This document shows positions 1-64,000 of a stretch of DNA of 64,000 bases, one piece after another. A program made the translations under genes and the position numbers. Origin of the DNA: Colius striatus (lineage: Eukaryota; Chordata; Aves; Coliiformes; Coliidae); contig NC_084773.1 in NCBI RefSeq assembly GCF_028858725.1, positions 7,554,350-7,618,349 of the forward strand, read 5' to 3'. Each line of letters starts with the position of its first letter. Within the stretch, counting starts at the first letter, position 1. The notes beneath the pieces were generated by a model. It made no database searches, was not told where the DNA came from, and was given only the letters and a program-made list of their open reading frames with translations.

Positions 1-1434
1 AGGGGCTGTCCCAGGACTTCCAAGGGCAAGGGGTGCCTCTGGGGCACCTCTCCCAGTAAGCACCTCACTAGTCCGTGCCTCAGTTTCCCCACTGCCAGCT
101 GCTGTGCTTGCAGCTCAAGGGTCAGGGCACTGCAGCAAGAGTCAGATCCACTCTGTGGCCCCCACTCCAGCAGTCCTGATCTGCGTGGGATAACCCAGGA
201 CTCCCCTGGGTGCCTTGGCACCAGGACCCCAGACCCCATCAGCCCATCTCCTTCCAAGGCTGTAAGCTCAGACGGAGCAGGACACCAGGGAGAAGGAGGA
301 TGCCTGGGCTGGGGGACTTCATCACTGCTGGCTGGGGGAACAGAGAGCTGGGGAGGGCTGGAGACATGCTGTGCTGAAAGATGTGGGGCACCACCAAGGT
401 CCTGCTTCCCCCTGGCCAGATGTGCCCTGGCAGGAGCCTCCCTCGCATCCAGCACTGGCTGCATCCTCCTGGCTGCTACTTTGGGGTTGCTGATAGCAGG
501 ATGACGGCAAAGCTTCCCTGGCCCCCATCTTCAGACAGGTTGGGGGACAAGTGGCATTAGGATTGCTGCCTGGCTCCAACCCCCCCAAAGCCTCAGCCAG
601 CCATAAATATTTCAGGGGGCTTGGCAGTTTTATAATAACTGGCAACAAAGATAAACACCGGGAAGAGCAATATTTTTCCGTGTGGGCTGGAGGAGTTTAA
701 TATTTTATCACTCAGAGCACAAAATATTTATGAACAATTTCATGTCAGTCACTGGCTGAGGACTGATCGTGACCTTTCCAAGCCAGGGAGGACACATCCC
801 TGCTACAGAGGGACAGCCAGGCCCTCCCTGTCCCTTGCACTCGCACCCCAAGCCCTGGTTTTGAGTTGCTGTATCTGACTGCCAGGGAACAAGCCCCCAG
901 CTGCAAGAGGCACCGCAGATACTGGGACAGAGCAGGGGCTGAGTCCTGGCAGCCTGGTAGGTGCTCCAGCAGCTGGTACTGCCCTGGGGCACCACGGCAG
1001 TGACATACAGGCTGTCCTGGGGATGGGCAATTGGGACCAGCATGGGTAGCCTGCATCTTGTGGCTGCAGGCCCAGGTGGATAGGATGCTGGGGAGGCACT
1101 GCTCCCCCCTGCCACAGGAGAAGCACAGCAGTGCCAGGCCCACCAGCAGCCCAGGGACATGGCTGTACTGGTTTTACTTTCAACAGGTTCCCCAGAGGAG
1201 AGGGGATGCCACCTCCTTCCAGTCCAGCTCAGCAAGGCCCCTTCCCTGCTCTCCCAACAGCTTGCTGAAGCCAGGGATGGTGTCTGTGGCCCTGCTGGGT
1301 TGCCTGGGCAGGCAGCGAGTGGAGCAGTGGGGATGCAGAGCCCTGGGGCAGTTCCCCAGCCAGCGCAGAAACAGACACCAAGCCCACAGCCCACAGCCCG
1401 TCACAGGGCAGGACGGCGCGATTGGCCAAGAGGT
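1..1434. other. Intergenic DNA downstream of TEX264
   Basis: GC-rich sequence beyond the TEX264 polyadenylation site. Open frames on both strands are rich in Pro, Gly, Ala, Cys and Trp and overlap one another in several frames, as expected of GC-rich non-coding DNA; none resembles a known protein. In mammals GRM2 follows TEX264 in the same orientation, but no GRM2 exon is recognisable here. The only distinctive stretch is the AT-rich block near 600-735, listed separately. Confidence 0.5.
600..735. promoter_or_regulatory. AT-rich block, candidate conserved non-coding element
   Basis: A sharply AT-rich block with several AATATT/AAATATTT motifs and few CpGs sits inside strongly GC-rich sequence just past the TEX264 3' end. 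Such islands in avian GC-rich DNA are often conserved regulatory or 3'-end elements. This is inference from composition only; conservation cannot be seen from one sequence. Confidence 0.2.
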
Positions 1435-1958
1435 ACCAGTGAGGAAAAGCATCCACTTTATTACAGACCCCAAAAGCGCCCGTGGCAGTGCCAGGAGGAC
1501 CAGGTTTTACACAGGCTGTTTCAATTGTTCAGCAAGGGGAAGAGAACAGGGCAACAAACCCAACTGACCCTACTCACGGCTCTTTGGTGCTAGAAAACAC
1601 ACGGCGGTGAGGCAGAGAGAAGCTGAGGGTGAGAGTGGTGGCACTGGCAGAAACGAGGTGGGGACACCTCTGCCACCCACCACCACCTCCCGAGACACCT
1701 GCGAGGAATTTGCAAGACACACAAACGGCAAATGCATGTGGCTGCCCCTCCCCAGCCTGCCCCAGCCCGCAGCACTGAGCGCTGCAGGAGACCCCCACCT
1801 CCCTGTGGAATGGTCAAACACCCTTTGTGCAAAGAGGGAGAGAGGGTCCCGGGGGAATCAGCGACCAAAATCTCATCTGGAGAGGAAGGAGGTGGGAAAG
1901 GCAACCGGTTCCCAGTAAGTCAGACGCCGGTGGGAGGCAAGGCAGCCAGGTCTTCCCC
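1435..1958 (-). other. TEX264: TEX264 3' UTR
   Basis: Sequence between the TEX264 stop codon and the first good downstream polyadenylation signal on the minus strand (AATAAA at 1457-1462). The end is placed 10-30 bases beyond the signal, so it is approximate. The resulting UTR of roughly 500 bases is short. Confidence 0.65.
1457..1462 (-). terminator. TEX264: TEX264 polyadenylation signal AATAAA
   Basis: Exact AATAAA hexamer on the minus strand, about 500 bases after the TEX264 stop. It is the first canonical hexamer found downstream of the stop. Confidence 0.65.
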
Positions 1959-2272
1959 TCACTCTTCTCCTCTCTCGGCAGCAACGGGCTCCTTGGTCCA
2001 CTTGTCTGTGACCTGCTGGTTGCCCCCGTAGCCCGTGTCGGGCAGCAGGCCCTGGGCTCCCTCTCCATCCCCAGCCACCTCCAGGTCCAGCTCCTCGAAG
2101 GAGGAGCCGCTGGCTCCGGACTCGCTGTAGCTGTGCTCGCTGCGGTTGTCGGCCTCCTCCCGGCCCCGGCTGGCGGGGAAGGGCAGCAGGATGGAGGTGG
2201 CCACAGAGGTGTCTCTGCTGTCGGTTGTGGCCTCTATGCTGATGGAGCTTGTTTCACTCGTGGTGTCAGCCC
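1959..2272 (-). CDS. TEX264: TEX264 coding exon 4 (cytosolic tail with LC3-interacting motif, stop)
   Basis: Acceptor CCCAG|GG in phase 1; reads ADTTSETSSISIEA to a TGA stop at 1959-1961. It contains EHSYSESGASGSS followed by FEELDLE, the LC3/GABARAP-interacting region of TEX264. The serines just before FEEL are kept; in mammals phosphorylation of serines there strengthens LC3 binding. The rest is acidic, Gly/Ser-rich and probably disordered, with little similarity to mammals outside the motif block. Confidence 0.95.
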
Positions 2273-5200
2273 CTGGGATGGAGACAGAAGGGGAGGGAGT
2301 GAATGCTGTGGGAAGGAGGAGATGGGGATAGGGTGCCACAGCCTTCAAAGCCACCAGAAACCTTGGAGACATCAGGCCATAGTGGTGAGCAGCTCCCACC
2401 TCTTCTCACCTCCTGTGCCTTTGAGATGGGACTGGGACAAGACAAGCACAAGCTGGACTCAAGCAGCTCCCTGAAATCAGGGAAACCCCAAGCTGGCACA
2501 AACCACCCCTGGTTTCCTGGCCATGCCCCGACTTCCTGGCTCTGCCGTGACCCCAGTGCACATCCCAAGAACCTGGCAAGCCCTCCCTCAGGGAGAATGC
2601 CTGGCCCAGGAGCTGGGGGACAATCCTGTCCCTGGCACAGCATCAGAAAGAGGTGAGGAGCAGGATAATGTGCTGCGAGGCTGGCGGGGAGCTGCAGCAT
2701 TGCTTGAGCACCCAAGGAGAAGGCGGTACAGGGACAGGTCCTTGGATGTGCTGCCGTCAGAGGTGAGTTTATGTCCAGCCTCATGCCAGGGCACCCTAAT
2801 GCTGCCTTCAGCACCCCATACAGCCCACTCCCTGTGTGGCTCCTTGCAGCTGCCAGCACTGGCCCAGCACTGGCAGATGGGACTCAGGGTGCCAGAGGAC
2901 GGGGGGGAGCCTTCCCAGCTCACTCGGCCCTCCTCCACGTCAGCTGGCTTCCAGCCCACTCCCTCTCACGGCAGAGCCCCCCGGGGCTGCCCCTGCCTGC
3001 CTGGACAGACCTCAGCACCCACCGCCCCCTCCCCAGATCCCTGCCTCATTAGCTCAGTCACAGCACAATTAAGGAGTCGACGGGGAGAGGAGCGTGTCAG
3101 ATTGAGACCAGCAGCTCGGTGCTGTTGCCGAAGCAACCAGCTGGGAGATAAACCCTCCTGTAAAACATTAATCACTGTTAATTATGAGATCACGGCTCCG
3201 CATGGCTCATGATGACATCACAGATCCACATTGCTGACTACAATGTGTTGTTGTCAGTTATGGCAGTGTCAGCAAACACCAGGCAGCTCCTCCATCACCA
3301 CCGTCCCTGCCCCAGCCTCTCCTGGTGCTTTGGTTGGTGAGAGCATTTGGGCTCGGCCGCATCCTGGCACCTCTGTGTTCCTGGCGGCTCTGTCACTGAT
3401 CCCAGCATCGTGCCAGGAGGGAATCCAGAAGCAGTCTCGCTCAGGACAGCAGGGCTGGGAAGTGGCCAAGAGGCTGGTGCTGAGCAGAGAGGGGGTCCCA
3501 GGCAGAGGAGAGGCCTCTCCTCCCCACGGGCTCCTGCCGCCGCAGCTCCATCCCAGCGTCGCGGCTCCCGTGGGCAGCCCCAGCCTCCCCGGGCTCTGGC
3601 AGCCTCCTGCTCGCCCTCCTCCAGCTGCGTGGCAGCCACCCATCTCCTGGAGGAGACTCATCAAGGAGGGAACTTTCCTTCCAAACACCCTTAAATCCTT
3701 TTCTTTTGCTGTTTTCCTTCCCGGCCTGGGCAGCTGCCAGCAGAACTGCTTGTAAATGGCAGCGCTCTGCCTCCCAAGCAGCAGCAGCCCACGGTCCTGC
3801 CGCCCGAGCGATGGCTCTTCAGAGAGGGCTGAGCGGTGGCAGCAGGACCAGGAGCGGCAGGGCAAGACCCACACACACAGCACAGCCACTGCTCCATCCC
3901 ACTTGGACGGTGTGTTGGCTTCATCCTGCCCGGCAGGCACCTGCATAGGAACCTGCATAGAGCTTCCACCCTCTCGCCCTGGCTGTGGCGTGCAACCCCT
4001 TTGGCAGCTGGCACAAGCTGAGCCCTGGGCTGCCCACCCCAGCAATGCCTGGTGACTACCTTGCCATGAAAAGGAGGAAAGAACCACCACCTCCCAACAT
4101 ATACTGCCTTTTCTGCAGCATGAGGGAGCACCTCGACATGGAAACTACATTTACTCTAAGTTAAAAAGGATGTTCTGCAGGCTGCTGGCGAGATGCTCGC
4201 TGAAGGGGGTGGTGAGCACTCAGCAGGCATCAGAAAGGAGATGCTGTCCCATCCAGCAGGACCTTGGCAGGGTGGCATCCAGGAAGATGAAGAGCTGCAG
4301 GGGATGGAGGGGATCATGTGGCCCCCAAGCCTTGAAGTCAACTAAAGGTTTGCAAGGTCTTTAGTGGAGATCTCAAAAACAAAACCCAAACAAATGCAAT
4401 TTGGCCAAACTGGTGGCCTAATGTCAACATGGACACGTTCCCACTGTGTCTTCATGACAGCTCATGTCATTCATGGTCATCTCACATCCCTCTGAAACCT
4501 GGGACAAGAGTGACCCTCAAGTTGTGTTCTGTCTGTTCAGTGACCATCCCCTGTCACCCCGGGGGCTGCTTTGGCTGCAAAGCCATCATGTAACCCCAGG
4601 CCACAAAGCAAAGGAGCTGCTGAGGTGAGGAGCAGCATCTCAGGAAGGGGAAGACAGGGAGGAAGCTGATCTACAGGCTGCTATGAGTTGCCACCACAGG
4701 AAAGCACCTCTGCCCTTGCCCCTGCTGCTGCCTCCCTTTCCCTCGCTCCAAAGGCAACAATAAATTAAGTCCTGTTTCCTTTCAGCCAGGCACTTTTTCA
4801 CTGCACTGTCACTTCTGATCATGTTTGAGCAGCCTCAGCTGGCAAATTTGCCCATTTCAGCAGTCTCACTCTCCTCTGCACAGGACCTGGCATGGCCACT
4901 CAGTCTGGCCAGGGCTGGCCGGGGCAGGCAGGGCGAGAGACAGAGCTGCTGCTGCTGCTGGGTGGGTGCAGGGTCAGCTCTGGCAGGGAGATGTGGCAAA
5001 AACCCCCATCACGACCCTGAGAGGTCAGGCAGGGAGTGCAGAGGGGCCCCAAAAGGGCAATCACAGCCTCCCTGGGAGATGCCTTGTGGGTGAGCAGGAG
5101 TTCAACTTTCATCTCATGGGCACAGAGGTTTCCAGCACCCCTCGTGTCCACTTCTCCATCCTGTCCTGGGCACCTGGCTCAGTCCCCCAGCAAGCTGCTG

Positions 5201-8200
5201 CCCAGTCCCTGCATTTCCCTGCCCAGGGCTGGTCCCTGCACCAGGAGGCAGCCCAGCACCCAGATGCAGGGTGATCCTTCCCTGGGGCATTCAGTGAGGT
5301 GCTGGCTGTCCCATGGACATACTCCCTCCACTCTGCTCCCCTGAGGATGCTGTGGCCATCCCACTGCACCTTCACTCAGCAGCAACCTGGAACCCGGGAA
5401 GTTTTACACTGGGAAAACACAGCAGAGCCCGAAGTGAAGCCCCACTGGTGTGTTGAGAAGCCCTGCAAAGGCCAGGGCCACCTGGGAAGAACTGAAGCCA
5501 AGCTGCCAACACCAAGAGACCATCCAGGGATAGGTACAACAGGAACCACTCACCCCACGCTGTTGGGGAGCCAGCCCCCTGGGCAGCTCAGCTCTGTGTC
5601 ACCCCAGGCACCAGCATCCCCAAATCCCCCCAGGAAGGAGGACTGGCTCCCCTTCTGCACTGCCCCAGCACAACACTGATGCTTGAGGATTGCTCTTCTT
5701 TTGGTGCACCCAAGGCCCACTCAAGGCCCATCTATTTAACCAAACATTCATCATCTCTGATGCTACACAATAGATCACTGAGCTGCCAGGAGGGGCACAG
5801 CTCCTCCGTGCCTACCAAAGGTCACACACAATCATCAGGAGAGGGGCTGGGACCGGCAGGGCAGCAGGGAGACACAGCAGGAGCTGCGTACTGAGACCCT
5901 TCTCAGCATGCACAGGCAGGCAGAACAGGCAGAGCTCCTTGGAGGACAGAAGCAAGTGGGGTTAAGGCAGAGCATGTCAAGGAAGGTGCCCTCCCTGTGG
6001 CACTAGGGCTCAGTGATGCCATCAGTTGTACCCAGATGCTGCTGGACAGACTCAGCTCCAGTAAAATGAGCACCTGAGGCTCTGGGCAGAGCCATTTGCT
6101 TAGGAACCATCTGTGTTGATGCCAGCGAGCCTGTGTGGAGAGGCTGCTTTTGTTTGCTTTCACCGTCCAGGCGCCGCAGCAGGGTCAGGCTGCTGAGAGC
6201 GTGCTGGGGGCGAGGGCTCGCCGAGCACCGTGACGTGCCAAGGCCCCACAAAATAATTAAGCACAAAACAATTGATGGTGATTGACACTGACCCCCTGGA
6301 GACCCATCAGCTCCCTGTCTTTCTGATGACCCTGACGATGGTGAAGAAGGGACAGAATTGGTGCGGAGGCAGCCGAGGCGCAGCCCCCCGGCCCCTTCCT
6401 TGCATGCCGAGCAGAACTGTCAGCACCCTGCTCCGTGCAGAGCAGCAGCATGAAGCACACACCCTGTACCACATCCCACAGCCTTTCTGGCCATGGGTTC
6501 CACTTGGAGCCGCAGGCACCCAGCACCTCGCGGGGTGAGCTCAGGAGCAAGGACAGCAGATGACAGCTTAAATGGAGAAATGTGCTCCAAGGTCAGGAGG
6601 CTCAAGAAAACAAATCCAAGCTTTTCCTGCACATTCAAGTCACTCAGTAGAGCCTGGCAGCAGCCACAGTGACAGGTGAGGTGAAAAGGCAGCACCTTTA
6701 ACTGGGAACTCCTCAAGTCTTTAATTTGAGGGAGTGACTGAAAGGTGCTGCGTTCATACAGAGCATTACCAAAGGTGATGCTCGTTCTGAAATTGCACAC
6801 TCAGTGCTATGATCTTGTGAGAGTAGGGGGAGGGCTTTATCTGCTGCCACATCGGGAGAGCCTGAGGCTGCCACATGTAGAGCATCCTCAGCTGCCTCAG
6901 GGAGAGGAAAAAGGAGCCCAGCACCTTCCCAGCCCTCCCACTCACCCTGTGAGGCTGCAGGGTGTCAGAGCCCTGCATCTGGACCTGTACGGCTCAAGCA
7001 GGGCCAGAGGAGCCACTGACAGGGACCATCACTCCCTCCCACCCTCCAAGGGGTAGCCCAACACTGCCTGAGCCTCCATCAGGGCAGAATGACTTGAAAC
7101 ACTGGCAGAACTGAGGTGGATCAAGAAATAACCCAAATCCATGCAACTATGGCTGAGAGGGGACTGCACCGCAAAGCGGATGCAGACATTGCTGGGCCCA
7201 TCCACCCTCTAGCTGACAGAGGAAAGCTCCAAAGCTGTCAGAGACATGAGAGATCTGATGGATCATGAAGATCTTATGGCCATCTTGCTTGTTCCTTGAG
7301 TGGCTCCCCAAGGAAAAAAGGAGCAATAACAATGGAAAAAGAGACTGGGGCTTTCTCCTTCCACAACTCAGAGGTGGTTGCACAGATCCCAGCACAGAAA
7401 ATACTTGGGAAAGGAGGATGAGTCTCAACCTGTAAGGCATCAACTTCAAGGCATCTCCAGAGAGTGGCTGGGCAGAGGGAAGACCTGCTGGTTGTCCCCT
7501 CAGCAGGTCTCCTCCTGCAACAGGGCTCACAAAACCTATGCAGGATTTCAGTGGTGAGACGTGGAGCCTGATGAGACCAGATGCCCCCTTCTACCTCAAC
7601 TCCTTACTTAGACCCTCCTGCTGAACCAGGGGCAGTCCAATGGCCACTCAATGGCTGTAGCAGCACTGCTGGCAACAAACCCAGCCCCCAGTGTCAGGGC
7701 CTAGTGACAGTGGGACAAGGCTGCTCACTAGGCACCACTTCCCTTTGTACAAGCCCAGGACCTCCCCATGTCACAGCAGCTGTACCAGTCGAGGGCACTG
7801 CAACATCATGGGGATAGAGGAGATGACTGGGATCTCCAAGACTCTCAGGCATCAGGCATGAGACCCTCATGGCACAAGGAACCTGAGGCTTGCAATGTCA
7901 GACCTCTCCAATGGCCAGGACAAGGATGTGGCTACTTCACCAGATCTGGTTCTGCTGCTGTGCCTAGTGATGGTGACTGCGGTGCAACATCCACACTCAA
8001 CTCTTCAGGCTCAAAGGCAAGGCCAACCTGTCTCAGCTATTATTATTTCAAGCTGGTTTTGTGCAGACTCAGCAGATGACACCACATCAGATTGCACTGA
8101 CAAAAGCTCATCTACGTGACTGGAAGGGGAAGGGTGGTGGAGGAGCTGTCCCAGGACTGCTGCTGGGGAGTCTAGCCCGGGGTCTCCCACGTGAGAAAGT

Positions 8201-11200
8201 CCAACATCATTACTGTTAAAGACCTTCTTGGCTCTTCTTCCGGCAGGGCAGGGGACTCCCCCACCACAGGCACACTGTCAGCAGCATCCCACGGAAAGCA
8301 CGGAGCCAGCTGGGGCAGAGGGAGCACTGCAGACAGGAGCACACACAGCCACTGACACCACCGACCTGTGGCAGCTTTTGCTCACATGGGTCCTCTCCAA
8401 AACCAAGGGGTGACCATGGGAAGGTGCCAGAAGCAGCCACCCTGACGCAAGGCTGACAGAAAGGCAAGAGCTGAGTGAGCACCATGAAAACGCAGGACCT
8501 GGGAAACCGCTCAATTAGGCTCTTCACGGCAGCGCTAAATGGACAGAGCTCCCAGAAAGCAATTCCCAGCCCCGCTTTCACGCTGCACACAATTAAGAAT
8601 TAAAGCAACCCCAAGCTGAAGATGCGTTAAAACAAATGCCCAGACTCCCCGGGAGGCGAGCAGAGCCCTCATGGTTTTTTCATGGCGGTTACACAAGGGT
8701 GGGTGACCTGTGGGGCAGGGGGAGGCGGCTGCCCCCGCCAGCACCCGGGATGCTCGGCGAGCCAGCTCCTGCATCTCACAGACATATGAGCACGTGGGCC
8801 GGCACCAGAAACCAGCATTTCGGGTTACTATAGCACTGCTGTTCTGCGCCTACAGCCATTGTGGTCCCTTCCTGGATGAATACATACAGGCTGCAACAGA
8901 TCTTGCTGAGCAGATGCTATCGGGCAACTCCACCACCAGCTACAGCAACCTGGTATTTAAGCTCTTTGCAATCCCAGTATGTAACAGATGAAGATGAGAT
9001 CAAGGAAGATGTATATGACAAGGAGAAAAACAAGTGCAGCTGCAACCAAAAGCTGCAAGATCTGTCTCTGCTCTGACAACAGTGGGCCAGAAGATGCTGC
9101 TGGGGTGCCCAGGTGCTCCCCAAGATGCGGCGTGACACTTCAGGGACATGATACTATCTCAGCCTGGTGTGAGGGGAAGAGGGGCACAGATGCAGTGGTT
9201 GGGTGCCAGGTGGGCACAGGTCAGCCCCTCTCTGTCTGCTCAGATGGCAGCACTGGGGACACCAGGACCTCCACTTTCGGAAAGGCTGACGCCAATCAAA
9301 GATGAAGGCCATGCACAAGCTACAGATACCTGTGATGTCTGTCTGGGCATCCTCGGTCTCAGCTGCAGCAGCCCTGCTCTTCCTCTCCAGCTCCTTCATT
9401 TCAGGCACGTAGAAGTCCCCTTGGCGAGCGAGGGGACACACAAAGTAGATGCGGTCCTCCTTGTAGATCTCGATCCGCGGGTGGGCACACAGCTTCCTCT
9501 CCTGAAAGACAACAGGGAACATGGGTCAGGGATGTGCCTTCGTCCCTCACCCCGGCAGCCCCCCACCACATGGTCCTGCTGGCCTGGCAGTGTCACAGAC
9601 TGACTCCCTTTGCCTACAGGGATGGGAGCCCAGTCAGGAGTGGAGGGTCCCATCCCAAAATGGCAGTGCTGCTTTCCCTATCACAACAGCTCCCCACGAG
9701 CTGGGGCCAGCTGGGCTCAAGGAGGAGATGCCGGATCTCCAGGGAGACTCAACTCCCCCATCTCAGCCTCATTTTTGGTGTGCTCGTTTGGGGCTGGAAC
9801 GAGGGGTTCCGGGGAGCCCGGCAGCTGCCTTGCACGGACCTGCCAAGTGTTGGGCTCGTCGGTGCAGCATGGCAGGCGTGGCACTTCTCTGCTAATTAAT
9901 ATCATCCAGAGCTGACAGCACAAGCAGCTCCTTTCAGAATGGTGAGGGCAGGAGGAGTGGGAGATGAATCCTTGGCATTTCAGACAACTCCCCCTCCTCC
10001 TCTTCCTCACCCTACTCCCCTACATTCCTGGCAACACACTTCAAGATCTCAGCCCCTCAGCCTGCCCAGGACCCCCGACAGGGGCATTTTATCCCCGGGA
10101 TGTACCCCAGCCCACACTGCGCCGGGGCTGTGGGGACTCTTGGGGTGCCAGGCCAGGCTGAGGAGCAGCTGGACCCCTCTTGCCACCCCCTCCTCGCCCG
10201 CCCGCCCGCCAGCTGCTCGCTGGCAGAGGGGGCGGCTGATTACAATCCGGGTGAGAGAGTGTCTCTTCAGTGGGTTCTCTTTTTCTTTCTTTCCCCTTTT
10301 CAAATCACTGGCAGCTTTCATTTAACCCCACAATCACTCTGATTATGTTCCTCCTCCTCCCTGTCCCAACTATCCTCTTCCTCCGTGATGCAATGATCCT
10401 CCTCTTCCTTCCTACCTCAACTATCCTCATCCTCCTCCCTGCCACGTCCCCTGGCATGGCTTGCCCAGACATCTCCTGGCAGGATCCCTGTCCCTCTGGA
10501 GCTCTCTGAAGCCAGGCCTGGCCACCTTCCAAGGACAAGCTCTATGGACACATCAATCATGACCTTACAAAAACCTCTTGGTTCCTGATCCCCTTCACCC
10601 CTGGGGATGGACCAAGCTATTATTTCCCAGCCAAATGCTGGCATCGGGCAGAATCCACAACAGACAGGAGCCTACACCAACCCTCTCCCCAGCGCTGGCA
10701 GCAAGGCCACCCGGAGAACCACCTCCTCGCTGGCAGGATGCTGCACAAGCAAGACAGAGAGAACCCCACATGAGCTGGTTTGGGGTCTGTTTTGCCAGGA
10801 AAGCCTGCAGGAGCAGGCTCTGCAAAGCCCCAGTTCACCCAGTGGCACCGCAGTGGCAGAAACTTCAACCCCAGCAGAAGCTGTACCCATCCTGTCCCAA
10901 GGCCTTTGAGCCTGAATTTTGGCTGCCCCCCTCCTCCAGCTGAGGAGGAGCCACATTCCCCCATGCCGTGGGGACACAGGCGGGCTTCCAAGGTGCTCAG
11001 AGCCTGGAGTTCCCACTCGCAGGCAGGTGAGACACCAACACACGCAGATCAAAACTGTATTAAATAAAAACAAGCTGGGCTGTTTTTAGCAGCAGAGCAG
11101 AGGCGGCTCATAACACTCCCCACTTTTTCAGCAACAAGGCAGACAAGAGCCCACCCTGTCACTCTGCCCCTTGCTCTGCCAACCACAAGCCCATCAGCCA

Positions 11201-14200
11201 ATCTTCAGCTTGGTTCGTTATTTTAGGTTACTGCAACACATACCAGAGACGGGTATCTCCAAGATTCACAGGTTTTTTTGGATGCATCCAGCTGGCCCCT
11301 CCACCACTCAATGCAGATGGGGACAACTCAAAGGATCTTAGAGCAGAGAGACCTTCACTAAATTCATATGAGGATTCTGACCAGTCTGGCCTCCAAGACG
11401 TCTCAAGCTGACTTCCCAAAGCCTACCCTGGGATTCCTGAAGAGTGGACCTGCGATGTACCCTTTCCCTACAATTTGTCTAGGCTGCTACAACTCCCCTT
11501 GCAGTTCCACAGCCATGGTAGTGACTCCTCGAGGAGATCGTCCTTGTGATTATCCTACAGGAGATCAGGAGGCAGGCAGAGGCCAGGCCAGCAAAGGCGG
11601 AGGTGCAGCAAGGTGCAAACGAGAGGTGGGTGTTGGCACAGGACAGAGCAGGATTAGGATTGTGCCACCAGAGAGGAAGGTTCAAAGGAAAAGAAGGTTC
11701 AAAGGAAAAGAAGGTTCAAGGAAAATAAATCATCTGGAGAGACTGCAGAGCAGAGTCCAAAGGCAAAGGCAAAAGCAGAGAGCGAATTAGCAAAGGCTCA
11801 ACAACGTGGCAAAAGAACAGAGATGCTCAACAGGCAGTAATTCACTCTGAAGCTGAGAAGGAAGGCCCTGGCTAGCTGTGTGGCTAAGCCAACAGATGGA
11901 GCAGCAAGGTGGACATGGAGTTTGTAAGGCAGAGCCCTCAAGCCAAATGAAATGTGGTCTCACACGGGCGGAGGAGCTCGGTGAGAGGTGAGCAGTGGGA
12001 CACTGATGGCATCAGGGCCAGGCGTCTGGCTAGGGCAGCAGGACCCAGTAAGTAGGGCAGGGATGGGGACTTGCTGTCTCTTTGCCTTTGCAAGGTCATG
12101 CTGTGCCACTTCCTTCCCTAGCCCCTGCCAGGACCCCACCTCTCCTGGAGCCAGCAAAGATGGAGGTGGCAGTGCAGCACACACAGCCATTTGCAGGACC
12201 CTCCACCAGGCACCTGAAGCACAGGATTTATTGCACATCACCCATACAGTCAAGATACACACACATAGCAAAGGCAAACGCATCCAGAGCCCAGAAGCTC
12301 GGTCCTGACACATACAGCAGCTCTAGCATACTCCTGCTATGTCAGATCCACTGCCTTCCATGACACCAGCTCCTTCTTGGCCCACCCAAGGGCTGTGGTG
12401 GAGTGCTGCTCACTAGCCTCTTGGGAGTAAGGGTTTATGTAGGGGAAGACTCTTGCACTCCTCTTTCCCAGGTGAAATAGTTGATTTTCCTCTCCTTGCT
12501 TGTCCTGTACGGAATAGACCCCATTGTCTCTGCAGGGAACAGCCTCCCTGACAGAGGATTCCCCTACCTCCCCACGTGGGCACGAGAGCAGTCCCAGGGC
12601 TACAGGACATATCATGAGGCAGAGACATCACCTACAGTCATCACAATCCCAGGAGGATTGTGCCAAAATGGAAGGAGATGGCAGGGTGTTCACACAGTGC
12701 CGTGCCCCTTGGCACCTGCTGGGAAGCAGAAGGTGAGCTGGGGCACTGCGGGGACCGGCTTTGTCGTCTTTTGAGTCTGTCAGGCTCATCTGCTCAGGAA
12801 TTCAAATGCCACCAACTGGATCTGCTTCACCTCCCACTGCTGGAAGAATTCAGCTTGTTAGGAGAGTAGCAAACAAGTCTCATGGATGCTCTCAGGATCC
12901 CCATCGTGCCATGCTGGCAGCTCAGACTCCAGCTGAATCCACTGTCTGTCCCAAAATGCCTCTAGGGTCACAAGGAAGGCAGTGAGGAGGGAACTATTGT
13001 CCTTACCCCACTGGCTCCACAGCCCCCCTGACTCATCACAGAGACCTCCTGGCACAGCTTACAGGGTGACGGTTAAGCCACAGCAGCCTGCTGAGTTGCC
13101 ATGCCAGGGCCAATGACTGTGGGAGCAGGAGGGGAGTCTTTTCATGCCATCACTGCGCTTCCTGCTGGAGCAAGGCTGGGGGCTGAGCTCCCTGTGCTGC
13201 CCAGCAGCTCCTGGCTCCACTGCAGAGACATTGCCTCATGCCCCATCTGCCAGTGTGGCATGTGTACACAGCCATTGCCTGCGCCCGTCACCCACTCCTG
13301 CCAGAGGATCTCCTGCCTGCAAGGTGTAAAAAATGCCCACAAAACCCAGCCAGGACTGGAAAAGCCGCAGGAAGCAAGTGCCTAGTAACCCAGCAGACAC
13401 TCCTCTTCTACCTTGGGAGCACTAGGCACCTGCTGCAGCCCAGGAGTGACCCCAGCCACAGGACTCTGCAGCAGGGCTGGCCCAGCACCAGGGTACACAC
13501 ACTGCGCTCTGCTACCGAATTGGACCGGCAGCCTCAAGGACAATTTGCTAATTGCCATCGATGCAGAGTGGGTGTCTGGCTCCTGTGCTGGGAGAAGCAT
13601 GGAGAGGATGCTAAGGGACTTTCCCCAGCCCCCTTGCTGCACCAGGACCCCACTCCTACCATTAGCCAGAACACCTGGAGGAGGGACAGACAGTGGGCAC
13701 AAACACATGGGGGGCTTGTGCCCAAAGCTGGGGGTTGCTGATCACCAGGGGGAGCTCAGCAGCATCTCCCCAGCCAGGTCATCATCACACCCCCACAGGC
13801 ACCAGTCTCCCCTCACCCATGCCCATTAGCGCTGGTGAGGAAGCTGGCACCTGGCAGAGTGGGGGGACCCTCAGATGACCCGCCAGCCCCATCCCACACA
13901 CCAGCACCTCCCACTTGCTCAGGCAATGTGACTCCCCCACGTCTTGCTCCCAGACAGAGGCACTCATCCCCCTCCCCCTCCCAGTAAAGGGGTCACATGT
14001 TTGGGTCCCAGGGATTTTTGAAAGAAACAACAAAACTACGTGGAGCCGAAGGGCCCTAAAATCAGCTACTAAAATTAGAGCTGGAACTGAGGCAGCAGGC
14101 AGGACCGGAGGGAGCGCGCTGTGTGCCACATCCTCCTCGCTTCCTCACACGCTCCACGCTCGGTGTGTCATCCCTGCTTATCTTAGACCACGGCGCTAGG

Positions 14201-17200
14201 TAGTGCAGAGAGGCTTTGCAATGCAGCTCACAGCACCCAGCACCTTTCAGAGCTCTCCTTGTTCAGCCAGAGGACAGACTCCTTGCTGGGCTACTTTGCT
14301 GTCACAGATCCAGACGGGGGATGCCTCTGTTTCTATTTCTCCTTGCCCAGACAGTAGCTTGAGGCTAAATACCATTCCAGTTCTAAATCTGAGCTCACAA
14401 AAGACTTTCATACCCAGGTTTCAAGCTTGATTTCAATGAGTGCTTGCAGCCCAGAAAGCTGTCTCCTGCAGCGTGGCCGGCAAGTTGAGGAGAGGATGCT
14501 CCCCTCTACTCTGCTCTTGTGAACACTACCTCCAGTTCTGGGTCCCAGCACAAGACAGTTGTGGACCTGTCAGAGAAGGTCCAGAGAAGGCCATAGAAAT
14601 ATAGTCTGAGGGCTGGAATGCCTCTGCTATGGAGGAAAGATGAGAGATTTGGGATTATCCAGCCTGGAGAAGAGAAGGCCATGGGAAGACCTTATGGCAA
14701 CCCCTCCAGTACCTAAAAGGGCTTATAAGAAAGATGGAGACAGACTTTTTACCAAGGCCCATAATGACAGGACATGAGGGAACGGTTTTAAACATAAAGA
14801 GGATAGATTTAAATTGGATGTAAGGAAGAAATGTCTTATGATGAGGGTGGTGAAACACTGGACTAGGTTGTCAGGAGAAGCTATGGCTGCCTCATCCCTG
14901 GACCTGTTCAGGGGCAGGACAGATGAGGCTCTGAGCAACCTGATCTAGTACAAGATGTCCCTGTCCATGACAGTGGGGTTGTACTGGATGATCTTTGTAA
15001 GTCCCTTCCAGTCCAAACCCTGTGTGACTCTAGTTGAGCACAGGAGAGACAGATGAAGCCTGACTGCCTGGGGCTGCCTGCTGAGGGGCAGGAGCCAGGA
15101 AGGGGCTGGGGAAGAACCACCAGCTCAAGAGATGGTTTGGGCAGGAAGGACGATAAGCCGTTGGGGCAAGGCAGGCAGCCAGGCTTTCCACCAGTAACCG
15201 CTCAAACATCAAGGAAAGCCCAATCCCTGGGCTTGCAGGTCAGGCAGGGTGCATGTGGAGCCAGCAGACCCTGCCTCCCAGCACAGACAGCACTCAGAGC
15301 CAGCTCCAGCACACGGCACAGCCATGAACACCAGGCTGCTGAGGGCTGCAAAACAGCTGCTGCTTCCCAGTCTGGAGAAACTCACATTTCAGAGGTGGTG
15401 AGACTGCTCCCACGCATGTGCACTTCACTTTCAAATCCTCCAGGCTGCGAGGTGTTTCAGAAACAGAAGGTGATATTATTGCAATCAAGAAAAGGCCGTT
15501 TCCGTCAGCCAGTGGGAAAAACAAGCAGCACCACCAGCACTACAGCAACAGAAAACAAAGTGTCTCCATAGGATAGCAAATCCTCCAGGTAACAAAATAC
15601 AGCGCCTGGCAATTAGCACCTCCTGCGCACGTCAGCATCCCTCCCTGCCCTCTGCACCAGTCTGCCTCCCTCCTTCCCCAGCAGGCCCCTGTCCTGCCTG
15701 CAACCAGGACACCTCCCTGCTGACATGGCAGTGCCGTGGCTTCGGGTTAGGCAGGTGAAAATCAGCCTTCAAGATCCCTCTGTGCAAGTGGCGAGAGGGA
15801 GTGCATGTGGACTATGGGAGCTGTGAAACGCCAGGCGATAGCTGTGAGAGCTTTTCATTTTCACCTCTGTGCAGGCAGCCCAAAGGCCACGCAATTTACA
15901 CCTTGTCCTGGCAGGGCTGCAGGAGCTGCAGAGCACCAGCTGTCAGGCACAGCCAAACCAAGGTGAAGGAATGAGGCTGAGTGGGTATGGGAGGTCCCAG
16001 TGCCCCAAGAGGGCTGATGGAGACCAGGCACCGGCTCCCAGGTCACTGCTGGATGCTGTCATCAGAGTCGTGCACACTTTTCTGCTCCCCGGGGATGGAG
16101 ACTCCTTCCCATCCTCCAGTGAAAGGGAGTAAGCTCCAGCCCTGCCTCACTGCAGCTGCAGACACACTTGGGACCTCCTGCCCATCCAGCACTCATTTGA
16201 ACTGCAAGACAAATCCTGCAGCACATCCAGGAGCATCCCCCATCCCCAGAGAAGGGCTAGGCAGCAAGTCCCAGCAAGAAAAATCCTTTCAGAAAGTATC
16301 CCTGGGCATCCAGAGCCCCACAGCACGGGGGAAGGACAAGTCTTGGACAAGGCTGCCAGCCCAGACCTGCTCAGGTACATTAGCCCATGAGCTTCCAGGG
16401 ACATATTTTACTGTCCCCAACTACAGGAATGTCACCTGCAGAACAAGGAGCAGATGGTGCAAACACACAATTCTTGGGGCTGGGATCCCCCCTGGTGTCG
16501 TGGTCGTTTGGTAGTAATTAGTCCTGGAGCAGAGAGTTTCAGAAGTGAAGCAAACTTTTGCATTAATAGAAAATAATCTTCCTAAAAACTCTGTGCTTCC
16601 CATGTTCTCAAGTCCTGCTGTATCTGCCATTGGTGAGCAAAGACAATTGGGGAGATGGTTCTCACCAGCTTACTGGAGCTCTGGTATGTATTCTCACACT
16701 CCTCCTCCCACTCGACCCCAGCTGCATCTCTTCCTCCCCTCCTCCTTCCCCATTACTGTCACACACAAGCTCTCTAAAGGGGACTTTGGTTTTAACCATT
16801 CAGAAAGCTCAAAAAATGGGTGTTCATTAGAAGATAGTATAAATCCAAAGAATCTCTCTTCCCCTGAAGAACTAGTCTTGGGCTCCTGTCCCCACCCCTG
16901 GGAACTCTACCGCTACAGGAGCGTGTGGGTCAACAGCCATGCACGAAAGGAGGTGGAGGAGACTGGGAGAGGAGGACCGCAGCTGCAGAGGGCTGCCTCT
17001 GCTTCAGAATGTGCGTCTCCAGGGACCAATGCTCTCCTTCCAACCCTCAGAGGATGCTTTTTCAGCATTAATTGCAAAGATGAAGAGGTTGATGCAATGA
17101 TCTCTGCCATCACGGATGACTGGAGTGATGCTAAATTGCTTTGCCTGCTCTGTTGCCTCGGTGAGGCTGCCAGGAGCAGCAGCTGTGGCAATTTCTCTGC

Positions 17201-20200
17201 CTCTTGTCAAGGCAAGGCCTTTCAGGAAAGGGACCATCACCCAGGATGTTCTCCTGCCCATCCTACCTTGACCACGCAGCACACTGCACTACAGCCTCCC
17301 ACCCTACACAAGGCATCATGCAGGTAAAAAGAGCCTCTTTGAAACACGGGTCTTCATCAGGCTGCTTGCAGGGAGAGTAAGTCCTAACCTGGAGTACAAC
17401 CCCTTCCCTCCCCGAGATACCCAACAGCTTGTTTCTTTTGGTGAGATCTTCTGTGGCTAACTCACAGCTCAGAGCCTGAAGGGCTCCTCATCCAGGTGGA
17501 CATTCCCAGCCCACCTTGATGGTTTTATCTCCCGGTCCACCACTAACTTGAGTACTTGCCCTTTCACAACAAGGATGTCCAGTGGAGGTTTGCTGCTCCC
17601 AACCTTCTCACACACATTCTCACCTGTAACAGGTCCTGTGCTGAAACCTTTGTATGGCAAAAGCAAGGCAACAAGAGATGGAGCAGGAGCACCTGGTGCC
17701 CACAGCATGGGGGAGCTCTAAGTCTCCTGAGCCAAGGTCTGGGCTGCCCCTGCTAAATCTCAGCCCTTTCCTCTTGTTCTTTGTCTCCACAAGCCATTGT
17801 CCCAGGATCGCAGGCATCTCCAGCTGCTCTTCCACAGCTTGTCTGTCACCAACGCAAACTTAGGACATGTGTCACATTAATGTCCTTGGGAAGAAAATGA
17901 TGCAGTGGTATAAAATACCCCCTGTCCCTTCCTACCTCCTTGAACAACCTTGTCTTTCTGCAACGCCCCCGGCTCCCAGGCTTCATGGAATACATTTCAT
18001 GATGAGCTAAGCTCAGCCTCACACCATCTCTTCACAGCTCAGAAAGCTGAAAAAGGAAGCTGAAGAACCTAACCTTGCTGAACTTGCACAGATAAATCCA
18101 CCAAGCAGCTCAGAACAATGCAAGGATGCAACTGCCTGTTTCCCTGACAAAACAGTCTTTCCATCCCCACTGGTGAGGACCTAATGTCAGGCTCATCTGT
18201 CTCATTTAGAAGGCAAGGAAGGCCACCAAAGAGGAGGATTGAGCAGGATCTTGAGGAGGAATGAGTAAGATGATCACGACGTCCATCTGCATGTCACCAG
18301 TACGGCAAGTTTCCAGGGCAGGAGGATCTTTAGCTATCAGCTAAGTGCAGCCAACAGCCTAGAAAAACTGTTTGACCTCCTGCTCAGAGAGGCTGAGGTT
18401 TGCCTCAGGTGACAGGCATCTCTCCTGGTATCCCTGCTGTGGAACACTCACCCATGAGCCAGCACTCATCCCTGGTGCACTGCTCCTCCTGCTTCTGTTT
18501 CTCCTTCCCTTGCCCCAGGGACAGATGACTTGTTTTAAAAGCAAGCCAGAGCCCAGGACAAGCACCTTGCTGAATTGTTATAAACCATTATGAACCAAGA
18601 GACATTTCCCTGTAGGCTTCTAGAAAAGCCACTTCTAAACCCTGTAGTCCAAGAACTTGCACCTCTACCCTAAAAAGGTGGCAATCCTGCAAGGCAAAGG
18701 TCAAAGAGTCAGTGACCCTGGTGAGCCCCAGCATGAGAAGTCTCACTGGTGAGCTTGGCTAATGAAGCCCCCAGAGCCTGCAGCCACCGCGCGCCGCTGG
18801 CGGTAACGATTCGCCTGAGGAAATCCTCAGTGCAAACAAACAGTGCTGGCGGGCAGAAAGCAAAAGGCAAAGAGATAGGCTGGCTGCCTGCAATGCAGGA
18901 GGAGGCAGAAACACAAGCAGAAGAGAGGAAGGGGTAAGGGAAGCAAATGAGTGGTACCAGGCAAATTCAACCTGAGGACAGCTCCAGACCTCCTCGAGCC
19001 AGGACGTGTCATCTCTGTGGCTGTACATGCTGACTAACCTCTCCAGACACCCTGCCCAGAGTGGGCAAGGGGAGAAGAGGTGGGGCTGGGCCCACCATCC
19101 CTCTGTAGCCCTCACCTCCTCCTCCTTGGCCTGTTAGGGAGCCTGGTGCAGGGTCCCAGGGGACTCACGACCTTGGAGAGGAGAGTGCCTGCCCAGCATG
19201 GTGCCACAGTGTGCCAGGCATGTGGCGGGTGATCCTGGGCACACAGAGGGTGGTGCTGGTGGTGCTGGCAGGGACACCATCCAAGCACCTCCAGAGCCAG
19301 GCTCCTCTGCTGGCAATGCACGCACCAAGGGATGGGAGCAGCTGCTTTCAGTGACCTTTGCAGTCTGGCAACTGCTTCTCTGCCAGCACAGGATTGTGAG
19401 TTTGACTGTGCAGATCAATCAGGAAATGAAATTGAAGCAAGTCAGGTGAAGATGAAGCTCAGCCTGACTCTGCCCTTCCACAAGCCTGTAGCTTTCCAGG
19501 TCCCATATACTCCCAGAGGTGCTGCATGAGCTGGAAAGCTCTGGATTACACACTGTGCCACTGAACCTTCCAGTTCTTTCCCTGGTGGGGAGCCACCTCC
19601 CCATCTACACCATTGCTCTGCTCTTCTGGCTATCCCAAACCATGTGCAGCCCAGCACAGTGTCATCAACAGCAGCACATCAGCTGACACTGCAGCCAGAG
19701 CCGGCCCAGATCCTCATCAGTGCCTCCTGAGACCTGGAGGACACCCCTCCTCTTCTCAGCACTATGATGCCCTCCCTCAAGCTCCAGGTGTCTGGAAGAT
19801 GGGGAAGACTTTGGGGAAGCATCTCTGCACCTCTGTCCCCATGCACCCTTCTTGAGGCAGCTGCAGCTCACTGTGAGCAGGGAGTGGAGTCTGCCCTCTG
19901 TTGCTGAATCCCAGGAAGGCTGCTGGGTCTAGGATAGCAAGAGAGGAGGAGTTTGGACACTGGTCCTGTGCCCCATGTCACAGCATAAAGCCAGAGCAGA
20001 GCCCATGCTACAGATCCCATAGCAGCTCCTACCAAGAGACAAGGGCTCATTGAGGAGGCAAGAACCGAGCAAGGGAGGGACAAGTGAACATGGCACCTAG
20101 AGACGCATGTGAGAGAGGATGATGTAAGAAAGAGAGAAGCCAGTGGCTGCACTCCTCCACTGCAAGCTCACAGCATTGGGCAGCTCCTACAGCCACAGCA

Positions 20201-23200
20201 GCTGCTTTCACTTTGCTTGTCTCCTGAACCACTCAGCAGAAAGTACCTGAACGAGTCTTTCTCTGACACTGACCTCTTGATAAGCTTTTGCCAGCTCACG
20301 TTCTGGTTACTGTACTGCTGGGCGGACGCTACCCCAAGCTGTGAATCCACACAGCATGAAAAGAAGAGCAGCTGGTCACAGCAGATGATAGGTATCTACC
20401 TTTCTGCATGTCAAGGAGCTGCCATCAGCTCCCAGCAGAAATAAAATCTAGAGGAGCAGTTGAGATTAACCGTCCATCCAGCGACAGGGAGAGAATGCTG
20501 CTGTCCACAGTGGGAATGAGGCCACCGTTTTCCTACCTCCAGCCTTCCTGGGGTGCCTTACAACCCCACAGAGTGGGAACAGAGCCTGTCAGCAAATACA
20601 TGAAGCTGGCAAGCAGTTGCAGACAGGCCCACTCTGTGAGCAGGCACAGCACGTCCTCTTCATCTCCACAGGGCCAGGACACCCCTTTGGGTTTAAACCG
20701 AAAGGCAACAGTCTCTAGTGCTCTGCTGGGACAGGGACTCCCAGAACAACCACTCTCCCAGCTGCCTTAAAGGTCTGTCCTTGACCTTCAAGGAGCACTT
20801 TTGCCTTAGGACCCACCCCACAGAGCTGTGAAGGTAAGGGAAAAGAACACTGAAACAGCTTTAAAAATACCAGGAGATATTCTAGTTGGTGGTGTGGGGA
20901 AGGAGGGGGAAAGAAGCAGAAGTTTCCAGAGGTCCTGTGATGCAAACATGTGCCCATCCACAAGCTACTACTACAATAAGCAGCCAGAATCAGGGATGCA
21001 GAGCAGTTACTAACCTGCTCTTCCTGCAGCACTCGGCTCTGTCACCCTGCTTATCCCTGCAGGGTTGTTATAATTCATCCTATTAGCAGAAGATGAACAG
21101 GTAAAAGCATCCCTCTGTGGTGTGAGCATGCGACAGTCACTGTACAGGCCGCTGGCAAAATCAAATCACCCCAATTACTCCCCAGCACCAGAAAGTCACA
21201 GACATCCTTCCGCTCCCTCAGCCCCTTTGAAATGTAAAGCCACATCATTTGGTGTCATTTCATCTGGAGCTCTGCCTCAGAGCAGCAGAGCCTCACTGAG
21301 CTCCAGGAGGAATGCAGCCGTGCGAAATGTAAATGTGCAAAACTCAGATGTCAGTGGTCTGGAAGACGAGCACAGCCCCAGCCCCACCAGTAACTCCATT
21401 TCACGGCCCCAAAGTCCCTGTTTTGTCATCCCAGTGCCAGAGGGGGCTGGCAGCAAATCACTTCCCTCTCTGTGCTGGCTCAGGACACCCAGCTCTCTTG
21501 AAGCAGCTCAGATGCTGCCTTGGTGCAAACTGGAGCAGAGCACAAGCAGCTGGGCTGCTCTCACAATCCTGAAAGCCTCCAAAAGCCTTCCTCAGCTCCC
21601 CTCCTCTGCACACAGGAGATCTGTATTTTGAACCTTCCCACTAGGTGAGCTTTGCAGAAAGTGGACAAAGCAACCATCTGATGATCCCATCCCAAAAGCT
21701 GTACTTAAGCCCTGCTCCAAGTCAGCACAGAAATATCTTTCTAGTTTCTCTCTGCTACCCAGAAGAAGAAATTACTTTCCATCATCTCCCCTCTTAGGCA
21801 TGTTTGTTCCTCTCCTCCATCTTTTTTTCAAATTACAGCCCCAGTCGTCACCAGAGCAACAGGAAGCCCAGGAAAGGCAAATGTTGGGTAGACTGGAGAC
21901 AAAGAAAAGTGGTGCTGCCTCGGCACACACAGAGGCACTGGCGTCTCAGGTGCTGAGCCACTCTGGAGGGTAATGAGTACCTCTGGTCTCTTACCAGTGC
22001 CAGACACTGCAGAAGAGACCCTGAGAGGAGTCAGTTCAAGGGTGACAGAGGACAAGCACTGACTCATTCCTGATCTGATCCCCAGGGAGCTGCTGCCTCC
22101 TCTGCCTGCTGTGGTCTGACAGTGAGGGAACGAACACCTTTTCTCACTCCTGTGCGATGAGGTGCAGAGGAAAGGTGCCATATGCCTACACACCCAGTCT
22201 ACTGGCCACGACAACAAAGCAGCTCACCATGGCTTGCTGCTCACCCAGGATGGAGCAGGGGAAGCAGGACAGGAAGCCTGGACATCCCTACCGGGCTGCA
22301 GACCTCCATCAGCAGCCTTGGGGCAGTTCCAACTTGGAGTCATCCCTGCCAGCTCCGGGCATGGGTGCTGGAGTTACAAACTGCCAACATTTCTATTCAA
22401 GGTTCTGATTTTCCCTGGTTTGGCTGGAGCAAAGAGGCTGGAATAAGCTGCCACATGCTGGAAAATAAATGGGACAAAAGGAATCCTGGAGCTGAGGGCT
22501 CCCAGGCACTCTCCGAAAGCCTGGAAGACAAAAAATTAAGCACAGCTCAACCTTCCTCTTTCAAGGAGCTCACTGACCAGGCTGCAAGCTGCTCCAGAGC
22601 CCTGCAACAGCAGAGGCAGCTGGAGACCACAAAGATGAACCTGTTTTTGGCAAATCCAGAGGAGTTCAAGAGGGACAGGATGTGGCAGCATGATTTTCTG
22701 CAGCCTATTGGGACAACCAGAGTTCAGCACTGACTGTTTGCTCTTCAAAGCAGGGTTATACTGGTTATAAGCAGGGATATACTGGTTATAAACAGGGATA
22801 TACTGGTTATACACAGATCTGCACCAAATCATTGCACCTCTCCATACCATGCAACCCCCTCTACAAAGGCTGTGCATCCCTATGGGTGTGGGAAGAGCAA
22901 AGGCCAACAGGAAACAGCATCAACAGGAAAAGCCCAGGATGAGCCTCTGAAAGCCTTTTCAAGAGGTGAGCAGCTCTGCAGACCACTGTGGCCATGAGGA
23001 CTGGCAGCTCAGGACACCTCCAGCCTGCTGCCACCACCTAAGGCCACCAGCACGCAGCAGCAACAACAACTCAAATGGCATCCAAAGGGCAGCAGCTGCT
23101 GCAGGCAGACAAACAGTTATATATATATATATCCCTGTCAAAAGAAGAGACTCTGAGAGACTTTCAGTGTTATCCTCTGCTTCAGAGCAAACAGCTGGGC

Positions 23201-26200
23201 TCGGCTGCCTCGCCACTGCTCCAGCCACTGCTGCAGCCCCCACGCCCACGCCTCGCCTGCAGTGTGTAAGCTCTTGGCACGGGAAGGAGCAAGAACCAAT
23301 CTTGCTCTTTCATCCCTGTGATCTGCTCACCATACAACCTTGTGACTCAGCCATCCGTATTTTGACTCGGTGCAGAAGAGAAATGTTTTCATTCTCTTGC
23401 TCTCCTCGAAGTGGGGCCTTTCCTACCATTTAATACCCAACTAGAATGGAAAAAGCACAAGTTAGTCAGAGCACAATAGGCCCTTTTCTGCAGGTAAAAA
23501 CGCCACTGCTTTCAAATGTATTATATCCTCGCTCCACAGGTTTCAAAGTGGGAGCTTCACAGTCAGGGAAACTGGGCCAACAGCATTTGCTGGGAAAGAG
23601 CAGTATTTCTAAGAAGCTGTTTCGCATTTGATCAGGTTCATTTTGCTGTTTCTCAAGCCTGGCACAGCTGGCAAGGTCTGGCTCAGAGGGCTACAGGGAA
23701 GAAGCAGCCTAGAAAAAACTCATTAGGACAGTGCTAAAAAAATTGCAGAGAGGCACATCAGTCTTATCCTCAAATTAACTAACTAGCTGGCAAGGGTGGA
23801 GACCCCCAAGGTCTGGGATAGTTCTGCTTCTTGAGACCACTGGACCCATCTCCAAAGCTTGACAAGGAAAGCCTTCTGAGCTGACTGCATCCTCTGGGAC
23901 TCTATAAATACATCTGGGGAGAGCACACGCACAGATTGAGTCGATAAAGAGATTTGACAGAAAAGCACTGTAGTATTTTACTCCTCCTCCTCGCCCAAGG
24001 CAAACCATTTTGATCCTTCCTCTCCCTTGGACAGTTGTATGAGTATCTGCAGCTTCCTCTGTGATCATTAATCCTAGCTGCAAAGGCAAGGGGGAAGAAA
24101 ACCTTTGTGTCTGAGTGAATTCATCTGTGTGATAGTTTTGCAAGGCTGAGTAAGCCATGATGAGACTGTGAGCCCCAGCTTTCCGAAGCAGTGGTTGGGA
24201 GACCAAGGTGGCTTCTCGCTCGCTCCTGGGATGAAAATGCCCCCCAGCAGGACCACTGGCTGGCAGGCAGCAGTGGGCCAGGCTTTTAGCCATTGGGCCA
24301 TCAGGGATGCCCACACGTTTTAGCATGCCTGGGAAGGCAGGTGCTTGAAGATTGCTCTACTTCCAGAAGCTGCCTTTGGAAATGCTCTTGGAAAAGGAGC
24401 TGGGATAGTAATAGGACAAAAATGCTGGATGTCACAGGAAAGTACCCACAGTGGCAGAGACTCAGGGCTGAGCTGGCAGCTGAAGCAACCTCCCCAAGGA
24501 TGTGGTGGAGCCCCTGTCACCCAAGGCTTTCAACATTAAGTGTTACAAAATTTCATCCAGGTTCTTTTTCCCATGAAAGTCTGGGCCAAATGATCTTTCC
24601 AGATCCCTTCCAACCTGGGCTGTTCCTATTCTGTGATCAACTCAACCTGGGGAGGCCATGGTAGCTGGAAGCCTGTGTTCCATGCCAGCTGCTTCCTGGG
24701 ACCAGGACTCCTCTTGCCTGCTGCTGGGGCACATGCTTGCACAGAGCCAACAAGAAGCTGGTGAAAAAATGTGTGATTTCACACATGAGACAAGCTGAAG
24801 AGGCAGGGAAAAAGCCTTTCTAACTACCAAAGCTCAACACTGGTCAGAATATCTCTTTCTGTTCAAAGACTCAACATCGCCAGAGCTGTGGATTAACATC
24901 TGCCCCTGTGCAACCAAATCACAGAGCCAAAGCAGAAGGCACGCACCTGCACTTGTGAGAGGACAGGCACTGGCAAGCACACGGCAGGAGAGGAGCAGGT
25001 ATGGCACTGGGCATGCCTGGCACAAGTTGGCCACGCAGGCACGCACAGCCATGCTCAGCCACCGCCCACCTGCCAGGAGCAGGGCAGATGAGGAGTGACC
25101 TGGGGCTGCCAAATTCCTCTGGAGAAGGGGGAAAGCAGGGCTGCCTGCTGCGAGTGGCAGGAGCCGTGACGCAGAGCCCCGTGGCCACATATGTTCCATT
25201 AGCAGCACGGGAGGAGCGCGGTTCCCTGTGGACACGGGTTAAACGAACCTGCTCTGCTGCACGAGCCCATCCCCAGCCGGGGCCAAATCTCCCTCAGGCA
25301 CCCAACGACATTGCCCACCAAAAACCCCTTCACCTGGCTCAGCTCCCGGTCCAGCCTCCTCCTGCTCTGCCCTGCCTTCCCGTGCCTGCTCCCCGCTGCT
25401 GAAGGCAAAGTCACCAGTGTTCATGGGACCAAAACTTCTTCCGAGGGTTTTGTCACAGAAAATATTTAATACATAGAAGCTGCTGCGAACGTGTGAACTG
25501 ATGCGATGTGACGGGCAGCCCGGGGTTGCCATCCAGCAAAGCAGCTGTCAGTGCAGGTCAGTGGGAGATGAATGTGCCCACCCAGTCCATGCAGAGACAC
25601 CTCGGGGTCCCTCTCTGGTTCCTGCAGGTTCATGTCACCTTCTGCCAAGGCTTGAGCTGTGGCATCATGGTGCCCACCCCTTGCCTGCTCCCCCCAAGAT
25701 TAAGAGTATTGCTGACTCCTGGTAGAGAGATCACACCAGCCAAGAGTGTCCTCCAACACTGCTGGCCAAACTACTCCAGCGCTTGTCCTCCACACCAACC
25801 AGGCTGGCAGGGAACCAAGGATGTGTAACTTGCTGGGATCCCCATCCTTAAACTGTCTCTCCCTAAAATAAGCCCACTATCTCATCTACTTGCATACTTA
25901 TTTTTCTAGCAGCAGAATCGGGGTGTGCACTGCCTAGGTGAGAAGAGATTCAATGTCCATGAGCCCACAAGCAACCAGAAACACTAGCCCAAAACCATCT
26001 CTGACACTGCCCTCTTCTGCTCTCCCTTCTTCTTTTCCTGAGGCCACAAGCAGTGGTGCAAGACCTCAGCACCACGTGTCAGGTTGGATGCGACATCCCC
26101 TGTACCTCAGTTTCTCTGGCTGCAGGAAGATGCTGCAAGCCTCAGGCTGGGCTCCACTGCCATTTGGGAGAGCAGACTGCAAACACTCAACACATCCTCA

Positions 26201-29200
26201 AAGCCCAATGGAGTTCCTAAAGGAGAAGAGAGACTCAATCTACTGTGTAGCCTTGCAAATATGAGTGGCAGGTGACAAAGACAACACCGTTGAGAGCTTC
26301 CTTGGTCATAGGCTAAACCATGCCAGAGCAGTGTTTGAGTGGGGTTTTGTTTCTAAGAGGGGAAAATAAATAAGATGGACCTTGTTTCTTCCCCCTCTTT
26401 TCCAAACCCTGCTGCTGGCTGGCTATGACCAGCTGGGCAAAACCAGGGAGGTGGTTTGTCATTAATGCCCTACTCTGAGTCAGACCATAATGCTGAGGTA
26501 AAAAAAAAAAAACAACAAAAGCAAAGAAATCTGGAAAGAATAAAACTCTCACCCTCCTCCAGGAGTCCATCTGCACCATCCACCTTGAGCATCCACAACT
26601 CCAGGGATTTCCCATCATCAGCCACCTCCCCATCCCAACCACGTACCACCTACTGGAGTCTGTGGCTACACCCACACCGGAGGTACCTGAGGGACAACTG
26701 TTGGGGGTGGCTCCAATCTGCTGCTGCTGCTCTGTACAGAACCAGCGGGCACTGGGTGCTAGAGAGGTCTGCCTGCACTGCATGAGCCATACTTAGCTTG
26801 GGACTCATGCAGACACACACAAGGGCTCCCAGAACACTACCCCCAGAGACTGGATTCTTACTTCGAGCCCCTGCCAGCCCAGGGCCCAGCAGCCTGTCAC
26901 GCTGTCAGCTCTGGTCTCGTCTCTGCCATCAATATGAGTCAGACACGTCAAATCCTCTTTGACTCTCAAAGGCTTTTTTTCCCCGTTTTTATTTGATGCA
27001 TGAGGATTGCTCTACAGCATCAGATAACCTCCTGTCTCCCTGGGAACTCTATGGACCTATATTCAAGTGCACACAGGCTTAAACTGAAGGCCATTCCACC
27101 TAGCCAGGCAGCTGAGGCACCACCTTGCTACCCAGTACCACAAATGTCTCCCAGGGCATCTGCAAACCAATCCCCATGGTCACCTCAGGGCATTGAAAAA
27201 GGGAAGGAGAACAGGATGGAGAGCTCCATCTCCCACAAAGCATATTCTGCAGGGTGACCCACTGATGCAAGGAGAGAGATCATCAACTGGCTGAGTCTTC
27301 CCAGGTCCACAAGATGACACATTGAGGGCAGCAAAGTCCCAGGTTATGGGAGATGGATATACAACTTTGAGCGGCCTTGGCTCAGTAAGGACTCCACCTC
27401 AGGCAGCGGTCTTCAGTTCAAGGTCCACAGAGCTTGCAGGAGACCAAAGGAGTTCACAAGAACAAGCAAAGCCACGGCTGAGGAACAGCACTGGCAGAGA
27501 GGACTGGGCATCTGTAGTACTTCTTAGATCCCTGGAAGTACTACATGGGGTGGGAGCTGCTGCTGCCATCGGGTCACACGCACACACAGACTGCAGCCCA
27601 GACCACTGGCACACAAGCAACTGCTATTTAAAAACACTTCATTCACAGAGCCCAAAATGAACTCATTAGCCAGGAGAAAGAATTTCAGTGGAAAAACATC
27701 TCAGAGCCCTCTTTGCCAACCCCTGACCTCAGCCCCCACAACACAGCAAAGCAAGAAGATCACTCCATGGTTTCACCTTTGAAACACAAACCCTCTGGGA
27801 TGGGAACAGAGCTCCACAGACTTTCACTCACAACTGGGACAAAAGTAATGTCAACAGATCTGAGCAAAGCCAGCAGTGGCAGTGTGGTCAGGAGAGAAGG
27901 AGGGGAAAGATAAGGTGCAGCCATACTCCTGAGGGTGCTGGGTACCGAGGCTTAGCTGCTGTAAATGACCATGTGTAGGTTTCCAGTCCCCTACAGAATG
28001 CTGTTCATGTTAAGAAGCTGTTCAAGCTCTGGGGAGGAGAGTTTGAAGGATGGCAAAGATCCCAGACACATCAGCTGGGGGAAACCTTGGTGGCACCACA
28101 GAGAAGGGAGGAGTGTCCAGTAAGTATTTCTGCAATGGATTTAGGACAAAGACAGGCAACATGAGCAGAGGATGGGGGTGAAATGTCTGCTCTTCCATGG
28201 GAAGGTATAACACATGGCACAGATAACATACATTTAAAACACACTGAAGTCGCAGCTGACAAGCTGTCTGCATGTCAAAGGGTGACCTCTGGCCAGCTGG
28301 AAATGCTAGAAAGTCCCAGGAGAGACAGTAACCTGTACCTGCCAATATTCAAATGGGTAAATAGCTGACTCGGGCAAGCACAGGCTGGCCAGGCAGACTG
28401 AGCCAAAGCAAAATGAACGGGTGGCTGCAACCAGACTAGTTCATCAGGAAGCAAAGGAGACCGGCATAATTAATGCCAACCAACACACGTTTACAGCTGT
28501 CAGATCCTGTTGGCAAACATGATTTATTTCTGTGGGGATTGTGGGCTTGACTTGATAAGTGAACCAGCACCCATGGCATTCATTCAAACTCAGGGAAGAT
28601 ATAGAACTTGGTACCATCTCCCATTTAATCAAGAAACTATAACTCCATCAAAACATAGTGACACATGTTTGAAGCTGCTGTTAGCTGGCTCAGAACAAAC
28701 CCATGACTTGGAGGTCCACAGCAGCAGAAAAGATCTCCACCACAGATCTGTGCACCACAGCAATAAGATCACTGCTGAAATAAAGCATCCATTTGTGCTA
28801 CTGACAAGTCAGAGAACTTTCTAAGCTGAAAACAGGTTCCAAAAAAAAAAGGTCAAAATGACCTAGGAATTAAGATTGGAAAATATGCCAGTGGAAGACT
28901 TCACAAGCTCTGTACACTTAGCTTACCAAAGACTGAGGGAAGAGGTGACTGCAACTTAAATCACCATAGCTAAGCTCACCCCAAACTAGTGGCTAAAGGA
29001 ATTACTCATTTCCCTGGCTGTAAACAGGACCAAGCCATGTCCTTCTAGCAGAACATCCTGCCTCAGCTCCCCATAGACAGGAGGCTGACATGTGGACGAG
29101 TATGACAGGCCATGTCAGGTAGGAAACAACCTGATAGCCTCCCAAATACTCACAGCTGTGCCAGCTGCTGCCACTCAAGATGCACACTGTAAAGCAGTGA

Positions 29201-32200
29201 CTCATGGATATGGGGAACATTCTAGTACAAAGGGACATGAGAAGAGCTGGGTTGGATGATGACTTTTCAAGACCAACCAAAGAGATTAAACCCTGGTTTT
29301 CCAAGTTGGGCAGAATCAGAATTTGGAGCCAGCCAGTTCATGCTCTGCTTCAAAGCAGGGTACAAGGCAGCCAGAAAAATGCTGGCATCACTCTCCTCCT
29401 TCATCCTTCCACTTGCACGTCTTCAGCTGGAAAGACCACAAAACTGACCCAAAATCCCATGGAAAGAGGGCAGGTTGAGTCAGTCATTTCCAGGGCTCCA
29501 GTGGCAGACGCCTGCCAGCTCCTCCTTGGATGTGGTCAGCCACTTCTCCAGCTGCCAGAGGAGCCCAGGGGCCAGGAGATCCAAGCCTACATGAGCGACA
29601 GTGCCCACTAGATTCCAGCATAGATGCACAGAGATACAGGCACATGCAGCCGACCACAAAGAGCTCATAATATCCAGAATAAACGCTTCTTGAAAGGGAG
29701 AGAGGTTACAGGGGAATAACCCACTCCCAGAGCTGTCAGAAAGGGTCCTTGACAGAGAAGAGCTTTGCAAGAGCTCTCTTTTGCACCTAGGACTGTCAGG
29801 TCTGACTGGCAGCTGTGCTGTGAGGCAGGGAGTGTGTGCCCTGGCAAAGCAGCGCATACCTGCCTGGCAGCAGGGAGAGGTATCAGCAGGAGCTGTTAGG
29901 GAAGAAATGCTTTTGAAAGACATTAAATAACTCCAGTCTGTGCTTCAAATAACCAGCACTCAGAGCCACAAGCCAGCAGACTCGCCTAGGCTTTTCCAAA
30001 GGTGACTCTAGCCAGCAAGTCACTCCTGTTGCCAGCCTGCCACCCCAGGGAAAGGATGTCCTCTTACCTGCCAGGGATGGTTGTAGCCATTTACCCAGAG
30101 TTTCCCAAAGCCATGGCTGCACTCAAAGAGTTGCAGAAATGTCAGTTCCTGAGCTCTAAGAAAGCCAGAGGGTCAAAGAAGCACGTTGCAAGAGTAGTCT
30201 GACCCTCATCACCTCCTGCTCTGGGTCAGCCCACCTCCCTTACATCCCTAATAAAAAAGGACTTCACCATCCTATTTATTTTTTTATGATTGTTATGAAA
30301 TTTATTTTTGATCTTCCCTGTTCCTCTGAAGCAGCAGCAGACTGGGACACAAGAAGCCCAGGCTGCTGAAAGCCAACACTATCACAGTGCTTGAGAAGGC
30401 AGAGCCACGGGCATCCCTGTAACTCCAGCGTGGCACTCGTGAGCTCAGAGGGAGTCATGGTCCCTCTCCACATCCACCAGACTTTGGTCTCAGGGCCAAA
30501 ACATTCCCAATAGTTAACCTCAGGGGATGCTGTGGGAAGGGTGATGGAAGGTCAACCCATGGTTGTGCTTCCTCCAGCTCTGCCCCAGATTTCCCCATGA
30601 CTTCTTACAGTCCTGCTCCCTCAAACGGTCCCCAAATCCTCAGCTCCTTTGCCCCACACATGTCCCCTCCTCCTCCCCAATTTTTCAGCATCTTCAAAGC
30701 TTTCTGTACTCTCTTTCCAGTCCTCTCTGTGTCTCCTCCACCTCCCTCTCCATCACCTGTTCTCACATACCTCCTTCCTAGGACAAGGCAGCCATGCCAT
30801 CTTCTCTCCACTTCAGCTAATTCACTCTCTCCACAGGAGCTGGCGTTTCATCTCTGAAGCTAAGCCCCCTTTCATGCCTCTTGGCTGTTGCCATCCCACC
30901 CCTTTCCTCCCCACTGCCCTTGGGACGGGAGGGCAGCAGGAGGGACCTGCAGGCTCAGCAGGCCTGACCCTCAGCTCTCATTAACAGAGCCCTTCTCAAA
31001 GTAGGCACAGCGGGAAATAAATAAATAACGGAAATCTGTCTCGCTGCTGTCTCAGGTTCCTTAAGAGAGCCGGGGGTGGGATGAAGGATGCTATTTGGAG
31101 AAGCTGTCTCCATGGCAACCCCCATTCCCACCACCAAGCGGGCACAGGTCACCTGTTTCCATTAAAGTTTTCCCCCCTTCCGCCCCATCCCTCCACCACA
31201 GGAAGTGCCAACCCAGCCCCAGGGGTGCAGGTGGTCCAGCCTGCAGGAGAAGTGGCAGGACTGCTGCTGCTGGGGCTGCAAATAGACTCCAAAATCCTCC
31301 ACGCCAGGGATGGGCAGCATGAATGCCCCACTGTGCCACATCTGCAAGGTAATCCCATCATCTCCCCGCCTGTGTTCCCACAGTCAAACGTGGGCAGGTG
31401 GGCCACACTCTGCTGCAGGACTTGGGGACGGATGCAGACACACACCCTGACACACATATTGTTGGGACTGGGGCAGAGATCAAAATGTGTCCCCTCCCTC
31501 TGCATGCAGCCCTGAGTGCTGCATTTCCACAAGATTTCAATTATTCACTTTAATCCTAAATCTCCCATTAAACACTGCCAGGTGCTCCCAGAACAACCCA
31601 TGGTTCCCTTTTTAGCTCTAACAAACTCCATCTCTCATGCGACAGATGCGCTTGCCGGGACCTTTCCTCAAGTAAGGCAGCGTCAGCCCTGCGTCGCAGA
31701 GAGCTCCCGCAGCCAACCTGATGCTCCCACCCGCATCAGCCCCCTCCCCGCACGCCCACGTGGCCGCTGCAGGGCTGGCAGCACTGCCCAGCACCCCCCA
31801 CACCAAAACAGCCGGCACAGCTCCAGGAAGAGACAGAGGGAGGATGGAGTGAGAAGGCGGAAGCGGTTCTGCTCTCTGCTCATTCTCCAGCATGGGAAAG
31901 ACGGAAGCAGTAGTGGTCTCACCCCCATTGGTGGTCCCAAGGGGTAGCCCCCTACCGCCAGGGCAGACAAGAGGGTGCACAGAGAGCCCCTGGCTGAAGC
32001 AGCGGGGTTGGCACTCGGGCAGGCATCCTGCGGCACAGCGCAGGCTGGAGGGATTCACATGGTTCCCCCACAGGGCTGGGAGTTTCGCCAGGAAAAGCAA
32101 GTTTATAAATAGTGTGTTTCAACACGAACAAACGAAAGCGGCAGAACTCGACAGTCAGACAAGGCAGGGGCTGAGCACCAGCACCTCCCCAGCATCCTCC

Positions 32201-35200
32201 CCCACCGGCATGGACAGTCCCTCCCTGCCATCGCCAAGCTGGCCAGGACCATCCTCACTCTCTAGAAAGCCTGGATCTGGAGGTATCTTGTGTCAGATGT
32301 GTGGCTTGGGAACACCCCTGCTGCAGCTGGTCTGACAGCCAGAACAAGGCAGCAGAGCTGGCTTCAAAAAGACCAGAAGCAGGGGAGAATGGCCACCTGC
32401 TTCACACAGGGCCAAGGGTGAACCACAACTGATGGTTGCCCAGACATGGTCAGGAGCCACAAATGTCAATGCATTGCTTAAAATCTTCATGAGTCCACAG
32501 GTGAGAAAGTTTCTAACTTCTCCTCCCACTCCTGCAGAGGACAAGCTAGTCCACCACTGAAGCTGGCACTTGAAACGGAAGTTTCATGGCACAGTGAGTT
32601 ACACCAAAGGGCCACGTACCTGCCAGATCCTAACAAGAAGCAAGATGTTCAAAAGGAAATTCAGCTTTTATCTCTGCATTGAAGAGAAAAGCAGCAAGTT
32701 CTCAGATGAGAACTTGTTCTCGTAAACACAAAACAGCAGAACAGACACCCTGGAGCATCTATGGAGCGAATGGGAGGACATCCCTACTGGGGAACTACCT
32801 GCCAGATTGCAAAAGGAGGAGATCTTGATGGTAGTGCCCAAGGGAAGACATGAAGAGATGACATGTCAGAGCAGCCTCATCAGCTGTCAGCAAGAAAAGC
32901 CTCTGACAGCCCACTGAAGTCATGCAACACCCTTCATGCCACACTCGCTTACCTTGATGTAGGTGTCAAGGGCTGGATGGACACGGTTGACTGCTAGATG
33001 GATGGACAACGGTGTAGTGAATGGGAAGGTCGCCATGACCACATGGCTGGGAGCTGGGAAGGAAAAGATCTTGAAGCCATACTTCTGGAACTGTTTGATC
33101 TGATCTTCTGACGGCTTTGCATCTCCCTCGCTCAGGATTCGGCCGATGGCGAAGCGGCACTTCTCTGGAGACACCTGGACAAGGGGGACAGAAAGATGCT
33201 ATCAGAAGGAGAGGGGCTTAAGACCGGCCAAAATCTCAACCTGCTGAGCATGGAAGCAGGAGAACACCATGAGCCATGGTAAATGCAACGGCCCAGTGTG
33301 ATCTGGCACACCAAACAGGTGCCTGCTCCTAACCAAGACTGATCCAGGCCCAAACTGTCCATGTTCCTCCCAGCCTAAGCTCACAGCCCAGTGGAGAAGG
33401 TATTGTTCCTCTCCTTGGAAGGCAGAGGGACTTAAAGTAGAGGAGAACTAAACCCCACTGGGCTGCTCACCCATCCTCCCCCAGGTGACATCCAGGGCAA
33501 AAAGTGTCCCTCCTGGCCACCCCAGCTCTCTGGGGGAGCAGATAAAAACAGATGTGATCACAGCCTGACCAGTTTAACTCTCTCACTCCCAAGGAGGTCA
33601 CCCTACAAAGGGCATCAAGGAAGCACCTGCTCTCAAGAGACATTGTATCAGGCAGCAATCAGGAGCATCAGATGCATGAGTCCTGCCACCTTCTGCCAAC
33701 CTCTTCTGGTGAGAGCTGGAGAACCAAAATCTCAAAACTCCCATCACAAGAGGCAACAAAATGAACCAGGACCTACCAGGGCACCTGACAGTGGCAGAAA
33801 GACAGACACCCTGCAGGCATTGGCATCACAACGCTTTTTCAGGGATGATGGGAGGCAGAGAGAGGGTGCACAAGGCCAGTGGGTTACCATTTCCCATCCT
33901 CTCGTGCCCTCCAAGGGGGATCTCCACTCTGCTCTCCTGAATCTCATCCCTAATTTTGCCCGTGCTAAAAGCTCAGCAGCATCTCCTCCTGCAGCGTAAC
34001 CCCACGCCACACTTCTTGCCCTCTCTTTCCCTTAGACATCCTTCAATGTTGCAGGACAGGACCATCGCCGAGGTGAAACACAAGCAGATGTAAATACGAA
34101 GGCATAAAACAGACGGTCAGAAGCAGCAGCCATCAGGCGGGGACTGGCATGCCTCACAGCTCACTCTTGCCCTCCTGTGCTGTAAGAGGGAGCTGCAGAC
34201 AGGGCTGTGCTGAGCACCTCTGCTTTAGGACAGGGAAGGAGCAGCAGATCCATCCCAAAGACAGCAAGAGGCAGCAGTAAAAGGCATCCATGGGGAAAGG
34301 CCCAGATGAAGCAGGAAGACAAGGGAAATCTAGATAAAATTCTATTAAACATGCAATCTCCATTTGCATCCTGAGCAAAGTAATTTCATCCTTGGCCCAG
34401 AGCATCTGACAGAAGAACCTGAGCTGCTGGGGTGGGCAGCACCACTCGGGCCAGCTGGGTTTGTTTCTTCCTTTCTCCTTTCTACTTGCTTTTTTCAATA
34501 ACATGCAGCCCCACAGGTACTTTCTCAAGGGCAGCAGCAAGGCAAGCTCATCTCTTCCCCTGTGTGGCAAAGCTCATCTCACAGAAAAGAAGGAAATACT
34601 CCACTTAAAACCAGCCTTTCCATCCTTTCAGAGTGGGCATGTGCTGATCAAAGCCTCTGCTCCCCCAAAGCATCCCAACAAAGGAGTTGCAAAATTATTA
34701 GTTAACCTATTTGGCAGCTTTGCTGATGTGAACAAAACCCATTCCTGCACTCAGAGAGTGTTTTGGCCTCAGCCATCCAACACTTGGGCACAGGTGGCTT
34801 GCTCAGCACATGAATATGTGTCTATAGTTAAACGTGAGCAGAAGCACTTGGCTGGAGCTGAGCACAAACCCGCCTGCCACATCCAGCCCTGGCTGAGGAG
34901 TTATTTTTGGTCCTGCCAGAGGTGGGAGAAGGAAGGAGAAATCCTCTGGGCTGCTAAATATTAAATAAAAAGGAAAAAAAGCCAATTAATATTAATCTTG
35001 TCCATTAAAACACATAAAATGTTGCTGGCAAGGGTTTAGCAGCACTCGGGGAGCATCCTTGAGTGAACACTGCAGAGCCAGGAGCAAGGAGGATGTCCTG
35101 AGGATGCTGGTGATGGTGGCCACCCCGAGGCCTGGCATGACCCTGAAGTAGCCCACATGCTCCGGGCCCCGGGGCTCCCCCCAGCCCTGCTCCTGTCTGA

Positions 35201-38200
35201 GAGCTGGCACACAGCTGCTGCTCTCCACTGCTGGCATTCCCGTCCCCTCTCCTAGCAAAAGCCTCTTTCGGACACAAGTCCATCAGCACAGCAAATGCCA
35301 CACACCGGCATCTGCCCCATCAGCCCCTTCCTGCCACAGCACTGGGGGCATCAAATCCCCCAGGAGGCAACAGCCAAGAGCTGGGCTCCAGGCAGCCCCC
35401 TGGCTGGCACACAGCCAGAGCCGCCACGGGACACAGCAGACAGCACACACATTCTGCTGCCTGATGACAAAAGGGCTATTTTTGGTGACAAGTCAACATC
35501 CGCAGTGGGTGGCTGATTCCAGGCAGACCAGCCTCTGCCACAGGGTGCTTCACTGAGGTCAGGAGAGCATTGAGATCAAGGAGGAAGAGGAGGAAGTCAC
35601 CTCTTCCTCCCAGGGGAAAAGCAGCCTGGGTGACCAATCCCACGCTGCTGGAGATCCAGGACAAGAAGCCAGCAGCACACAGCATCTCCCATGCCATCAT
35701 GGCCACAGCAGGAACAAGCACACATGGGCACCTCATGGAACACCAGGGTGCTCAGAGCCTGAGCCAGCACGTCAAGCAAGTGTTGCAGACCCTGGCCAAA
35801 CCACTTACCTAAAACTTGCTGCTTCTTCACCTGCCCAGAGGCAAGACAGATCTCTGCCCATTCTACCCAAGGTTATCCTCATTCCCAGCACCTCGCCTAG
35901 CCTGGCCTGCCTGTCTGCAGGAACCAATTCAGGAGCCACAGCTCAGCCAATGGAAGGTCCCATCAGCATCCTGGCTGCTCTGGCAGACCCACGTCCGATG
36001 GTGTGCTCAGGAGTGTCAGGCAAGAGGAGGCTCCTGCTGCTGTGCACAGTCCTGGGCATACAGCTACATCCTGTACCGGCCCTGCTGTCCCCCAGTCACT
36101 ACAGCACCTATGGAGGTAGGAGGCTCAGGCCAGTGTCACCTGCCAAATGTCACAAGCAAAGGCCACCCTTCCAGAGAAGGGCAAGGTCCGCAGGGCTGCC
36201 TGCCAGGCCAGTAAGGGCAGGTTAGGCTCCTGTCACAAGAGTTAACCATGCAGCCTCCAGAGCTTGGGACAGCTGCTCACTGGGATGCATTATAGGCTTT
36301 GCTGGCCCCCAAGAGTTTCCAGCACACTCAAGGCTTGCTCCACTCATGTGCAGCATTCAGAGCCTTCACTGTGCCCACCCTGGGCACAGTAGGCTCCAAG
36401 AGAAAGGCATTTCCTCTACTCGGTGTCACCACCAGGATCTCCCAGCCTGACCCATGGACTTGGAGCCATGCAGCCTCCATCTAGAGACCCACATGAACTC
36501 ATGACCACCCTTCACAATGGCCTCACTGTGGACTGTAACTCCACACAGAGCTACAGAGCTCCCTGGGCAAAGAGCTCCCCTTGGGCTCACACACCAGCTG
36601 AATGCTCTCACAAGCTGCAATGGATCCATGGCCAGTCCGTAGGCAAGTGAGTACAGAACCCTCAGCAGGTGGGGGAAGAAAGCCTACAAATCTTTTAGCA
36701 TGTTCCAGTCTTAGGCCACCAGACAGAGGTTCTGGTGTGCTTTGACCACAGCAGGCCAAGAGCTGTCTCCACCCACTGAGCCCCGAATCTAGAGAAACCT
36801 CTCCCAGTTACTGATACCAAGACAGGCCTGCTTGGCTACCAGGTGCCATTCAGCCATGCTGGCAGAGAAGATCTTTCCCTCCTGAGAGACCTAACTGCAA
36901 AGGGAGAAACAGTTGGCTTCCAAAACCCTAGACGACCACCAGAGACAAGTTCTGCAGCCCCACTACCTGCTCCAACCCCAGGGAGATGGCAGAAATGCAA
37001 GATGCAGGAAGACGAGAAAAGAGTTAAGTCCAGAAAGATGAGGCAGCTTCATCCTGCACTGACAGCTCAGCCTTCCAGAGGAGCCACTCCTTCCCAGCCT
37101 TGCCTGATGCTGCCAGGGAAACTACTCCCTTTGCTAGCCACAGCAGGAGTCACCACAAATACCCTTATCATTATCTGTGGACGCAGCAGTACAAGCTTTC
37201 TCTAGTCCATGCTTAGGCAAACAGAAAGGCAAGGCACAACGCCCAAACAGAAAGGCTGCAGGGCAACCACAGGCGTGACCAGGTCATGTCCCCAGAGCAG
37301 GGCAGCACCAGGCACAGATGATGAGCCCTTCCAACAGCATCAACCGCTCCACTCCATCCCCAGAATCACCAGGGGAAGAAGCAACAGTACTGGGGTTCTC
37401 AACCCCAGACAAAGACCTTGATGCAAAGTCAAGGACATAAATTAGTGGTGAGGAAACTGGCCACTCTGACCAGGTGGGCCCTAGCACACCAGGCACCTCC
37501 CATGGCTCCCATTCATCCCACTCCAAACATGACAAAAGGGTCCAAGCATGTCTAGTCGAATCCTGCCTCTGCCTGGCTCATCCTGGGCAGTGTCCTGTTC
37601 ATTACTCTCCATCTTGGGCCAGGAAGAGGCACTGCAGAATGTCTCTTCTGTCTCCCGTGATCCAAAATCAAAAGCTGGACTTTAAAGATTTAAGTCAGCT
37701 TGTTGGAGGATATAAAGACACATGGTGGCTGAGAGCACCAGGCTCCAATGAGCAGTCAAGCTCAGTACTTTCTCACCTCTGGTATCTTCCTGTTACAGTC
37801 CACTTAGCATCACACTTTCACAGACAAGCTCCCTTCAAGTTCGTCCAATCCTTGGGAGCACCATCCCACAAGCACCAAAACAGGGTTCCTCAAACATGAC
37901 GAGTCACATCCAGAGCAGAAGCACTGTGTGAGAGCTATCAGCACAAGCACTGTGCCCGTGCCAGTCCCCAGTGCCAGCCTCCAGCACACATGCCCAAGCA
38001 CACAGGCACAGTTGCTGGCCGCTCTGCTGACCCTGCCCCCCACGGCATTCCTCATCGGTCACACCAGCTACTGCAGAATTACTGGGGAGCCAGACTGTCT
38101 GCCACAGACAAATGCCCACCTGTCATTCTCTGAAGACCCCAGTGCCACCTAGCATCAGCAGCCAGGCTCCTCACCCCCTAGCAAGTTCTGGTGCTCTTTT

Positions 38201-39135
38201 GTTTGCTCGTTGTCCTGGACTGTACCCACCAGAGCATTTGGCTCTGGCTGGTAGCCATCAGGCAATGCATTTTCTGCTCACCTCTCAGCCTGAAGAGCAT
38301 CATGGAGTAACTGTTTCATCAGATAAGAGCCCTCAGTACACATCACCTGAGGTCTCAGTAAGAACTCTCAGGGGATGAAAGGACTACAGGCAAGCTCAGA
38401 GACATATGAGAGCGCTAGAAACAAGAGAAACAGTACAGATAAAGACAGAGCAAGTAGAAGAGATCGTCTGCTTTCAACCATAGAGTTGCAAGTCCAGAAG
38501 GAGCCCTGGCTGCACTTACTGCAACTGGAGGATCTTCCAAGGAATGTCCCACCTCGGGGTCACAAACACTGGCCTCTGCTCCATAACCAGTTCCCTTACC
38601 CTGCTGACAACTTGTTCAGCAGGAGCTATCAGAAGATAGCAAACTTTTCTCATCCAATGCCTTCCAGTCAGGGTTACCATCTGCTGTCAGGTGCCTTTCT
38701 CCACGGAGCACCCTCTGCAGATCTGGGAGACTTTGTGAACGCCAGTGCTCATCTACAGAGGATGAGCTGCAAGTGCCTGAAAGTCAGGGAACATCCTGAG
38801 GGGGTAACCTAGGTACTGAGCAGGAGAGCTTGCCAGCCCCAGCAGGCACACCTTACCGTGTGAGGGTTATCATAGTAGACGCCGATGGAGTAGAGCTTTG
38901 AAGAGATGCTGCAGCCATCTGTGAAGAGCTGCCCGGACTCGCCATACGGGCCAACCCTGAACTTGTAGGCCAGTGTGATGTTGCTGACGGGTGGGGAGCC
39001 AGCACTCACAACCACCTCTGTGAAGAGCCCCGAGTAGACAACAAAACCAAAGACAGTCAGCAGCAGCAGTGTGACGAGTGCCGCAATCAGCCCGAGGAGC
39101 ACCCAGTCGGACATGATGGACACTTGGTGCTCCAT
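1959..39135 (-). CDS. TEX264: TEX264, ER-phagy receptor (whole CDS, four coding exons joined)
   Basis: The join 39135-38857, 33174-32953, 9501-9330, 2272-1959 is in frame with GT..AG introns throughout. TEX264 is a single-pass ER membrane protein. It delivers ER to autophagosomes by binding LC3/GABARAP, and in mammals it also works with p97/VCP at topoisomerase-1 lesions (established knowledge). Counting from MSDW (321 residues; human about 313), residues 4-26 are a Leu/Val/Phe-rich membrane anchor. About 40-190 form the GyrI-like domain, with family blocks AGSPP, YKF, YDNPHTV, FSFPAPSHVV, RVHPALDTYIK and CPLARQGDFYVPEMKE. After it comes a low-complexity acidic/Ser-rich tail with EHSYSESGASGSS and the LC3-interacting motif FEEL at 276-279. 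An in-frame upstream ATG (39135) with a strong Kozak context would add seven residues; 39114 matches the mammalian start. Identification is firm; only the start is uncertain. Confidence 0.95.
2273..9329 (-). other. TEX264: TEX264 intron between coding exons 3 and 4
   Basis: A 7-kb GC-rich intron with no coding exon or CR1 copy that I can support. It holds the motif cluster at 3041-3235, a short CTG run near 4943, and two AT-rich patches: around 6245-6290 (AATAATTAAGC and CAATTGATGG motifs) and 8580-8640 (AATTAAGAATTAAAG). These may be regulatory. The many open frames are GC-rich shadows. Confidence 0.6.
3041..3235. promoter_or_regulatory. Candidate enhancer with RFX X-box, homeobox and CRE-like sites
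   Basis: Within 200 bases there is a near-perfect RFX X-box palindrome, GTTGCC-GA-AGCAAC (3124-3137). There is also a TTAATTA homeodomain site (3178-3184) and a CRE-like TGACATCA (3213-3220). The block is less GC-rich than its surroundings. Clustering of recognisable sites suggests an intronic enhancer. This is inference, with no conservation data. Confidence 0.35.
9330..9501 (-). CDS. TEX264: TEX264 coding exon 3 (end of GyrI-like domain)
   Basis: Encodes ERKLCAHPRIEIY through CPLARQGDFYVPEMKELE and a short variable linker ending in ITG. The acceptor is TTTCAG|GAG and the donor CACAG|GTATCT. The exon is 172 bases, leaving one base (phase 1), which the next exon completes to Gly. It follows directly on DTYIK of the previous exon, as in mammals. 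Confidence 0.95.
11677..11726. repeat. 17-bp tandem repeat, three units
   Basis: The unit AAGGTTCAAAGGAAAAG occurs twice exactly and a third time shortened by one base and cut at its end. It is a local purine-rich tandem duplication. Confidence 0.9.
14470..15036 (+). repeat. CR1 LINE, 5'-truncated 3' end
   Basis: Reads as the end of CR1 ORF2 and its 3' UTR: a block resembling the GTGGCCAGCAGG motif, then CCAGAGAAGGCC, GACAGACTTTTTACC, ATTTAAATTGGATGTAAGG, and the terminal CTTCCAGTCCAAACC. It is diverged, with several small indels and no open frame. The terminal ATTCTATG repeats of young copies are worn away. Confidence 0.88.
22750..22812. repeat. 21-bp tandem repeat, three units
   Basis: Three adjacent units of the form GCAGGGATATACTGGTTATAA differ from each other by one or two bases. 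It is a minisatellite-like local duplication with no coding sense. Confidence 0.92.
24480..24640 (+). repeat. CR1 LINE 3'-end fragment
   Basis: Ends in the CR1 3' signature: TGATCTTTCCAGATCCC, then TTCCAACCTGGG and TTCTGTGATC. The 5' limit is uncertain because the copy is old and short. Confidence 0.75.
28850..28864. promoter_or_regulatory. Perfect palindromic oestrogen response element (ERE)
   Basis: AGGTCA-AAA-TGACCT, an exact inverted repeat with three-base spacing, is the full consensus for oestrogen receptor binding. It lies in a TEX264 intron, next to a run of A. The motif is certain; whether it is used is not. Confidence 0.45.
31020..31180. promoter_or_regulatory. Candidate regulatory block with RFX-like X-box
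   Basis: GTCTCCATGGCAAC at 31106-31119 matches the RFX X-box right half exactly and the left half with a mismatch. GGTCACCTG (nuclear-receptor half site/E-box) follows at about 31147-31155, and an AT-rich AAATAAATAAATA run precedes it. Inferred from motif content only. Confidence 0.25.
32953..33174 (-). CDS. TEX264: TEX264 coding exon 2 (GyrI-like domain)
   Basis: An exon of 74 codons from VSPEKCRF to DTYIK, in phase 0 at both ends. The acceptor has a long pyrimidine tract ending CCAG; the donor is AAG|GTAAGC. It carries the family block FSFPAPSHVVMATFPFTT and RVHPALDTYIK, closely matching mammalian TEX264. Confidence 0.95.
33175..38856 (-). other. TEX264: TEX264 intron between coding exons 1 and 2
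   Basis: A 5.7-kb intron without supported genes or clear interspersed repeats. An exact octamer ATTTGCAT lies at 34362-34369. AT-rich patches lie at 34,340-34,400 and 34,955-35,020 (ATTAATATTAAT). The remainder is GC-rich sequence with shadow frames. Confidence 0.6.
38857..39135 (-). CDS. TEX264: TEX264 coding exon 1 (membrane anchor, start of GyrI-like domain)
   Basis: Encodes the N-terminal membrane anchor and the start of the cytosolic domain, through YDNPHT. The donor is ACG|GTAAGG, in phase 0. Upstream, a pyrimidine-rich tract leads to two possible acceptors: TAG, giving exon start 39148, or CAG, giving 39140. Two in-frame ATGs exist: 39135 (A at -3, G at +4) and 39114 (A at -3, T at +4, the position matching mammalian MSD). 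The first is taken because scanning ribosomes would meet it first. Confidence 0.93.
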
Positions 39136-39140
39136 GCTTC

Positions 39141-41387
39141 CTGAGGCACTAGGGGAAAGAGGACAGAAGAAAAAGGAGAGCAGTTACCACTCAGTCAAGC
39201 AATTGCTCTCTAAAGCTGCTTATTTGCAGCAAAACACATCCACTTCCAATTCCTCTTACATGTGAAGCTAAAAGAGTGTGGAAACCCTACAGAAACCTCC
39301 TGTATATTAGTCTCACATTGCATCAGCCTGTTCCAATTGGTTACCAGGTACAAATTATACTGCTTCAGTGCCTCTTGGGAATGAGATGGTTATGGAAGGG
39401 GGATGGAGAGGCACTGTCCCCGTATCCCCAGAACCAACCACATTGCTCATAGCCAGCCTTGGATCCAAGAGAAAATGAAAACTACCTTGGAGCCTGTACC
39501 ACCTGACAGATCAACAGATACGCAGCACTGGGCTAAGGGTCAGAGATCCATAATCAAATAATTACCATTTATAGACACCAGACCTGACACTGTCACCATG
39601 GCAGTCCCTTTGTCAAAAAATCTAGAAGCCCAGGCCTTCAATGACCAAAAAAAGTATCACACTGGTTCAGAACTGAGCCCTGCATCCAACCCAAGCAACC
39701 ACAGAGGGTCAGAGGAAGCTGAAGACCCAGTTAGAAAAAAATATCCCAAACATGCTCAGGTGCAATGAATTACCGGTATTCCTTTTAGATGGCTTTTTTT
39801 AACCTAAAAGATTTTATATAACCCCCAACTGAGGCTTCCTGTTTTGTTTGGAATCTTTTCCCTCTGGTGCTGACTGCAGGACACAGCAGCCTGGCAAATG
39901 CCTCCTGCTCATTTTCACCCAACAAGAGCAATCGCTCTAGGGATTTGCAACCAAATCCATTGCTGGAGAGTTGTTTGTGTTTTATTCTCCCTTGACACAC
40001 AACTTTGGTCCCAAGGACTGGCTGCAACGTTCTCCTGGGACTTTCACAGGAGCTGGCTTTGAAAGTAAAAGTTGATGTAAGCAATTCACCTTTACCTCTG
40101 TGTTATAAACACACTTTGCCCCAAAACAGTTGTTCATGGCAGCTGCTGCTTACTCAGCTTTACGGCAGAGAAAAGCCACATCCTGGTAGGAATCGTGGGT
40201 GGCTCTGCTCTGTTCAAACCCAGAAAACAGGGGTACAGCAAACCCAAGCCCTTCAGAGCCAGTGGCTGGAACCACCAGTCATCCTCCCAGCGCCACGGTA
40301 GCAACGGGCCAGGCATCGTCTCATGCCACAGCCCTACTCACCTGAAAAAACAGCTCAGCCCAGAAACGGTTCACGACATCTGATCCACAGGGGTGTGGGA
40401 TCTTTGGCACTGCAGCAGGAAAAAAATAAATATCATTGCTTCCTTTCAAACTCACGAGGTCAAAAGCAAAACAGAGTCATAGCAACCCGTCACCTCAGAT
40501 GTGCTCCCCAGAGGAGGGGCACCCTGAGGAGCGTCCTTCTCCTGCAGGACTCCAAAGGCTGAGATCTCTTCCCAAAACTGCAGCTGAATTCATGGACACC
40601 GACAAACACGGAAATTGGAAAGGAAAGGCGGAGGAGGACGATGTCCTGCTGGTGTGTCCCACCCCGGGCCATCCCCTGGGACACCCGAGCTGCGACCAGT
40701 GCCGCTCCCGGCTGACCTTGCAGGGCAGCACTCCCAGACCTATGGCTTGGCCGGAGCTATACCTCCATCCCGATCTCCAGCAGCGCCTCGCCTCCTCCCG
40801 ATAACCAACACTGATTTATTACTTCAAATCACGGTTTTGGCGATGCTCCGTGAGCTGCCAGTCCAACAGCCAGCCTGAGAGCCATGAAGGCGGCTGGCCC
40901 CGGAGGAGAAGAGGGTATTTTGGCCTATTCTTCGTTAATTCCCGTGCTTCATTCTCCACCGGTGGCAGGCACGGGTGGTTACCGAGCCGCCCTCTTCACG
41001 GGCGGCGGGAGCAGAGCTCGCCCAGCCGCTGCTCGGCTAGGAGCCCGCACCCCGCCGGTGCCCGTGGCCGGGCGGAGAGGGGCGAGGGTCTGACCCGAGC
41101 GGCCCTCAGCAAGCACCCGCGCCGGGCGGCACCCGGCCTGCCTGACAGGAGTGCGGGCGGTGGCGGGCAGCGCCCTCAGCACCGGCCTAGCCGCCGCAGC
41201 ACTGAGGGACCCGCCGCCGGGCCCGGCTGCCGCCCCCACCGGCTGCAAGCAGGCCGCGGCCTGGCGGGGGGAAACCGGAGCGGAACGGCGCCGTCCCGCC
41301 CGGCCCCGGCGCCCTCCAGCAGCCTCCCCCAGCCCCCGCCCTGGTGCCGGTCGGAGGGGGTCCGAGCGCCGCGCTGCCCCTCCTCAC
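39141..41387 (-). other. TEX264: TEX264 first intron (5' UTR intron)
   Basis: Inferred to separate the non-coding first exon in the CpG island from the first coding exon. The 3' splice site has a long pyrimidine tract. The proposed donor is GCCCCGG|GTGAGG at 41388/41387. No other feature was recognised. Confidence 0.45.
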
Positions 41388-41500
41388 CCGGGGCTCGCTG
41401 CTGACGGCCGGACCGGAGCGCTGCCGGCAATGCGCTCGCTCCGCCCCGCTCGCGCGGGGCCGCCGGGCCCGCCCCGGCTCTGCCAGGAGGCGGCTGCGCG
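41388..41500 (-). other. TEX264: Putative non-coding first exon of TEX264
   Basis: The CpG island holds a strong minus-strand donor (CCCCGG|GTGAGG) at 41388, and the first coding exon needs an upstream exon because an acceptor precedes its ATG. The transcription start is not determined; the upper limit is a guess. RNA evidence would settle it. Confidence 0.35.
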
Positions 41501-41687
41501 CGCGGGGAGCGCTGGCGGCGCGCGCGGCCGCCGGGGGAGCGGCGGGGCCGCCCAGAGGGGCGGTGCGGGGCGGCGCGGGGCCGTACCACCGGCGGAGGGG
41601 AGGGGGCGAGGCCTCCGCAGGGTTCAGGGGCGCCCCCAGCGGTGCGCGCCGCTCTGCTGGGGCAGCGACAGCGCCCCCCACAGCAGC

Positions 41688-41703
41688 GCGCCCCCTGGCG
41701 GGC
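41688..41703. promoter_or_regulatory. CTCF-like site
   Basis: GCGCCCCCTGGCGGGC agrees with the CTCF core (reverse complement GCGCCCCCTGGTGGCC) at 14 of 16 positions, at the outer edge of the TEX264 CpG island. Binding is an inference. Confidence 0.45.
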
Positions 41704-41790
41704 GGGCGGCAGCGGGGCCGGGCCCCGCGGAGCGCGCCTGGCGGCCGCGGCTCCCCCAGGACTGGCGGCTGGACTGACACAGCCAGGCGC

Positions 41791-44700
41791 GGCTCCCGGC
41801 CAGCCTACAGCCCTGCCCCTGCATCCCACAGCCCGGGAGCCCCTCACTGCACAGCACAGCAAAGCAGGGAGCACAGGGCTCATCTCGCCCCACGTGCCCT
41901 GAGCCCCACTGGTGAGGGCGTCTCTGCCTCACAGACAGCTCTGGGTCGGTGACACCGCTGGATGTGAATGATAAACAAGGCCGTTGTGTTCTCCAGCGTC
42001 CCCTGCGCCGGGGCTGTGGCAGCTCGACACGCGTCCTGCCTGAGTGACCTCTGAGCCTCGGGCTCTGTAACAGCCAGAGCCACCCGTTAATGGGCTCCTT
42101 CCCCAAGGCGTTGGACAAACAGGAGCCATCGATGCCGGAGGATGCACCAGCTGCATGTCAAGAGTCCTGGCCACAAAGCCTGGCCGGTCTGGGCAGTGGG
42201 CAAAGCTGCTCTTCAGCTCTGGGTCCTTTCGCACCAAACCCAGAGGGTTTTGAGCAGCCACTCACAGGTTCCTACAGGCCCTTCATTGGAGCTGTTGCAA
42301 CGTGGCAAAAATGCCTTGGCTTCTGCCCGTGTACAGGCTTTCCCACTGCCCAGCTGGAAGGAAAACCAGCCAGATAGCTTGGCAGGCAAGGACAGCACAA
42401 GCCAGCAAGGGAGAGCACCAGGAGAGTTGAGAAAAAGTTAGATATTTATTTTATTCAACAGGTTTTGGGGCTTTGGCCAGATGTTCTCAGTTAATCCCTC
42501 CTTCCCTCAACCCGGTGCAGGAATGCGGCATTCTCCACCTGTGCCCAGGAGGCTGACTCTTTTGCATCAGCTGGACTTTATCACCCAGAAGGGAACCGCA
42601 TTGACTAGTTGCTGAAGACCCACGAAGCTTCAACCAGCACAGGAGCTGTTTAGGAGCACCATCATTTTGCACATCCCTCACCAAACCAAGCTCTGATGTG
42701 CTCAGACAACGTATGCCACAAGGCAGCTTCACAGCCTACTCCCACCTCATGATACCTTTGGGAGCACACAGCACCACTGCAGGACTGCAGCCTTTGCCAC
42801 TTTCCAGACAACTCCTCAGATCCCTGTTTCTTTTCAAGCAACGAGAGCAAGCACAGTACCTGAGAGGAGCAGTCTTCCCTAACCTCCTGCTCCTCTTTCA
42901 AGAGAGACATGCTAGAAGGGCCTGGACATAATTGCTATCATCCTTTTCTTCCTCCTGTATAAAAGCAACCTTCATCTCTCTCTCTTTACACCACATTTTC
43001 TCCATCATTTTCAACCCCTTAGCAGGAAAAGTTTGCTCTCTGCTGGTACACCCAACAACCCACCTGTCTGAGCCACCTCTAGATGCAGCAACCAGAAGCA
43101 GAGAAGTTTGCTGCTGTCTCTCCTGCTGTGGTTTCACATCCGCTTCTCATATGCCCCAACCCCCTTTGCTGAGGCTGTTTGCAGAGGCAGTTCTTTTCAC
43201 CACTGTGAAGGCAAAGACTTTATTTATGAGCAGCAGTTTGAAATACTGTAATATTTGCCCTTCTCCAGCAGCTTCCTAGTAAGGATCTCGAGGCTTTCTG
43301 TGAACTGGACTTAGTTAAACCTCAGAGGCCCTCCTTGTGTTTGGTGTCACAGCTCTTTTGCAGCTGAAAGAAAATGTTTCAGCTTGAGTACATGTCTCGC
43401 CTGGAGCCACACAGTGAATCACTGGCAGGAAGAGGAACAGAACTCAAAAGCCCTTTAAGTGCCAGCTCTGGCCATCAGACACTTCTCTGTCCTCCAGCCT
43501 TGGAGTTATCTCACATATTTAATACTTTACACATATGTTTTCCCATTACAAATGCTAAAATTTGGGTCTCATTTAACAGCTTCATGCCTTCATGCTGAAA
43601 CAGTGCATTGAGAAGAGCCGAGGCAGGAGGATGTACCACATGCTGTCAGGATCGCCAGCTGCCCTCCCCTGATCAGCACCGCTCGAGCCCCGTTGCATAC
43701 CCACTGCTGGCTTCCCATGGCATCAGACAGCCGGGCCAGCTTCCCATTGGAGGTCCTGGATGTCCACTTATGGCAGACACTTGGTCTCAGCAGACTTGTG
43801 TGGGCCATGCTGGGTCCCACAGGTTTCTGATGGGGTACACAGACCAGACCATTCTCATTTAAAAATCCCTCTTAGTGGCAGATAGGCAGAAGTGGAGCTG
43901 GTTATGTGCAGATGCAGATGTGGGCACACTGGCCTTGCACAGTCCCACCTGGCAGGCTCCAAGCAACATTTCTCTATCTTCCTTACTAGGAGGAACTACA
44001 GTTTCATCCCAGCAGTACAAGTCAGTGGTGGTGCTCAACAGCCACTGCACTCCATCCCTCAGTGCTCCACCATATCAGTGAGGCACATGATATCTGTGCC
44101 AGGCCACTTGCCTCAGCCTGTGTCTCAGACCTTGGCTTCCCAGTTCTGCTCTCGGCTGCTGCACCCTCCTTACCCTGCTCCAAAGACCCAATGAGACATG
44201 TAGTTGTCCTTTCCTCTCCCTTGCCCTGGATGTGCCTTTTATCTGCTGGAGAAGGTGAGCTGAGCCTTGTGAATTTCACTTTGGATGCCTGGTAAGCAAA
44301 TAGATATTGTAAAGAGCTTGTCACCTTGGGAACATGGCAAAACACAAACAACTCTGACTAACTCAGCATGAGAATACCCTCCCTAGAGGGGCCAGCAAGA
44401 GGCCAGAACAGAGTACACAGCTCTTGGGAATTTCCATCAGCACTGACACAGATGTGTTCCACTCAAAAGCCATTTCTGGCTCTCCATAACATCGCAGCTC
44501 TGCATTACTGTTGATGAACCAAGACCAGCACTTGGTCCCTTACAAAAAAGGGAGACCAACAGGCTTGGGAATGACTGGAAGGAACGCAGCATGGGCACAT
44601 GGAAAATGCTCACCTGGTGGGCAGGATGCTGCCTGCAGAGCCAGAGGCCATTTCTCAAGGAAGCCCAAAGCTACGTTCCTCAGAGCAAGATGCATGCCCA

Positions 44701-46912
44701 AGCAGAGCAATGATCCCACACCCCCACACACTGTGACATGCAGTCTATCCCATGTATGCCCCATGAGGCAGTTACCACATTCCAAGGTCTGTGTGTCCAC
44801 CCCACTGGTGGGGTTTCCTCTCTCCACCCTGCCACCCAGCTGTGCTGCTGGGACCTGCTCAGAAACCTTCCCTAATTTTACCACCTGCCCAATCCACCCC
44901 ATACATACACTGGAAAAGTGCTCTCTAGAGGAAAGATACTGCAGAGGGCAGGGACTGCACTGGTAGGGCTCAGCAGGGGGTTAGGTAGTCAGGCTGAGGG
45001 TAGGAAGGGTTCAGCTGTTGGCTTGAAGTGCAGGGTTAGTGTCACTGTCAGGGTTAAGGTGCTGAGAGCAGGAGGTTCTCTGGAAGCAATCCCCAAAGGC
45101 TACACAGGACAGCAGAGATTTACACCTCTGCATAACAGCTTCCACTTTCTCATCACCCCCCACCATCACCACCACAAACTTATTTGCCAAGGTGGAGCTT
45201 CTTGTACCAAACGATATCATTTTCTAAAACCATAACCATGTGTTGCAGTGAAACTGCTGTTGATGGGAAACCCTTGGCAGGAGACTAGGAAGGGCTCACA
45301 TGTGCAAACACACACTTTTTGGTATCCTGTGAGAGCCACGTGTGTGAAAAGCAAATGGCACAAGGAGCCTCGTGGCACTTCAGCCCTTCACCTTTGGTGC
45401 CCCTGCTAATGCAAAAGAGAAGATACACTCAGGGATTCATTACTTGTCTGTTGTTTTGCCCTCAGATTTAAATTCATTTCCCACTGCATTCTTCTATGTT
45501 TCTTTCTTGTGACAGGAATTCAAAATTCATAGTGTTGCAGAGTAAGAAAAGCATTTACATCTTTTCAGATAAACTTAAAAGTGTGAAGGAGTATGCAAAT
45601 TAGTCTTACAGTTAACTGTGCATTTAGGTCACAAATGCTAAATAACAAACTATGTTCCTGGTCCTGTAATGAAATGCAGAGTTGTTAAGCTACAGAACGA
45701 ACTTTTCAGGTAGTCAGGTAACCTTCCCTACCTCCTGACTCTAGGTAGTTTGCCAATGTCTTTGTCTCAGTCCTGATTTCTGTCACGGGGAATTTCCAGG
45801 GGTACTACAAGCAGACCTTCATGAAGCTACAGAAGAAAAACTTTTGTAGGTTTTTGCCTATGAGCTCTTCTTTCTGCACTGAACAGCAGATTAGAATTCT
45901 GCACCTCTGATTATCAGCTATTTAGCTGGATTCTAAAGTGTTTTTTCTTTAACAAATGGTGATGGAGCTTTCATCTCTTCCTTTCAGATGTCACATCACT
46001 TCTGATAGCGACTGTGAATGATAAGCAGTGATTCAGACTCCCCTCCCCAAGGCCACCAATTGCATTTGTACATCGCTTTGATTTTCTGTGAATAAAAGAT
46101 CACTCAGGAATCTGAGGGGATGCATTATTCATCTCTGAACTCCTCTGAAAATCATTTTCAGCTGTTTATAGCTCCAGTCATTTAGAACTAAGCTGCTCAA
46201 CTTTGACTCATGACCAAACAAGTCTGGTCAAATTCCTCTGGTGATGCCAGGCAGGGGCCAGTGGGGATTTCTTCTCTGTAGCCACATTCTTTTCTCCTCA
46301 AATCAGTAGTGATGCTTCTCACAGATGTTTGTGTTCTATCTCAAGGGGAGTATCTCCCTTTACCTGCACTGGGACTGTTTGTATCTCCTGTGCAGTCTAT
46401 CACACACACATGAAGAACAGGGCAATACACATCTTTCTTGCAGAAAACATGAGATATTTTACCCAGAGTGTTCTTCCATTTTGCATCCAGATAGAAACAA
46501 GAAGGAAAGCAGGAAAACACTGTGCTCTGTCACTCTGGGTTTGCAAACTGTGCTTACAAAAAATGTTTTCATGTGGTCTTGTCAACAAGTTCATTCTCTA
46601 CAGTGAGTGACACTTTAGACTGTCATCCAGCATTTTTAATGAGGGCTCCCCAACAGGCTTCAGGGACTTCCAACAGGATTTTAAGAGCTTTACACAACTG
46701 CACTCTAACCAGAGAGGAGTTGACATTCTGCAAAGCAAAGTAGCCCAGAGGTAACGATACCAACAGAGCTTTCATGACAATGGTTCTCCTGTAGTTTTAC
46801 AAGAGTGATTGCAGAAGGAACAAACATCAACATTTGTCCCAACCTTAATTGCTAGCTTCAAAACCAGAAAACAAATTTCTTAATCACTCAGGATTCATTC
46901 TTACTCATTCAG
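41791..46912. other. Intergenic DNA, GC-rich grading to AT-rich
   Basis: No supported gene. Base composition falls from GC-rich near 42 kb to AT-rich from about 45 kb on. A patch at about 45,960-46,200, with ATTGCATTTGTAC and ATGCATTATTCAT motifs, looks like possible conserved non-coding DNA. Open frames here are short and match nothing recognisable. Confidence 0.5.
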
Positions 46913-47708
46913 CATGCAGTTGATGCACTGGAAGGAAGGGATGCCAGCCAGAGGGACCTTGACAGGCTTGCGGGTGGGCCCAGGCAAACTTCATGAACTT
47001 CAACAAGGTCAAGTGCAATGTCCTGCACATGGGTTGGGACAAACTCAAGCACAAATATAGGCTGGGCAATGAATGCATTGAGAGCAGCCCTGAGGAGGAC
47101 TTGGGGTAACCGCAGGCCAACTGTACTCTGGGCGCATCAGAAGTGTGGCCAGCAGGTTAAAGGAGGTGATTCTGCCACTCTGCTCTCGTGAGAACCCACC
47201 TGCAGTGCTGTGTTCAACTCTGGGGTCCACAACAAAAGAAGGACATAGAACTGTTGGAACAAGTCCAAAGGAGGGCCACAAAGGTGATCAGAAGGCTGGA
47301 GCTCCTCTCTTACGAAGATAAGCTGAGAGAGTTGGAGTTGTTCAGCCGGGAGGCTCAAGGCTCCAGGGAGACCTTATAGCAACCCTCCAACCTACAAGAA
47401 ATCCAGACAGACTTTTTACAAGGGCACGTAGTGATAAGACAAGGGATAGTGGCTTCAAACTGAAAGAGGGTAGATTTAGATTAGATGTAAGGAAGAGGCT
47501 CTTCACTGTGAGGGTAGTGAGGTACTGACACAGGTTGCCCAGAGAGCCTGTAGCTGCCCAGCCCATGGAAGTGTTCAAGGCCAGGTTGGACAGGGCTTTG
47601 AACAATCTGGTCTAGTGGAAGGTGTCCCTGCCTGTGGCAGACGAGTTGGAACTACATGATTTTTAATGTCCCTTCCAACTCAAACTATTTGATGATTCTA
47701 TGATTATA
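46913..47708 (+). repeat. CR1 LINE, 5'-truncated copy with 3' end
   Basis: The best preserved CR1 in the window. It covers the C-terminal end of ORF2 (blocks equivalent to GATGCACTGGAAGGAAGGG, CTTCATGAACTTCAACAAGG, CAACTCTGGGGTCC, AAAGGAGGGCCACAAAGGTG) and the full 3' UTR. It ends in TTTGATGATTCTATGATT, the start of the CR1 terminal ATTCTATG repeat. It is 5'-truncated as usual. It lacks a short internal stretch near 47,090-47,110 and has further small indels, so it encodes nothing. Confidence 0.95.
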
Positions 47709-47924
47709 GCTATGCTGTGCTCCTGTTTTTAAGGCACACATGTAAATAGTGCTTTTAAAAACAACCTCTCTGGTAGCTATGTAAAGAATTACATAACAAT
47801 GACAACTCTAAATTGAAATTGAAGGACAGTTCTAAGATTTTCATCTTCTTCCTGGCAAAAAAAACCACAACAACATTTTGAATACTTTCACAAGCCTCTT
47901 AAAACTAAAGAACATCTGCTCCCC

Positions 47925-48365
47925 ACTACAAAAAAGACATGAACATACTGGAGAATCCAGTGAAGAGCTACTAAGTTTCTTAAGGAACTTGAGCATCTTC
48001 CAATGATGAAAAGCTGACTGGAGAAGGCTCAGGGATATCTTAATGTAAATAAATACTTGAAGGGAGAGTGTGAAGTGGATGAAGCCAGGTCCTTTTTAGT
48101 GGCACACAGTGACAGGACAAAGGGCAATCAGCACAAACAGAAACACAGTAAGTTCTCTCTGAACATCAAAATCTGCTTTTTTACTGTGAAGGTAACCAAG
48201 TACTGGCACAGATTGCCCAGGAAGGTTGTGCAGTCCTCATCCTTGATATTCAAAGCCATTTGGACATGGAAAATCAGCTGTGGGTGACCCTGATGGAGCA
48301 GGGGGGTGGAGCGAAATGACCTCCACAGGTCCCTTCCCACCTCAACCAGTTTGTAATTCTGGAGA
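47925..48365 (+). repeat. Older CR1 LINE fragment
   Basis: A diverged CR1 3' region: GTGAAGAGCTACTAAG, TGGCACACAGTGACAGGACAAAGG, ACTGTGAAGGTAACCAAGTACTGGCACAGATTG-like blocks, then CCACAGGTCCCTTCCCACC near the end. It lies only about 200 bases after the previous copy but is more diverged, so it is a separate, older insertion. Confidence 0.82.
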
Positions 48366-51300
48366 CTTCCATAAAAGATACCCACTCTCTTCAGGGATAA
48401 GACCAGTAACAACAGAAGGACTTAAGCTACTTTCCATCTAGCTGCATGAGCTGGAAGTGGTGTCAACTCAAAGAGTTTTAGGTAGATGGTGGAGGCAGGT
48501 TATGGTGCAGCTGCATTGTCTCCAGATTAGTTACAAAGGCTCCTTACAGGCCAAAATTTTCTATAGGCACATGTTCCTATTTTAGACTACAGTAAACTAT
48601 GCCTCAGTTTCACTTCTGCCTTTCTACAGTAGGAATCTAGACAACTAACTCACACACAGATACCCACGGAAAAATGAGATAATTCCACCCATTTTGGTAA
48701 CTGCTGAAAAAAAACCTACCTGGGGAGCAGATCATAGCTCAGAATTGCTGAGTAAAGGATAAAAAGCTGGAAAAGGGTAAGGACTGAGATGCAGCCCAGA
48801 GGAGAGCAATGGTGGACAAATGTGTCTCAGGTTGTCACAAGTATTTTGTGACACTTGAGTGCAAAAAAGCCTGAGTTTAAAGGACCAATCAAACAGAAAG
48901 CATGTAAATCCCTACAGCACACTTTCTGCTGAAAGATGGCAGCTTTTCATAGTCTGCTGCTCTCAGCTGTGAAGTCAGAAATGGAATTGAAGTCAACCTC
49001 CAAATAACATTATGACATTTGGCTCAATGTTGCATATTTTATCTTGACTTTTGATAGTAGATCAATTTCACAAGATCTTAGAAGCTTACAAGGTCACTCT
49101 GAGATTTAACTGATCCTTGCTGCCATTCAGGGGTCAGTCTAGCCAAATCCAAGCTATCTCTGAAGTTATGAGAGCATAGGAGGGTCTTCCACCCTGGGAT
49201 ACAGACTTAACATGTTGGAAATGGCATATTGCATATTGGAAATGACAGAGGTACATTGTGGCAGCATGTAGCATGACACATGTGACATCCAGTTCACTCA
49301 CCCTTGCCCAAGCACACATCCTACGTGTTTCTCTGTTTACTCCAGTACCAGCAAAGGTCTAATATTTTTTTTGTGAGGAAATGCAACACTACAGAGGCTG
49401 GGGAGAACCACTGACACAAACCCCACAGGGACTCAAATCCCAAAACTCAGAAGCCTAAAATCAGGCCTTTTTCTCATTTAAAAAATGATACCTTTGACCT
49501 CTCCCATACAAGAGAAGTCCTATGCCTCTGCAGTATTTGCTCCTGCACCTCTTGTCCAAAAAGAAAAAGAAAGAACATAAAAGGATTGCACTGAGTCTGT
49601 AACTGGGAAAAGATTTTTTTTCCCAGACAGATACAGTCTTTGAATTACTGAAGATAAAATATTCTTCAAAAAAACCTTCAGCATGAAATGGAGAGATTAA
49701 GTCCCAAGTTTATGCCTTTTTCTTAGGGAGGTTTCTGCACAACTCTGTTAGTCTGAGCTGAGTTGCCTGGAACAAAGGCTCCTGTTTGAGTGATCAATAT
49801 TAAACTTCTCTAATTGAAGAGTCAAGCAAGGCATTTTGTACAATCTCCACATTTCAGTATGAACAATTTTAGAGGAAAACTTCCAGAAATTGCCATTACG
49901 AGTTGCAAAAGCTTTGAATTCACAAATATTTCTGTGTGTCAGGGACAGTTCTCTGGCAAATGTCAGTGTTATTTTCCCTGGATATGTGACCAAGTGAGCT
50001 GATGTGAGTCAGTCACCACTGTACAAACACACAAGTTTTACCATTAACTCAGACCATCCTAGAACCAGTAGCACTAAGCTGATGCTGGTGTATTGACCAA
50101 GGTGGAGGAAAAGCTGCTCATTTATAATACCAGTACCCTGGGTAAAGATGAACAGCACCTGGAGGATTGCCTGGAGCTGAAGAGAGATTCCATTTCACAT
50201 AGCATTCATGTTATCTCTTCATTTAGCCCTAGCCAAGTAAAAATCTATCTTTCTTGGGCACAAAGCAACACACTAAAATCAGATCCACAACAAAGTACAT
50301 GGTCCTAAATCATCAGTTCACGGTCTCACTACAATTTAAGTCATCTGACATAGAGATTATCTCCATGACTGGAGAAATAAAGCACAACATCCCAGGTAGC
50401 AAGACAGGCTGTCTTTTTTCAGTCTTTGTCACTTAACTGCTGTCAGAAGACAAGTGTGGTGGAAAGCAGTCCACAAACATGTAGCACAGTCGCCACTTTT
50501 TCTTACTTGCCTTTTTCCAACAGCTAACGAATGAATGCATACGACTTGCAAAAATTGAGTCTGAGCCATACTTCTGAAGGCAGAAAGACTGCATAAAGAC
50601 AGCTCCAGTCTGAAGTAGAAAAAGACCTTTGTAGCAAATTGAATTTAGTAATGTCATCAGGAGCTTCTGACTCAGGGCCCAACTCTGCCCAGCTGCGCAC
50701 TCAAACCACCACCCCACATACCTGCCAAACCAGCACGATTCAGCAGCCACTTGGAGCTCTGCCATGAGCAGCTGGACAGAAGATGACTTGATGCAGCTAT
50801 ACAGAACATGTAATGAAGAAGTTCCTTTTATTGCAGGGTTGTAATTAAGTCATACTTTGTCACACTGCTACTGGCTGCAGCAGGAAGACTACTGGTGAGT
50901 TGCACCAGGACAAACAGCAGATGGGATCAGGTTGTTATTCCACTTCAGACCAGTCCACGTTGGCTTCAGTGAGTCAGATCAGTTTAACCTAGCTTTTCCT
51001 TGCCTCTTTCCACTGCCTGGCAGGTAGCCCAGATAAAAGGGCTGCTTGCATTGCTCAGATGCAGAGGAGGGTGCTCTGTCTCTAGCCATTAGCAGGAAGG
51101 TGTTGCACAGGCTGCAGTTTTCTGGAGGCTCTCTGTGCAGCAGAGGAGGGCATTTCTACAGCAACAAAAAGTGCAAGACATCACTGCCAAATGGTTCACC
51201 TTTGAAGAAGCTTCTCAGGCCTGCTGCTCTTCCTGTCCCTGCAGACTAGTTACTGTAGTTTCATTGTACAGGGACAAAACACCCCATACATGCACTTAAA

Positions 51301-54300
51301 GAAAAATAATTAAGAACTTTCAGGTTAGTGTTCATCTCATACAAGTCAGGCTTAATATTTTCCTCTAGTTGGTCACCCAGACAGCTTAATGAGCTCTCAG
51401 GAGGGCACCTCTGCTTGCCGAGCAGTTCAATAGTGAGCTGACAGCTCCCTCCTCTGTCAGAAAGCACTAAAAGCAGTCTAAAAATCTGTGCTGGTGACAC
51501 TTGGAGCAGCGGACATGTTTTCTTTCATTTTTTGCATGTAAGTATGGGGAGTCTCCGGGACAGTTCCCTGTTGGTACAAGACTCCCCAGACAAATGCACT
51601 GAGTGCTACTAAAGCTTCAGTTCTCTTCCCACCCTACAGCCAGCATCAGAGCATGGCCAGGATTTCCTTCCCCTTCCAGCTCTGTAAGCACATGCCTGGT
51701 GTCCTGCTCTGGTCCTTCTCTCACTCAGCTTCTCCAGAGCGTAGCAGCAGCCAGAAGAAGGGAGCAGAGTAGAAGCACTGTCCTGCTCAGGCAAGAATGG
51801 AGGTTCCTGTAGGTCACTGATAGGTCTGTCCTTGCTGCTCAGCTACAGCATGTTTCACAGTCAGGGATATCTGTTAGTCCCTTCTGCATGTAAGAAAAAG
51901 AATGTATTTAGCAAGCACTTGATGGCAAGTTGAAATCACATATGTAAATTTAGACCCAGTAGGATGTTATCCCTGATGTGTTCCCTTCACTGACAAGCCA
52001 GTCTGGGATACAAACAAAGTGTTGCATGTGCTCTACATTTATGCCTCATGCCAAGTTTAAGTCTAAGGGCTTTTTTTGCTGGTTCTTGCAACAAAAACAG
52101 AAGGAGAGGGCACATAATAGAAAAACCAATTTGGAAGTACTTGTGAAATGAATTAATCATTTCACGTTGCATCAATATATTCTTCTCAGTTTACCCTCTA
52201 AAACTAAAGAAGGAAAGGTTCAATTTCTTTTTCACACAGTCACTAAAGCTCTTTCAAATATTCCTAAATTCAGGAAATAGGAAGAAAACAATCAGATTAC
52301 TTTAAACTGCACCACAAGTTAACATAAAATGCTTTACTGTACATTTTTGTATTCCTTTACTATTCTATACTCTAACATTTTACAAAGATTACCATTTCTG
52401 TAGAGTTACTGCTATATCCTACTAAACATATCTGAATTTTGTCTGTTCTGCTCCATTTGAAAACTTTAAGTTCTGTATAAATTTGGTCTTTGAGTATAAA
52501 CCGAATTTCACTGGTCTTGCTTGCTCCTTGCTAGTAAAACTGTAGATTTTTCTGATAGGATGTTTAACACAAAGTCCCTCCACACATACCACAAGGTAAA
52601 CTTACTTCTGTTGCATTTTCTTGCCATAGCAGCTACTGTGCATTTAAAGCCAGAAGAACACCATGTACAAACTTAAAGCAAAGGTGTTATGTTGCTGTGA
52701 AAGAAGCTAAATAATTGTGGATTGAAATTAAAATCAGCTTTCAACTGAGATACAAATTAAGAGAATTGTGCAGAAAAAAATGGCTTGCAACAAAAAATAA
52801 TAGTGAAGTACAGGAAAGATTTTCAGAACTACATGAGGAGCTTCTTGTGCCCTATTTGTGGGAGAGAGAGGAAGGTGCGTCACACTAGGATTAAGGGATG
52901 AGCTCATGAAAGTCACTGCTGCCTGGAGCTGTCATGCCCAAGAGTCAGTCAGGGCATCCAAGAGGTACAGACTTCTGGATACACATTAGCAGGTAGAGAT
53001 GTAAGATAAGATTTTGGTTTGGGTAATAACTCACCTTTGCATGAGGAGACCAGTTGGATCCCACACTCGGACAGGGAATATTGAACACAAAGATTTCTGG
53101 TCGCTTCACTGCAGGATTTAAACAGTGCTTGCTTCATCTAGAGAGACAGGATAAGCTTTGACAGCCAAGCTGTTCTTGGAAGGCCTATATTCTTCTGAAC
53201 CTCAACAGTTTCTGTACCAGGGTTTCTCTTGGTAGGAATACAGAGATGTGTGACTAGAGGCCAGCAACTTCTGAGCTTGTGTCCCTGCTGATGTCAATTA
53301 GGGTCTTTGGATTTCCCTCTCCTTGAGGGAGTGCAGTTCTCTGTTCTGTGAAAGTCCCCTGCATGTGGCACTGTAGTTCTCCTCCTTGTTAGGGTTCTCA
53401 TGACAGCAACACTGATCAACACAGCACCCACAGGTCCATCTGTAAGCTGAGTTAATTGCTACAGCAACAGAAAAGGAGAATGCTAAAGGACTGGCTTTCA
53501 AGGTGGCCACCTCCTCTAGGACTTCAGACAGGTGACTTGCCTTTCAGGCTTCTTTATCTGTGCAACAGGTCAAAAAACTAATTTCATCAAGGCCAGCATT
53601 TGGCCTAAATGCTGTGTACACCAAGGAGGGAGGAAGAATGATGTCCTAAATGGAAAAACTAGATCGCCTCTTGGTTTGGATTCTGCTTTTACTTTCTTTT
53701 TTTTTTTTATACTGGCACCATTGGGAAGAGTTCCCATTTGCTTAATTAGGCCACATATGAGGAATCTGGGAAGACACTTAGTATGTTTGGAGTAGCTTGA
53801 CCTACTAATTTTCATCCTTTATGAGTCTGAGCAGACTGGGTTCAGATTAAAGTTCATACCTTTAAGAGAAGCTGGATACCCAGATCAGCTTGGAAAGGTA
53901 AACTGTTGGGATTTTTTGTTTTGCTTTGCTTTAAAACAACACACACACACACACCACCCCACAAACACTGCCTGACTTCAGTGGAACTCATTGCAAATGG
54001 TAACTCTGCAATAAAAATGTCTGGAAAATATACTCTGGCATGTTTCAGCTGCTTCTGGCTATTAGTTAAACATTTTTTTCCCCACTATATGGGCTCCTAT
54101 CTTGGAAAAAAAGGAGAGGAAGACTCAAGTTTACAACCAAACTAATTGTTTTGGAATATGTTACTTTAACTCATAATTGAAGTCTCCACATGTCATGTGA
54201 TAAGAGCAGCACTTCTCTACTACCTTCTCATCCTTGAAGCTGATGCCTACAGTGGTCCTAGCCATACCATAAAACTCAGGAAGAAGACTATCTTGAACTG

Positions 54301-54965
54301 TGACACAAACATGAGACAAAGATAAGGGAACACAGGAAGCCAGCACTACAGACACCTTCAAAAGGAGTAATTTAGAGATGGAGTTAGATTGAAAATTCTC
54401 AGAACTGCTAGCAGAGCTTGTTGGTCACCATCTTCATTAAAATCAAAGTTCTAAATCCATTAGAAGCTATTTACCAAATTGGAAAAAAGCAACTCCTGAA
54501 TCACTCTGATATGATGCCATTTCAACAGGGCTCACGTGAAAGCACAGGACCTGGGGCTATAGACCCATCCAGATCCAAAGAGCTCTCTGCCTTGGGCAAG
54601 GAGATGCTGCTCTAGGAAAAGGAGCACACAACTATTGTGATCAAAACATCCAAGAATATGTTATTAACAAAGGCCAAACTTTCCTAAGGCCAATGAAAAA
54701 AAAAAATAGTAGGCCACAAGGACCTCTATTATAGACAGCAAGAATAAAAATATAAAATAACCCTATGACCACAGAACAACTGATCTGGGCTTACAGCCCC
54801 ACAGAGCTGGTGTCCAAATGACACAGGCATTTTCACTACTGACCTCAGACAACTGAACTTCTGCCTCAATATTCTTGTAATGTAAAAGGCACAGGCACCA
54901 CCTCCTAATGGATACTGTTGACGATTTGTTAAGAATCGGTACCAAGCTGTGTGCATAAAACCATT
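48366..54965. other. AT-rich intergenic DNA
   Basis: No gene, RNA gene or sizeable repeat was recognised. It contains an (AC)n microsatellite at 53,938-53,954 and a T run at about 53,697-53,708. Open frames are short and uninformative. Confidence 0.5.
53938..53954. repeat. (AC)n microsatellite
   Basis: An uninterrupted AC dinucleotide run of about eight units. Confidence 0.9.
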
Positions 54966-55017
54966 TATCATAGAACGGTAGGGGTTGGAAGGGACCTTTA
55001 GAGATCATCTAGTCCAT
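54966..55017 (-). repeat. CR1 LINE 3' terminal fragment (minus strand)
   Basis: ATCATAGAACGGTAGGGG, then TTGGAAGGGACCTTTAGAGA and TCATCTAGTCCA, is the reverse complement of the CR1 3' terminus. It is a severely 5'-truncated copy of about 50 bases and fairly well preserved. Confidence 0.9.
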
Positions 55018-55989
55018 TTATCAGTTTATGTCAAACATTTGGTTGATTTTATTAAAAAGTCAGTTTCCTTAAAGCACTTCCCAGAGCAAGCTAGTCCCAG
55101 AGGCATGTTTACTTAAGAGGGGTTAAGCAGCTCCTTCCTCTACAGACACCAGAGCAGTCCATAAAAAGGTCAGTCTAAACTTAGCTGGCAACGCAAACAC
55201 TGTCAAATGAGGAGGGAATGGGGATGGGAAGAGACACTTATTAATGGGGTTGCATCCCAGGATTGATAGAGTACTCAGTCTCCCTTTGGGGAACAGAGAT
55301 TAAGTAGGCTATCCCCAAATGCCAGCTAAAGGCTATGGTGCCTGTTGCACATGGGAACCTCGAGGAACATGCAGAAGCTGGCTGTCATCAATGTCCTCTA
55401 TACACATTAATTCTCTTTTCAGCTAATGCATGACCCAAGCTCCCCTAAAGCTGGCACCACCTGTTAAGCCTTCTCAGGTAGGCAAGGAAGGAAAGAGGAC
55501 ACTAATGAAGCAGTACCCTTCCTCCAGCACACAGATGAGACATTCCATCAACCAAAGGGTTTTGTGGTCTAGTATGAGGACAATCCTTGCATCACTCACA
55601 CTGAAAACCTCCTCAGATCCTGACAATAGAATATGACAGAGTTCAATCCTCCTAGCTCTCTCCTCTGCTGCCTGCCAGCTCCTCAGCTTCCTCCAGCTCC
55701 CAACAGCTCTGCTCAGCTGCTGTTAACAGCGGAGTTTACCTGCTTAACTGGAAAAAAAAAAAAACAACAACAGTGAACCAACTCCCAATTCAAACAGGCC
55801 CAACCAAAAGGCCTGTAGGCAAACAGGGCACCCTGATACAACACCTCCCGATCACAGCCACCCTTCCCTGGCTCCCCTGGCCTAACGATAGCTGAGGGCC
55901 CTGGGACTGGCTAGGAAGCTGGGCCAAACACCGGTAGCTCCCCCACAGCCCACTCAGCTTGAAGGAAAGCAGAGGAAGCGCACACACCT
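55018..55989. other. Intergenic DNA left of the second CpG island
   Basis: No supported feature apart from an A-rich run at about 55,750-55,765. It may form the first intron of a minus-strand transcript if the TATA promoter at 56,161 is active. Confidence 0.4.
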
Positions 55990-56153
55990 TCGCCCTCACA
56001 ACGAAGGGCTCTCGTTCAAGGTATGAGTTAAGATCCCCCTCACAAGTGCCGCGAAGAGCAGCCGGAAAAAGGCCGCACGCCACGGCGAGCACAGCGCGGC
56101 CGCTACAACACCAGAACAACCCCTCACCCCGCGCGGCGTAAATAGCACCCGGG

Positions 56154-56161
56154 CTTTTATA
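56154..56161 (-). promoter_or_regulatory. TATA box (TATAAAAG), minus strand
   Basis: A perfect TATAAAAG flanked by GC-rich DNA (GGGGCGC before, CCCGGG after), the textbook setting of a TATA box. It predicts transcription starting near 56,130 toward lower coordinates. A possible first-exon donor GAAG|GTGTGTG lies at 55988/55987. The product is unknown: it could be an upstream alternative start for TEX264 or a separate non-coding RNA. Confidence 0.45.
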
Positions 56162-56259
56162 GCGCCCCTTCCCGGCAGCCCCCGCGCCCGGCCGCGCTGA
56201 TTGGCCGCAGGAGCGGCGGGCGCGCGCGCGCGCGCGAGCCGGCGGCGGGCGGGGCCGGG

Positions 56260-56406
56260 TGGGGCCGGGCTGAGGGAGCGCAGCGCCGCGTCGCGCCGGG
56301 CCGGTGAGCGCGCACGCCCCCGCCCCGCCCGTTTCCGTTCGCCGCTGCTCGAGCTCGGGCCTGTGGAGCAGGAAGCGGCGGGAGCGAGACCCAGCGCAGG
56401 CCGCAG
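56260..56406 (+). other. Putative non-coding first exon, plus strand
   Basis: Two good donors lie in the island: CCG|GTGAGC (exon end 56303) and CCGCAG|GTACGG (exon end 56406). No ATG-led frame with family resemblance precedes them, so the exon would be 5' UTR. The rest of the gene would lie beyond the right edge, with the LTR element in its first intron. The gene is not identifiable. Confidence 0.35.
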
Positions 56407-56952
56407 GTACGGGGGGGGGGCTCTCCACTGCACGGGCAGGGGGACGGCTCGGCGGCTTTCCCTCTCCCTTCGTGGCGCCGCCGCTGTCGCTGCCGCCGCC
56501 GGGTGGGGCTCGCCCGCCCGCCCCCGCCGGGAGCCCGCGCCGCGGCCTGCGGGCGGGAGCGGACGGACCCGGCCGAGCTTCTCGCTGCCGCGACCGGGCG
56601 GCATCGCGCGCACAATAGGGGAGGGTGTATGCGGCGGCCCCGCCGCCCCTCTGAGAGCCCCCAAGTTTCCGGGGCCGGTAACGGGGCCTTTTCCGGGCGG
56701 CGGGAGCGGGGGAGGGGCGGGCGGGCTGGGGCGCGGCCCAGGGGGCTCCCCTGCTGGAGCCGCCCGCACCTCGCCCGGCCCGAGGCGCCCGGGTCGCGGC
56801 GGGGAGACTCAGCTCCCGCCAGCTCTGACCGCGGGCGCGCGGAGGAGGCGGCGCTCGCACCCCCAGCCGCCTCCCCCCGCCCCGCCGTGGGGTGTGACAC
56901 GAGTGGGCACCGGGCGGTGGGGGTGACCCGGCTGACTGGCAGCTTGTTGTGG

Positions 56953-56960
56953 TGACGTCA
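56953..56960. promoter_or_regulatory. Perfect cAMP response element TGACGTCA
   Basis: The full eight-base palindromic CRE lies in the CpG island, a common position for functional CREB/ATF sites. Confidence 0.5.
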
Positions 56961-57110
56961 GTCGGGCGCGCGGGAGGCGCCGCCACGCCGGAGCGCGGGG
57001 CCGGGCCGCGGGGGTGCGCCGGGGCCGCGGCCGGGCCGCGCCTGCACACGCGGGTCCCCCCCGAGAGCCCCCCGTGGGTCCCGCCGGCTGCGCGGGGCCT
57101 GGCCGGGGAC

Positions 57111-60100
57111 AGAAGCACTTGCAGAAGCACTTCCCGGGTTTAGTTGGTGTTTAAACTTTTAGTGAAGGGCAGAAATCGCCTTTCGGAGTGGTACCGCCAA
57201 CTTTTTATTTGGGTTTTTTTCTCTTTTCTCTTGCCGTAGTCGCCGCAGGCCGGGGGCACGCGGGCAGTGTGCAGCCAAGAGCTCGGGTTTGATTTAAAAC
57301 GGACTGTTAGTGTGATCGTCTCCGTGTGGCCCTTAGACTAAAAATGACCTAGCTTAAAGTTACATGCCACCTACACCTTCTTTGCCGGGAAGTCTCTTCC
57401 GTTAAGGATGAGAAGAACCTCGAGATTATTTCAGCTGTGTTTGGGTCTAAAGGCAAAAAAAAAAACCACAAAAAAACCCAAAATACAGAGTTAAAGTTAT
57501 TACAGAGCCGGGGCAAAGTATTGTCCTCACACAGATAATGCCTTCACTATTTTGATATCTCTTTAAGTCTGATTCTGTGAGGTGTCTGGAATGGGAGTTT
57601 GTTTGTTTTTAGTTGATGCCTCATATCCAGCTTTTGTTTCTCTCCCTGTATGGTTCACCTGTTTGTGGCAGGGAGCCCTTCATGAGCAGTGGTTCCCACC
57701 CGCTCGTCCTGTATGTGATGCAGGATTGGAGACAAATAAATCCTAAGACCTACCTAGGGAATGTTATGTTTGTTGTTGCCATTTCCCCCCCCCCCAGAAC
57801 TTAGACAAAGCAACAGTTCTGATGGCTGTTTGATTATAAAACAGCACATCTCTAAAAGCAAACCCTTAAAACCCTCTTTTTGTATCAGAAATCTCAAAAA
57901 TAAGTTTTACTTATTCTAGATGTTGCTTGTGACTCGAAGTATTAGATTTTCCAGTGGTTTTATTTCAGGATTTTTTTTTCCAGCAGGGAAGTACAAAGTC
58001 TCTCCCTTTCTGAAAAGATTATTTGTGAAAATACTTACTTTCTGTTGAAGGCTCTTCTAATGCATCTGTGTGCCTTCCTCCTGCCTTGGTCTGGCTTTAC
58101 CCAGGTCTCTGGCCACACGTCACTGGCATTTCTGTTTAAAATCTGTAAACTAATTCTGGCTCTGATTTGGACCAAGGTTGCATGTTTAAAAAAAGAAAAA
58201 TTGCCATTAGCCTTATTTTGTTTTAATTGGTTCTCTGGAATGCTTCACAGTATATTCAGCATAAATGCCTGACATGAATTAATTTTAGTGGGCAGTTTGT
58301 GTCATTTAACATTAGAATACCCGCCCCATGTATTAAATAGTTTCCCAAGACATAAATGAACATGTGAGGGGCAAAAGAAATTCAGTTACAGAGCTAAGTG
58401 GAGCAACTCCTCTGCTATCCCTCCTAGCTCACCAAGCTCTCACTCTGGCCGAGTGCCACAGCAGTTGAGCGCCAGAGGCGGGGAGCTCTCTGAGCCAGGA
58501 ATTGACAGTAAAAACATCCTAAATGATCTTAACTGCCACCAGGATGTAGGGCTAGCGATGGCTCTTCAGATAAGCAAATTCCAAATTAAAACAATTTGAT
58601 CGTTTCGAGGGGCTTAGAAATATGATCATGTTTCTTCGTTTATTTAAGGGTAACTCATGTTATTCCTACTTTTTACACTTATATTTTTCCTCTCAACATC
58701 TTTACATTGCCCTGTACCCTTTTGACTTTTCTTTACACTATTTCTATGGTCAGCTCCTCAGACATCTCTGACCTTGACTACTGCCTTCTCATTAGCCTAT
58801 TGTATCTTCTCATTTGATCTCTCTTTATCTTTTTATTCCCTGCTGTTGTCATATCATTAGGTTCTTTCCAATGTCCACTCAGACACTATCTTTTGCCTTT
58901 TATAAAGCGCTTATCTGGCTCGTGCATTATTCCACATCCATTTAAATGCTCGTGTACTGCTCAAACGCAGTTTAACTGATGTGGAGGAAAAGTTTAATCA
59001 GTGAGTTTGAGGAAGTCAGCATGTCAGTAAAGGCCAGCCAGCACGCCCTTTAGATCTTAAATTGATCTGTGATGAGTCTGTCGTAGTAAAGAAGTAATAA
59101 AGGTGAAACCTCTTCATATAGAGCAGTGCCTTGCAAAATAAATGCACCAGATTAGCAGTTTACCTTCATTCCCAGGGATTACAGCTGTGCAAATGCACAC
59201 ACCTGAATGTCCTGCAACACTGTGCACTGTATAAGTAGGTAGTAAAAAGTAAGTAGAAAGAGGTAGTTCCTTACTTCTTTAAGGATCATCTCAAAAATAA
59301 GCACAGATATCCCAAAGACTCTCTCCAGTACACTAGTTAAGTTATCATTGCTTTAAGCTGTCTTACACCACTGTTAGGTGTCTGGGTGCTTTCTGGCCTT
59401 GACATGATCTTCATTCTCACCTCATTCTGAACTGTGAATAAAAGCTGCCAAAAGCATCATTGGAATTGGTACAGCAACTCTTGATCTGTCTGTCCTCTCT
59501 TCTGATCTTTTTCTATCACAATGTTTTCACTTAGAGGCATTTGCAACAGTAAAAAAACGAAGGTATCCATAGACCACTTCTTAATTAAGATACATGCCAT
59601 CCACTGTTGTGTACACACAACCAACAGGCAGTCCTTCCTACATGAATCATCTAATTAAACTAATCAGAACAAGGTTCACTGTCTGACCAGCCTTCCTGAC
59701 CAAGGCCTCTAGTAGAAGGAACAGATGGAGAGTCACTAGTATACTGAGTAAAATTGGGCAGTACACCCACAATGAGTACAAGGTCTTTCTTTCCTCAAGC
59801 TCTGACAGGTGTGGGATTTTGTTTGCTTTTTGTAAATTACTTTTTTTTATCAGAAACGAGGCTGAATTCATTCTCTTTGCTCAGTTAATTAGTGGTGCTT
59901 TGCAACAGCAAGTAGTTTTGTCTCATCTGACCCTCACTGATTGAACTGTCACATTTCCATGCATGGATGCGTACAAAGTGATGCCATTTTCACAGTTTTA
60001 AGGAAGGTTGTCTTTGCATGTGTCAGTGGTTTGCAAGAACTAACAGCTCTCCAAGTACCAGCTATCTCTGTTTACATTCTTTGATAACATTTTGATTTTC

Positions 60101-60429
60101 TTGTATTTTACACCTGGAGACTCTTTATTCTTCACCTTCTCTCTGCTCTGTTGAAATAGTGTGAGATGAGGTGACTGTCTTACAGTAGAATCTTCGCTTC
60201 GTAGTGACAAAGTGAATTGGCTCATTTTTTGAACTTCAGTCCAAAAGCTGTTTGGAAAGGCTGGGTTCCATGTAAACCACAGGAGAACTAAGCTCTGTGC
60301 TTGAAATTGAAAGTGTTGTTGGGAAGATTTTAAATTATATGGTGGAATGTTGACAGATGAGAATAAGCATGCAGTTTGGGATAAAGAAAGTATTGGAATT
60401 AAGACTACGGCCTTGAGAAAGTTCAAGTC
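57111..60429. other. AT-rich DNA right of the CpG island (possible first intron)
   Basis: No coding exon was recognised. There is a C run at about 57,785-57,797. A block at 58,435-58,620 has mixed GC-rich and AT-rich content (CTAGCGATGG, AAACAATTTGATCG) and might be conserved non-coding DNA. If the plus-strand promoter is real, this stretch is intronic. Confidence 0.4.
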
Positions 60430-60755
60430 ATGAAGTTGACCAGAAAAGTAAATAAGAACGTGAACTCTGGCAAGTCAAATGAAAAATATAAGGACCTACC
60501 AGAAAGACTCTGAGCAGCATCATACTAATAGCCAAAAAAAAAAATCTTATCCAAGTATATCAGAAGCAAGAAAGGTGCTGGAGTCTGAGGGGGACAATAA
60601 ATGGTGAAGAAGTGAAAGATCTATGTGATAGAAAGTTAAATGACTGATGTGCATTCCTGTTTGCTATGAAGGAGTCCAAAGAGGTTCCTGTGCCAGAAAT
60701 TCTCTTTGTGGGGAACAGGACTCATTGGCAGATCTGTGTCTGCTTGAAGTGTCAG
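60430..60755 (+). repeat. Ancient CR1/L3-type LINE, left part
   Basis: Diverged sequence resembling the middle of ancient amniote CR1/L3-type LINEs (the CCAAGTATATCAGAAGCAAG stretch, followed by a degraded Glu/Asp-rich coding region). It continues after the LTR element at 63,462, giving one old LINE split by a later insertion. The left limit is approximate. Confidence 0.6.
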
Positions 60756-62001
60756 TGTCATGGTTTGACATGACAGCCTTTTCTGGTAAGGGGGAAGGGG
60801 CTGCAAAGATGGCTCCTGCAAGAAGTTGCTCACAACTCTCCCCAGCTCAGAGCCAGACCCACTTCTGGGGCTGAGCCAATTAGACGCCTCCACGATCACT
60901 TTTTAAGAAGAAGCCGGAAGGGGAGGTGTCTTCCTCCATCTTCCTTCTTTCTTCTGCCCCTTTTTCTCTTCTTCTGGCTGGTGGTGGTGCAAGGAGTAGG
61001 AACGGTGAGAGAAACAACCATGCGGACTCCAAGGTCAGTGATGAAAGGGAGGAGGTGTACTGTAGCAGAGACTCCCCTGCATTCTATGGAGAGAACTGGT
61101 GAAGCTGAGATTTATTTTCATTTCTTTAAAGACCCCGCATCAGCGGTACAGACTCATTCTGATAATGAGCCCGCATCAGGGGCAGAAACTCATTTTGCTA
61201 AAGCTGACCCCGGACCAGGGGCAGCGATTCACTTCATTAAAGGCCCCGAGCCAGGGACAGTGATTTTGGCCGGAGGAGGCCTTGTCCCGAAGGAGGAGCC
61301 CTTTATCACTATGGCCGGAGGAGGCCTTGTCCCGAGAGAGGGACCTTACAACTGCAGAAACTGCAACCGCGGTGAAGAATCCACGTCAGAGATATTCACC
61401 AAGGACTGTGTCCCGTGTGAGGGAACCTGTATCGGCAGAAGCCGCAGCTGCTGGGAACAACCCACACCAGAGAAGTTTGTTAAGGACTGTGTTCCGGGGG
61501 AGGAACCCCGTGTTGGAGCAGGGGAAGAATGCCAGGAGTCATCCTCATCTGAGAAGACAGAAGCGGCAAAGCCCATCTGTGAGAGACTGACTACATCCCC
61601 CACTCCCTGCCCCCCTGAGCTGTTGCGGGGGGAGGAGGTAGAGATATCGGGAGCAGTGAGCTGGGCCCGGGAAGAAAGGAGGGATGGGGGAGGGAGATCT
61701 TAAAGTGCTGGTTGTAATTTTCTCATCATCCTACTCCCTTTTTGCTTTTATTCTGTTCTGTTTCTTGTAGAATAAACTTTCCTACTTTCCTCTCTAAGTC
61801 GAGTACTGGAGTCTGTTTTGCCCAGAACCATAATTGGCAGTGAGCCCTCCCTGCCCTTGTCTCAATCCACAACAATCTTGCTTATCTTTTTACTCCCATT
61901 TCACTGGGTCCTCCGCCATCTTAACGAGGGTGGGGGTGAATGGGGGCATCGAGCGAGAAACTGTCGTGGTGCTGTTGTGCTAGCTGGGCCAAACCACGAC
62001 A
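60756..62001 (+). repeat. 5' LTR
   Basis: 1,246 bp, TG..CA ends. A CCAAT box lies at 60876-60880 and a weak TATA-like TTTTTAAG near 60900-60906; polyadenylation signal AATAAA at 61771-61776. YY1-like AAGATGGC lies at 60806-60813 and, reversed, at 61915-61922. An open reading frame lies between the promoter-like region and the polyadenylation signal. If the start is near 60,930, the R region would be unusually long, at over 800 bases. Confidence 0.93.
61020..61703 (+). CDS. Open reading frame inside the 5' LTR, function unknown
   Basis: ATG to stop gives 227 codons; the frame is open a little further upstream, to about 60,981, without another ATG. The ATG has A at -3. The predicted protein is hydrophilic and rich in Glu, Gly, Pro and Ser. 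It has degenerate repeats of about 15 residues in its first half (units like ASGAETHFAKADP), a doubled AGGGLVP motif, and several Cys in the middle (NCRNC, CVPCEGTC). No signal peptide or membrane segment is apparent. I recognise no family. LTR-borne genes are known elsewhere (mouse mammary tumour virus sag), but there is no similarity to it. It may be a real accessory gene of this element family or a chance frame kept open by repeats. Confidence 0.4.
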   Translation: MRTPRSVMKGRRCTVAETPLHSMERTGEAEIYFHFFKDPASAVQTHSDNEPASGAETHFAKADPGPGAAIHFIKGPEPGTVILAGGGLVPKEEPFITMAGGGLVPREGPYNCRNCNRGEESTSEIFTKDCVPCEGTCIGRSRSCWEQPTPEKFVKDCVPGEEPRVGAGEECQESSSSEKTEAAKPICERLTTSPTPCPPELLRGEEVEISGAVSWAREERRDGGGRS

Positions 62002-62215
62002 TTATTGGCGCCCAACGTGGGGCCCCGAGTCTGTGGGACTTGGAGCATTACAGATTAAATTTGAGACAAGGATACTAATTGGGAGTGGTAACGGGCAAAA
62101 CATGAACTGTACTGCTGACTATTGAGGTTTTAAGTGGTTCTACCTTTGGTGAAGGGACGAGGGGTGGATTATTAACACCTCCTTAAAAAGCAATTCGTGA
62201 AGGCGAGGGGTGGAA
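62002..62215 (+). other. Internal region of the LTR element
   Basis: 214 bases with the primer binding site at its left end and a purine-rich tract (AAGGCGAGGGGTGGAA) at its right end. It has no recognisable coding sequence. It may be a remnant after a large deletion or the normal state of a non-autonomous family. Confidence 0.85.
62006..62023 (+). other. tRNA-Lys primer binding site
   Basis: TGGCGCCCAACGTGGGGC is exactly the 18-base site complementary to the 3' end of tRNA-Lys(1,2), as used by several class II retroviruses such as Mason-Pfizer monkey virus. It starts four bases after the LTR end. Confidence 0.92.
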
Positions 62216-63461
62216 TGTCATGGTTTGACATGACAGCCTTTTCTGGTAAGGGGGAAGGGGCTGCAAAGATGGCTCCTGCAAGAAGTTGCTCACAACTCTC
62301 CCCAGCTCAGAGCCAGACCCACTTCTGGGGCTGAGCCAATTAGACGCCTCCACGATCACTTTTTAAGAAGAAGCCGGAAGGGGAGGTGTCTTCCTCCATC
62401 TTCCTTCTTTCTTCTGCCCCTTTTTCTCTTCTTCTGGCTGGTGGTGGTGCAAGGAGTAGGAACGGTGAGAGAAACAACCATGCGGACTCCAAGGTCAGTG
62501 ATGAAAGGGAGGAGGTGTACTGTAGCAGAGACTCCCCTGCATTCTATGGAGAGAACTGGTGAAGCTGAGATTTATTTTCATTTCTTTAAAGACCCCGCAT
62601 CAGCGGTACAGACTCATTCTGATAATGAGCCCGCATCAGGGGCAGAAACTCATTTTGCTAAAGCTGACCCCGGACCAGGGGCAGCGATTCACTTCATTAA
62701 AGGCCCCGAGCCAGGGACAGTGATTTTGGCCGGAGGAGGCCTTGTCCCGAAGGAGGAGCCCTTTATCACTATGGCCGGAGGAGGCCTTGTCCCGAGAGAG
62801 GGACCTTACAACTGCAGAAACTGCAACCGCGGTGAAGAATCCACGTCAGAGATATTCACCAAGGACTGTGTCCCGTGTGAGGGAACCTGTATCGGCAGAA
62901 GCCGCAGCTGCTGGGAACAACCCACACCAGAGAAGTTTGTTAAGGACTGTGTTCCGGGGGAGGAACCCCGTGTTGGAGCAGGGGAAGAATGCCAGGAGTC
63001 ATCCTCATCTGAGAAGACAGAAGCGGCAAAGCCCATCTGTGAGAGACTGACTACATCCCCCACTCCCTGCCCCCCTGAGCTGTTGCGGGGGGAGGAGGTA
63101 GAGATATCGGGAGCAGTGAGCTGGGCCCGGGAAGAAAGGAGGGATGGGGGAGGGAGATCTTAAAGTGCTGGTTGTAATTTTCTCATCATCCTACTCCCTT
63201 TTTGCTTTTATTCTGTTCTGTTTCTTGTAGAATAAACTTTCCTACTTTCCTCTCTAAGTCGAGTACTGGAGTCTGTTTTGCCCAGAACCATAATTGGCAG
63301 TGAGCCCTCCCTGCCCTTGTCTCAATCCACAACAATCTTGCTTATCTTTTTACTCCCATTTCACTGGGTCCTCCGCCATCTTAACGAGGGTGGGGGTGAA
63401 TGGGGGCATCGAGCGAGAAACTGTCGTGGTGCTGTTGTGCTAGCTGGGCCAAACCACGACA
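62216..63461 (+). repeat. 3' LTR
   Basis: The second LTR copy, same length as the first, displaced by exactly 1,460 bases with no differences noticed by eye. It carries the same promoter-like, reading-frame and polyadenylation parts. Confidence 0.93.
62480..63163 (+). CDS. Open reading frame inside the 3' LTR, function unknown
   Basis: An identical copy of the frame in the 5' LTR (227 codons from ATG). Its own LTR supplies a CCAAT/TATA-like region upstream and AATAAA at 63231-63236 downstream, so in principle it is a complete small transcription unit. No family recognised. Confidence 0.4.
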   Translation: MRTPRSVMKGRRCTVAETPLHSMERTGEAEIYFHFFKDPASAVQTHSDNEPASGAETHFAKADPGPGAAIHFIKGPEPGTVILAGGGLVPKEEPFITMAGGGLVPREGPYNCRNCNRGEESTSEIFTKDCVPCEGTCIGRSRSCWEQPTPEKFVKDCVPGEEPRVGAGEECQESSSSEKTEAAKPICERLTTSPTPCPPELLRGEEVEISGAVSWAREERRDGGGRS

Positions 63462-64000
63462 GTCAGCAAAGAAGTTTATAGAGCAAAGTGATAAATATAG
63501 TTACGGAATGCCAAGACCAGATGGTGCTTGCCCAAGGGTCCCAAAGGAAACTCAGGCCTGAAATGGCCAAATTATTAATTATGCTACGTAACTTCTCACT
63601 TAATACCTTAGAAGCCAGAGACGTAGATGACTTACATGATAGCAGTTCTTAAAGATAGTTCAGCAGAATACCACAGAGTTCAATGCCTTTTTAACAACAA
63701 ACAGCAAAATAAAAAATTGACCAGATGGACCAACAACTTGGTGGGAGCAAGTCAATGTGGCTTTTGCAAAGGAAACAGCGTCACTTAAATCTGCTGCGGT
63801 TTTTGAATTTTTGAAAATTTGGGAGAAGAAAAGACTAGGGATCTGTGTTACACCTGTACTGTTCAGTATATTCATAAATGATCTGTCGAGAAAGATCCTT
63901 GTAAGGGAAGGAAATACAAGCTGACTAGGAAGAGTTGCAGCTCATCCTTCTGACACTAAATTATGGGCAGTAAAATGTCAAATGAAATTTGTTCCAGATA
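63462..64000 (+). repeat. Ancient CR1/L3-type LINE, right part (reverse transcriptase region), runs off the window
   Basis: Diverged but recognisable ancient CR1/L3-type blocks in the expected order: GACCAGATGGTGCTTGCCCA, AATTATGCTACGTAACTTCT, AGTCAATGTGGCTTTTGCAA, TATATTCATAAATGATCTG (the IFINDL motif region of CR1-type reverse transcriptases), and TGACACTAAATTATGGGCAG. Frames are broken throughout. It resembles the old CR1/L3 lineage shared by amniotes rather than young bird CR1. Confidence 0.72.

Follow-up and report, generated by a model that had tools for sequence, protein, structure and literature searches.

A gene contained wholly within a long terminal repeat (LTR) is, to our knowledge, a feature of very few elements. 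Near the end of the window analysed here, a 64-kb stretch of Colius striatus DNA, lies a complete retroelement of 2,706 bp, each of whose LTRs encloses a 227-codon open reading frame (ORF). The question raised by this locus is whether that frame is a gene which the LTR carries with it, and, if it has been kept open, what has kept it so.

Anatomy of the element

The features of the element are collected in Table 1. It has the hallmarks of an LTR retroelement: paired LTRs running from TG to CA, each of 1,246 bp and 100% identical to one another, a primer binding site (PBS) adjoining the 5′ LTR, a purine-rich tract (PPT) before the 3′ LTR, and a target-site duplication (TSD). We take the primer binding site, TGGCGCCCAACGTGGGGC, to be of the tRNA-Lys type. 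A second copy was not found elsewhere in the window, where the best LTR match outside the element spans 27 bases (E 0.019).

Table 1. Positions of the features of the element in the window
Feature	Position	Strand	Remark
TSD GTCAG, left copy	60751..60755	.	outer flank is GTCAG at both ends
TSD GTCAG, right copy	63462..63466	.	
5′ LTR	60756..62001	+	TGTCATGG...CCACGACA
CCAAT motif, 5′ LTR	60876..60880	+	LTR position 121
ORF, 5′ LTR	61020..61703	+	227 codons and TAA
36-nt tandem repeat	61127..61203	+	in frame, within the 5′ LTR ORF
AATAAA poly(A) signal, 5′ LTR	61771..61776	+	preceded by a splice-acceptor-like pyrimidine tract
Interior	62002..62215	+	214 bp, without gag-pol-env
Primer binding site TGGCGCCCAACGTGGGGC	62006..62023	+	from the sequence
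Purine-rich tract preceding 3′ LTR	62199..62215	+	from the sequence
3′ LTR	62216..63461	+	same sequence as 5′ LTR
ORF, 3′ LTR	62480..63163	+	227 codons
AATAAA, 3′ LTR	63231..63236	+	

A preliminary description had placed in each 1,246-bp LTR a CCAAT motif, a TATA-like motif, a 227-codon ATG-led frame and a polyadenylation signal, and this anatomy is borne out. AATAAA stands at LTR position 1016, 67 nt past the ORF stop; TATAAA is absent from the LTR, and the TATA-like motif is present only as TTTTTAAG (TTTAAG at LTR position 147). The start codon has the context AACAACCATGC. Across the 63 LTRs aligned below, 61 retain the CCAAT-containing 10-mer AGCCAATTAG, 57 the block GTTCTGTTTCTTGTAGAATAAACTT and 44 TTTTTAAG, and 45 have no ATG between CCAAT and the ORF start. 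The CCAAT motif lies upstream of the ORF, and a second TATA-like motif, CTTTTATT, lies between the ORF and AATAAA. As judged from these motifs, transcription may start from a promoter near CCAAT, with the ORF inside a very long R region, or the arrangement may resemble that of mouse mammary tumour virus (MMTV), with the ORF in U3 and CTTTTATT serving before AATAAA.

On inspection, a pyrimidine tract followed by AG is seen just upstream of the ATG, and a spliced mRNA would be allowed. A candidate splice donor just 5′ of the ATG retains its GT in 50 of the 63 LTRs and GGTGAG in 39, so that a conserved splice excising the ORF is unsupported. An in-frame coding extension upstream of the ATG was likewise rejected because 1-nt length changes common to several copies fall there.

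Copies in the genome and their age

The genome searched comprises 1.21 Gb in 191 contigs. An exact 32-base pattern spanning the LTR end and the primer site occurs 70 times in it, the reversed control not once; 12 of the 70 junctions lie on one contig, which makes up 42.3 of the 1,212 Mb. The best 40 of 5,105 LTR candidates were scored and are 93–100% identical. Searches with the interior and with a diverged LTR were each scored for the best 40, of 162 and 7,629 candidates respectively, and two protein queries for 150 of 19,784 and of 18,596; these totals reflect a loose first look and are not copy numbers. Since best-40 lists favour copies resembling the query, older elements are under-represented in them.

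Both LTRs could be read at 29 of 30 loci having the interior. At 24 of the 30 two-LTR loci the pair is of equal length, and 15 of these 24 pairs are identical. Their mean divergence is 0.0003 differences per bp, which, with a bird substitution rate of about 2e-9 per site and year, places insertion of the order of 0.1 million years ago. The element is very young and has spread recently through the genome. A 5-bp match of the outer flanks is found at 20 of the 30 two-LTR loci, as in the window element, and a 6-bp match at one locus (L056). Many LTRs, moreover, are solitary and flanked by 5-bp repeats; the LTR therefore does spread the frame.

Openness of the frame in close copies

The frame in the window is open far above chance. 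When the LTR was shuffled 3,000 times with its dinucleotides preserved, the observed 309-codon stop-to-stop frame was never reached and a 227-codon ATG frame arose once, with the same counts from 3,000 block-by-block shuffles; the internal tandem repeats of the LTR make this test somewhat too generous.

The alignment comprises 63 LTRs: two-LTR loci contributed 30, and the remaining 33 mostly lack an adjoining interior as far as checked. Partner and duplicate LTRs were dropped; L048, the tandem partner of L047, was excluded from the two-LTR set, the second LTR of L067 was added, and L062, L070 and L074 are represented by their 3′ LTRs. In 49 of the 63 (28 of 30 from two-LTR loci and 21 of 33 others) the frame runs uninterrupted from its ATG as far as the homologous stop, and in 14 it is broken. 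Certain lesions recur between copies: L009, L010 and L070 have gained 1 nt in a G run close to the end of the frame, L027 and L040 have a 2-nt gap, and L036 and L038 stop at codon 215.

The length of the frame varies from 669 to 822 nt and is mostly changed in steps that preserve the reading. In 54 LTRs it is divisible by three and in nine it is not; of the 16 distinct lengths, 10 are divisible by three. The in-frame lengths, in nt with the number of LTRs in brackets, are 669 (1), 672 (2), 684 (7), 687 (19), 696 (1), 717 (2), 732 (1), 762 (6), 777 (14) and 822 (1); the others are 673 (1), 685 (3), 686 (1), 689 (2), 718 (1) and 719 (1). Repeat units, which are themselves multiples of three, account for many of the in-frame changes by being gained or lost. 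Distinct non-modal lengths differ from the mode by a multiple of three in 9 of 15 cases for the frame, 1 of 5 for the segment before the ATG and 5 of 14 for that after the stop. Counted as gap intervals, which are not independent and which outside the frame include two length ladders, multiples of three make up 14 of 19 inside the frame versus 8 of 35 outside (Fisher P 0.0004), and 6 of 9 versus 4 of 17 for intervals common to 2–61 LTRs (P 0.046). Of all the observations, this surplus of length changes that preserve the frame argues most strongly for its being kept.

Diverged subfamilies

Subfamilies about 15–22% diverged also carry the frame. The search with a diverged LTR gave 43 further places, from which 16 copies (L077–L092) were taken and joined with L044 to form an older group with a mean pairwise identity of 84%. 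Of these 17 copies, 15 retain the ATG and 16 a stop codon in the corresponding position, a conservation no better than that of about a third of all triplets. A single frame is intact, that of L080 (220 codons), a copy which was not picked by its frame; stops at codons 146, 164 and 241 are each found in two copies. Such stops and frameshifts are as expected in older copies after insertion.

Other diverged copies were chosen for their openness. L075, picked because its visible part was open, has ~79% DNA identity and 202 open codons with 53% amino acid identity, and reads beyond the usual stop. L094, L095 and L096 were picked as showing no stop in the diverged-protein search; the frames of L094 and L096, 735 and 675 nt including the stop, are in frame, and L095 shifts frame near its end. 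The frame is broken in L043 (92% identical), L044 and L076. Rows without a stop number 12 of the best 40 in the diverged-protein search, the query's own place included, and all but one of those listed in the other protein search; both listings favour intact copies and hide frameshifts.

Substitutions in the frame

Private changes, which post-date insertion, served as a neutral yardstick for shared changes, defined as those in at least three copies, with changes in exactly two copies excluded. Shared nonsynonymous (N) and synonymous (S) changes number 66 and 27 in the 63 LTRs, versus 164 and 54 private changes (P 0.48), and 75 and 31 in the older group, versus 255 and 73 (P 0.15). Fixed differences between old and young copies comprise 47 nonsynonymous, 15 synonymous and one stop-involving change, and are spread evenly by codon position (19/23/21), which is unlike an ordinary protein gene. 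From a DNA alignment, the pairwise N/S ratio of old versus young copies is 0.75 in frame 0 and 0.71 and 0.70 in the control frames; pooled over seven subfamily representatives it is 0.729, versus 0.733 and 0.855. A lower dN/dS of 0.43–0.51 for L044, obtained with a protein-guided alignment, is superseded by a DNA alignment giving 0.63 versus 0.77 and 0.73 in the controls. The frame shows weak base periodicity, with P 0.011 in the window and 0.06–0.11 in three relatives. Since N/S in frame 0 matches that in both control frames, purifying selection on residues is unsupported, and dN/dS lends no support to a conserved protein.

Nonsense changes are scarce among the shared changes in frame 0: the 63 LTRs have 0 of 93 and the older group 1 of 106, 1 of 199 together. 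Frame +1 has 5 of 93 in the 63 LTRs and 1 of 109 in the older group, and frame +2 has 2 of 91 and 1 of 110, respectively. For private changes in frame 0 the corresponding counts are 3 of 218 and 16 of 328. In simulations of neutral change, 63 substitutions are expected to bring 2.2 stops and leave the frame open with a probability of 0.10; for 100 to 150 substitutions the expectation is about 3 to 5 stops and the probability 0.06 to 0.01 (4.6 stops and 0.0125 at 150). The nonsense counts, the simulations and the comparisons of shared with private changes are each modest as evidence.

The preliminary description had proposed that, if the frame is conserved across copies, solo LTRs spread a self-contained mini-gene. 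Part of this stands: among dispersed copies the frame is for the most part open, it can still be made out in diverged subfamilies, and many solitary LTRs are flanked by 5-bp repeats. The gap intervals and the single nonsense change among the shared ones speak for the frame and not for its residues; the older copies, 1 of 17 intact, are broken as would be expected once inserted. An excess of synonymous changes between subfamilies is not seen, and the part of the idea that calls for purifying selection on residues is unsupported.

These data bear directly on the possibility that no selection is at work and that the frame is the leftover of a captured coding or repeat-rich piece, open through youth, rare stop targets and repeats in multiples of three. 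We consider this unlikely, if by no means negligible. The substitution pattern is neutral-like, the frame stays open in a tenth of simulations with 63 neutral substitutions, and 16 of the 17 older and 14 of the 63 younger copies are broken, some of them by shared lesions. It does not account readily for the preponderance of in-frame gap intervals inside the frame relative to the sequence outside, nor for openness across subfamilies at the low probabilities simulated for 100 to 150 substitutions. The 11 rows without a stop among the 39 best of the diverged-protein search, query excluded, point the same way, in a search that favours open copies and hides frameshifts.

Searches for a protein product

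Relatives of the frame were sought in sequence and structure collections. Compared with 5.8 billion proteins, the ORF protein gave 310 candidates, none at E <= 1, and no relatives were found in viral contigs or prokaryote genomes. A primer-site match in a viral contig (L001) was judged to be chance: apart from one 29-base match at E 0.12, LTR similarity is absent past the 19-base site, and the record is phage-like. In Pfam, nothing scored above the cut-off for the ORF protein, with one PEP-CTERM match under it, and the proteins of three relatives had no match. Three weak matches in the PDB, the best to a 20-residue PRDM9 zinc finger at E 0.033, were taken as chance. A single-sequence fold model was uninformative (pLDDT 34). 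A cysteine-rich repeat motif recurs across four proteins.

A functional protein is possible. It might be an accessory protein, placed like sag, nef or bel, whose dN/dS looks neutral because it is fast-evolving or a disordered repeat protein; we regard this as a minority reading, and a doubtful one. The frame is open in several subfamilies with the same start and stop region, and the cysteine-rich motif is consistent with a product. Frame-0 ratios of L046, L094, L095 and L096 (0.51–0.67) lie under nearly all control-frame ratios (0.66–1.16), and changes in at least five copies of the older group number 33 N and 20 S versus 255 and 73 private (P 0.024), with P values of 0.86 and 0.22 in the control frames. 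At the three-copy threshold, by contrast, the low P value (0.02) falls in control frame +2 rather than in frame 0, the pooled frame-0 ratio equals that of the controls, and the searches gave no homologue among the scored candidates, no Pfam domain above cut-off and no confident fold.

That the RNA itself has a role, in packaging or as structure of a long R region, with the frame incidental, is very improbable: RNA of the frame region folds somewhat more strongly than shuffled sequence (z −1.87, with none of 20 shuffles matching it) and a repeated GGCCGGAGGAGGCC motif could, from its sequence, form hairpins, but Rfam has no match at gathering scores and the multiple-of-three length changes would go unexplained.

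Mobilisation

In the elements read that carry these LTRs, gag-pol was not found. A search for Gag_p24 gave 1,333 candidates, of which 150 were scored; all those listed are above the cut-off, and many of the scored genes have open frames of 677 codons. Given this abundance, helpers may exist. A helper with matching ends was not found in the few places examined. Three loci considered as partners were rejected: L093, a PBS variant, belongs to another LTR family; the gag of L097 has no piece of the LTR or PBS in the 851 bases upstream, a stretch that may stop short of the provirus's LTR; and L098, a junction in which the base following the PBS differs, belongs to the small element itself.

Comparison with known systems

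In the excerpt of PMC11998498, MMTV Sag is described as LTR-encoded and as a type II transmembrane protein, and MMTV as a complete virus possessing gag, pro, pol and env. As with sag, the whole reading frame lies within each LTR; unlike MMTV, the Colius striatus element has no other gene, and no membrane segment is evident in its ORF on inspection. The parallel with sag drawn in the preliminary description thus holds for position in the LTR and not beyond it.

TRIMs are defined by very short LTRs, much shorter than 1.25–1.4 kb, and a total length under about 1 kb. The present element is reminiscent of those described in excerpts on ant PbTRIM and an Echinococcus TRIM in having LTRs, PBS, PPT and a tiny gene-free interior (here 214 bp without gag-pol) and in being non-autonomous. 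It differs from TRIMs in its LTRs of 1.25–1.4 kb (1,246 bp in the window), its total of 2,706 bp, outside the TRIM size range, and the long frame in its LTR. The element is real and unusual, combining a TRIM-like interior with a long LTR that bears a persistent frame.

The coding region of chicken ENS-1 lies outside the LTR, unlike the frame of the Colius striatus element, which sits in it. ENS-1/ERNI is likewise a bird retroelement with LTRs; according to excerpts of PMC3362752 and PMC3958431, its solo LTRs number over 800 and its protein has been investigated in embryonic stem cells of the chick. Birds in which LTR retrotransposons have recently been active and solo LTRs are numerous, as here, are reported in PMC6523648 and PMC11009239, whose excerpts do not mention an LTR-borne frame. 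In the literature searched, by titles and abstract starts, no description of a bird LTR carrying a gene was found. Endogenous retrovirus class II (ERVK, ERV2) is marked by a tRNA-Lys primer site, as is provided here by TGGCGCCCAACGTGGGGC. According to the excerpt of PMC6523648, TSDs are of 6 bp in ERV2 and 5 bp in ERV3; the 5-bp duplications of the window element and of the 20 loci noted above depart from class II; L056 is the one locus with a 6-bp match.

Interpretation

Our leading reading, to which we give not quite an even chance, is of an endogenous retroelement, TRIM-like and non-autonomous, in which the frame of the LTR is mostly held open, with its residues nearly unconstrained, in favour of a translated RNA. 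Such an element, with its LTRs, primer site and purine tract, retains what copying in trans requires; it lacks gag-pol, and would most likely be copied by the helper proteins of another endogenous retrovirus. Repeat units gained and lost in frame would keep the LTR frame open while residues drift almost freely. The LTR transcript would be translated, and open translation, more than the exact protein, would favour the element RNA, for example by avoiding nonsense-mediated decay. Alternatively, the product could be a low-complexity accessory protein under loose constraint.

Preservation of the frame, taken by itself, we rate somewhat above even. The frame as a gene is a candidate only; mostly held in frame while its amino acids change nearly freely, it could be a mini-gene that moves with the LTR, of a sort seldom encountered. 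The fuller claim, that the LTR owns a translated gene, that solo LTRs are promoter-gene-poly(A) units recently seeded by an otherwise gene-less element, and that selection keeps the frame and leaves the residues nearly free, strikes us as rather unlikely.

What the locus makes testable is whether selection can hold a frame open for the translation of an RNA rather than for a protein. The setting is a gene-less, recently spreading element in which the frame survives repeated, mostly in-frame remodelling and residue constraint is not visible. If the leading reading is true, the formation of solo LTRs, usually viewed as a deletion of coding content, would leave a possible gene behind.

Tandem, duplicated and mixed copies

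A pattern search of the Colius striatus genome located exact junctions, matches to a 32-base pattern over the LTR end and the primer site, in series on contigs C163 and C176. Successive junctions on both contigs are 1,553–1,554 bases apart, and we conclude from this spacing that the series are LTR–interior–LTR–interior tandem arrays with LTRs in common.

Positions of serial exact junctions and of a GC-rich stretch
Feature	Location	Position
Exact junction	C163	3034552
Exact junction	C163	3036105
Exact junction	C176	353153
Exact junction	C176	354707
Exact junction	C176	356261
GC-rich stretch	window	55790-57130

Three near-identical solo LTRs on contig C170 (L020, L021 and L022), two of them 11.3 kb apart, all have the same GGGTG repeats; they probably arose by segment duplication and not as separate insertions. 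Loci L067, L006 and L042 are one and the same element, in which LTRs of two types are joined, probably through recombination between elements. Its 5′ LTR has the 227-codon frame and its 3′ LTR a frame of 258 codons, and its outer repeats do not match. Nested insertions were seen at L054/L075 and L070/L076, where older LTRs of the same superfamily hold young elements.

Genomic surroundings

Long overlapping frames occupy both strands of the GC-rich stretch, which is most likely a CpG island. One gag family in the Gag_p24 search of this genome is very abundant: its open frames are 677 codons long, and dozens of its copies have equal scores. It is probably another endogenous retrovirus, active recently. 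Contig C39 carries 12 of the 70 exact junctions on 3.5% of the genome, and is also rich in gag matches among the candidates scored; it has the appearance of a candidate W chromosome serving as a retroelement refuge.
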